Of a DNA stretch of 34,394 nucleotides, positions 1 through 34,394 are shown piece after piece. The stretch spans positions 1 through 34,394 of the IMG/VR virus record IMGVR_UViG_3300030107_005422, one strand, 5' to 3'. This stretch comes from a virus. The stretch's first letter is position 1, and every line of letters starts with the position of its first letter. The translations under genes were made by a program, and so were the position numbers. The notes beneath the pieces were generated by a model. The model was not told the origin of the DNA. It saw nothing but the letters and a program-made list of their open reading frames with translations, and searched no databases.

Positions 1-98
1 TTAGAATTAGTAGAGAACAAAGTTCTAATGCACAAGCAGAAGCTAATACATCTAAAAATGGTACTTCAGTAACATTTCTTAGGTTAGGTGACACATGA
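1..98 (+). CDS. C-terminal end of a tail fibre-type protein (partial)
   Basis: An open frame enters from the left edge (first full codon at 3) and ends at TGA 96-98, giving about 31 residues ending in TSVTFLRLGDT. There is no start in the window. The stop overlaps the next start as ATGA, the junction style of the whole late operon here. Because the right end of the window is an unfinished tail fibre gene on the same strand, this is most simply the 3' end of that gene. The identity rests on position only; too few residues remain to recognise a domain. It could instead be the end of another tail gene. Confidence 0.5.
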   Translation, partial: RISREQSSNAQAEANTSKNGTSVTFLRLGDT

Positions 99-142
99 TT
101 AATCCTTGTGGCTGTAATGGAAGTTGTGTTTGTGGCAAATGA
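95..142 (+). CDS. Very small cysteine-rich peptide (15 aa)
   Basis: ATG at 95-97 overlaps the preceding TGA (ATGA), and its own TGA at 140-142 overlaps the next ATG at 139 in the same way. The product is MINPCGCNGSCVCGK: four cysteines in 15 residues as two CxC pairs, a pattern that could bind a metal. The perfect coupling on both sides argues for translation. The short length means chance cannot be excluded. No function is known to me. Confidence 0.4.
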   Translation: MINPCGCNGSCVCGK

Positions 143-369
143 AAATAGAATTATCGATAACGAATATTTTAATATTCTTCGGAATTGTTGCAACTATAAG
201 TGGTAATGTTTTTATTGTAGGAAAAATATTTGCTGACTTTGAATTATTAAAAACAAACATAGAGGATGTTCAAGCAAATCAAAATGTGCTTGAATTAAAG
301 AATGAGATTTTAGAAAACTCTTATAAGATTAAGTCTTTAAGATTAGAAATCGATGGCAATTTTGAATGA
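139..369 (+). CDS. Small membrane-anchored coiled-coil protein
   Basis: I start this at ATG 139 (ATGA overlap with the preceding stop) rather than upstream in the same frame, giving 76 aa starting MKIELSITN. Residues about 6-30 form one hydrophobic segment. The rest (about 35-76) is rich in E, K, L, I and N with heptad-like spacing, as in a coiled coil. Such a single-pass protein beside lysis and tail genes could be a holin partner or spanin-like factor, but no family is recognised. Its stop overlaps the next start (ATGA at 366). Confidence 0.65.
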   Translation: MKIELSITNILIFFGIVATISGNVFIVGKIFADFELLKTNIEDVQANQNVLELKNEILENSYKIKSLRLEIDGNFE

Positions 370-1019
370 GATTACTTTTTTTTTTGCTAACTTTTATTAT
401 GATTGTTGCAGCTGTGCAAAGTGCAAGAGCCGATGATACAAATACTCAAAGTAATTCAAGTGGTAGCAATACCAATATAACTGGCGGATATACCACAACG
501 AATAATAATACGTATCAATCGGGATCTTCAAATGACACGACCTCTACAACTAATAATGACACTACCAATACCACAAACAATAAGTCTATTATTCCTGTCA
601 ATTCTGCAAACTCACCAAGTTTCAGTTCAATGTCGCAAGACGTTTGTAGTATGGCTGTGTCTGGTAGTGTGTCCTCTACTTTGGTGGGTGTATCAGCTGG
701 TCGTCACTATGCTGATTTAAACTGTGAAAGAATAAAACTTGCTAAAGTATTAAAAGATTTTGGGATGTCTGTAGCATCGGTTTCTATCCTATGCCAGGAT
801 AGTAGGGTGTTTGCAGCAATGGAAAGTGCTGGTACTCCTTGTCCTTTCCAAGGAAAGATTGGAGAAGATGCAAAAAAACTTTGGAAAAGATACCCAGAAT
901 TAAGACCAGATTATGAAGAATATATTAAAAGAGAAGAATACATGGCATCAATTCGTATTGAAACAATGTGCGAAAATTGCGATGCTGATGTGTTTGACCG
1001 CAACATCCACATCGATTAG
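366..1019 (+). CDS. Secreted Thr/Asn/Ser-rich protein of unknown function
   Basis: 217 aa with a clear signal peptide: MRLLFFLLTF, a hydrophobic core, then a small-residue cleavage site near SARA-DD (about residue 22). The mature N-terminus (about 23-85) is a low-complexity T/N/S linker. The C-terminal part (about 90-217) is globular with several cysteines, two as CENC near the end, suggesting disulphides in the periplasm or on the virion. The 3' end overlaps the next gene by 107 nt in another frame. It lies in the late operon between the fibre and lysis genes. No known family is recognised. Confidence 0.75.
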   Translation: MRLLFFLLTFIMIVAAVQSARADDTNTQSNSSGSNTNITGGYTTTNNNTYQSGSSNDTTSTTNNDTTNTTNNKSIIPVNSANSPSFSSMSQDVCSMAVSGSVSSTLVGVSAGRHYADLNCERIKLAKVLKDFGMSVASVSILCQDSRVFAAMESAGTPCPFQGKIGEDAKKLWKRYPELRPDYEEYIKREEYMASIRIETMCENCDADVFDRNIHID

Positions 1020-2553
1020 TGAAGTTGTAACAACTGGTAATTTATTACCTAACGCCAATGATGGTGTTGATTGGGGATCATCTGCTACTGATTTAATAAA
1101 TGATGGCGGTAGCGGTTATGTTTCTAATGGCTCTACTGTTAATGGCTTTACAATTACTTGTCCAACTGGACAATCTAATTGTGGTTATAAATATGATGTA
1201 GGCGGAGATTTTGAAGTAACTGGTACAGCTACTGTTAGTGCTAATGACATAAAATTATATAGCAATTCTATTACCCAGCAAATGTTGGATAATGGAATTA
1301 CTTTAAATAGTAAAATTGATGTTGCTAATTGTGAAAGTGTCCAGGGTAATTGTGAAAACAAAACTGGTAGCAATGATACACATACAACTACTATTGTATT
1401 AAATGATAGCAGCGGTAATGTATTAAGTACAGTATCACAAACACGAACAGAAATTAATGGTTTTCAAGGGAACTGTAATGGTTATCCAACTTATAGTGGT
1501 AACGATGGTAGATCTCTTGGCTGTGGTCAATATACAGATACTTTAATATTTAATGATGTTGGAAGTAATAATGTAGATTGGTCTTGGTCTGGTACTGATA
1601 GCCATGGATCATCATCAAGTAGGGGTGGTACAAATTTATTAGGTGCATCTCTTAATATGATTTATTCTAATACAGAATACAATCCTATTGATGATACAAC
1701 ACAGGAGGATTTAGATGAGATAGATTATATAGAATATGAATATGAAGAATTACCAATTACTAATCTTCCAATCTTTGAAGAATATTTTACCTGGGAAGAT
1801 GACTTTGTTTTTGAAGAAGAATTTTTTGAAGAAGAATTTGAAATAATTTACTTTGAAGAATTTGATGACTTTGAAAATTTTGAAGAACTTGAAGAATTTA
1901 CAGAACTAGAAATACCAGAAGAATTTGAAACATTTTTTGCAGAAGATTTTACCGAGGAAGAAATAGAAATCCTGGAAGAAGAATTTGCGGAAGAATTTGA
2001 AGAATTTGCAAATGAAATAACAGAAGAAGAAACAGAAGTAGTTGAAACAGAAGATGAGATTATTGAAGAAGAAACAGAAGTTGCAGCTGCGGAAGAAGAA
2101 ACAAAAAATGAAGAAGTTACAGAAGAAAAAAAAGAAATAATTGAGGAAAAAGAAAATGAATCCATTACAGAAGAAGAAACCGAAACCGAAATATTAGAAG
2201 AAGATAAAGAAATAGAAGTTGCTAAAACAGAAGATAAAAAGATTAGTATTGATGTAGTTAAAAATGTTTCTGTTGATGTAAAAGAAATTTCTTTATTTAA
2301 CGATGGTAATAAATTAGCTGCTTATGAAAGTAACGATTTTTATCAACCAGAAACTATTTATTCTGATGTTGATAATTCTTTATTTATCCAGGCAGATCTA
2401 TCAATTTATAATAAGGGTATTTATCTTAACATAGGGTTAGATAATTATATTTCTACTGATCCAGTTGGACAGCATGAAGAAAAACTATACGACTTAAAAG
2501 TACAAAAACTATCTGTGATGATTGAATTACAAAAGTTAAAGGATTTATTATGA
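913..2553 (+). CDS. Secreted protein with beta-rich head and long acidic tail
   Basis: 546 aa from ATG 913; alternative in-frame ATGs at 982 and 988 would shorten the leader. Residues about 14-36 look like a signal sequence. Residues about 40-245 are rich in G, N, S, T and aromatic residues with paired cysteines, likely a beta-rich exported domain. Residues about 255-440 are an extreme Glu/Phe/Ile tract with repeating EEFE-like units, then a short mixed C-terminus. The 5' end lies 107 nt inside the preceding gene, so the two are probably coupled. Its stop overlaps the next ATG at 2550. A surface or envelope-directed role is inference only; the family is not named with confidence. Confidence 0.75.
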   Translation: MKNILKEKNTWHQFVLKQCAKIAMLMCLTATSTSISEVVTTGNLLPNANDGVDWGSSATDLINDGGSGYVSNGSTVNGFTITCPTGQSNCGYKYDVGGDFEVTGTATVSANDIKLYSNSITQQMLDNGITLNSKIDVANCESVQGNCENKTGSNDTHTTTIVLNDSSGNVLSTVSQTRTEINGFQGNCNGYPTYSGNDGRSLGCGQYTDTLIFNDVGSNNVDWSWSGTDSHGSSSSRGGTNLLGASLNMIYSNTEYNPIDDTTQEDLDEIDYIEYEYEELPITNLPIFEEYFTWEDDFVFEEEFFEEEFEIIYFEEFDDFENFEELEEFTELEIPEEFETFFAEDFTEEEIEILEEEFAEEFEEFANEITEEETEVVETEDEIIEEETEVAAAEEETKNEEVTEEKKEIIEEKENESITEEETETEILEEDKEIEVAKTEDKKISIDVVKNVSVDVKEISLFNDGNKLAAYESNDFYQPETIYSDVDNSLFIQADLSIYNKGIYLNIGLDNYISTDPVGQHEEKLYDLKVQKLSVMIELQKLKDLL

Positions 2554-3047
2554 TACAAAAACTAACTAACTATGCATCTATTATAGGTGTTATTGGTGCT
2601 ATTGGTGGAGGCTTTTATGCCTGGGGAGAGTTTAATACCAGGCTTGATGCAATAGAGAATAAAGAATTTGTTGTTAATGAAACAGTTGATCTTGCTCCAA
2701 TTAATGAAAAAATATCTACACTTGAAGTAGAAATATTAGATCGTATGTCCTCCCTGGAAGATGAGTGGATGGCTAGAGATAATGATAGCCTGGATAATAT
2801 TAGTGAAGATATTTTAACTGCTAAATCTGCATCTATTGATGGGGATGAAAAACTGGCAGCTGTGGATCAACAATTACAAAAGAATATAACTGTATTATCA
2901 AATGATATTTTTAAAGAATTTGGAAAAATAAGAGATTTGATTAATGATTTAAGTAAGAAGATTGCTATTGCTGAAAAACAATCTGAACTAAATAAAATAT
3001 TGATTGATGAAGTCAAAGCGGAAACAAGTAATCCGCTAGGCGGATGA
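2550..3047 (+). CDS. Membrane-anchored coiled-coil protein
   Basis: 165 aa. Residues about 8-26 form a glycine- and isoleucine-rich transmembrane segment (IIGVIGAIGGGFYAWG). The remainder is acidic and helical with regular I/L spacing, predicting a long coiled coil outside the membrane. The start ATG overlaps the previous TGA, and its own stop overlaps the next gene (ATGA at 3044). The anchor-plus-coil design fits inner-membrane spanin or tail-associated proteins, but no motif proves either. Confidence 0.7.
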   Translation: MIQKLTNYASIIGVIGAIGGGFYAWGEFNTRLDAIENKEFVVNETVDLAPINEKISTLEVEILDRMSSLEDEWMARDNDSLDNISEDILTAKSASIDGDEKLAAVDQQLQKNITVLSNDIFKEFGKIRDLINDLSKKIAIAEKQSELNKILIDEVKAETSNPLGG

Positions 3048-3256
3048 TAAAGGTATGGCTGCTTGTTATGTTTATGCATTCACCAACCTTACCTTACGTT
3101 AAGTATCAAGCATTTATGTATAATAGTGAGGAGCAATGCATGAATTATTTAGCTGATTATTTAAACATTTATGAAAATAAATCAGAAGAATACAAAAAAG
3201 AATTAGTTACGGATGCGCATTGTATTCCTTTTAATTCTTTTAGTAGAGGCGCATAA
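3044..3256 (+). CDS. Small exported or membrane protein
   Basis: 70 aa with a short hydrophobic N-terminus (MIKVWLLVMFMHS) that could be a signal peptide. A polar part follows with two cysteines, near residues 33 and 60. It is coupled on both sides: ATGA with the preceding gene, TAATG with the next. Position among lysis genes hints at an envelope role, perhaps an outer spanin-like part, but there is no lipobox. The family is unknown. Confidence 0.6.
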   Translation: MIKVWLLVMFMHSPTLPYVKYQAFMYNSEEQCMNYLADYLNIYENKSEEYKKELVTDAHCIPFNSFSRGA

Positions 3257-3450
3257 TGGCTGATTGGGAAAAAGAAATTGCTGAACTGCGTACTGATATA
3301 AAGCATATGTTACAAAGCCAGGAGTTAATGCAGCAAGAAATAAAAAATTTACAGAAGTTTTCAGCTATGGGAGCTGGAGGTTTAAAAGCATTAGTAATCA
3401 TCGGAATTGTTTTAGGGGTGTTTGCTAAGTGGATGGGATTTTTTGATTAG
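3256..3450 (+). CDS. Small C-terminally anchored membrane protein
   Basis: 64 aa: residues 1-38 are a charged helical or coiled-coil stretch, then a glycine hinge (about 38-43) and one hydrophobic helix (ALVIIGIVLGVFAKWMGFF, about 45-63). The architecture is that of a small tail-anchored phage protein, such as a holin accessory or antiholin. It begins in a TAATG overlap with the preceding gene and is followed after 2 nt by a TTG-start gene. Confidence 0.65.
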   Translation: MADWEKEIAELRTDIKHMLQSQELMQQEIKNLQKFSAMGAGGLKALVIIGIVLGVFAKWMGFFD

Positions 3451-3452
3451 TT

Positions 3453-3743
3453 TTGAGTTATGCTAAAATTGCCAAAGGGGTGCAATCTGAATTTATTGCA
3501 GCTGCTTGGCTCTCAAAACAAGATTACACAATTTACTGGAGAACACAGGATAATGATCCAATAGATATAGTTGCAGTACATAGAGTAACAGGAAAAGTTT
3601 TAAAGATAGATGTTAAAACAGCATCTTATCGCAAGACCTGGAAACCAGGTACAATGATTAGTAGGAATCAAAGTAAATACCAAAAACAATTAGGAGTGAA
3701 AATATTATATGTCTTTAAAGATGGCAGCTGCAAGTTTAAGTGA
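3453..3743 (+). CDS. Small PD-(D/E)XK-type nuclease (resolvase-like)
   Basis: 96 aa, from TTG 3453, two bases after the preceding stop; no ATG upstream fits. The core has DPIDIVAV (about 31-38), then a strand and KIDVKTAS (about 48-55), the D...(D/E)xK pattern of the restriction-endonuclease fold used by small Holliday-junction-resolvase-like enzymes. A basic tail follows. The nuclease likely acts on branched or phage DNA during replication or packaging. Its 3' end overlaps the lysozyme start by 35 nt. Fold assignment is motif-based; substrate is inference. Confidence 0.65.
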   Translation: MSYAKIAKGVQSEFIAAAWLSKQDYTIYWRTQDNDPIDIVAVHRVTGKVLKIDVKTASYRKTWKPGTMISRNQSKYQKQLGVKILYVFKDGSCKFK

Positions 3744-4143
3744 AGTTAAAGAAAGAGTACGATCCCATGAGGGTTTTGAATTAGAGCCTTATGTAGATAC
3801 ATTAGGGTATCTCACAGGGGGGGTAGGTCATAAGATCTTACCATCCGAAGAAGTACCAACAACAGAAAAAGGTTGGTTAAAATTATATGACCAGGATTTT
3901 GATAAAGCAGTAGCAGCTGCGGATGAGATTACCCCAGGGGATATTCATCCAACAGCTTTTGGTATTATTGTAGAAATGATTTTTCAGTTGGGAAAACAAG
4001 GCTGTATGAATTTTAAAAAAATGCATAAAGCCCTGGCTGAGAAAGACCACATCGAGGCAAGTTTACAGATGCTTGATTCGAAGTGGAGAAAACAAACTAA
4101 AGCAAGATGTGAAAGTCTTGCAGAATTAATGAGGAGTATATGA
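3709..4143 (+). CDS. Endolysin, T4-type lysozyme (GH24)
   Basis: 144 aa, normal for the family. It cleaves the glycan backbone of peptidoglycan for lysis. The catalytic triad spacing is exact: E21 (SHEGFELEPY), D30 (VDTLGY) and T36, that is E-8-D-5-T as in T4 lysozyme E11/D20/T26, followed by GGVGH. No signal peptide or SAR segment is seen, so release should depend on a holin, and a 3-TM holin lies just downstream. ATG 3709 overlaps the nuclease gene; ATG 3721 (fifth codon) is an alternative start. AGGAG near 3690 may serve the first. Confidence 0.92.
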   Translation: MSLKMAAASLSEVKERVRSHEGFELEPYVDTLGYLTGGVGHKILPSEEVPTTEKGWLKLYDQDFDKAVAAADEITPGDIHPTAFGIIVEMIFQLGKQGCMNFKKMHKALAEKDHIEASLQMLDSKWRKQTKARCESLAELMRSI

Positions 4144-4256
4144 ATTACATCTTAGATAAATGGAATTACTTTTGGGGAGGTCTTACTAAAAGAGGTAAGA
4201 TACTTTTCATAGCTGTTGTAGCAATACTAGCAGTTATTGCCTGGGGGCAATTTTAA
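4140..4256 (+). CDS. Small single-pass membrane protein (38 aa)
   Basis: This gene has only 38 codons. ATG 4140 overlaps the lysozyme stop (ATGA), and its TAA overlaps the next ATG at 4256 (TAATG). The N-terminus is amphipathic and aromatic (MNYILDKWNYFWGG), a basic LTKRGK turn follows, then one hydrophobic helix to the end. Its place between lysozyme and holin makes a lysis accessory role likely, such as antiholin or pinholin-like. That is inference from position. Confidence 0.65.
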   Translation: MNYILDKWNYFWGGLTKRGKILFIAVVAILAVIAWGQF

Positions 4257-4654
4257 TGGTTTGGCAATTACTCGCAAAGCCGCTACTTGGAGTGGCGGCT
4301 GATGCTGTAAAAGGAATTGTTGAAACAAAAAAATTAAAAGGTGAATTAAAAATTACAGAAATTAAAGCAAACAAAAAACGCATGGAAGATATTGCTGCTG
4401 GTAAAATTAAATGGGAGCAATCAGCTGTTGATCAAATGAAAGGCAGCTGGAAAGATGAGTTTGTTTTACTTGCTCTAATGATTCCAGCAATTTGTGCATT
4501 CATTCCCTGGATGCAACCGCACATTGAAACTGGACTAAACACCCTGGAAAATATGCCATCGTATTATCGCAATCTTTTATATATGGCTTGTTCAGTTTCT
4601 TTGGGTTATCGTGCAGCACCTGGAGTAATGGGAATTTTTGGCAAAAAGAAGTAA
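4256..4654 (+). CDS. Holin, GTA-type 3-TM family
   Basis: 132 aa. A short N-terminal hydrophobic stretch is followed by a basic helical linker (about 20-62), then hydrophobic segments about 65-85 (EFVLLALMIPAICAFIPW) and 100-125, ending in GKKK. The layout and the DEFVLLALMIPAI-type core fit the holin family first named from gene transfer agents (3TMs holin). It would permeabilise the inner membrane to release the lysozyme encoded upstream. It is the last gene of the late operon: after its stop the convergent integrase operon's terminators begin. Confidence 0.75.
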   Translation: MVWQLLAKPLLGVAADAVKGIVETKKLKGELKITEIKANKKRMEDIAAGKIKWEQSAVDQMKGSWKDEFVLLALMIPAICAFIPWMQPHIETGLNTLENMPSYYRNLLYMACSVSLGYRAAPGVMGIFGKKK

Positions 4655-4688
4655 AAAAAAAGCCTCATATTTGACCATACAAGGCTTT
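4653..4688 (-). terminator. Minus-strand intrinsic terminator (second)
   Basis: Read on the minus strand, AAAGCCT pairs with AGGCTTT around a 16-nt loop and is followed by a run of nine T. It lies downstream of the integrase operon and of the stronger terminator at 4778-4807. It would stop antisense transcription into the lysis genes. The long loop makes it weaker. Confidence 0.5.
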
Positions 4689-4724
4689 GTAGCAAGTGGG
4701 CTGTATGATTGGACCTGGTAAAAT

Positions 4725-4865
4725 ATGCCTAAAAAGCAGAAAAAAGAAGAATTAAACGAGCAGCAGCTGCAAGAGATAAAAAAAATTGCCACCCTATTGA
4801 GTGGCAACTTTACAATTGGAAACGATAAAACGATTTGGAGTATTAAGAGGAAAAAGCCTCGTTAA
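4725..4865 (+). CDS. Possible small basic protein (46 aa)
   Basis: ATG 4725 to TAA 4863-4865 encodes a highly charged Lys/Gln/Glu-rich peptide (MPKKQKKEEL...) ending KRKKPR. It overlaps the 3' end of the integrase gene convergently by about 23 nt, and the minus-strand terminator hairpin lies inside it. No clear Shine-Dalgarno site is seen. It may be a late small protein or chance. Confidence 0.3.
   Translation: MPKKQKKEELNEQQLQEIKKIATLLSGNFTIGNDKTIWSIKRKKPR
4778..4807 (-). terminator. Intrinsic terminator of the integrase operon
   Basis: On the minus strand TTGCCAC (4807-4801) pairs perfectly with GTGGCAA (4792-4786) around an 8-nt loop, then comes a run of eight T (4785-4778). It lies 36 nt beyond the integrase stop, the right place and orientation to end that transcript. 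On the plus strand there is no T-run, so it acts one way. Confidence 0.85.
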
Positions 4866-6078
4866 TATTTTTTCTATCTTTTTTTAAATCTTCCCAAGTA
4901 GTATTATAAAGATTAGTCATTTTATCATCTTCATGTCCTAATTGATTTTTAATTCTATCTTTATTATGTCCAGCATCTTTTCTTCTACTGTTATTATGTC
5001 GTCTATATTGATGAGGACTAAACTTAGTTGGATCTAAACCAAACTCAATAACATTTTTTTTAATAGATCTATTTAAAACATTTGATGCATTTTTATATGC
5101 TCCATTCATTGATGGAAATAATAATCTATTAGGATTTGGTATTTGTTTATTAACTAAATAAGCAACCCACTCTTGAATGCCTTTAGTTAATCGATCTGTT
5201 AAAACAACAAGTCTTTCCGATTTATCTGTCTTTGTCATTTCAACATTCCCTGTCTTAGCGCATATAGTCTTATCAACCTTAACAACTCCTTTATTAATAT
5301 CAACATCACTAATGCTAGTTGCCAGTACCTCATTTTGTCTTTTCCCTGTATGAGCTGAATAAAGATTATAAATATAATCAAATTTAGAAGTAAAATCTTT
5401 TCTAGGACAACTATTAGATCCTCTATTTTTTCTTTTTTCCAAGTAATCTAAAAAAGTATCAACCTCATTTTTTGTTGGAGCTTTTTTCTTAATAGCTCTT
5501 TGTTTTGATTGATGATTAGTTCTATCAACCATAACACATGGATTTATTTTTAAACCCATATTTTCAACAACAGCTAATTTACAAGCAGCCTCAAACTTTG
5601 CCCAGCATTTAGAATTAAAATTTTTATTTAATTCCTTAACAAATATTTTCGAAATTTCATTCGCAATTTCTGGAGTTATTTCGCCACATTTATAATCAGC
5701 AATTTTTTTACCTCTAATTTTTAAATTATGATTAGTATTTCCTCTAATAATATTAAGTTGATGTAAATATTCAAGATAAGTTCTTTCTCTTAAACCTGTT
5801 GTTTTATCTTGCTGATGTAATTCCCATTTTTCCAGGTATATTTTTTCCATACCATCCAGGGCAAATCCAAATGGTTTATCCTCAGCTGAATAATTACCAT
5901 CATCAATAGATCTCTCTAGTTCTTTTTGTAATTTTTCTGCTTTTGAATAAGCAGCAGCTGCGGGAAGTTTTTTCGTAATCTCAACCTGTTTTTTTCTTCG
6001 TTTTTTTGTAATAGGGCATTCATACCAGAACATCTGGAAACTTCTTTTGCCGCTATTGGTTAAAAATATTTCTCCCAT
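4843..6078 (-). CDS. int: Tyrosine site-specific integrase
   Basis: 411 aa, normal for phage integrases. It joins attP to the bacterial attB. The N-terminal arm-binding part is about 1-80 and basic. A SAM-like core-binding domain spans about 75-185, and the catalytic domain about 195-405. Catalytic residues visible are R247 (TGKRQNEV), a lysine near 283-286, H356 and R359 (SPHQYRR), H382 (LGHED) and nucleophile Y391 (NLYNT). It starts at ATG 6078 after a strong GGAGG six bases upstream and is the last gene of a six-gene operon from the operator-controlled promoter at 7188-7215. The attP-like site lies just beyond that promoter. Confidence 0.93.
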   Translation of the reverse strand: MGEIFLTNSGKRSFQMFWYECPITKKRRKKQVEITKKLPAAAAYSKAEKLQKELERSIDDGNYSAEDKPFGFALDGMEKIYLEKWELHQQDKTTGLRERTYLEYLHQLNIIRGNTNHNLKIRGKKIADYKCGEITPEIANEISKIFVKELNKNFNSKCWAKFEAACKLAVVENMGLKINPCVMVDRTNHQSKQRAIKKKAPTKNEVDTFLDYLEKRKNRGSNSCPRKDFTSKFDYIYNLYSAHTGKRQNEVLATSISDVDINKGVVKVDKTICAKTGNVEMTKTDKSERLVVLTDRLTKGIQEWVAYLVNKQIPNPNRLLFPSMNGAYKNASNVLNRSIKKNVIEFGLDPTKFSPHQYRRHNNSRRKDAGHNKDRIKNQLGHEDDKMTNLYNTTWEDLKKDRKNINEAFSS

Positions 6079-6383
6079 TAATTAACCTCCTTATTATTTT
6101 CTTCTAATAATTCATCAACAGTATTTATTAATCTTCCGTCATTGTCAGTTTCAACATCAACCATCCAATAATGAACTACATAATCATCCATTTCCATTGC
6201 ATCATCTGGAAAAATAATTTCTTTTTTAACTAAAGATCCAAAAACACCTTTAGCAGTTTCAACATCCCAACCTAAATGTTTAGGATTTTCAAATATAACC
6301 GAATTACTACCATCAGTTATATCAATGAAATACTGTGCTAATTGTCTTTCTTTATTAGTAAGTGTAATAATTTTTTTACTCAT
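6078..6383 (-). CDS. Small protein with winged-helix-like N-terminus
   Basis: 101 aa. Residues about 8-60 (TNKERQLAQYFIDITDG... to GSLVKKEII) read like a winged-helix segment in which one helix counts growth or target state and a turn precedes VKKEII. An acidic C-terminal tail follows. It may bind DNA or a partner, perhaps tuning lysogeny. The start follows AAAGGAGGTTAATTA, and the last base is shared with the integrase start (6078). The family is not named with confidence. Confidence 0.6.
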   Translation of the reverse strand: MSKKIITLTNKERQLAQYFIDITDGSNSVIFENPKHLGWDVETAKGVFGSLVKKEIIFPDDAMEMDDYVVHYWMVDVETDNDGRLINTVDELLEENNKEVN

Positions 6384-6541
6384 TAATTAACCTCCTTTAA
6401 TTGAGTTTCCATCTTTTTAATGTCTTCTTTTATGCCTTTTACATAATCTGGAAAAAGATTTAATCTTTCTTGAGTTTTTAATATTTCTTTAGCTTTTTTA
6501 ATATTAGCTAATAAAATATGTTTAGGTTTTTTAATTTCCAT
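6383..6541 (-). CDS. Small basic helical protein (52 aa)
   Basis: ATG at 6541-6539 to TAA at 6385-6383. The product (MEIKKPKHILLANIKKAKE...) is Lys/Glu/Leu-rich and probably wholly alpha-helical. The start has a strong AAAGGAGG site seven bases upstream. The 5' end overlaps the upstream gene by 11 nt, and the stop overlaps the next start as TAATG. Strong translation signals on both sides make it credible despite its size. Function is unknown. Confidence 0.65.
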   Translation of the reverse strand: MEIKKPKHILLANIKKAKEILKTQERLNLFPDYVKGIKEDIKKMETQLKEVN

Positions 6542-6731
6542 AATTAACCTCCTTTATTTTTCTTTGGTTGTGATAATTAAATGGTTTTGCAAAACATACT
6601 GGAAATCTAAAAGTATTATTTTTTCTTTCAGTACCAACACAATCTTGCGTTCCACTAGCTCCGCATAAACCACATCTTTTTTTCCAAACTTTTATTGGTG
6701 GTTTTGGTAATTTAAACATTTCTATTTGCAT
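6531..6731 (-). CDS. Small cysteine-containing (possible zinc) protein
   Basis: 66 aa. CGLC (about 20-23), another cysteine near 31 and one near 46 could form a zinc site. Proline- and lysine-rich flanks suggest nucleic-acid or protein contacts. A GGGAGG site precedes the ATG, and the stop of the upstream gene shares its first base (TAATG). It is the third of six genes in the integrase operon. No specific family is recognised. Confidence 0.6.
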   Translation of the reverse strand: MQIEMFKLPKPPIKVWKKRCGLCGASGTQDCVGTERKNNTFRFPVCFAKPFNYHNQRKIKEVNYGN

Positions 6732-6943
6732 TAATCACACCTCCCATATCTTTTTACTAAAATAGTATGAACTCGATCCCAATCTTTTCTTATTTTCAAT
6801 TGCTGTAAAGTTTGGGGAGATCTAAGAGCAACTTTGTCCAGCTCTATTTTTTTCAATATTAATTTTTCTTCTAATGATTTACTGCCCAGGCATTTCGGAT
6901 CATCCTGGACAGCTGCTTTAAGTTTTAATAAGTTATCTTTCAA
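6731..6943 (-). CDS. Small helical protein of the integrase operon
   Basis: 70 aa from a TTG start at 6943-6941, which directly abuts the preceding TAA and has GAGG upstream. The sequence is mostly helical and charged (EEKLILKKIELDKVALR), with two cysteines. There is no hydrophobic segment and no known motif. Operon position suggests an early regulatory or accessory role. Confidence 0.55.
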   Translation of the reverse strand: MKDNLLKLKAAVQDDPKCLGSKSLEEKLILKKIELDKVALRSPQTLQQLKIRKDWDRVHTILVKRYGRCD

Positions 6944-7165
6944 TTATTTAACCTCACTTTCTTTCCAAGTATTTCCAGCAGCAATACAAGGCTCACCCTT
7001 TTTTGCTGTAAGGGCATAAACTTTGCCTTGCTGGGGTTTGTTAATTGTGTGCTTAACTAAAATATCTGGTTTGCCAGTTTCACTATTGTATTCATATTCT
7101 TTGATACTTACGATAGGATCTGGCTTAGTGTTATAAACAACTTTTATTTTTGGTTTTTTTGTCAT
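6944..7165 (-). CDS. First gene of the integrase operon, unknown function
   Basis: 73 aa. ATG 7165 has GTAAGGAGG seven bases upstream and lies about 20 bases downstream of the -10 at 7188-7193, so it is the leader gene of the repressor-controlled transcript. The protein is basic, with beta-like alternation (KPKIKVVYNTKPDPIVSIKEY) and one cysteine. It is not recognised. As the first early left gene it could be a host-takeover or regulatory peptide, which is inference. Confidence 0.6.
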   Translation of the reverse strand: MTKKPKIKVVYNTKPDPIVSIKEYEYNSETGKPDILVKHTINKPQQGKVYALTAKKGEPCIAAGNTWKESEVK

Positions 7166-7187
7166 TATTTAACCTCCTTACAATATT

Positions 7188-7215
7188 AATATAAGCATTA
7201 AATGCTAATAGTCAA
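7188..7215 (-). promoter_or_regulatory. Early left promoter with embedded operator (O1)
   Basis: On the minus strand there is TTGACT (7215-7210), a 16-bp spacer and TATATT (7193-7188), a good sigma-70 match. The spacer contains the palindrome AGCATTAAATGCT (7194-7206). The same GCATTAAATGC core recurs at 10450-10460 and 10804-10814. A repressor bound here would block RNA polymerase, so the integrase operon is probably CI-controlled. Confidence 0.75.
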
Positions 7216-7243
7216 GGCGGAGTTCGCAAAAAATGCAAATTAA

Positions 7244-7267
7244 TTTTGCGTATCATTTTGCGTATCA
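7244..7267. repeat. Tandem 12-bp arm-type repeats, left of attP core
   Basis: Two perfect head-to-tail copies of TTTTGCGTATCA (7244-7255, 7256-7267). Two near copies lie right of the tRNA-like core, plus an inverted one at 7522-7531. This layout resembles lambda-integrase arm-type sites. Binding by this integrase is inferred. Confidence 0.7.
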
Positions 7268-7276
7268 GCTGCCAAA

Positions 7277-7306
7277 GGGTTTCGGTGGGTTTTGGCGGGT
7301 TTTAGT
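7277..7306. repeat. Three 10-bp phased direct repeats in attP left arm
   Basis: GGGTTTCGGT, GGGTTTTGGC and GGGTTTTAGT follow each other at 7277-7286, 7287-7296 and 7297-7306. The spacing is about one DNA helical turn, so a protein could bind the same face three times. The G-rich run stands out in this AT-rich genome. It lies between the arm repeats and the core, as Xis sites do in lambda attP. Confidence 0.6.
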
Positions 7307-7339
7307 GTGTGTAACTTTTTTTAGTATAAAATTTAAAAT

Positions 7340-7345
7340 TATAGT
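7340..7345 (+). promoter_or_regulatory. Possible -10 element ahead of the tRNA-Asp half
   Basis: TATAGT (5 of 6 match to TATAAT) lies 19 bases before the tRNA-like segment, with only a T-rich stretch at the -35 position. If the phage inserts inside tRNA-Asp, the rebuilt tRNA would need a phage-supplied promoter here. The match is weak. Confidence 0.3.
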
Positions 7346-7364
7346 TTATAGCGGTTTCCTTGGT

Positions 7365-7403
7365 GCGGGAGTAGTTCAGCTGGTTAGAACGCTGCCCTGT
7401 CAC
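7365..7403 (+). other. attP: attP core: 5' half of tRNA-Asp(GTC)
   Basis: These 39 bases fold as the first half of a tRNA: acceptor strand GCGGGAG, TA, a D-stem GTTC/GAAC closing a 9-nt loop, then CTGCC and the anticodon loop CTGTCAC with GTC (Asp). Identity to a tRNA stops exactly at the end of the anticodon loop: the next bases (AATGCTG) cannot pair with CTGCC. A tRNA fragment flanked by arm-type repeats and close to an integrase gene is the classic attP sign. It is not a working tRNA gene. Confidence 0.8.
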
Positions 7404-7439
7404 AATGCTGTTCATTGTTGATATATATAGAAAAATAGA

Positions 7440-7463
7440 CATTGCGTATCAATTTGCGTATCA
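7440..7463. repeat. Tandem 12-bp arm-type repeats, right of attP core
   Basis: CATTGCGTATCA (7440-7451) and ATTTGCGTATCA (7452-7463) share TTGCGTATCA with the left pair and have the same 12-bp period. Their presence on both sides of the tRNA-like core supports an integrase arm-site role. Confidence 0.65.
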
Positions 7464-7521
7464 GTAATTTTTTTTAAATTAATTATTTTAAAATAATTTA
7501 GGTTTCAATGGGTGTCAATAG

Positions 7522-7531
7522 TGATACGCAA
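7522..7531. repeat. Fifth, inverted arm-type site
   Basis: TGATACGCAA is the exact reverse complement of the TTGCGTATCA core of the four repeats to its left. It ends at the stop codon of the minus-strand gene at 7532. Confidence 0.5.
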
Positions 7532-7900
7532 TTAGCATTTGTGTTGCTCATGCAATCCCTTTAACCAGCTAACAAATTTGTAAGGTTGTATAGGATAAAA
7601 TTTATCACTTTCATTTGGAAAAATTTTTTTAACTCTAAAATTAACGATCTCTTTGCTTTTAGGATCAACCTGGTACAATGTAACCAGACCAGGTACTTTA
7701 AGGCTCTTAGCAACCAATTGTGTAACAATAAACGACTTAAAATTCTGTCCTTTATCGTAAGCTGTTTCAATTACTGCAAGTGGCGATTTACATTTTTTAC
7801 AGATTTCAATTGCATCAATATCAATCATTGCTAAACCATCAAATTGTCTATGAAATTCGGAGTAGTGATCTCCTTTGTCAAAATAATTATACCTTGCCAT
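7532..7900 (-). CDS. Probable restriction-fold (PD-(D/E)XK-like) phage protein
   Basis: 122 aa. DIDAIEICKKCKSPLAVIE (about 27-45) contains an acidic cluster, a CxxC pair and then a hydrophobic strand ending in glutamate, followed by KSFIVTQLVAKSLKVPG and LVTLYQVD. This matches a common phage layout that I associate with the restriction-endonuclease fold, but the lysine of the motif is not clear. It is the last gene of the recombination operon; its 5' end overlaps the upstream gene by 14 nt. Zinc binding by CxxC alone is uncertain. Confidence 0.5.
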   Translation of the reverse strand: MARYNYFDKGDHYSEFHRQFDGLAMIDIDAIEICKKCKSPLAVIETAYDKGQNFKSFIVTQLVAKSLKVPGLVTLYQVDPKSKEIVNFRVKKIFPNESDKFYPIQPYKFVSWLKGLHEQHKC

Positions 7901-8072
7901 CTTTTTTTATAATTGGATCTTTCGGAATAATATTTAGTTTTTGTTTAAGGTTTAAAACCTCTTGTCGTAAATCATAATTTTTTTTATAAGAATCTTCCAA
8001 TCTATTTACAGCAAAATCTCTTTCTGTTTTTAGCTTAGTAACTTCTTTTTCTAAATCTTCTTTAAGTGGCAT
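7887..8072 (-). CDS. Small coiled-coil protein
   Basis: 61 aa. Residues about 3-47 have a heptad pattern of L/V with E/K/R (LEKEVTKLKTERDF... LRQEVLNLKQKL), a strong coiled coil. A short basic tail follows. It overlaps both neighbours by 11-14 nt in the early left operon. It may serve as a dimerising adapter; no family is named. Confidence 0.6.
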   Translation of the reverse strand: MPLKEDLEKEVTKLKTERDFAVNRLEDSYKKNYDLRQEVLNLKQKLNIIPKDPIIKKDGKV

Positions 8073-8307
8073 CTTTATCTATTTCTGCAACAGCTCTTTC
8101 AAGATAAACAGCTGCATCGAGTAATTCTTCAATTGTATTGTTTAATGCTTTTTTTAAATCCATTTTGGTTGTAACCATTGTATCGCCATATTTTATAATT
8201 CCAGAATTAGATCTATTAATCATTCTTTCCGCAATTTTTCTCACTAAAGGATCTTTAGCTGTTTCTTCTGGAAGTTTTACAAGAAAATTAGTTGATAATT
8301 CTGTCAT
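8062..8307 (-). CDS. MazG-like / dNTP-hydrolase-type small protein
   Basis: 81 aa. The C-terminal half (SGIIKYGDTM, then a helix with NTIEELLDAAVYLERAV) matches the helix pattern of all-alpha NTP pyrophosphohydrolase-like phage proteins: KYG followed by EExxDxxxYxxR. Such proteins act on nucleotide pools. The length is short, so it is a minimal or degenerate member. The start overlaps the stop of the upstream gene (ATGA at 8304-8307). Confidence 0.5.
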   Translation of the reverse strand: MTELSTNFLVKLPEETAKDPLVRKIAERMINRSNSGIIKYGDTMVTTKMDLKKALNNTIEELLDAAVYLERAVAEIDKDAT

Positions 8308-8504
8308 TTAAATTTGTTTTCTTGCCATTCGACTAATTTTTTATATGGGATCATCCATTGCCTGTTAATTTTAGTCATAGGCAGCTTATTTGTTTTTATT
8401 AAATGCATTACTCGTTTTTGCTTTACAACTTTTGGTAGCTGCGGATCGTAGAGAAGATTCCCTACATCCGCAGTTGTCATTAGCTGGTGAGGATTAAAGA
8501 TCAT
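8304..8504 (-). CDS. Excisionase-like HTH protein
   Basis: I choose ATG 8504 (66 aa) because the longer frame upstream lies wholly inside the preceding gene; ATG 8480 is another option. The sequence (TTADVGNLLYD, a loop, VVKQKRVMHLIKTNKLPMTK, then NRQWMIPYKKLVEWQE) follows the winged HTH_17/excisionase pattern: a helix-turn-helix, a short wing with a basic turn and a last helix ending in W. Such small proteins bend attP DNA for excision, or act as repressors. The attP-like site with phased repeats lies 0.8 kb away. The assignment as Xis is inference. Confidence 0.65.
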   Translation of the reverse strand: MIFNPHQLMTTADVGNLLYDPQLPKVVKQKRVMHLIKTNKLPMTKINRQWMIPYKKLVEWQENKFK

Positions 8505-8847
8505 TAATATCCCAATCATCACCAGCAGATTTCTCGGGAGGAGAAATATTTTTGTTAGGAGCTGGATCATTACTTGGTTGAGCATATTTTGGATTATGAT
8601 CACCAAGGTTAATAGTCATTTTTGGATTACCAGCTTTTGTAAATCCTTTCCACATAACTAAATCATATTTGCCTGGCTCTATTGTTATAGTTTCTTTTAT
8701 TTCAATGCCCTGGCTATGTGATTTAAATCCTGGTCTTTTTTCTGGAAGTTCATTTACTGCATCTTTTAATTCATCAGTTTGTGCGAAACAATCTATGTAC
8801 AATACAGCCTCATTTCTTTTATTTAATTTAACACCCTTAATTGCCAT
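8494..8847 (-). CDS. SSB-like single-stranded DNA-binding protein
   Basis: 117 aa. Residues about 1-80 show alternating strands (EAVLYIDCFAQTDEL, GIEIKETITIEPGKYDLVMW, KMTINLG) that could form an OB-like fold. A proline/asparagine linker follows, then an acidic tail ending GDDWDINDL. Such a tail is how SSB proteins contact partners, though it lacks the terminal PF. It lies between annealing and exonuclease-type genes, supporting an ssDNA role. A start site AAAGGATGAGCA precedes ATG 8847. The fold is not proven. Confidence 0.5.
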   Translation of the reverse strand: MAIKGVKLNKRNEAVLYIDCFAQTDELKDAVNELPEKRPGFKSHSQGIEIKETITIEPGKYDLVMWKGFTKAGNPKMTINLGDHNPKYAQPSNDPAPNKNISPPEKSAGDDWDINDL

Positions 8848-9307
8848 TGCTCATCCTTTCTTTAATTTCTGGGGGCAGACTACCAACATCCGCCCCCGCA
8901 TTATCCCCATCATTATTTTCAGCACCTTTATGTTTTGGGGAAACATTCATCTCATCCTCAGAATAAAAATCACCATGCATACCAGTTAGCTTTAATACTG
9001 CTCGGTCTATGGCTCTTTTTTCTGCCATTGCGACAGGATAAGAATTCCTATTATTTTTCGGAGTACATTCACCGAAAGTAATTACTTTAATACCATCTTT
9101 AACAGCTGTGCATTTTACAACGCAGCTGGATAAGGCAAGATCTATGTATTCAACTGTTAGATCTACAATTACAATTTTTTCTTTAAGCTGTATTCTCTCA
9201 ATTGATTTATGATATAAAACCCAAGTACCATGACAATCCCATACATCTTCTTTTTTTAGATTATGTGTTTTTAATAATTCTTTTATATCTGGTTTTATTT
9301 TTGGCAT
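8837..9307 (-). CDS. Probable ssDNA annealing protein (phage recombinase)
   Basis: 156 aa. Residues about 88-125 carry a motif common in phage recombination modules: FGECTPKN, then SYPVAMAEKRAIDRAVLKL, a G-containing turn and an acidic SEDE. The N-terminal half has beta strands (VLYHKSIERIQL, VIVDLTVEYIDL). Annealing proteins of the Erf/RecT/Sak type pair with a 5'-3' exonuclease, and a RecB/Cas4-like exonuclease lies two genes upstream. The exact family is uncertain. It overlaps the next gene (SSB-like) by 11 nt. Confidence 0.5.
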   Translation of the reverse strand: MPKIKPDIKELLKTHNLKKEDVWDCHGTWVLYHKSIERIQLKEKIVIVDLTVEYIDLALSSCVVKCTAVKDGIKVITFGECTPKNNRNSYPVAMAEKRAIDRAVLKLTGMHGDFYSEDEMNVSPKHKGAENNDGDNAGADVGSLPPEIKERMSNGN

Positions 9308-9504
9308 TATGAATCCGCCCAGGTTGTTTGTTTAATGTGATTCCATATATTTCTGTGTGCAATAGGACTTAATCCTTTTTGTTTTCTCCTGGCTGCACAT
9401 TCTTTTTTTACTGCATCCTCACGATCCATGTTTTTCCAATCGTGTGCAGTACAAATTATTTTTTTCTTAGAAACAAAATTAATTACTTTTGCTGGTTTAC
9501 TCAT
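9307..9504 (-). CDS. Small basic protein between nuclease and annealing genes
   Basis: 65 aa from ATG 9504, chosen because GGAGGG lies about six bases upstream and the ATG overlaps the exonuclease stop (ATGA). The protein is Lys/Arg-rich, with two cysteines and a HDW motif (TAHDWKNMDREDAVKKECAA). There is no clear domain. Its place inside the recombination operon suggests DNA binding or a nuclease partner. Confidence 0.6.
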   Translation of the reverse strand: MSKPAKVINFVSKKKIICTAHDWKNMDREDAVKKECAARRKQKGLSPIAHRNIWNHIKQTTWADS

Positions 9505-10424
9505 ATAGCCCTCCATAGCTGTTTACATCTAGCGACATACTCATCGCCAAAATCCCAATACGGATCAGAAAATTCTGGATCTATTTTGGATAAAATTTCT
9601 GTTAGTGAACTTGAGGAAGAAACAATATTTTGCCTTATAATATTTTTTCTTGTGTATTCTTCCCAAGCCCAATCAATTGCATCCTTACTTAATGCATCGT
9701 GGCTTTCATCAAATATTTCAAATCTTTTATGTTCTAATTTAGATTGTTTGTTAATCGTTCCTGGAGCAACATCGTTAATATAAACAATAAATATTTTTTT
9801 ATTAGTAGCCTTTTTATAAAATGCTGTTTGTCTAATATGTGATTCACTTGGGGAATCTGGTATAGATCCTATATTACAACTCCAGCCACCATCGGGATTT
9901 TTTTTAGTTTTCTTTAATTCTTTTGGTTTTGCTCGTTGTTTTGTTTTTAATTCAACAATGACATCTTTACTTTCATAATCAATAAAACCTGTCATTGGCA
10001 ATTCAACTTTAGGCATATTTGCCCATGCTCCAGTTTCAGATTTTATTTTTAATTTTTTATAATTTGGGAATATTTCTTTTAATGCCTCAATGCCATTTCG
10101 CACCAGCTGCGGCATTCCCTCTAAAATTTTTTCGTGATGTATTGATTCTTTATCTTTGAATAAAGATTTTTTTAAATTGAATTGAAATTCTCCCTCTTTA
10201 GCAGCAACATCTTCATCAAGTTTATCTATTATAGCAGCATTAATTCCATCTTGTGCTGCATTACCCGCTACTAAAATTGGTTTTGTTTTAAATTGTTTTC
10301 TTTCTTCGTAAGTACAACATAAATATTTTCCAGCCCATAATCCGTTTGATTGATTTGATTGTGAGGGAGATGTGTGGTCTAAAGAATACTTTAACCAATG
10401 CTGCGGTATTTCATTATTTTGCAT
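9501..10424 (-). CDS. RecB/Cas4-like exonuclease (PD-(D/E)XK)
   Basis: About 307 aa. I prefer ATG 10424 over 10430, because AAGGA then sits about seven bases upstream. The core MTGFIDYESKDVIVELKTK gives the D (GFIDY) and ExK (ELK) of the PD-(D/E)XK fold. A later helix with HIRQTAFYKKA resembles the QxxxY motif of RecB/Cas4-type nucleases. It likely degrades one strand for annealing-type recombination and heads the operon that also holds the annealing- and SSB-like genes. A promoter with an operator copy lies just upstream (10444-10472). Confidence 0.75.
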   Translation of the reverse strand: MQNNEIPQHWLKYSLDHTSPSQSNQSNGLWAGKYLCCTYEERKQFKTKPILVAGNAAQDGINAAIIDKLDEDVAAKEGEFQFNLKKSLFKDKESIHHEKILEGMPQLVRNGIEALKEIFPNYKKLKIKSETGAWANMPKVELPMTGFIDYESKDVIVELKTKQRAKPKELKKTKKNPDGGWSCNIGSIPDSPSESHIRQTAFYKKATNKKIFIVYINDVAPGTINKQSKLEHKRFEIFDESHDALSKDAIDWAWEEYTRKNIIRQNIVSSSSSLTEILSKIDPEFSDPYWDFGDEYVARCKQLWRAI

Positions 10425-10443
10425 AACCATCCTTTTTGGATGA

Positions 10444-10472
10444 CTATTAGCATTAAATGCAAAGTTTCACAA
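10444..10472 (-). promoter_or_regulatory. Recombination operon promoter with operator (O2)
   Basis: Minus-strand TTGTGA (10472-10467), a 17-bp spacer and TAATAG (10449-10444) form a moderate promoter. The spacer holds GCATTAAATGC (10450-10460), the operator core also found at 7195-7205 and 10804-10814. The gene starts 20 bases downstream. The -10 match is weak, so the exact box is uncertain, but the operator copy is exact. Confidence 0.6.
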
Positions 10473-10494
10473 ATTTTTAATATAAAAATGCTAA

Positions 10495-10782
10495 TTAATA
10501 AATTAAACAGCCAAAATATTTAGGTTTTGTTATCTTAATTAACTGATTTTTTTTCTTTTTTTGATCATTTTCTATAAATGGGTACAATATTTCTTGTTCA
10601 GTTGTGTTTAATTCACTAATCATAGCAAGATTATGTGCCATTTTTTGTGTTAATGATGCTTTTCCGTTCATTATTTTACTAAGATGGATTTCGTTAATAC
10701 CTAAAATTTTAGCAATTTTCTTTTGTTTTAAGCCGCTTTTTTTAAAAATTATTTTTAATTTTGTTAAAATAATATTTACCAT
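10495..10782 (-). CDS. CI-like HTH repressor
   Basis: 95 aa. Residues about 14-60 form an XRE/Cro-CI HTH (LKQKKIAKILGINEIHLSKIMNGK, then a helix ending in AMISEL). There is no peptidase or large dimer domain, so it resembles short repressors or HigA-type antitoxins. It is divergent from the Cro-like gene at 10878 and faces its own operator copy (10802-10816). Copies of the same operator in two early promoters suggest it is the lysogeny repressor. A weak AAAGA site precedes ATG 10782. A partner toxin gene is not seen. Confidence 0.7.
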   Translation of the reverse strand: MVNIILTKLKIIFKKSGLKQKKIAKILGINEIHLSKIMNGKASLTQKMAHNLAMISELNTTEQEILYPFIENDQKKKKNQLIKITKPKYFGCLIY

Positions 10783-10801
10783 TAAGTCTTTATATGCCTA
10801 T

Positions 10802-10816
10802 TAGCATTAAATGCTA
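10802..10816. promoter_or_regulatory. Operator O3, perfect palindrome
   Basis: TAGCATTAAATGCTA is a perfect 7-1-7 palindrome. It sits just after the likely -10 of the repressor gene, over the expected transcript start, which fits autorepression. Upstream bases TATTAGCATT are also shared with O2 and, reversed, with O1. Confidence 0.75.
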
Positions 10817-10868
10817 CATATAATAATTATTATTTTAACTTTGCAAATAATGCTAACTATCTATAATA
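10817..10868. promoter_or_regulatory. Overlapping divergent promoters of CI-like and Cro-like genes
   Basis: The palindrome TTGCAA (10841-10846) can serve as -35 both ways. Rightward, TATAAT (10863-10868) is a perfect -10 after 16 bp. Leftward, TTATAT or TATATG (about 10817-10823) follows after 17-18 bp. GCAAATAATGC (10843-10853), a diverged operator of the GCA-N5-TGC form, lies in the rightward spacer. The two promoters should be mutually exclusive. Confidence 0.65.
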
Positions 10869-10877
10869 ACATCAATA

Positions 10878-11087
10878 ATGACTTTAGAGGAATATAGAAT
10901 TAAATATCAGCTGTCCTGGACACAATTAGCAAGACAATTAGGTTTCCAGGATCTTAAAAACCCAACACAAGAAGTTAAAAGATATTGTGAGGGATCAACA
11001 GTTCCAAGAATGGATAGATTGTTGAAAATTTCGGATAACACAAATGGAGAAGTAACTGCTAATGATTTCCTCAGATCATCTCGGTAA
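10878..11087 (+). CDS. Cro-like HTH regulator
   Basis: 69 aa. An HTH (LSWTQLARQLGF, a turn, then VKRYCEGSTVPRMDRLLKI) is followed by a tail with VTANDFL, as in many phage Cro-like proteins. It is divergent from the CI-like gene and first in the rightward early operon. The -10 TATAAT ends only nine bases before ATG 10878 and no Shine-Dalgarno site is seen, so the transcript is probably leaderless or nearly so. It likely competes with the repressor at the shared operators. Confidence 0.7.
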   Translation: MTLEEYRIKYQLSWTQLARQLGFQDLKNPTQEVKRYCEGSTVPRMDRLLKISDNTNGEVTANDFLRSSR

Positions 11088-11343
11088 ATTAGTTGTCATT
11101 CGCTGGATTGACGCAAAAGAAATTGAGTATGGTTGGCATTCACTTGAACAAATAAAAAATACTCCTTGCCCAGCAATTTTAAGTGTTGGTTGGGTGGCTG
11201 ATATAACAAATAAAGAACTTAAATTATCTGCCGATATTCCTACAGATAAAGATGATGATGAGGCGGGAAGATCCCAAGCTATTCCCATTGGTTGTGTAGA
11301 AGATGTGCAAATATTGGAGGGTTGGAATTGTTGGAACATATAA
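11062..11343 (+). CDS. Conserved-type early phage protein, unknown function
   Basis: 93 aa. VVIRWIDAKEIEYGWHSLEQI (in part) and ILSVGWVADI form two W-rich segments, then an acidic loop and IPIGCVEDV. This pattern is frequent in small early proteins of marine phages, but I know no function. The start lies inside the 3' end of the Cro-like gene (26 nt overlap). No membrane segment is seen. Confidence 0.65.
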   Translation: MISSDHLGKLVVIRWIDAKEIEYGWHSLEQIKNTPCPAILSVGWVADITNKELKLSADIPTDKDDDEAGRSQAIPIGCVEDVQILEGWNCWNI

Positions 11344-11549
11344 AAACAACAAAATTTACATTCCTGGATCATGTTATTTCAAGTTATAGGAAAGAGCAGC
11401 TGCCCCAGGGCAATCATTCTGATGAAGTTTATAGAACAGCTGCACGATTGAAAAAAATATGTATGGAAAATTTATACTGCTGGAAAACAATGGATGAGGA
11501 TATTTTATCTGAGGCTGAAAAAATGGTGAAGAATGACCTTAGTAAATAA
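11328..11549 (+). CDS. Small early protein of unknown function
   Basis: About 73 aa. I start it at TTG 11328, since GGAGG (11316-11320) lies seven bases upstream; a TTG at 11331 or 11322 is possible. The protein is helical and charged (DEVYRTAARLKKICMENLYCW) with two cysteines. Its 5' end overlaps the preceding gene by 16 nt, and its 3' end overlaps the replication-type gene by 17 nt. No family is recognised. Confidence 0.55.
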   Translation: MLEHIKTTKFTFLDHVISSYRKEQLPQGNHSDEVYRTAARLKKICMENLYCWKTMDEDILSEAEKMVKNDLSK

Positions 11550-11940
11550 GTGGAAGTTAAATTTATTTGCCCAAGCTGATCCCAGGTTATCAGCTGTTGC
11601 CAGGAGAGTATTATTTTTATTATGTAATTACCACAACGACAAGACCAGGCAATGCAATCCATCACAGCTGCGGATGTCCAGGGATTTAGGAACTACCGAT
11701 AGATCTATCCGTAATGGATTAAAAGACCTGGTGCTGCATGGTTACATAAAAATTATTAAAAAAGGCAACGTAGGGTTTTCCACAATGTATGCGATTGACT
11801 TTAAGCTACAGGAAAAATTCTTCCAAGCTACAGGAAAAAACTTTCCAAAAGACCAGGAAGATATTTTCCTACGAACTAATTTAAGAACTTATTTAGAAGA
11901 AGAAGAATTGAAAATTTTAAAAGGGGGGGAAAGTGGATAA
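11533..11940 (+). CDS. Winged-helix replication-type protein
   Basis: 135 aa. Residues about 17-78 form a winged helix of the type used in phage replication initiators: a helix with LSAVARRVLFLLCNYHN, CNPSQLRMSRDLGTTDRSIRNGLKDLVLHGYI (in parts) as recognition helix plus wing, then IKIIKKG. A C-terminal helical tail follows. Such proteins bind origin DNA or recruit host helicase. No helicase or primase gene is in the window, so the host would supply these. An origin could lie within this gene, as in lambda O, but I see no clear iterons. Confidence 0.65.
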   Translation: MTLVNKWKLNLFAQADPRLSAVARRVLFLLCNYHNDKTRQCNPSQLRMSRDLGTTDRSIRNGLKDLVLHGYIKIIKKGNVGFSTMYAIDFKLQEKFFQATGKNFPKDQEDIFLRTNLRTYLEEEELKILKGGESG

Positions 11941-12175
11941 GTCTTATTTGGATAGGATGATTAAGAATATAGCAAAGAACAGTAATGCTAATTATGTCGC
12001 TGTTAAGCAAGGAGCTTATGCAGCTAAAGGTACAGATGATTGGATTATAGGAAATATGAAAAAGAAATTATCAACCGATACATTCCTAAGTTGGTTTAGA
12101 GTGATGGTTGAGGGTAATTATAAACAAAAAGCAAAGGCAAGAAAATATGCAAAACACCTCCTTGGTATCGACTAA
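11933..12175 (+). CDS. Small early protein, unknown function
   Basis: 80 aa from GTG 11933, with a GGGGGG run as ribosome site and an 8-nt overlap with the replication-type gene. It is basic and helical with aromatics (TDDWIIGNMKKKLSTDTFLSWFRVM). It could be a replication partner, by position only. No motif is recognised. Confidence 0.6.
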   Translation: MDKSYLDRMIKNIAKNSNANYVAVKQGAYAAKGTDDWIIGNMKKKLSTDTFLSWFRVMVEGNYKQKAKARKYAKHLLGID

Positions 12176-12617
12176 AAAGACAAGAAAAAATCGTGATAGA
12201 ATTGATTTTACTGATTTAATCAGATTATTTGACGATGCAGCTGAAACAGATAGATTAATGCCAGGAGTAATCCGTAAGCAAAAGATGAGTAGTTGGGTTG
12301 ATTACCCAGATGAAATAACATCATATGGATATACAAAAATTAAAGATTTAATGAGAGTTGTACCAGATCAAATACAAATAGATCGTTGGGAGATTGCTAC
12401 AAAAATATTAATGGAAATTGAAGATATGAAAATGAGAAAAGTTATTTGGGCTAAAGCTAAAGGTGCATCATGGGTGTGGTTAGCAAAGAGAACTAAACTT
12501 ACAAGACAATGGATTAAGGAGAAGTACCTGGAGGCACTCATCATTATGGCTTTTAGGATAAATAAAAATAATGTTAATAAACTTTACATTATTAACAAAA
12601 TAATTTATGATTCTTAA
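12147..12617 (+). CDS. DUF6362-like protein
   Basis: About 156 aa from ATG 12147, chosen to shorten the overlap; an ATG at 12108 is in the same frame. Residues about 30-130 show the pattern RLMPGVIRKQKMSSWVDYP, QIDRWEIATKI, then RKVIWAKAKGASWVWLAKR with a helix-turn-helix look (TKLTRQWIKEKY). I associate this with DUF6362 of alphaproteobacterial phages. The HTH suggests DNA binding, perhaps late control. Its 3' end contains the promoter at 12583-12611. Confidence 0.65.
   Translation: MQNTSLVSTKKTRKNRDRIDFTDLIRLFDDAAETDRLMPGVIRKQKMSSWVDYPDEITSYGYTKIKDLMRVVPDQIQIDRWEIATKILMEIEDMKMRKVIWAKAKGASWVWLAKRTKLTRQWIKEKYLEALIIMAFRINKNNVNKLYIINKIIYDS
12583..12611 (+). promoter_or_regulatory. Probable late promoter (head genes)
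   Basis: TTTACA (12583-12588), a 17-bp spacer and TATGAT (12606-12611) match sigma-70 at 5 of 6 in both boxes. The 16 bases TATGATTCTTAATATG recur with one change at 33015-33030. Transcription should begin near 12618, directly at a terminator-like hairpin. It reads into the terminase genes. Confidence 0.7.
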
Positions 12618-12620
12618 TAT

Positions 12621-12647
12621 GATGGATGAAATTCCATCTTTTTTTTT
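12621..12647 (+). terminator. Hairpin plus T9 right after the promoter
   Basis: GATGGA pairs with TCCATC around a 6-nt loop, followed by nine T. It would stop early rightward transcripts. For a transcript from the promoter just upstream it would form the very 5' end, so it may act as an attenuator or as a stabilising 5' hairpin. Confidence 0.75.
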
Positions 12648-12653
12648 GTCTAA

Positions 12654-12932
12654 ATGGTAGGACGACCATCTAAGAAAATATTTTGTGGAGCTAGACGCAA
12701 ATATGATGGCAATCCTTGCCAAGCAAAAGCTCTTGAAAGTGGTCGCTGTAAATATCATGGTGGTATGAGTACAGGTGCTAAAACTATTGAGGGAAAAAGA
12801 AAATCATATGCCAATTTAAGACAGTATAAAAACAATGCCAAAAGACTTGAAGAATTACTTAGACAAGATCCTGGAGGAGATACAGCTGGGGAATACATTA
12901 ACCTCAATAACAAAACAAAAGGGTTATCCTAG
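12654..12932 (+). CDS. HGGxSTGxKTxEG-motif phage protein
   Basis: 92 aa. Cysteines in CGARRKYDGNPCQAKAL and CKYHGG suggest a zinc site (C, C, C, H), followed by STGAKTIEGKRKS. The HGGxSTGxKTxEG string is a known small phage/bacterial family often near terminase genes; function is unclear. ATG 12654 comes seven bases after the T-run with no Shine-Dalgarno site. The 3' part overlaps the small terminase gene by 98 nt in another frame. Confidence 0.7.
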   Translation: MVGRPSKKIFCGARRKYDGNPCQAKALESGRCKYHGGMSTGAKTIEGKRKSYANLRQYKNNAKRLEELLRQDPGGDTAGEYINLNNKTKGLS

Positions 12933-13281
12933 TTTATCTGCTGTTTACAAATGGATGAGAGAAGATCAAAAGATTGCAGATAAGATTATGGCTGCTAGAG
13001 CTGTTGGAGCTGCAACACATTTAGATCATTGCTTTGATTTATTATCGCAAGATATTAAGCCGCAAGATGTGCAATGGAATCGTGAACGATTGCATCACTA
13101 TCGCTGGGCTGCATCTAAACTCATTGGAGTTTATGGAGATAAGAGTAAGATTGAACAAGATAGCAATGTTACTTACAAGTTTGTTTGGGATGATGGATCT
13201 AATAAGATTGAAGATAAGAGTAAGACAGCTGATGTTGGTATTGTTACAGACAAAGTGAAAGCTCTCGCACCCACGATATGA
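12835..13281 (+). CDS. Small terminase subunit (TerS)
   Basis: 148 aa. An HTH near the N-terminus (TLTSITKQKGYPSLSAVYKWM) is followed by helical DQKIADKIMAARAVGAATHLDH and RERLHHYRWAASKLIGVYGDK, as in Sf6-type small terminases. It recognises the packaging site and recruits the large subunit, which begins 0.4 kb downstream. The C-terminus (YKFVWDDG) has a strand typical for this family. The start lies 98 nt within the preceding gene. No Shine-Dalgarno site is clear. Confidence 0.75.
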   Translation: MPKDLKNYLDKILEEIQLGNTLTSITKQKGYPSLSAVYKWMREDQKIADKIMAARAVGAATHLDHCFDLLSQDIKPQDVQWNRERLHHYRWAASKLIGVYGDKSKIEQDSNVTYKFVWDDGSNKIEDKSKTADVGIVTDKVKALAPTI

Positions 13282-13502
13282 ACTTCGATGATACGCAGCT
13301 TGATACGCAAAGTTTTAATTTTGTTTTGTGAATTGAATTGAACATTGCCTGGCTTATGCGTTAGTCTTGGAATTAATCCTGGATTTACGATTTTAATTAA
13401 TTGAAACCGCAGAAATTGGATGTTTTTTTGAATATATGACAGCCCATATACCCAGAAAAATAGTGTCCGATCTTTTTATATATATATCGGGAGATCAAAA
13501 CA
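13282..13502. other. Intergenic region between TerS and the TerL leader gene
   Basis: 221 bases without a gene. It opens with a tandem repeat of the attP-arm type (13289-13312). Near its end (about 13468-13490) a CCGAT and an ATCGG flank a T/A-rich stretch with alternating TA, and GGGAG at 13489-13493 serves the next gene. A packaging signal here is possible but I see no direct proof. Confidence 0.5.
13289..13312. repeat. Second tandem pair of the TGATACGCA motif
   Basis: TGATACGCAGCT and TGATACGCAAAG lie head to tail at 12-bp spacing. TGATACGCA is the reverse complement of the arm-type repeat around attP, with the same period. Here it lies 6 kb away, next to TerS. Confidence 0.6.
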
Positions 13503-13691
13503 TTGACGTACACAGACGAAAAAAACTTTTACGCATCGTTAATTTATAACGAAGATACAAAAAAAATAACAATAGAGTTCACAGGCTTTAATACAGACTT
13601 AGAGGCTAAGAGCCTTTGTTATTTATTAATGGAGCAATTTGGAATTAACAACATGAATGCTGAAATAGGTATTTCACAGACAGTACATTAA
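13503..13691 (+). CDS. Small protein before the large terminase gene
   Basis: 62 aa from TTG 13503, with GGGAG nine bases upstream. Its TAA shares a base with the terminase start (TAATG). The sequence suggests strand-strand-helix (KITIEFTGFNTD, then LEAKSLCYLLMEQF). No family is recognised. The tight coupling to TerL supports expression. Confidence 0.6.
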   Translation: MTYTDEKNFYASLIYNEDTKKITIEFTGFNTDLEAKSLCYLLMEQFGINNMNAEIGISQTVH

Positions 13692-14974
13692 TGGAAAAGT
13701 TAATATCAATTCCATATACTCCAAGACCGCAGCAACAAGAGCTGCATAACCAATTAAGTAAATACCGCTTTGGTGTATGTGTAATGCATAGACGAGGTGG
13801 CAAAAGTACATTTGGTGTCAATCATCTAGTTAAGTTAGCCTTAACTACTGATAGAGAAAACTTTAGAGGAGCAATGTTTGCCCCGACAAGAGTACAAATT
13901 AAGCTCATAAGTTGGGATATGATAAAAATGTACACCAGGGTAATACCTGGAATGAAGTACAACGAAACAGAATTAAGAGCAGATTTTCCGAATGGATCTC
14001 GAATACAATTATTCGGGGCAGAAAATCCAGATAGCGCCAGGGGGCAGTTTTTTGATTATGTATTCTGTGATGAGTATGCACAGATGGATGAAAGAATGTT
14101 TCCCGAAATAATTAGACCAGCTATTGCTGATCGTAAGGGTGGTGTTTGTTTTATTGGAACGCCAAACGGAATGGATGCTTTTTACGATTTATTTGAAAAA
14201 GCAAAAGTAGATCCAGAATGGTTTACTGTTACCTGGAAAGTATCTGAAACTAAATTAGTGGATGATAAAGAATTAAATCAGATGCGTAAGCTGATGACAC
14301 CCGATCAGTATGAACAAGAAATGGAATGTTCATGGATGGCTAATAGGAGTGGAGCTGTCTTTGCAAAGTTTGTCCAGGAGATAGAAGAAAAGAAACATAT
14401 AACAAGAGTGCCTTATGATCCTGGCTATCCAGTAGATTGCTATTTTGATTTAGGTATCTCAGATAAATGCTGCATAATTTTTATTCAGCAAATTGGAAGA
14501 AGTTTTAACATCATTGATTGTTATCAAAACAACAATGAGGGCTTAGATCACTATGCCCAGGTCATTAGAGAACGAGATTATTTTTATAGGAATTTTATTT
14601 TTCCTCACGATATTGAAACAAGAGAAATGAGTACAGGTAAATCGAGAAAAGAATATGCATATAGTTTGGGGCTTAGACCAGTTAAAGTGTGTCCAAAGCT
14701 ACCCAAAGAGGATCAGATCCACGCTGCACAACTTTTTTTGAGCAAGTGTTGGTTTGATAGTGATAACTCCAAGCCGCTGTTAGATTCGCTTAAATGGTAT
14801 CACCGAAAGTATTTAGATAAACAACGTACCTATTCAAAGCCAGTACACGATTGGAGTTCTCATTTTTGCGACAGTTTTATGACCGCAGCTGTGGCAACAC
14901 AAGAAATGGATTTAAATGATTCAAGACCAAAGCAATTTTTGGCAGATAATAACTATAACCCTTTAGGAGCATAA
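13691..14974 (+). CDS. Large terminase subunit (TerL)
   Basis: 427 aa. The packaging ATPase-nuclease. The Walker A-type loop is VMHRRGGKST (31-40), Walker B is VFCDE (124-128) and motif III is FIGTPNG (154-160). The nuclease domain has YFDLGISD with D253 and D258, and a late acidic HFCDSF. Length and order are normal. It is coupled to the small gene upstream (TAATG) and followed by a proline-rich gene after one base. It pumps DNA into the prohead and cuts it. Confidence 0.95.
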   Translation: MEKLISIPYTPRPQQQELHNQLSKYRFGVCVMHRRGGKSTFGVNHLVKLALTTDRENFRGAMFAPTRVQIKLISWDMIKMYTRVIPGMKYNETELRADFPNGSRIQLFGAENPDSARGQFFDYVFCDEYAQMDERMFPEIIRPAIADRKGGVCFIGTPNGMDAFYDLFEKAKVDPEWFTVTWKVSETKLVDDKELNQMRKLMTPDQYEQEMECSWMANRSGAVFAKFVQEIEEKKHITRVPYDPGYPVDCYFDLGISDKCCIIFIQQIGRSFNIIDCYQNNNEGLDHYAQVIRERDYFYRNFIFPHDIETREMSTGKSRKEYAYSLGLRPVKVCPKLPKEDQIHAAQLFLSKCWFDSDNSKPLLDSLKWYHRKYLDKQRTYSKPVHDWSSHFCDSFMTAAVATQEMDLNDSRPKQFLADNNYNPLGA

Positions 14975-14975
14975 C

Positions 14976-15188
14976 ATGGGATTTTTAAGACCAAAAGCAC
15001 CACCACCCCCGCCACCACCACCACCTAGACCACCCGTGCCTAGTTCAACACCAACCTATCACCAAAAAGCATCAGCATCAAAAGCAATACAAGCATTCCA
15101 GGCTAATCAAACACCAACAGTATTAACAGGGCAACAAGGTTTATTAGATGATCCTAATATTGTTTATAAGAAAAAATTAGGTCAGTAA
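14976..15188 (+). CDS. Proline-rich small protein (TerL-portal link)
   Basis: 70 aa. Residues 7-26 are nearly all proline (two runs split by arginine), then a Ser/Ala/Gln-rich part ends in VYKKKLGQ. AGGAG precedes the ATG by about seven bases, and the stop overlaps the next ATG. Proline-rich proteins at this place occur in marine podoviruses, probably as minor head or portal-linked components. This is inference. Confidence 0.7.
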   Translation: MGFLRPKAPPPPPPPPPRPPVPSSTPTYHQKASASKAIQAFQANQTPTVLTGQQGLLDDPNIVYKKKLGQ

Positions 15189-15847
15189 TGGGTGCAAGTA
15201 CAGCTGGTAAAAAGAAAGGCGGATCTGGTGGATCTGGAGGTCAGTATGGCGGAGGAGAAATAGATAAAGAGGCAATGCAAACTGTGTCGGATAAAGTTGC
15301 AGTAACAAAAGCTGCTGATACTGCTAAAAAAAATGAAATAGCATCTGGCAATCAAATGTATGGCGGAGCTGTTTCAACTGCGATTAATGAAAAATTAGTG
15401 GAGCTGGGTTATGCAAAAAAAACAGGAGGCGGAGGTTATTGGCTTTCATCTGAGGGATGGAAAATGAAATATGGATCTTATACTCCAGGTCAAGCTCAAA
15501 CAGGATCAGCAATGGGTACAGGAGATCACAAAGGAGTTTTAACATCTACAGCAATTTCCCAAGAAATGTTGCAATCACAAAATAAATTAAAAGCAGTAGC
15601 TTTAGGAGCTTTATCCATGGGAATGCCAGGTATCGGAGCAACAGCAATGCGATTAGATGCTGGTAAATCATTAAAAGATGCTGCTACACCAGAAAAAGCT
15701 CACGCAGAATATATGACACAATTTAAAGCAAAAATAAGTGGAAAAAAACCACCGAAAAAATCAACAATTATTTCTGATACTTTAGGAGTTGTAAAAGCAA
15801 CACTTGGTAGTGGAAATGATACAAAAAAAACTGAGTTAGGACAATGA
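15188..15847 (+). CDS. Glycine-rich minor head protein candidate
   Basis: 219 aa. The N-terminus (5-24) is Gly/Ser/Lys-rich and flexible. A helical region with Ala and Lys follows (about 25-60), then GGGGYWLSSEGW and a glycine-hinged segment LGALSMGMPGIGATAM. It lies between TerL and the portal, with TAATG coupling to the upstream gene. A minor virion role is inferred. Confidence 0.65.
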   Translation: MGASTAGKKKGGSGGSGGQYGGGEIDKEAMQTVSDKVAVTKAADTAKKNEIASGNQMYGGAVSTAINEKLVELGYAKKTGGGGYWLSSEGWKMKYGSYTPGQAQTGSAMGTGDHKGVLTSTAISQEMLQSQNKLKAVALGALSMGMPGIGATAMRLDAGKSLKDAATPEKAHAEYMTQFKAKISGKKPPKKSTIISDTLGVVKATLGSGNDTKKTELGQ

Positions 15848-15848
15848 T

Positions 15849-17435
15849 ATGCCAGTTATAGAATTACACAGTAGATATAAAAAATTAGTTGATCTCAGAT
15901 CCAACTGGGAAAACCATTGGCAAGAGATCGCTGATTATGTACTGCCAAAACGAGCAGACATAATAAAAGAGAGAACAAGGGGAGATAAGAGAACAGAACA
16001 GATCTATGATGGTACTGCTCTCCATGCCCTAAATTTATTATCATCCTCCTTACATGGTATGCTTACCAATGCGGCAACTCCCTGGTTTTCTCTTAGATTT
16101 AAACAAGAAGAATTAGCAACAGATGAAAATCAAGAATGGTTAGAGGCTGCTAACCAGGCAATGTATATTGCTTTTGATAGATCTAACTTTCAACAAGAAG
16201 TACATGAATTATATTTAGATCTTTGTGCTTTTGGTACTGCGTGTATGTATATTGAAAATGATCCAAATGATCTTCTTCGATTTACAACAAGACACATTAA
16301 AGAAATTTATATCCAGGAAAACTCTAAAGGTAAAATTGATACTGTATTCCGCAGCTGTAAAATGGCTGCACGAAATATTGTCGAAATGTTTGGTGAGGAA
16401 AATGTTTCTCAACGTATAAAGAAAGCAGCTGATAAAGATCCTTATACAGATCTAACTATCATTCATGCGGTTATGCCAAATGATGCAGCTAACCCGTATA
16501 AAGCAGATAACAAAAGTATGCCTTTTATGTCCGCATATTTCGATCCAGAAGATATGAAGATGATCTCCCTGGGTGGTTTTGAGGAATTTCCTTATTTGAT
16601 TCCTAGGTGGTCAAAATCGAGCTTTGAGGTGTATGGCAGATCTCCCTCCATGATAGCTCTTGCTGACATTAAAATGATTAATAAAATGTCAGAAACAACG
16701 ATTAGAGCTGCACAAAAACAAATTGATCCACCTTTATTAGTTCCCGATGATAGTTTTATCTTACCGATTAAGACTACTCCAGGCGGATTAAATTTTTATA
16801 GATCTGGATCAAGAGATAGAATTGAGCCATTACAAATCCAAGCCAATACTCCTGTTGGTTTAAATATGGAAGAACAAAGACGACAAGCAATTAGACAAGC
16901 ATATTTTGTTGATCAAATATTAATGGAGCAAAATGTTCAAATGACCGCAACGGAGGTAATGAAAAGAAATGAGGAGAAAATGAGATTGTTAGCTCCTGTT
17001 CTTGGAAGATTACAAGCAGAAATGTTAAGACCGCTTATCTCCAGATCTTTTGCAATTCTAATGCGCCAAGGTGCATTACCAGAAGCTCCAGATGATCTAC
17101 AAGGATTAGAGATTGATATTGAATATGTTTCTCCTTTAGCAAAAGCTCAACGAGGTCAAGATGTCCAGGCGATTATACAAGCAATGGAAATCTTATCACC
17201 ATTAAATGAGTTAGCTCCTGTACTGGATATATTAGATACTGATGCAATGGCAAATCATGTTGCAGATGTATTAGGTGTTCCATCTAAAGTTTTACGATCC
17301 GATGGGGAGGTAAAACAAATAAGAGATGAAAGACAACAAGCTCAACAAGCTCAACAAGAATTAAATCAAGCCCAACAAATGGCGGAGGCTGCGGGATCAG
17401 CAACACCAGCATTAAAGGCGGTAACAGGTGGTTGA
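15849..17435 (+). CDS. Portal / head-to-tail connector protein (T7-like)
   Basis: 528 aa, typical for T7 gp8-type portals. It forms the dodecameric ring at the unique vertex through which DNA enters and leaves. Recognisable parts are WENHWQEIADYVLPKR near the N-terminus, DGTALHALNLLSSSLHGML and TPWFSLRF, then EVYGRSPSM and, later, MTATEVMKRNEEKMRLL, a family hallmark. A Gln-rich C-terminal helix precedes the end. It starts one base after the previous stop and overlaps the next gene by 8 nt. Confidence 0.93.
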   Translation: MPVIELHSRYKKLVDLRSNWENHWQEIADYVLPKRADIIKERTRGDKRTEQIYDGTALHALNLLSSSLHGMLTNAATPWFSLRFKQEELATDENQEWLEAANQAMYIAFDRSNFQQEVHELYLDLCAFGTACMYIENDPNDLLRFTTRHIKEIYIQENSKGKIDTVFRSCKMAARNIVEMFGEENVSQRIKKAADKDPYTDLTIIHAVMPNDAANPYKADNKSMPFMSAYFDPEDMKMISLGGFEEFPYLIPRWSKSSFEVYGRSPSMIALADIKMINKMSETTIRAAQKQIDPPLLVPDDSFILPIKTTPGGLNFYRSGSRDRIEPLQIQANTPVGLNMEEQRRQAIRQAYFVDQILMEQNVQMTATEVMKRNEEKMRLLAPVLGRLQAEMLRPLISRSFAILMRQGALPEAPDDLQGLEIDIEYVSPLAKAQRGQDVQAIIQAMEILSPLNELAPVLDILDTDAMANHVADVLGVPSKVLRSDGEVKQIRDERQQAQQAQQELNQAQQMAEAAGSATPALKAVTGG

Positions 17436-17646
17436 TGCTCAAAAATTAATAGAACAACTAAAAAAAGATTACCAACACATCTTTGATACAGATGAGGGTA
17501 AAAGAGTTTTAGCAGATTTACAAAGGCGATGTTTTTTTACAACGAGTACATTTGTACCAGATAATGCAAACGAAACTTTTGTAAGAGAGGGGCAGCGAAG
17601 TGTTGTTCTTCATATTATTAACATGATAACCAAAAAGGAAAAGTAA
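17428..17646 (+). CDS. Bbp19-like small structural protein
   Basis: 72 aa from a GTG at 17428 within the portal's last codons. The pattern IFDTDEGKRVLADLQRRC, then FVPDNANETFVREGQRSVVLHII matches the Bbp19-type family next to portal genes in phage. It is short, helical and likely a minor head protein. The start is uncertain, since no ATG lies near. Confidence 0.7.
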   Translation: MVDAQKLIEQLKKDYQHIFDTDEGKRVLADLQRRCFFTTSTFVPDNANETFVREGQRSVVLHIINMITKKEK

Positions 17647-18498
17647 ATGGAAGAAAATCAGACAACTGCACCAGAAGAAAAAACGGAGCAGCCTGGAGCA
17701 ATCCAAGAAACACCAACACAAGAAACTAATTGGATGTCCTCATTACCAGAAGATCTCCAAGGAAATGAATCATTAAAAAAATTTAGCTCAATTGAATCGT
17801 TGGCAAAAAGTTATGTCAATGCGGAAAGTATGATTGGAGCTGATAAAATGATAAAGCCTAATAAAAATTTTACCGATGAAGATTGGAGTAGTTTTTATTC
17901 AGCAGCTGGGCGACCAGATGATCCAAAAAATTATGAAATTAATTATGAAACAGATAATCCAGAAGCCTTGGATAATTTTAAATCAGCTGTTCATAAAATG
18001 GGATTATCAACATCACAAGCCCAGGGCATTTTAGATTATTATAATGAAATGAATAAAGGTGCATCTGAGGCTTTTACAAGAGATTTAGAACAAAAAAAAC
18101 ACCAGCAAGAATTAGAAATGCGAAAAGAATTAGGACAACAATTTGATCCTAGTGTAATGAAAGCAAGACAAGCAGCTCAAACTTTTGCTAGTGAAGAAAT
18201 ACTTAACATACCTTTAGCGGATGGATCTACATTTAAAGATCATCCAGCTATTATAAAAATGTTTATGGGTATTGCTGATAAAATGGGCGAGGATGTTATT
18301 CGTGCTGAGGGTGATGCAAGTTTCTTATCACCAGCAGATATTGATAAACAAATTGCTGAATTAACACAACCGAATATGCCTTACTGGAGTAAAACACATC
18401 CAGACCATGATAAAGCAGTAGCACAAGTATTAGAATTACGGGAAAAGAAACCAAGAGATAATCCCGAAATAAGTTTCCAACCAGCGATGGGTGGATAG
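17647..18498 (+). CDS. Scaffolding protein
   Basis: 283 aa, acidic and helical. The Gln/Glu/Pro-rich N-terminus is followed by SLPEDLQGNESLKKFSSIES, then KSYVNAE and GRPDDPKNYE, typical of phage head-scaffold proteins; the C-terminus has a helical charged end. It lies between portal and coat genes, the usual place. It guides coat assembly and leaves before DNA packaging. No protease domain is seen. Confidence 0.85.
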   Translation: MEENQTTAPEEKTEQPGAIQETPTQETNWMSSLPEDLQGNESLKKFSSIESLAKSYVNAESMIGADKMIKPNKNFTDEDWSSFYSAAGRPDDPKNYEINYETDNPEALDNFKSAVHKMGLSTSQAQGILDYYNEMNKGASEAFTRDLEQKKHQQELEMRKELGQQFDPSVMKARQAAQTFASEEILNIPLADGSTFKDHPAIIKMFMGIADKMGEDVIRAEGDASFLSPADIDKQIAELTQPNMPYWSKTHPDHDKAVAQVLELREKKPRDNPEISFQPAMGG

Positions 18499-18621
18499 AT
18501 CATAACCGAAAGGCGATCAAGACAACTGGGAAAGACTAGAAATCCAAAAGATTTAAAATCCAGGAATGCCCCATGGTGGATAAGCAGACCGATTTAACTT
18601 AACTATGAAAGGAAAATTGTT

Positions 18622-19482
18622 ATGTCAGTAAATGTAACAACTTCTTTTGTGGAGCAATATTCCGCTAATGTTCAAATGCTTTCCCAGCAAATGGGATCAG
18701 TATTAAGAGGAGCAGTAGATGTTGAATCAATCAAAGGCAAAAATGCTTTCTTCGAACAAATCGGGAAAGTTACTGCCCAAGTGCGAACTTCAAGACACGG
18801 AGCAACTCCACAAATCGATACTCCTCACTCAAGACGTAGATTAAATACTGCGACTTACGAGTGGGCAGACTTGATTGATGATGCGGACAAAATCCGTATG
18901 TTAATCGATCCAACTTCTTCTTATGCTAAAGCAGCAGCTGCGGCAATGGGGAGAGCGATGGATGATGTAATAATTGCAGCAGCTTTAGGATCAGCAGATA
19001 CAGGTGTATCTGGTGGAACTTCTACTGCATTACCGAGCAGCCAAAAAATTGTTCATGGTAGTGCTGGATTAACAGTTGCTAAATTATTATCCGCTAAGAA
19101 AATCCTAGATGAAAACGATGTAGATCCGTCTATAAAAAGATACTGCGTTGTTGCTCCAGAACAAGTGGAAGATCTTTTAAATACAACTGAGGTGAAATCA
19201 TCTGATTACAACACAGTTAAAGCTCTTGCACAGGGAGATTTAAATACATTTTTAGGATTTACTTTCTTAACATCTAACAGACTTACAGAAGATGCAACTC
19301 CAGACCGACAGGTTATTGCTTTTGCATCTGATGGTATCAAGTTAGGTATAGGGAAAGATATAACCGCAAAAATAAGCGAAAGAGATGATAAATCTTATTC
19401 TACGCAAGTTTACTACTCAATGGATTTGGGTGCTACTCGTATGGAAGAAGAAAAAGTTGTTGAAATCGCTTGTGAGGAATAG
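18622..19482 (+). CDS. Major capsid protein
   Basis: 286 aa with an HK97-type capsid pattern: VEQYSANVQMLSQQMGS at the N-terminus, then FFEQIGKVTAQVRTSRHG, WADLIDDADKIRMLIDPTSS and AAAAMGRAMDDVIIAAALG as long helix, ending in an ATRMEEEKVVEI strand. AAAGGA lies about eight bases before ATG. A 123-base gap precedes it, in which I see no gene. It is probably the most abundant protein; codons with C here hint at high expression. Confidence 0.9.
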   Translation: MSVNVTTSFVEQYSANVQMLSQQMGSVLRGAVDVESIKGKNAFFEQIGKVTAQVRTSRHGATPQIDTPHSRRRLNTATYEWADLIDDADKIRMLIDPTSSYAKAAAAAMGRAMDDVIIAAALGSADTGVSGGTSTALPSSQKIVHGSAGLTVAKLLSAKKILDENDVDPSIKRYCVVAPEQVEDLLNTTEVKSSDYNTVKALAQGDLNTFLGFTFLTSNRLTEDATPDRQVIAFASDGIKLGIGKDITAKISERDDKSYSTQVYYSMDLGATRMEEEKVVEIACEE

Positions 19483-19492
19483 GAGGTAGATT

Positions 19493-19933
19493 ATGGCTAG
19501 TGTAAAAAGTGTAAACATAACTAATCTTGATGCATCTCCTAGTGTGATGATTGATTCAAATAATTCATCCAGCCCAATTATGGTTTGGCATGATACTTAT
19601 GAGGCATCATCACTTGCGAGTGGATCAGATATAACTATTGCAAGAATCCCAGCGGGAGCAACTATTCACGATGTAATTGTGAAAGCAGATGCTCTTGGTG
19701 GATCTTCAACTTTAAAAGTCGGTGATTCTGGTGACGATGACAGATACTTAGCTGCTGTCGGCACATGGAATGCTGCTGGACAATGTCAATCTATGTTAGC
19801 TGGATCAACAGCTGCTAATACCGCTGTTGCGGGATTGGGTTACAAAGTTTCTGCAAGTACCGATTTAAAAATTACTACTGGTGGTGCTACCATTAGTGGT
19901 ACAATTTATTTCTGGGTATATTACTCAATTTAA
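19493..19933 (+). CDS. Probable capsid decoration or head fibre protein
   Basis: 146 aa, rich in Ser, Thr, Ala, Gly with beta strands (SVMIDSN, ITIARIPAGATIHDVIV, TDLKITTGG, IYFWVYYSI). There is a strong AGGAGG seven bases before the ATG and only ten bases after the capsid stop. Such beta-rich proteins downstream of capsid genes usually decorate the head. An intrinsic terminator follows directly, so head genes end here. The role is from context. Confidence 0.7.
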   Translation: MASVKSVNITNLDASPSVMIDSNNSSSPIMVWHDTYEASSLASGSDITIARIPAGATIHDVIVKADALGGSSTLKVGDSGDDDRYLAAVGTWNAAGQCQSMLAGSTAANTAVAGLGYKVSASTDLKITTGGATISGTIYFWVYYSI

Positions 19934-19938
19934 ATAAT

Positions 19939-19961
19939 AAGGGGGCTTTGCCCCCTTTTTT
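19939..19961 (+). terminator. Intrinsic terminator after the head genes
   Basis: GGGGGC pairs with GCCCCC around TTT, extended by AA/TT, followed by six T. It is the strongest hairpin in the window. It should reduce transcription from the capsid genes into the tail genes, which probably need read-through or partial termination. Confidence 0.9.
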
Positions 19962-19989
19962 AATCAATAAATAACAGGTTTAAAATAAA

Positions 19990-20559
19990 ATGGCATCGAC
20001 AGTAGAAATGTGCAACTCAGCATTAAATATGTTGGGAGCATCCAATATTATATCTCTTACAGAAGATAGTAAAAACGCAAGGTTACTTAACCAGCGATAT
20101 GTATCAGTAAGGGATGCAGTATTTCGTTCACACAATTGGAATTGTTTAATTAAAAGAGTTGAATTAGCAGCAGATACAGACGCACCCGTTTTTGAATTTA
20201 CATATCAATATACATTACCCAGCGATTGCATAAGGGTAATTAGAACACAATACTCTAATGAGGTTGATAGTGATATTTTTAAAATAGAGGGTAGAAAATT
20301 ATTAACAGATGAATCAGAAATTAAAATTGTTTATCTAGCAAGAATTACTGATGTTAATGAATATGATTCTTTATTACAAGAGGCTATTGCAGCAAGACTA
20401 GCTGCGGAACTTGCCTATGCAATTACGCAATCGAATTCTGTAACGCAAGTAATGCAAGGAACTTACGAAAATAAAATACGAGAGGCTAGGTTTATGGATG
20501 CTACCGAGGGTACAGCTGATAAATTAGAGGCTAACGAATTTATAACATCAAGGTTTTAA
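19990..20559 (+). CDS. Tail tubular protein A-like (T7 gp11)
   Basis: 189 aa. Typical features are MCNSALNMLGA at the N-terminus, RYVSVRDAVFRSHNWNCL, then FTYQYTLPSDCIRV and IKIVYLARI, and a helix LQEAIAARLAAELAYAI. This is the gatekeeper ring under the portal of T7-like phage. Its gene is immediately followed by the nozzle gene. Confidence 0.88.
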   Translation: MASTVEMCNSALNMLGASNIISLTEDSKNARLLNQRYVSVRDAVFRSHNWNCLIKRVELAADTDAPVFEFTYQYTLPSDCIRVIRTQYSNEVDSDIFKIEGRKLLTDESEIKIVYLARITDVNEYDSLLQEAIAARLAAELAYAITQSNSVTQVMQGTYENKIREARFMDATEGTADKLEANEFITSRF

Positions 20560-20562
20560 TTT

Positions 20563-23073
20563 ATGGCAAGAGCATCTTTTGCAATATCAAATTTTACAGC
20601 GGGTGAGCTATCTCCGCAACTAGACGGAAGAACAGATCTAGGTAAATATTTTAATGGAGCAAAGACTTTAGAAAACTTTACTATTTATCCTCATGGTGGA
20701 GCATCAAGACGACCAGGCTCAATGTTTGTCCATGAAGTAAGAGATAGCGATAATAAAACAAGAATTATACCTTTTGAATTTTCTACAACTGATACTTACA
20801 TTTTAGAATTAAGTAATACAAAGATTCGTTTTTATAGAGATGGAGGTATTATTACAGAAACAGCTGATAATATAACTGCTATTACAAAAGCAAATCCAGC
20901 TGTTGTTACATCAAATGGTCATGGTTTTAGTAATGGTGATCATGTAATTATTTCTGGAGTTGGTGGTATGACAGAAGTTAATGGTATTACTTTTACTGTT
21001 GCTAACTCAACAACTAATACTTTTTCTTTACAAAATTATGATGGTACAGCAATCAATTCATCTGCTTATACAACGTACACATCTGGTGGCACAGCACAAA
21101 AAATTTATGAAATAACATCCCCTTATGCCACAGCAGATATTCCCGATATAAAATTTGCTCAAAGCTCCGATATTATGTATTTGGTGCATCCAAATTATTC
21201 TATTCGTAAATTATCAAGAACAGCTCATACATCCTGGACATTAACAGAAGTATCTATCACCACAGGTACAGATATTACTGTTAGTGCAATAACACAAGCC
21301 AATCCTGGAGTTGTAACTACATCAACTAATCATGGATTTATTAAAGGTAATTATATTACTTTTACAAACATTGGTGGAATGACACAATTAAATGACAATG
21401 TTTATAAAGTTGGCAATGTATTAAATGAATTTTCTATAACTGGTATTACCCAGGCTAATCCAGGAGTTGTTACAACATCAGCTGCACATGGTTTAGCTGT
21501 TGGTGAAAAAGTTACCATTACTGGTGTTAAAGGAATGACACAAGTTAATGATACAACTTTTACAGTTAAAAATGTAGGATCATCAACTACTTTTGAATTA
21601 TCAGATGCAGTTGGTGCAAATTGGAATACAACAAATTATACTGCGTATGCATCAGCTGGTACTGTTACAACACCCGATTTAAAATTTGAAATAAATGATA
21701 GTGATGGTAACAATTTAAATACTAGCGGCTATGGATCTTTTTCTGCTGGAGGTAGTGATGTAGTTACAAAATTAACAAGCCCCGTATTAAATAAAGGTAC
21801 AGGCACTTATCCAAGTTGTGTTGTCTTTTATGAACAACGATTAATATTTGCTGGAAGTAATAATAATCCGCAAACATTATGGTTTTCAAAAACAGATTCC
21901 CTGGAAGATTTTACAGTAGGATCTGATTCAGCTGATGGAATGACATACTCTATTGCATCTAATAAAGGTAATGCTATTAAATATTTAACAGTTACCAGGT
22001 CTTTAATTTGCGGTACAGCTGGTGGTGAATTTTCAGTTACAGCATCATCTTCTGCCGAGCCTATTACTCCGACAAACATACAAATAAAAAAACAATCAAG
22101 TTATGGATCATCGGGAATTGATGCAGTATCAATTGGTAATGCTACAATGTTTGTGCAACGAGCTAAAAGAAAAGTAAGAGAGCTTGTTTATAATTATGAT
22201 ACTGATGGATTTGTAGCACCCGACACAACTATATTAGCTGAACATATTACCGATACAGGTATTGTAGAAATGTCATATCAGCAAGAGCCTCAAAGTATTT
22301 TGTGGTGTGTAAGAACAGATGGAGTTTTAATTGGTTTAACGTATGCAAGAAATGAGCAAGTTGTTGGATGGCATCGACATATATTTGGTGGAGTTTTTGG
22401 ATCGGGAAATGCTATTGTAGAAAGTGTTGCAACTATACCTGGAGATCTTAATGAAGATGTTACTTATGTTGTTGTTAAAAGAACAATTAATGGAGCAACC
22501 AGGAGATATGTTGAATACTTACAACCAGTAGATTATGGCTCAGATTTAACAGCTGCATTTTTTGTTGATAGTGGTTTAACTTATAATGGTGGTGCAACAA
22601 CAACTATAACGGGATTAAATCATTTAATTGGTCAATCAGTAACTATACTTGCCGATGGATCAACACATCCAAACAAAACAGTTAGTAGTACAGGATCTAT
22701 AACTTTAGATAGATCTTCAACAAAAGTACAAATAGGCTTAGGTTATAATTCTACACTACAAACAATGCGACTAGAGGCGGGTAGCCAGGATGGTACAGCC
22801 CAGGGCAAAACAAAACGTATTCACAATTTAACAGTTCGTTTATTTGAAACTGTTGGATTGTTAGTAGGAAAAGACACAACAAATTTAGATAGAGTTCCTT
22901 TTAGATCTAGTGCAGCTGCAATGGACACAGCTGTGCCATTATTTACAGGGGATAAAGAAATCGAATTTGATGCTGATTATGATACAGATGGTTTCATAGT
23001 CATACAACAAAACCAACCATTGCCGATGAATGTGATAGCATTATATCCGCAATTCTCAACTTACGATGGCTAG
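20563..23073 (+). CDS. Tail nozzle protein (gp12-like) with FCCH-type repeats
   Basis: 836 aa. The start (FTAGELSPQLDGRTDLGKY, then NFTIYPHGGASRRPG) is typical of podovirus tail nozzle/stabilisation proteins. Residues about 106-370 have inserted beta repeats: ITKANPAVVTSNGHGF, ITQANPGVVTTSTNHGF and ITQANPGVVTTSAAHG, each with a VxGMTxxN-type turn. These resemble E1-FCCH-like repeats seen in many phage tail proteins. The rest is a large beta-rich body. It overlaps the next gene by 8 nt. Confidence 0.85.
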   Translation: MARASFAISNFTAGELSPQLDGRTDLGKYFNGAKTLENFTIYPHGGASRRPGSMFVHEVRDSDNKTRIIPFEFSTTDTYILELSNTKIRFYRDGGIITETADNITAITKANPAVVTSNGHGFSNGDHVIISGVGGMTEVNGITFTVANSTTNTFSLQNYDGTAINSSAYTTYTSGGTAQKIYEITSPYATADIPDIKFAQSSDIMYLVHPNYSIRKLSRTAHTSWTLTEVSITTGTDITVSAITQANPGVVTTSTNHGFIKGNYITFTNIGGMTQLNDNVYKVGNVLNEFSITGITQANPGVVTTSAAHGLAVGEKVTITGVKGMTQVNDTTFTVKNVGSSTTFELSDAVGANWNTTNYTAYASAGTVTTPDLKFEINDSDGNNLNTSGYGSFSAGGSDVVTKLTSPVLNKGTGTYPSCVVFYEQRLIFAGSNNNPQTLWFSKTDSLEDFTVGSDSADGMTYSIASNKGNAIKYLTVTRSLICGTAGGEFSVTASSSAEPITPTNIQIKKQSSYGSSGIDAVSIGNATMFVQRAKRKVRELVYNYDTDGFVAPDTTILAEHITDTGIVEMSYQQEPQSILWCVRTDGVLIGLTYARNEQVVGWHRHIFGGVFGSGNAIVESVATIPGDLNEDVTYVVVKRTINGATRRYVEYLQPVDYGSDLTAAFFVDSGLTYNGGATTTITGLNHLIGQSVTILADGSTHPNKTVSSTGSITLDRSSTKVQIGLGYNSTLQTMRLEAGSQDGTAQGKTKRIHNLTVRLFETVGLLVGKDTTNLDRVPFRSSAAAMDTAVPLFTGDKEIEFDADYDTDGFIVIQQNQPLPMNVIALYPQFSTYDG

Positions 23074-23512
23074 TTTAATAGAGTTTAAAAAAGACCATGC
23101 TCACGCAATGGTTAAAGGAATAATGAATAGTTCTTATACGCAAGTAGATGAAAGTTTACGACCATTACTTGATGGACTAGAAGTTAAAAATATGAGTTTT
23201 ACAGCCATTGACGATAATAAAAATATTATTTGTAGTGGTGGTATCGTTCCTATGTGGGATGGTGTTTATGAGGGATGGGTAATGGCAAGTCAGTTGTCAT
23301 ACAAATATCCAGTAACATCAGCTAGGGTAATTAAAAAAGGATTAGAAAAATTGATAAAAGATTTTAATGTTGTTCGTTTGCAGACAGCTGTAAAAAAAGA
23401 TTTTGCTATAGGTAAAAAATTTGCTGCTTGGCTTGGAATGACATTAGAGGGCGAAATGCCAAAATACCAAAACGAACAAGATTATTTAAGATATGCGAGG
23501 ATTTATAAATGA
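23066..23512 (+). CDS. gp13-like protein with GNAT-type fold
   Basis: 148 aa. The order FTAIDDNKNIICSGGIVPMWDG, then W with SARVIKKGLEKLIKDF and FAAWLGMTLEGEMPKY follows the GNAT-like fold of T7 gp13-type proteins. No clear catalytic site is seen, and in T7 this protein aids virion assembly. It lies where gp13 lies in T7, between the nozzle and the internal proteins. ATGA overlap with the next gene. Confidence 0.75.
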   Translation: MASLIEFKKDHAHAMVKGIMNSSYTQVDESLRPLLDGLEVKNMSFTAIDDNKNIICSGGIVPMWDGVYEGWVMASQLSYKYPVTSARVIKKGLEKLIKDFNVVRLQTAVKKDFAIGKKFAAWLGMTLEGEMPKYQNEQDYLRYARIYK

Positions 23513-24171
23513 GTATTTTAACAAAACACCCAGCAGCACCACAAGACAGCTTTGCTTTTAGTAATAATATTAATTACGATCCAGGTACAATAATGGTTGC
23601 TGGATCAACAATTTCTGCTGGTGCAAGTTTATACAGCGGATTGGCAGAATCAAATGCTTATAATGCACAATCACAAGTTGATTTACAAAATGCAGAATTA
23701 GCCGAAGATAATGCAGCGGCAACAATGGAATTAGCTTATCAAAACATTGCTGCCTTTGAAGAAGAATATGATTCATTTGAAAGTGAAACAATTGTTAATT
23801 ATGCAAAATCGGGTGTTAAATTAGATAGCCCTACTGTTATTGAAGTTATGCACGATAATCGATCAAATGCAGAAGTAGAAAAAGCAATGATTAGATATAA
23901 TGCAAGGATTGATTCAAATGAAAAAATTGTTCAAGCTGGACAGTTTAAAACACAAGCAGCTATTAATAGAATGAATGCTAAAGCAGCTAAAATTAAAGCT
24001 ATTGCTAATGCTGGATCATCTATGGTTACAGCTTATGGAGGATATAAACAAGTAAAAACACAATCGGTGTTTAATAAAGCAATGTTAAAATCCCAAAAAG
24101 AATTTACTCAACAATTAATTTTACTCAATAACAATCACAGAATGTTGATGGCTCAAAAAGGAATATACTAA
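23509..24171 (+). CDS. Internal virion protein B-like (gp14)
   Basis: 220 aa. An N-terminal glycine-rich hydrophobic part (IMVAGSTISAGASLYSGL, about 27-44) is followed by a long Ala/Gln/Asn helix region and IANAGSSMVTAYGGYK near residue 160. This is the typical ejectosome protein gp14 layout, which spans the outer membrane after ejection. It starts with an ATGA overlap and its last base is shared with the next ATG. Confidence 0.8.
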   Translation: MSILTKHPAAPQDSFAFSNNINYDPGTIMVAGSTISAGASLYSGLAESNAYNAQSQVDLQNAELAEDNAAATMELAYQNIAAFEEEYDSFESETIVNYAKSGVKLDSPTVIEVMHDNRSNAEVEKAMIRYNARIDSNEKIVQAGQFKTQAAINRMNAKAAKIKAIANAGSSMVTAYGGYKQVKTQSVFNKAMLKSQKEFTQQLILLNNNHRMLMAQKGIY

Positions 24172-26615
24172 TGGTAAAAATTAAACGATATAGAAAACAA
24201 ACAGCTGCAACAAATAAAGCACCAAATACTTATTCTGGTATTCAATATAATCCAAGTGATTTTTCAAGAGCCTCCGATGCGATTGCAAGATTTGGTAAAA
24301 CAACACAAAATGTTGGTTTAAATTTATTAGAACAAAAAGAAAATAATAAAGCAAAAATGGATCAATTAAAAACTGATCAAGAATTAAAGATGCTTGAAAC
24401 TTTAGAAAAACAACAAACCGATATGGATGTTTTTCAATTAAAAATAGATCGAGAAAATTTATTACATGAAAAAATGAGTTTTGCTTTAAGTGGCACAGAA
24501 GATAATCCAGGTCTAAACTCTATTGCTAATGATTATATAAATAATCCCGATTATCAAAATAATGAAGAAAATTTTATTAATGCATCTAAAATTAGAAAAG
24601 ATGAAATTTTAGCTACTATTGATGATGAAGTTGTAAAAAGAGATTTTTCAAAAAAATACGATACTAAATCTGATGCATTAAAATTAAATGTAATGAACGG
24701 ATCTTTTAAAACGGGATTAGCTCAACGTACAGCAGCTTATCAAGCTGAACACAAGGGGTTATTATATGACTTAGAATTTGGTAATGCTTTAGATCAGTTA
24801 GCTGCTAAAAATAGATTGTTGGGATTAAATGGAGTTAAAGGTATTCATGAGGAGGCTTTTGAAAGTGGTATTATAAATACAACACCAGAATTAGCCGAAC
24901 AATATAGTTTACAAGATGTAGAATTTATCCAGGCTAAACTAATGATAGCAGATGATCCAAAAAAATATATGGATTTAGCCGAGGGTAAAACACATGAATT
25001 TCCATTTAAAAATTTAAGCATTGAACAACGAGCAACTTTAGACATTAAAGCAAAAGATGCGCTTGATGTAATTCAAAATAGAGAGGCAGCAAATATAAAA
25101 AAACAAATAACTGCTAATAAAGCAATTGTTAAAGATATTACGGATAAAATAGATGAGGGTATAATAATTGAAAATGGGTTGATTGATCTTGGTACAGCAA
25201 GAGCTATTGCAACAGAATTGGGCGATACCGAAACAGTTAAAAACATAGATAATTATATGTTTATGTGGGGTACGTTCCAAATGGCAAGACAATCAAATCC
25301 TTTAGATCTTGATGCTAAAATTATAGAAGTACAAAAAAGAATTGATCAAGCAAATACTTTAAAAACAACCGAAGTTCCTCCAGGAGAACAAGGAACGCAA
25401 GGAGTTAATCCAAAAGATTTATTAGAACTAAAAGCTCTTACAACTATTAGAACAAAAATGGCAACAGAATTAAATAATGATTCACTTAAATGGGCAAACA
25501 AAGTGAATAAAATAGATTTACAAATGATGGATTTAACTCTTGATGCAGATGGATGGAAAAATTGGGTTACTAACCGCACAGCAAATGCTGAACTAACAGC
25601 TGCTATTTATGGCACAAAAAGAGATTTTTTAACAAAAGACGAACAAAAACTTATAATGAATTACTGGCAAAGTGATAACACATCAATTGATGATAAAGTT
25701 TTGATGATTGCTAGATTGGCTGAATTTGGAGTAGATGCTGATAATGTTTTTGAAGAAATTTTAACAAAAGGTGATGGAAAAAAAGAGGCTGGATATTTTG
25801 CTCATATAGCTGGTTTAATGAATAGTAATCCTAATAGCCCTATAATTGGAGAATTAGCAGCTGATTTCTTTAATGGTTTTGCTAAACGATTAGATTTTAG
25901 TAATCCCCCAACTGAATTATTATTAGGTGAAGAAAGAAATATTTTAAAAAGTAATGCACAAGAAATATTTAATGATCATTTTAATGGATCATTAATTCAT
26001 GCCGATCCAACGTTAAATAGGACTATTTTTGATATGGCTAATTTAATTTATTTAGATAAAGGCAATCAAAGCACAAAACAAATTGATAAAAAAATATATA
26101 AAAATATTTTAAATGAATTAGTTGGTGGCACAACTATTGGAGGAGTTAATTATGGTGGTCTTACAGAATATAATGGACAAGAAACTTTTGTACCATCTTG
26201 GATGGCAACGGATGATTTTGAAAAAGTTATAAATAGTTTAAGGTACGATGAATGGGATTTAGTATCAGCTGGTCAAGTTCCTCTTTGGAATAATGGATCA
26301 AATACAGGTGAGTTTGAATTAAATGGTGATGTTTTTAATAGAAATTTTGATTCAAGTTTTTTTGAAGAAGCAACACAATCACTCGGAGAACGAAGAAGTG
26401 ATTTAGGTAATTATGACCAGCCTTATTTATGGGTAGTAGGAGATGGTAAATATATTGTATCTTTTAATAGCCCATTAGGTAGTGAAGATCCTCAATACCT
26501 AGCAACTAAAAATAATGATAATGGTTATTTTGTTTTAGATCTAAATCAAATTAAAGATAAATATTTAAATAAGGAATTAGTTGCACAAAAAAATCCAAAT
26601 TGGATAATTGAATGA
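24171..26615 (+). CDS. Internal virion protein C-like (gp15)
   Basis: 814 aa, helical and charged, similar in size to T7 gp15. A basic N-terminus (MVKIKRYRKQ) precedes Phe-rich coil segments; later segments have alternating helices and loops, without a clear enzymatic motif. It sits between gp14-like and gp16-like genes, as in T7. It should form the periplasmic tunnel for DNA ejection. The assignment rests on position, size and style. Confidence 0.7.
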   Translation: MVKIKRYRKQTAATNKAPNTYSGIQYNPSDFSRASDAIARFGKTTQNVGLNLLEQKENNKAKMDQLKTDQELKMLETLEKQQTDMDVFQLKIDRENLLHEKMSFALSGTEDNPGLNSIANDYINNPDYQNNEENFINASKIRKDEILATIDDEVVKRDFSKKYDTKSDALKLNVMNGSFKTGLAQRTAAYQAEHKGLLYDLEFGNALDQLAAKNRLLGLNGVKGIHEEAFESGIINTTPELAEQYSLQDVEFIQAKLMIADDPKKYMDLAEGKTHEFPFKNLSIEQRATLDIKAKDALDVIQNREAANIKKQITANKAIVKDITDKIDEGIIIENGLIDLGTARAIATELGDTETVKNIDNYMFMWGTFQMARQSNPLDLDAKIIEVQKRIDQANTLKTTEVPPGEQGTQGVNPKDLLELKALTTIRTKMATELNNDSLKWANKVNKIDLQMMDLTLDADGWKNWVTNRTANAELTAAIYGTKRDFLTKDEQKLIMNYWQSDNTSIDDKVLMIARLAEFGVDADNVFEEILTKGDGKKEAGYFAHIAGLMNSNPNSPIIGELAADFFNGFAKRLDFSNPPTELLLGEERNILKSNAQEIFNDHFNGSLIHADPTLNRTIFDMANLIYLDKGNQSTKQIDKKIYKNILNELVGGTTIGGVNYGGLTEYNGQETFVPSWMATDDFEKVINSLRYDEWDLVSAGQVPLWNNGSNTGEFELNGDVFNRNFDSSFFEEATQSLGERRSDLGNYDQPYLWVVGDGKYIVSFNSPLGSEDPQYLATKNNDNGYFVLDLNQIKDKYLNKELVAQKNPNWIIE

Positions 26616-29600
26616 CGGGTATTTTTTTTAACGAACAAAGCACCTTATCGGTATTTAACCAGGCAGATAAGTCTAAAGGATTTAGAACAAATTTTAGTGA
26701 TAATTATGAGGCGGGAAAAGCAGATTTTTATGCCAGGCTTAGATCTGATTCAAAAGCTATTGGATTTAATGAAGTATTCCAAGAACAATTTGATTTATTT
26801 AGTGAAATATCTGGAGAAAAAAATTTAATTAATCCTTTACATCTTGGTCATCCTTTAGTTGTTCCTATGCCACAAGTAGAGGCAGAAGTTAATGCTTATA
26901 ATGATGCATTAGATAGTAGTGCAGATTTTGAAACACTAGCAAGAGAGGGTTACAAAACACAATACCAAGGACATCTTGAATGGTATTTTAATAAAGTTGA
27001 TGAATTAAAAAAATTAGATCCTATTAAGTTTAAAGATTTAAAAACAAAAGAAGAAATAGATCAAGAAGTTATTGAGAGAACAAAAGATAAATATGAAAAA
27101 AATCTACAAGTACAGGCTAATTTTGAGCCTGGATTATTTGGGTGGAATTGGGGGCAATTAGCAGCTGGTGCTAGAGCTGGTATTACTGATCCGCTTATTT
27201 TAGCCTCTTTACCTGTTTCTGTAGCAGCAGCACCTTGGACAGCTACAGGAATGGTAGGAATGCAATTTCTTAAAACTTTTGCGGTTGAGGCTGTAATAGG
27301 TATGGTAGCAGAATCTGCTATCCAGGTAGGTGTTTATAATTATAATAATACCGAGCTTGGTATTAATTATTCTAAAAAACAAGCAGCTGCAACTATTCTA
27401 ACAGTTGGGGTAGCAAGTGGGGTATTATCAAATGTTATGCTTGGCTTATTTAAAGCGGGAGCAATTCCATTACGTCAATATCAAGAATATAAAATTTCTA
27501 AAGATCCCGAGGCTTGGTTAGAAAAAAATCTTACATCCATTATTGAACAAGCAACAAGAACTCAACCAGAAACAAAAAAATTAATTATGGATGCTTTATC
27601 AGAATTACCAAGAGAAGATTTGATAAAATTTGTTAAAGGTTTGCCCAATAATATGAAAACCAGAAGTATTTATAAATTTATAGATATGGAGGAAAACAAA
27701 CTAATTGAAATAAAAAGTAATCCTTTTAAAAAAAATACAAAAAATGATTTAGAATTTCAAAACAGATTAGATGAGGCAAAAGAAAATTTAATAGACGAAA
27801 CAATACCAAATAATGAAAGACCAATTATACAGCTTGATGAAAGCACCAAAGAATATGCTGATGGTTTTGTTGAATTTAAAATTGATGAATTAGAAGTTGA
27901 TGCCAAAGTATTTCAATACAAAGAGGGTGGAGATGAATTTGGGGTTACAGATAGATTAAAAGATGTTACCGAATGGAATCCTCATGCATCAAATGCTATT
28001 ATGGTTTATGAGTTTGCTGATGGTAGAAAAGTTATTGTTGATGGACACCAACGATTAGGATTAGCAAAAAGAATACTAGCTCAAAAAGATGGGCAAAAAC
28101 CAAAACTTGTTGGAATGTTATATAGAGAAGTTGATGGTTATGCTCCAGATCAAATTAGAATTTGGGCTGCTATAAAAAATATCCAGGAGGGCAGCGGTAC
28201 ATCAGTTGATGCAGCAAAGATACTGAGAATATCAAAAAAGAATTTTGATAATTTTAAGGCATCATTACCTAAAAGATCTAGCTTAGTTAGAGAGGCAATG
28301 GAAATGTATGATTTAGCTGATGATGCTTTTGATTTAGTTGTTCGAGGACAATTTCCACCAGCTCATGCAGCTTTAGTAGCAAAATTAGTTAAAGATAAAT
28401 CAATGCATAAAACTATTTTGGAATTATTAAGACAAGTAAATCCAGATAATTTATCTAAAGCTAGAGCTATTATTCTCCAAGCAAAAGATAGTGGAACGCA
28501 AATAATTGAACAAACAGATCTACTGGGTACAGAATTTATTAAAAAATCATTATTTTCTAACAAAGCAGATATATTAGATACAGTTATTAGAAATTTAAGA
28601 GCTGATAAAAATCTATTTAAAAGATTGAATTTACAAAAAAATAAAATAAACTCATCGGGAAAAAATGTTCTTGATGAAAAGTATAATAAAAACAGGGAAT
28701 CAATAAATGAAAAAATCTTACAACTCATCGAAAAACAAGCAACCAGAAGTGGAAACCAACTCGCAGAAGATCTTAACATCGCAGCCAAACTCCACGCAGA
28801 CGGAAACGAAAAAGCTGCCATTGAACAATTCGAAGAAGCCATCCAACGAGCAAATGCAAGAGGCGATTTTGATGGGTACGATGTTAGCGGATTTGGGAAT
28901 ACTCAAAGATCTCCAATCGAGAGCCACCGCATCGCTGAAGAAGAAGATTTAAGTACAGCAAAACCACAAGAAGAATTTTCAGAAGTAAGCGGTAAAGGTC
29001 AGCAAGAACAAGGCGATCATTTAATAGATCAATTAAATGAAGTTATTGAAATACAAAATAAAGCTGAACGAGGAGAGTTTGGTGTTGATGGTGAAGAAAT
29101 ATTACAAAATACATCTCCTATAGATAGATCTATTGTTACACCTATTTTAAATAAAATAGATCCAGATATTTTAAAAGAGGCTCTTGAAACAATTAATAAA
29201 GCTAGGGCAAATCAAAACTTAAAGCCATTTAAAACTTTAGATGATGCTATTGATCAATATGAAAAAGACCAAATTGCTCTTAATAAATTAAATACTACTG
29301 AGAGTATTATAGATACTCCAGAAAGAGTTGCTATACAAAATGATAACTTAAATATTTTAGAATATAATTTAGGTCATTCAAAATATGAAGATAAATTATT
29401 TCAAGGAAAACCAAATGCAGAAAAGATAATTGTTTTTGTTATGGGTAAGCCTGGTAGTGGCAAATCTACTATTGAGGCTGTTCCATTAATTAAAAAATTA
29501 AAAGCAGTATTGCTTGATGTAGATGAGGCAAAAAAATTATTTCCAGAATATAATAATGGTAAAGGGGCAGCTGTTATCCATGAGGAAAGTGCAAAGGTAT

Positions 29601-30412
29601 CTGCACAGTTGGCGGTTAGATCTGTAGAAAAAGGTTATAATATAGTATATCCTGTTGTTGGATCTAATGCTGATAGTTTGCTTGGTAAAATAGCATTATT
29701 CAAAAAAAATGGATATAAGGTATATTTACATAATGTTGATATTCCTGGAGATGAATCCTATAGACGAGCATTTGTAAGGTATTTACAAACAGGAAGATTA
29801 ATTGATCATGGATATTTAATAAATGTTGGAAATAAACCTAATGAAGTGTATAATTATATTAAAACATTAAAGATATTAAATGGCTATAAAAAAACAGATA
29901 ATTTCGTCAAACGAGGAGAAAAACCCATACTCATTGAAAAGGAGGGAGGATTTTCTCTCGGAGAAAGTAGAATTGACACAACTCCAAAAAGAGTTCAAGA
30001 AACTGGATCAGCAAAAACAAGAACAGCAGCCGAACAAAAAAGACTAGATCAAATACAAGATAATATTAATAAAGCCGAAGTTCTTGTAAAAGAATATAAA
30101 AAACTATCAGCTCTCCCTTGGCACAAAAAAATAGTTGGGAAAACAGCTCAAAGACTTGATGAAGTAGATAAAGAAATAAAAGCTCTTAAAAAAGAATATG
30201 ATGAGCTTGTTTTACAAAAAGATACAAAAAATACATCTAATATTCTTTCAGATAATCAAAAGCTCCTGGATGAATTTATGGATGATGAATTTTCCGTATC
30301 ATCAAAAATAGAAGAAGATGAAATTATAGCAGATATGGTTACTGCAAAAGATGTTTTATCGGATATTAATAATGACCAGGCAATACTTAACAGATTGAGA
30401 GATTGTGTATGA
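26612..30412 (+). CDS. Giant ejection protein (gp16 position) with ParB-like and zeta-toxin-like domains
   Basis: 1266 aa. Residues about 185-285 are hydrophobic (PLILASLPVSVAAAPW, then AAATILTVGVASGVLSNVML), likely a membrane block. Residues about 425-490 look ParB-like, with VIVDGHQRLGLAKRI (D477-R481), followed by a helical part with IKNIQEGSGTSVDAAKIL. Residues about 938-1080 resemble zeta-toxin kinases: P-loop GKPGSGKST (945-953), LLDVDEAKKLFPEY with D969/D971, HEESAKVSAQLAV and RYLQTGRLID. A charged coiled coil follows. This is the polyvalent protein style of phage. It is probably injected with DNA. No transglycosylase motif is seen. Confidence 0.8.
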   Translation: MTGIFFNEQSTLSVFNQADKSKGFRTNFSDNYEAGKADFYARLRSDSKAIGFNEVFQEQFDLFSEISGEKNLINPLHLGHPLVVPMPQVEAEVNAYNDALDSSADFETLAREGYKTQYQGHLEWYFNKVDELKKLDPIKFKDLKTKEEIDQEVIERTKDKYEKNLQVQANFEPGLFGWNWGQLAAGARAGITDPLILASLPVSVAAAPWTATGMVGMQFLKTFAVEAVIGMVAESAIQVGVYNYNNTELGINYSKKQAAATILTVGVASGVLSNVMLGLFKAGAIPLRQYQEYKISKDPEAWLEKNLTSIIEQATRTQPETKKLIMDALSELPREDLIKFVKGLPNNMKTRSIYKFIDMEENKLIEIKSNPFKKNTKNDLEFQNRLDEAKENLIDETIPNNERPIIQLDESTKEYADGFVEFKIDELEVDAKVFQYKEGGDEFGVTDRLKDVTEWNPHASNAIMVYEFADGRKVIVDGHQRLGLAKRILAQKDGQKPKLVGMLYREVDGYAPDQIRIWAAIKNIQEGSGTSVDAAKILRISKKNFDNFKASLPKRSSLVREAMEMYDLADDAFDLVVRGQFPPAHAALVAKLVKDKSMHKTILELLRQVNPDNLSKARAIILQAKDSGTQIIEQTDLLGTEFIKKSLFSNKADILDTVIRNLRADKNLFKRLNLQKNKINSSGKNVLDEKYNKNRESINEKILQLIEKQATRSGNQLAEDLNIAAKLHADGNEKAAIEQFEEAIQRANARGDFDGYDVSGFGNTQRSPIESHRIAEEEDLSTAKPQEEFSEVSGKGQQEQGDHLIDQLNEVIEIQNKAERGEFGVDGEEILQNTSPIDRSIVTPILNKIDPDILKEALETINKARANQNLKPFKTLDDAIDQYEKDQIALNKLNTTESIIDTPERVAIQNDNLNILEYNLGHSKYEDKLFQGKPNAEKIIVFVMGKPGSGKSTIEAVPLIKKLKAVLLDVDEAKKLFPEYNNGKGAAVIHEESAKVSAQLAVRSVEKGYNIVYPVVGSNADSLLGKIALFKKNGYKVYLHNVDIPGDESYRRAFVRYLQTGRLIDHGYLINVGNKPNEVYNYIKTLKILNGYKKTDNFVKRGEKPILIEKEGGFSLGESRIDTTPKRVQETGSAKTRTAAEQKRLDQIQDNINKAEVLVKEYKKLSALPWHKKIVGKTAQRLDEVDKEIKALKKEYDELVLQKDTKNTSNILSDNQKLLDEFMDDEFSVSSKIEEDEIIADMVTAKDVLSDINNDQAILNRLRDCV
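28707..28952 (+). CDS. Possible overprinted gene inside the giant ejection gene
   Basis: 81 codons in the +1 frame. AGGGA (28694-28698) lies eight bases before the ATG, a normal ribosome site. The product is basic: a polar K/N/S/T/Q half, then a helix-like EQMQEAILMGTMLADLGIL and a basic end. In this stretch the host gene changes to many C-ending codons, unlike its A/T-ending neighbours, as expected if two frames are constrained. Not proven; a short segment of foreign origin is the alternative. Confidence 0.4.
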   Translation: MKKSYNSSKNKQPEVETNSQKILTSQPNSTQTETKKLPLNNSKKPSNEQMQEAILMGTMLADLGILKDLQSRATASLKKKI

Positions 30413-32982
30413 GTTTAAAAGAATGTATTTTAAATGCTAATAAAGAGGGAATTATTGATGATCAAAAAAAATCAGACATCCAAGGTCATTTTGAAAGTTT
30501 AGAAAAAGATTTTATTAATCAAGGTTTATCAAAAACTGATGCAGAAAAAGAGGCGGGTAAATTAACTTATGATGCTTTAAAGCATGAGGCTATTGAAAAG
30601 AAAAGACAAGCTATGCTTACTCTTATTGCCCAAGCAAAAATTAAAAAATTTATGAAAACATTTCGTAATGCAAGTGGAGAATTAGATCCAGCGGAGGCAA
30701 TGGTAGCAGCTCTTTCTCCTAATCATAGAATGCCATTTTCTGATTTACAATCCCGATACATGACAGTTAGAGGACAAATATACAAACGTATGACAAATTA
30801 TATTTTAAAATTTAAAAGAACAATGACGGGTGGTACTGTAAATGAAAAAGTAATGGATGATGTTGTGAGAGAAATGTTTGAGCCTGGAAGTACAAAAAAT
30901 CCTATTGCAAAAGAATTAGCCGAGGCTGTGAGTGATGCTTTGGAATTTGCTAGAACAAAATATAATGCCGCTGGTGGAAGAATACAAAAATTAAAAAAAT
31001 ATGGAATGCCACAAAACCATGATTCTATTTTAGTTACTAAATTTACTAAAGAGGCTTGGATAAAAAAAGTTGGAGGCTATGATGATAAAGGTAAGTTTAA
31101 CGGAAAAGGAATGTTAAATCTTGATGAAATGATAGATGAAAAAACAGGGCTAAAATTTAATGAAAATAGTTTGTATCTTGCTCTTGGGGAAGTTTGGGAA
31201 ACAATTACAACTGAGGGTTATAACAAAGTTAGACCAGGCACATCAGCTGGATATGGAAAAAGTATTGGTAATAGAAGAACAGATCATCGTTTTTTAAAAT
31301 TTAAAGATGCTGATACCTGGATGGAATATCAACGAGAATTTGGTAAGTCAGATCCATTTTCTACTGTAATTGGACATCTTGATAGTATGGCAAGAGATAT
31401 AACATCTATGGAAGTTTTAGGTGCAAATCCTAATGCAACAATTAGATGGATGAAAGATACTTTAAAAAAACAAGGAGCTTTAGATGATCAAAAAGGATTA
31501 AAAAGAAAAAAACAAATGCCTGGAAGAACAAATAAAGACAGAATGAGAGTAAAAACAAATTTAATTGAAAATATATGGGCATTACATAATGGCTCTTTAA
31601 ATGCACCTATTGATGGATCTGTATCAAGATCTTTAGCGGGTGTTCGTCAATTACTGACAGCTGCTCAACTTGGATCAGCATCTATTCTAGCTTTAGGTGA
31701 TTTTAACTTTACGAGAATTGCAGCTAGATTTAATGGATTAAATGCAACAAGAGCAATGTTTTCTAATTTAAAACAAATGTCAAAGGGGATGTATTCTAAT
31801 GAATTAGCAGAAGTAGCAATGTCATCGGGTTTAATAGCAGAATCTTTTTTAACTGTAGGGGCTGCCCAGGCACGATTAATGGGCGATATATATTCTCCCG
31901 AATTAGCAAAAAGAATTAATGAAACTGTACTTAGAGTAAGTGGATTATCACACATGACACAAGCGGGTAAAATGGGTTTTGGTATGGAATTTTTTAGAAC
32001 ATTATCTAAATATTCTAATTTAAAATATAATAAACTTAATTCTTCTTTTAGAGGATTTTTAGAACGAAATGGTATTGGAGAAGATGCTTGGAATATTATA
32101 CGATCAACACCACAATATGAACACAAAGGAGTGAAGTTTATTCGCCCCGATGATATTTTTGCCAATACTGATATTTCAGAAAATGTGGCAAAAGATATAT
32201 CTAACCGATTAATGGATGGAATTAATAGAGAAATAGAATTTGCAGTACCATCTGCATCGTATCGAGCTAAAGCAACTTTAAAAGGAGATACAAGACCTGG
32301 TACAATACAAGGAGAGTTATTGTTATCTGCGGGAATGTATAAAAATTTTGCATTAACTATTGCTTATACTCATATAGCAAGAGCTATGTTTGGTAATGTT
32401 AAAACATTTGCTGGTAAAACTGGATATGCTACAAGTTTGTTTCTTACATCAACTTTAATAGGAGCATTAACTGTTGAGTTAAAAAATCTTTCAAAAGGAA
32501 AAGATGTAACTAAATGGGAAGATATGGATGCAAAATATTGGGCTTATGCAGCAGTACATGGTGGAGGATTTTCAATCTTTGCAGATTTTATATATTCAAC
32601 TGTTAATAGATTTGGTGGGGGTATAGCAACAACTATTGCTGGATCTCCTGTAGCTCTAGCACAAGATACATTTAGATTAGCGGTTACTAACCCCTATAAA
32701 GAAATATCTGATTTATTTACAGAAGATGATTATGATGTGAATTGGGGTAAGGATCTATCAAATTATTTTAAAAGATATATGCCTGGAGCATCTTTATGGC
32801 AAATACGATTACTTATTGAAAGAATATTTGTGGACACATTACAAGAATGGGCTGATCCAGAATTTAATAAATCAGTAAGAAAAAAGGAGAATAAATTAAG
32901 AAAAAGAACTGGACAGGAATATTGGTGGGGAGCTGGAGATAAAAAACCAGAAAGATCACCAGAAATAAATATATTTAAATAA
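30409..32982 (+). CDS. Second large virion/polyvalent-type protein
   Basis: About 857 aa from ATG 30409, which overlaps the preceding TGA (ATGA). The N-terminal part is helical (about 1-250), with YGMPQNHDSILVTKF and later GALTVELKNLSKGKDV, then GGGFSIFADFIYSTVNRFGGG near the C-terminus. The last part has Gly-rich hydrophobic segments and LALAQDTF-like helix, a pattern I associate with C-terminal regions of large phage polyvalent proteins (perhaps LPD38-like). It probably travels in the virion with the preceding protein. No catalytic motif is visible. Confidence 0.65.
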   Translation: MSLKECILNANKEGIIDDQKKSDIQGHFESLEKDFINQGLSKTDAEKEAGKLTYDALKHEAIEKKRQAMLTLIAQAKIKKFMKTFRNASGELDPAEAMVAALSPNHRMPFSDLQSRYMTVRGQIYKRMTNYILKFKRTMTGGTVNEKVMDDVVREMFEPGSTKNPIAKELAEAVSDALEFARTKYNAAGGRIQKLKKYGMPQNHDSILVTKFTKEAWIKKVGGYDDKGKFNGKGMLNLDEMIDEKTGLKFNENSLYLALGEVWETITTEGYNKVRPGTSAGYGKSIGNRRTDHRFLKFKDADTWMEYQREFGKSDPFSTVIGHLDSMARDITSMEVLGANPNATIRWMKDTLKKQGALDDQKGLKRKKQMPGRTNKDRMRVKTNLIENIWALHNGSLNAPIDGSVSRSLAGVRQLLTAAQLGSASILALGDFNFTRIAARFNGLNATRAMFSNLKQMSKGMYSNELAEVAMSSGLIAESFLTVGAAQARLMGDIYSPELAKRINETVLRVSGLSHMTQAGKMGFGMEFFRTLSKYSNLKYNKLNSSFRGFLERNGIGEDAWNIIRSTPQYEHKGVKFIRPDDIFANTDISENVAKDISNRLMDGINREIEFAVPSASYRAKATLKGDTRPGTIQGELLLSAGMYKNFALTIAYTHIARAMFGNVKTFAGKTGYATSLFLTSTLIGALTVELKNLSKGKDVTKWEDMDAKYWAYAAVHGGGFSIFADFIYSTVNRFGGGIATTIAGSPVALAQDTFRLAVTNPYKEISDLFTEDDYDVNWGKDLSNYFKRYMPGASLWQIRLLIERIFVDTLQEWADPEFNKSVRKKENKLRKRTGQEYWWGAGDKKPERSPEINIFK

Positions 32983-32991
32983 ATTTTTTAC

Positions 32992-33020
32992 TTAACAAAG
33001 ATAACATTTTTCTATATGAT
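32992..33020 (+). promoter_or_regulatory. Probable late promoter (tail fibre and lysis genes)
   Basis: TTAACA (32992-32997), a 17-bp spacer and TATGAT (33015-33020). From TATGAT on, 16 bases match the promoter at 12606 with one change, and a hairpin follows in both. It should drive the fibre gene and, if the genome is circular, the lysis genes. Confidence 0.7.
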
Positions 33021-33029
33021 TCCTAATAT

Positions 33030-33056
33030 GCTGGTTGGATTACCAGCTTTTTTTTT
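33030..33056 (+). terminator. Hairpin plus T9 right after the promoter
   Basis: GCTGGT pairs with ACCAGC around TGGATT, followed by nine T. It ends transcription of the ejection genes. It also begins only about ten bases after the -10 of the promoter just upstream. Confidence 0.8.
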
Positions 33057-33078
33057 GCAATTTCTATAAAATTTTAAT

Positions 33079-34394
33079 ATGACAATATCATCAACGACTA
33101 CTAAGAATAGTTATTCGGGCAATGGCTCAACTACTGCATTTGCTTATGGTTTTTATATACCAGCATCAACAGATATACAGGTAATAGTAAGATCATCAAC
33201 AGGTACAGAAACTGTAAAAGCCGAGGGTACTGGATCTACCAATTATGCTATAACTGGTGTAGGATCTGCATCGGGTGGAAATGTTACATTTGTCACCGCA
33301 CCCGCATCTGGGGAAACAGTTGTTTTACGAAGAAATACAGCTAAGACACAAGCAACTGATTATGTTGCTAATGATCCTTTCCCAGCAGAAACACATGAAG
33401 ATGCTCTCGATAAGCTCACAATTATTGGTCAAGATTTACAAGAACAAGTTGATCGTTCATTAAAACTATCAAGAACAAACACAATGACCTCAACAGAATT
33501 TACTGTTGGATCATCTGATCGTGCATCAAAGATTTTAGCTTTTGATAGTACAGGAGAATTATCAGTTACCCAGGAGTTAGGTACAGTTAAAGGCAACTGG
33601 GCAGCTAGTACAAGTTATGTTGTAAGAGATATTATTAAGGACACAAATAATAATAATATTTATATTTGTTTAACAGCTCATACTTCTTCTGGAGCAGTTC
33701 CAATTTCAACAAACACCGATGCTGCTAAATGGAGTTTATTAGTAGATGCTGCATCAGCAACGACAAGTCAAACTGCTGCTGCATCAAGTGCCACAGCTGC
33801 GGCTAACTCAGCGACAGCTGCTGCATCAAGTGCCTCAACTGCGAGTGGACATAAAGATACTGCAACCACAAAAGCTAGTGAAGCTGCGTCTAGTGCTACT
33901 GCTGCGGCATCATCAGCCAGTTCTGCTGCTACAAGCTATGACAATTTTGACGATAGATATTTAGGAGCAAAATCTTCTGATCCATCTGCTGATAACGATG
34001 GAGATAGTTTAGTTACTGGCGCTCAATATTTTAATTCGTCAAACAATGTAATGATGGTTTACACAGGATCTGCCTGGGTAAGAACAACTCCATCATCTTC
34101 GGATCAAACAAATATTAATACTCTATCTGCTAGTGCAGTTGTTACTGATATGGGTTTACTTGCTACATCAGCAGTAATCGAAGATATGGGATTACTTGCA
34201 ACGTCAGCTAATGTAACTGCTATGGGTTTACTAGGGGTATCTGGTGTTATAACTGACATGGGATTACTGGGTACAAGTGCAGTTGTTACTGATATGGACT
34301 TATTAGGAACGTCAGCGAATGTTACAAACATGGCTACTTTAGGGGCTAGTGGGGTTGTATCAAATATTGCAACTGTTGCTGGATCAATAGCCAA
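33079..34394 (+). CDS. Tail fibre protein, N-terminal part (partial)
   Basis: At least 438 codons, open at the right edge. Residues about 1-130 match the T7 tail-fibre attachment type (NSYSGNGSTTAFAYGFYIP, then ETVVLRRNT and EDALDKLTIIGQDLQEQVDR). Ala/Ser/Thr-rich coil sequence spans about 225-290, and GAQYFNSSNN with WVRTTPS follows near 320-340. From 352 on there are 12-residue repeats. The receptor-binding end is outside. No Shine-Dalgarno site precedes ATG; the leader is A/T-rich. Confidence 0.88.
   Translation, partial: MTISSTTTKNSYSGNGSTTAFAYGFYIPASTDIQVIVRSSTGTETVKAEGTGSTNYAITGVGSASGGNVTFVTAPASGETVVLRRNTAKTQATDYVANDPFPAETHEDALDKLTIIGQDLQEQVDRSLKLSRTNTMTSTEFTVGSSDRASKILAFDSTGELSVTQELGTVKGNWAASTSYVVRDIIKDTNNNNIYICLTAHTSSGAVPISTNTDAAKWSLLVDAASATTSQTAAASSATAAANSATAAASSASTASGHKDTATTKASEAASSATAAASSASSAATSYDNFDDRYLGAKSSDPSADNDGDSLVTGAQYFNSSNNVMMVYTGSAWVRTTPSSSDQTNINTLSASAVVTDMGLLATSAVIEDMGLLATSANVTAMGLLGVSGVITDMGLLGTSAVVTDMDLLGTSANVTNMATLGASGVVSNIATVAGSIA
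34132..34394 (+). repeat. 12-residue (36-bp) repeats of the fibre shaft
   Basis: About seven copies of a unit like SAVVTDMGLLAT run to the window edge, with changes in most copies (SAVIEDMGLLAT, SANVTAMGLLGV, SGVITDMGLLGT). They probably build a trimeric shaft. Repeats of this kind can cause assembly breaks. Confidence 0.75.

Follow-up and report, generated by a model that had tools for sequence, protein, structure and literature searches.

Is a phage protein that carries a ParB-like and a zeta-toxin-like segment a poison of the bacterial cell wall, or does it serve another purpose at the start of infection? The question is raised by a 1266-aa protein encoded in IMGVR_UViG_3300030107_005422, a linear virus record of 34,394 bases with a GC content of 33%, which was analyzed over its full length (the window). 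A sequence-only reading had placed this protein at the gp16 position and had proposed a kinase acting on UDP-sugars of wall synthesis. The source phage is an HTVC010P-like marine podovirus, kin to phages of SAR11 bacteria: its head-tail connector is ~57% identical to the counterparts in the Pelagibacter phages HTVC034P and HTVC010P, and a host of SAR11 type is likely. No near DNA matches to the record were found in the phage collection. Other features of the window include a lysozyme (3709-4143), a phage integrase (4843-6078, minus strand), a region (9501-10430, minus strand) that weakly resembles phrog_1706 ('CRISPR/Cas system associated'; E=3.7e-7), and a tail protein (20563-23073) with matches to the E1_FCCH domain (PF16190, E=1.1e-33).

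The gene of interest (26612..30412, plus strand, stop included) is an open reading frame starting from ATG. The frame is intact, and every motif named beforehand was found, with DGHQR at aa 477-481, GKPGSGKST at 945-953, LLDVDE at 967-972, and TGRLID at 1060-1065. Upstream lie the genes for a gp14-like internal virion protein (23509..24171, plus strand; phrog_418, E=3.7e-14) and for an 814-aa protein (24171..26615, plus strand), which takes the place of phiV10p18 in the gene order and had no family match in Pfam, PHROGs or NCBIfam. Downstream follows a virion structural protein in the gp17 slot (30409..32982, plus strand; phrog_684, E=3.5e-146), a homologue of phiV10p20; its start is likely the ATG at 30409, while the list of open reading frames gives a TTG at 30403. 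Since this order (internal virion proteins, gp15-like, the gene of interest, gp17-like) is identical to that of phiV10 and epsilon15, the protein occupies the gp16 slot, i.e. that of an ejection protein, and the position assigned to it earlier holds. The gene overlaps both neighbors by 4 nt (ATGA at 26612 on the gp15 side and ATGA at 30409 at the likely gp17 start), leaving no space for a neighboring antitoxin gene. In keeping with the earlier remark that an antitoxin was not obvious, no adjacent epsilon-type antitoxin was detected, nor any antitoxin family in the part of the small open reading frames that was scanned.

Gene order and homologous systems suggest that the protein is delivered into the host. 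T7 gp16 has a periplasmic N-terminal part, and its C-terminal portion, which binds DNA, has been placed in the host cytoplasm; internal proteins are ejected by epsilon15 too (PMC8954989). The window protein resembles T7 gp16 and the gp16-slot proteins of epsilon15 and phiV10 in gene order and position, being a large protein between a gp15-like and the next virion gene, but it differs from them in an N-terminal region without detectable homology, in the lack of a detected lysozyme domain, and in the additional ParB-like and kinase domains. This N-terminal region (aa 1-416; 26612..27859, plus strand) was delimited by alignment, hydropathy and survey, and is common to the gp16-type relatives. As a homologue of T7 gp16 or phiV10p19 it was rejected, as no sequence similarity was detectable. 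It gave no match to solved structures and matched phrog_342 weakly (E of 0.013 with the whole protein, 0.1 with the region alone). The 'membrane block' reported earlier stands as a hydrophobic stretch (aa 189-287, with a Kyte-Doolittle peak of 1.89 at 262-280), but only a moderate one: it is no textbook transmembrane set, and it is weaker in distant relatives. Both the ParB-like and the kinase domains lie C-terminal to this stretch.

The DGHQR region is, according to the predicted structure, a whole ParB/Noc-like unit, consisting of an NTP-binding and a helical DNA-binding domain. The former has the ParB/Srx fold (aa 417-527; 27860..28192, plus strand) and matched ParB 7bm8 over 95 residues with a Z-score of 8.8 (model m30aac6b35bb3); it encloses DGHQR (28040-28054, plus strand) as well as KNIQ at aa 522-525. 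The latter is an HTH-type domain (aa 528-628; 28193..28495, plus strand) that matched the DNA-binding domain of Noc (6y93; Z 8.8, 95 residues, rmsd 3.2). Across both domains, 7nfu (Z 10.3) and 6t1f (Z 10.2) were matched, by a model of middling confidence (pLDDT 67, pTM 0.47). The ParB-like character claimed for this segment is thus borne out by predicted fold (Z ~10) and not by Pfam: the DGHQR domain alone had no Pfam match at E<=1, including ParBc (PF02195) and the DdrB-like ParB family. A profile of the domain gave only chance matches to PDB sequences, so that comparison of folds was needed. The region containing DGHQR is nevertheless a recurrent phage domain, matched by phrog_10691 with E=4e-46, and D477-G-H-Q-R481 as well as N523 are invariant in the 26 rows of the alignment.

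Like the ParB/Noc CTP clamps, the unit has an NTP-binding domain followed by a helical DNA-binding domain, with the G..R and N motifs; unlike them, it has no match to PF02195 and no identified dimerization domain, and its catalytic residues differ. Where Caulobacter ParB has GERR and ENxxR, the window protein reads GHQR and KNxxE, the second motif being placed by alignment and the first by motif. Thus, R104 and N136 are kept, whereas R103 is changed to Q and R139 to E, and the residues for CTP hydrolysis, E102 and E135, are replaced by H479 and K522. With these four residues replaced, CTP hydrolysis as in ParB would not be expected. As judged from these residues, CTP binding in the manner of ParB is uncertain; that the nucleotide cannot be read from the sequence is the theme of a section heading in a 2025 survey (PMC12704722).

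The C-terminal half contains a zeta-toxin-fold kinase (aa 930-1108; 29399..29935, plus strand). Pfam Zeta_toxin (PF06414) matched aa 933-1080 with E=4.7e-17 and a score of 62.5 bits (cut-off, 22.3), within the range of 930-1090 proposed earlier, and phmmer aligned the region to zeta 1GVN with E=3.7e-4. A model built from ten relatives (mf60222490914, pLDDT 76) matched the zeta toxin structures 1gvn/3q8x with a Z-score of 19.0 (rmsd 2.8, 186 residues), followed by PezT (Z 17.8) and AvrRxo1 (Z 15.6). The zeta-type P-loop kinase of the sequence-only reading is therefore confirmed by family and by predicted fold, including a structural match to zeta kinases, the absence of which would have spoken against that reading. 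The catalytic core is intact. Lys951 of the Walker A motif GKPGSGKS (29444..29467, plus strand) corresponds to zeta Lys46 and is invariant in 29/29 gp16-type and 30/30 other rows. R1056 (zeta R158) is kept in all covering rows, and R1062, which by sequence motif is taken to be the counterpart of zeta Arg171, in nearly all. Asp971 (29522..29524, plus strand), invariant in 59/59 rows, aligns with zeta Asp67, the catalytic base (PMC3062530). Phosphotransfer would be expected from this modeled fold and core.

Scans recovered four close relatives (L001, L003, L004 and L005) and a further 49 viral loci, plus bacterial loci. In a survey with profiles of the N-terminal, ParB and zeta regions, 29 records were of gp16 type: 24 had all three regions, and five (L020, L031, L043, L051 and L061) combined the N-terminal region with zeta. 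A gp17-like gene lay in the same locus in 23 of the 29 (18/24 and 5/5, respectively). As some of the contigs overlap or nearly duplicate one another (L027/L064, L036/L066), the number of independent cases is lower. One of the five lacking ParB, L031, is located with its gp17-like gene on a contig of a Rhodobacter MAG, possibly as a prophage. A zeta domain was also noted in a 1727-aa protein in another phage context (L021:8288-13471). Isolated pelagiphages were absent from the tblastn hits of the 1266-aa protein; in HTVC034P, the corresponding region is occupied by gp44, which carries LPD38 but gave no match to zeta. That the zeta domains of gp16 type share one origin was considered, but the zeta tree did not bear this out: its well-supported branches require a minimum of four switches between gp16-type and other contexts, which suggests that zeta modules pass from one phage protein to another.

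Between kinase and C-terminus lies a variable slot (aa 1118-1210; 29963..30241, plus strand), with 18-37% identity compared to ~80% in the domains. In L004, an ART-PolyVal-like domain (L004:2961-3560; PF18760, E=1.4e-6, narrowly missing the curated cut-off) is found between zeta and the C-terminal tail, where the slot of the window protein is variable, and this suggests that effectors may be swapped here. The tail itself (aa 1240-1266, ending in NDQAILNRLRDCV; 30329..30409, plus strand) has similar counterparts in most complete gp16-type relatives and is possibly a packaging signal. Tails of this type often read DQxMLDRLxGCVV with a Cys near the end, and a near-end Cys likewise occurs in phiV10p19 and in DVVG_00008 of SI2. 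The ParB and zeta domains are under purifying selection, whereas the linkers and the C-terminal slot are not: NG86 omega was 0.16 and 0.06 for ParB and 0.27 and 0.16 for zeta, compared to 0.81 and 0.68 for the second linker and ~1 for the variable slot, which is perhaps non-homologous where modules were swapped (0.68-1.34 for both regions together).

What the kinase might phosphorylate depends on its binding pocket. In Streptococcus pyogenes zeta, UNAG is contacted by Thr118, Arg120, Thr128 and Glu100 (PMC3062530); in the window protein, these positions are V, S, K and A, respectively. The Thr118 position is Val in 24/28 gp16-type homologues covering the region, the same change having made PezT non-toxic, and the position aligned with Glu116 is Pro in 28/28. 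The gp16-type clade carries its own signature, roughly DxDEAKKxxPE(Y/F)xxGxGAxxxHxES and NxxxPx(V/T)G. By these residues, the domain is a kinase of zeta fold whose binding pocket differs. The UDP-sugar substrate proposed earlier is thus not supported by the comparison, the UDP-GlcNAc-binding residues being replaced, and the kinase probably acts on a substrate other than cell-wall sugars. That it phosphorylates UDP-GlcNAc or UDP-MurNAc and so stops peptidoglycan synthesis would fit the zeta fold with its intact core and is the role put forward for the zeta-like kinases of polyvalent proteins (Iyer et al. 2017; PMC5512222). Gonococcal zeta1 holds UDP-sugars in another pose, with a preference for UNAM, so that binding could also be achieved by different residues of the pocket. 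Against the lost contacts and the uniform proline, we regard such a cell-wall poison as unlikely.

Other roles would dispense with the cell wall altogether. The ParB clamp and the kinase fold could serve DNA translocation only (grip, ratchet, nucleotide sensing), without any host target. This would be compatible with the DNA binding of the C-terminal part of T7 gp16, with the case of SI2, where the same slot contains ParB but gave no match to zeta, and with the five relatives that have zeta but no ParB. Without phosphotransfer, it would be difficult to explain why the catalytic Asp and Arg set is invariant, and L004 bears an effector-like ART module within the same protein, which makes a pure entry device improbable. 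Alternatively, the kinase could modify a nucleotide-type metabolite or signal (e.g. NAD-like) and thereby disarm an early host defense. AvrRxo1, which directly follows zeta and PezT in the ranking of structural matches, is a precedent, its products being reported as 3'-NADP and 3'-NAADP (PMC5087710), and the ART neighbor in L004 belongs to an NAD-type enzyme class. But fold likeness does not give the substrate, and no specific residue evidence points this way; we consider counter-defense of this kind very unlikely.

The overall build has precedents. Polyvalent proteins, which are injected and include ParB domains and zeta-like kinases, have been described (Iyer et al. 2017; PMC5512222). The window protein, encoded by a late virion gene and assembled from several disparate domains, is of this kind: it is large, presumably virion-linked, and joins unrelated domains including ParB and a zeta-like kinase, with an ART-PolyVal-like domain in the variable slot of L004. 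It differs in the setting of the kinase, which here belongs to a gp16-type protein of a podovirus but in the described polyvalent proteins is found in MuF fusions or conjugative elements, and in that its ParB part lacks a Pfam model match and is joined to an HTH-type domain. From zeta toxin and PezT (PF06414), with which it shares fold, P-loop, catalytic Asp and Arg pair, the kinase is set apart by its replaced UNAG-binding residues, the missing antitoxin, and its place in a giant protein of a virion operon. Gp114 of halovirus HCTV-5, with 1293 aa, is likewise annotated with zeta toxin and ParB nuclease domains, but there zeta precedes the ParB motif and the gene adjoins an integrase gene, not a podovirus ejection operon. 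A PNAS survey of ParB from 2025 does not mention zeta. Among open-licence papers, we found none joining zeta toxin with pelagiphage or with 'polyvalent proteins', and none on the combination of N-terminal region, ParB and zeta in ejection proteins. Hence, zeta and ParB in injected polyvalent proteins are already published, while the conserved ejection-protein architecture is, as far as we found, apparently new; it looks like a known strategy in a new arrangement.

Taken as a whole, we favor, with a probability of about 0.6, a gp16-type ejection protein of an HTVC010P-like marine podovirus with polyvalent build, whose ParB/Noc-like clamp and kinase for a substrate other than UDP-GlcNAc act early in infection. 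The protein would be packed in the phage head and would exit with the gp14- and gp15-like proteins before the DNA. The N-terminal part, which contains the hydrophobic block, would reach the inner membrane, and everything C-terminal to the block would then sit in the host cytoplasm, in line with the proposal for the C-terminal part of T7 gp16. There, the ParB/Noc-like unit may grip or clamp DNA, most simply the incoming phage genome, and the kinase may phosphorylate either a nucleotide-type substrate or some small metabolite of the host that is not UDP-GlcNAc, which would blunt host growth or defense ahead of phage gene expression. A more specific version is speculative and, in our view, rather doubtful: in a wide group of marine podoviruses, an NTP-gated clamp could keep hold of the incoming genome where the ejection channel opens into the cytoplasm, and a tethered kinase with the zeta fold and a new substrate specificity could work at this point of entry before transcription of the phage begins. 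Because the catalytic residues of ParB are replaced, such a clamp may shut a single time without opening again.

These results touch two open questions, namely how podoviruses take up their DNA before transcription and what role injected proteins play in the cytoplasm. As many marine phages conserve a ParB-like clamp and a kinase in the gp16 slot, both questions become testable with purified domains. They also advise caution, in that annotation of a phage protein as zeta toxin need not imply an attack on the cell wall.
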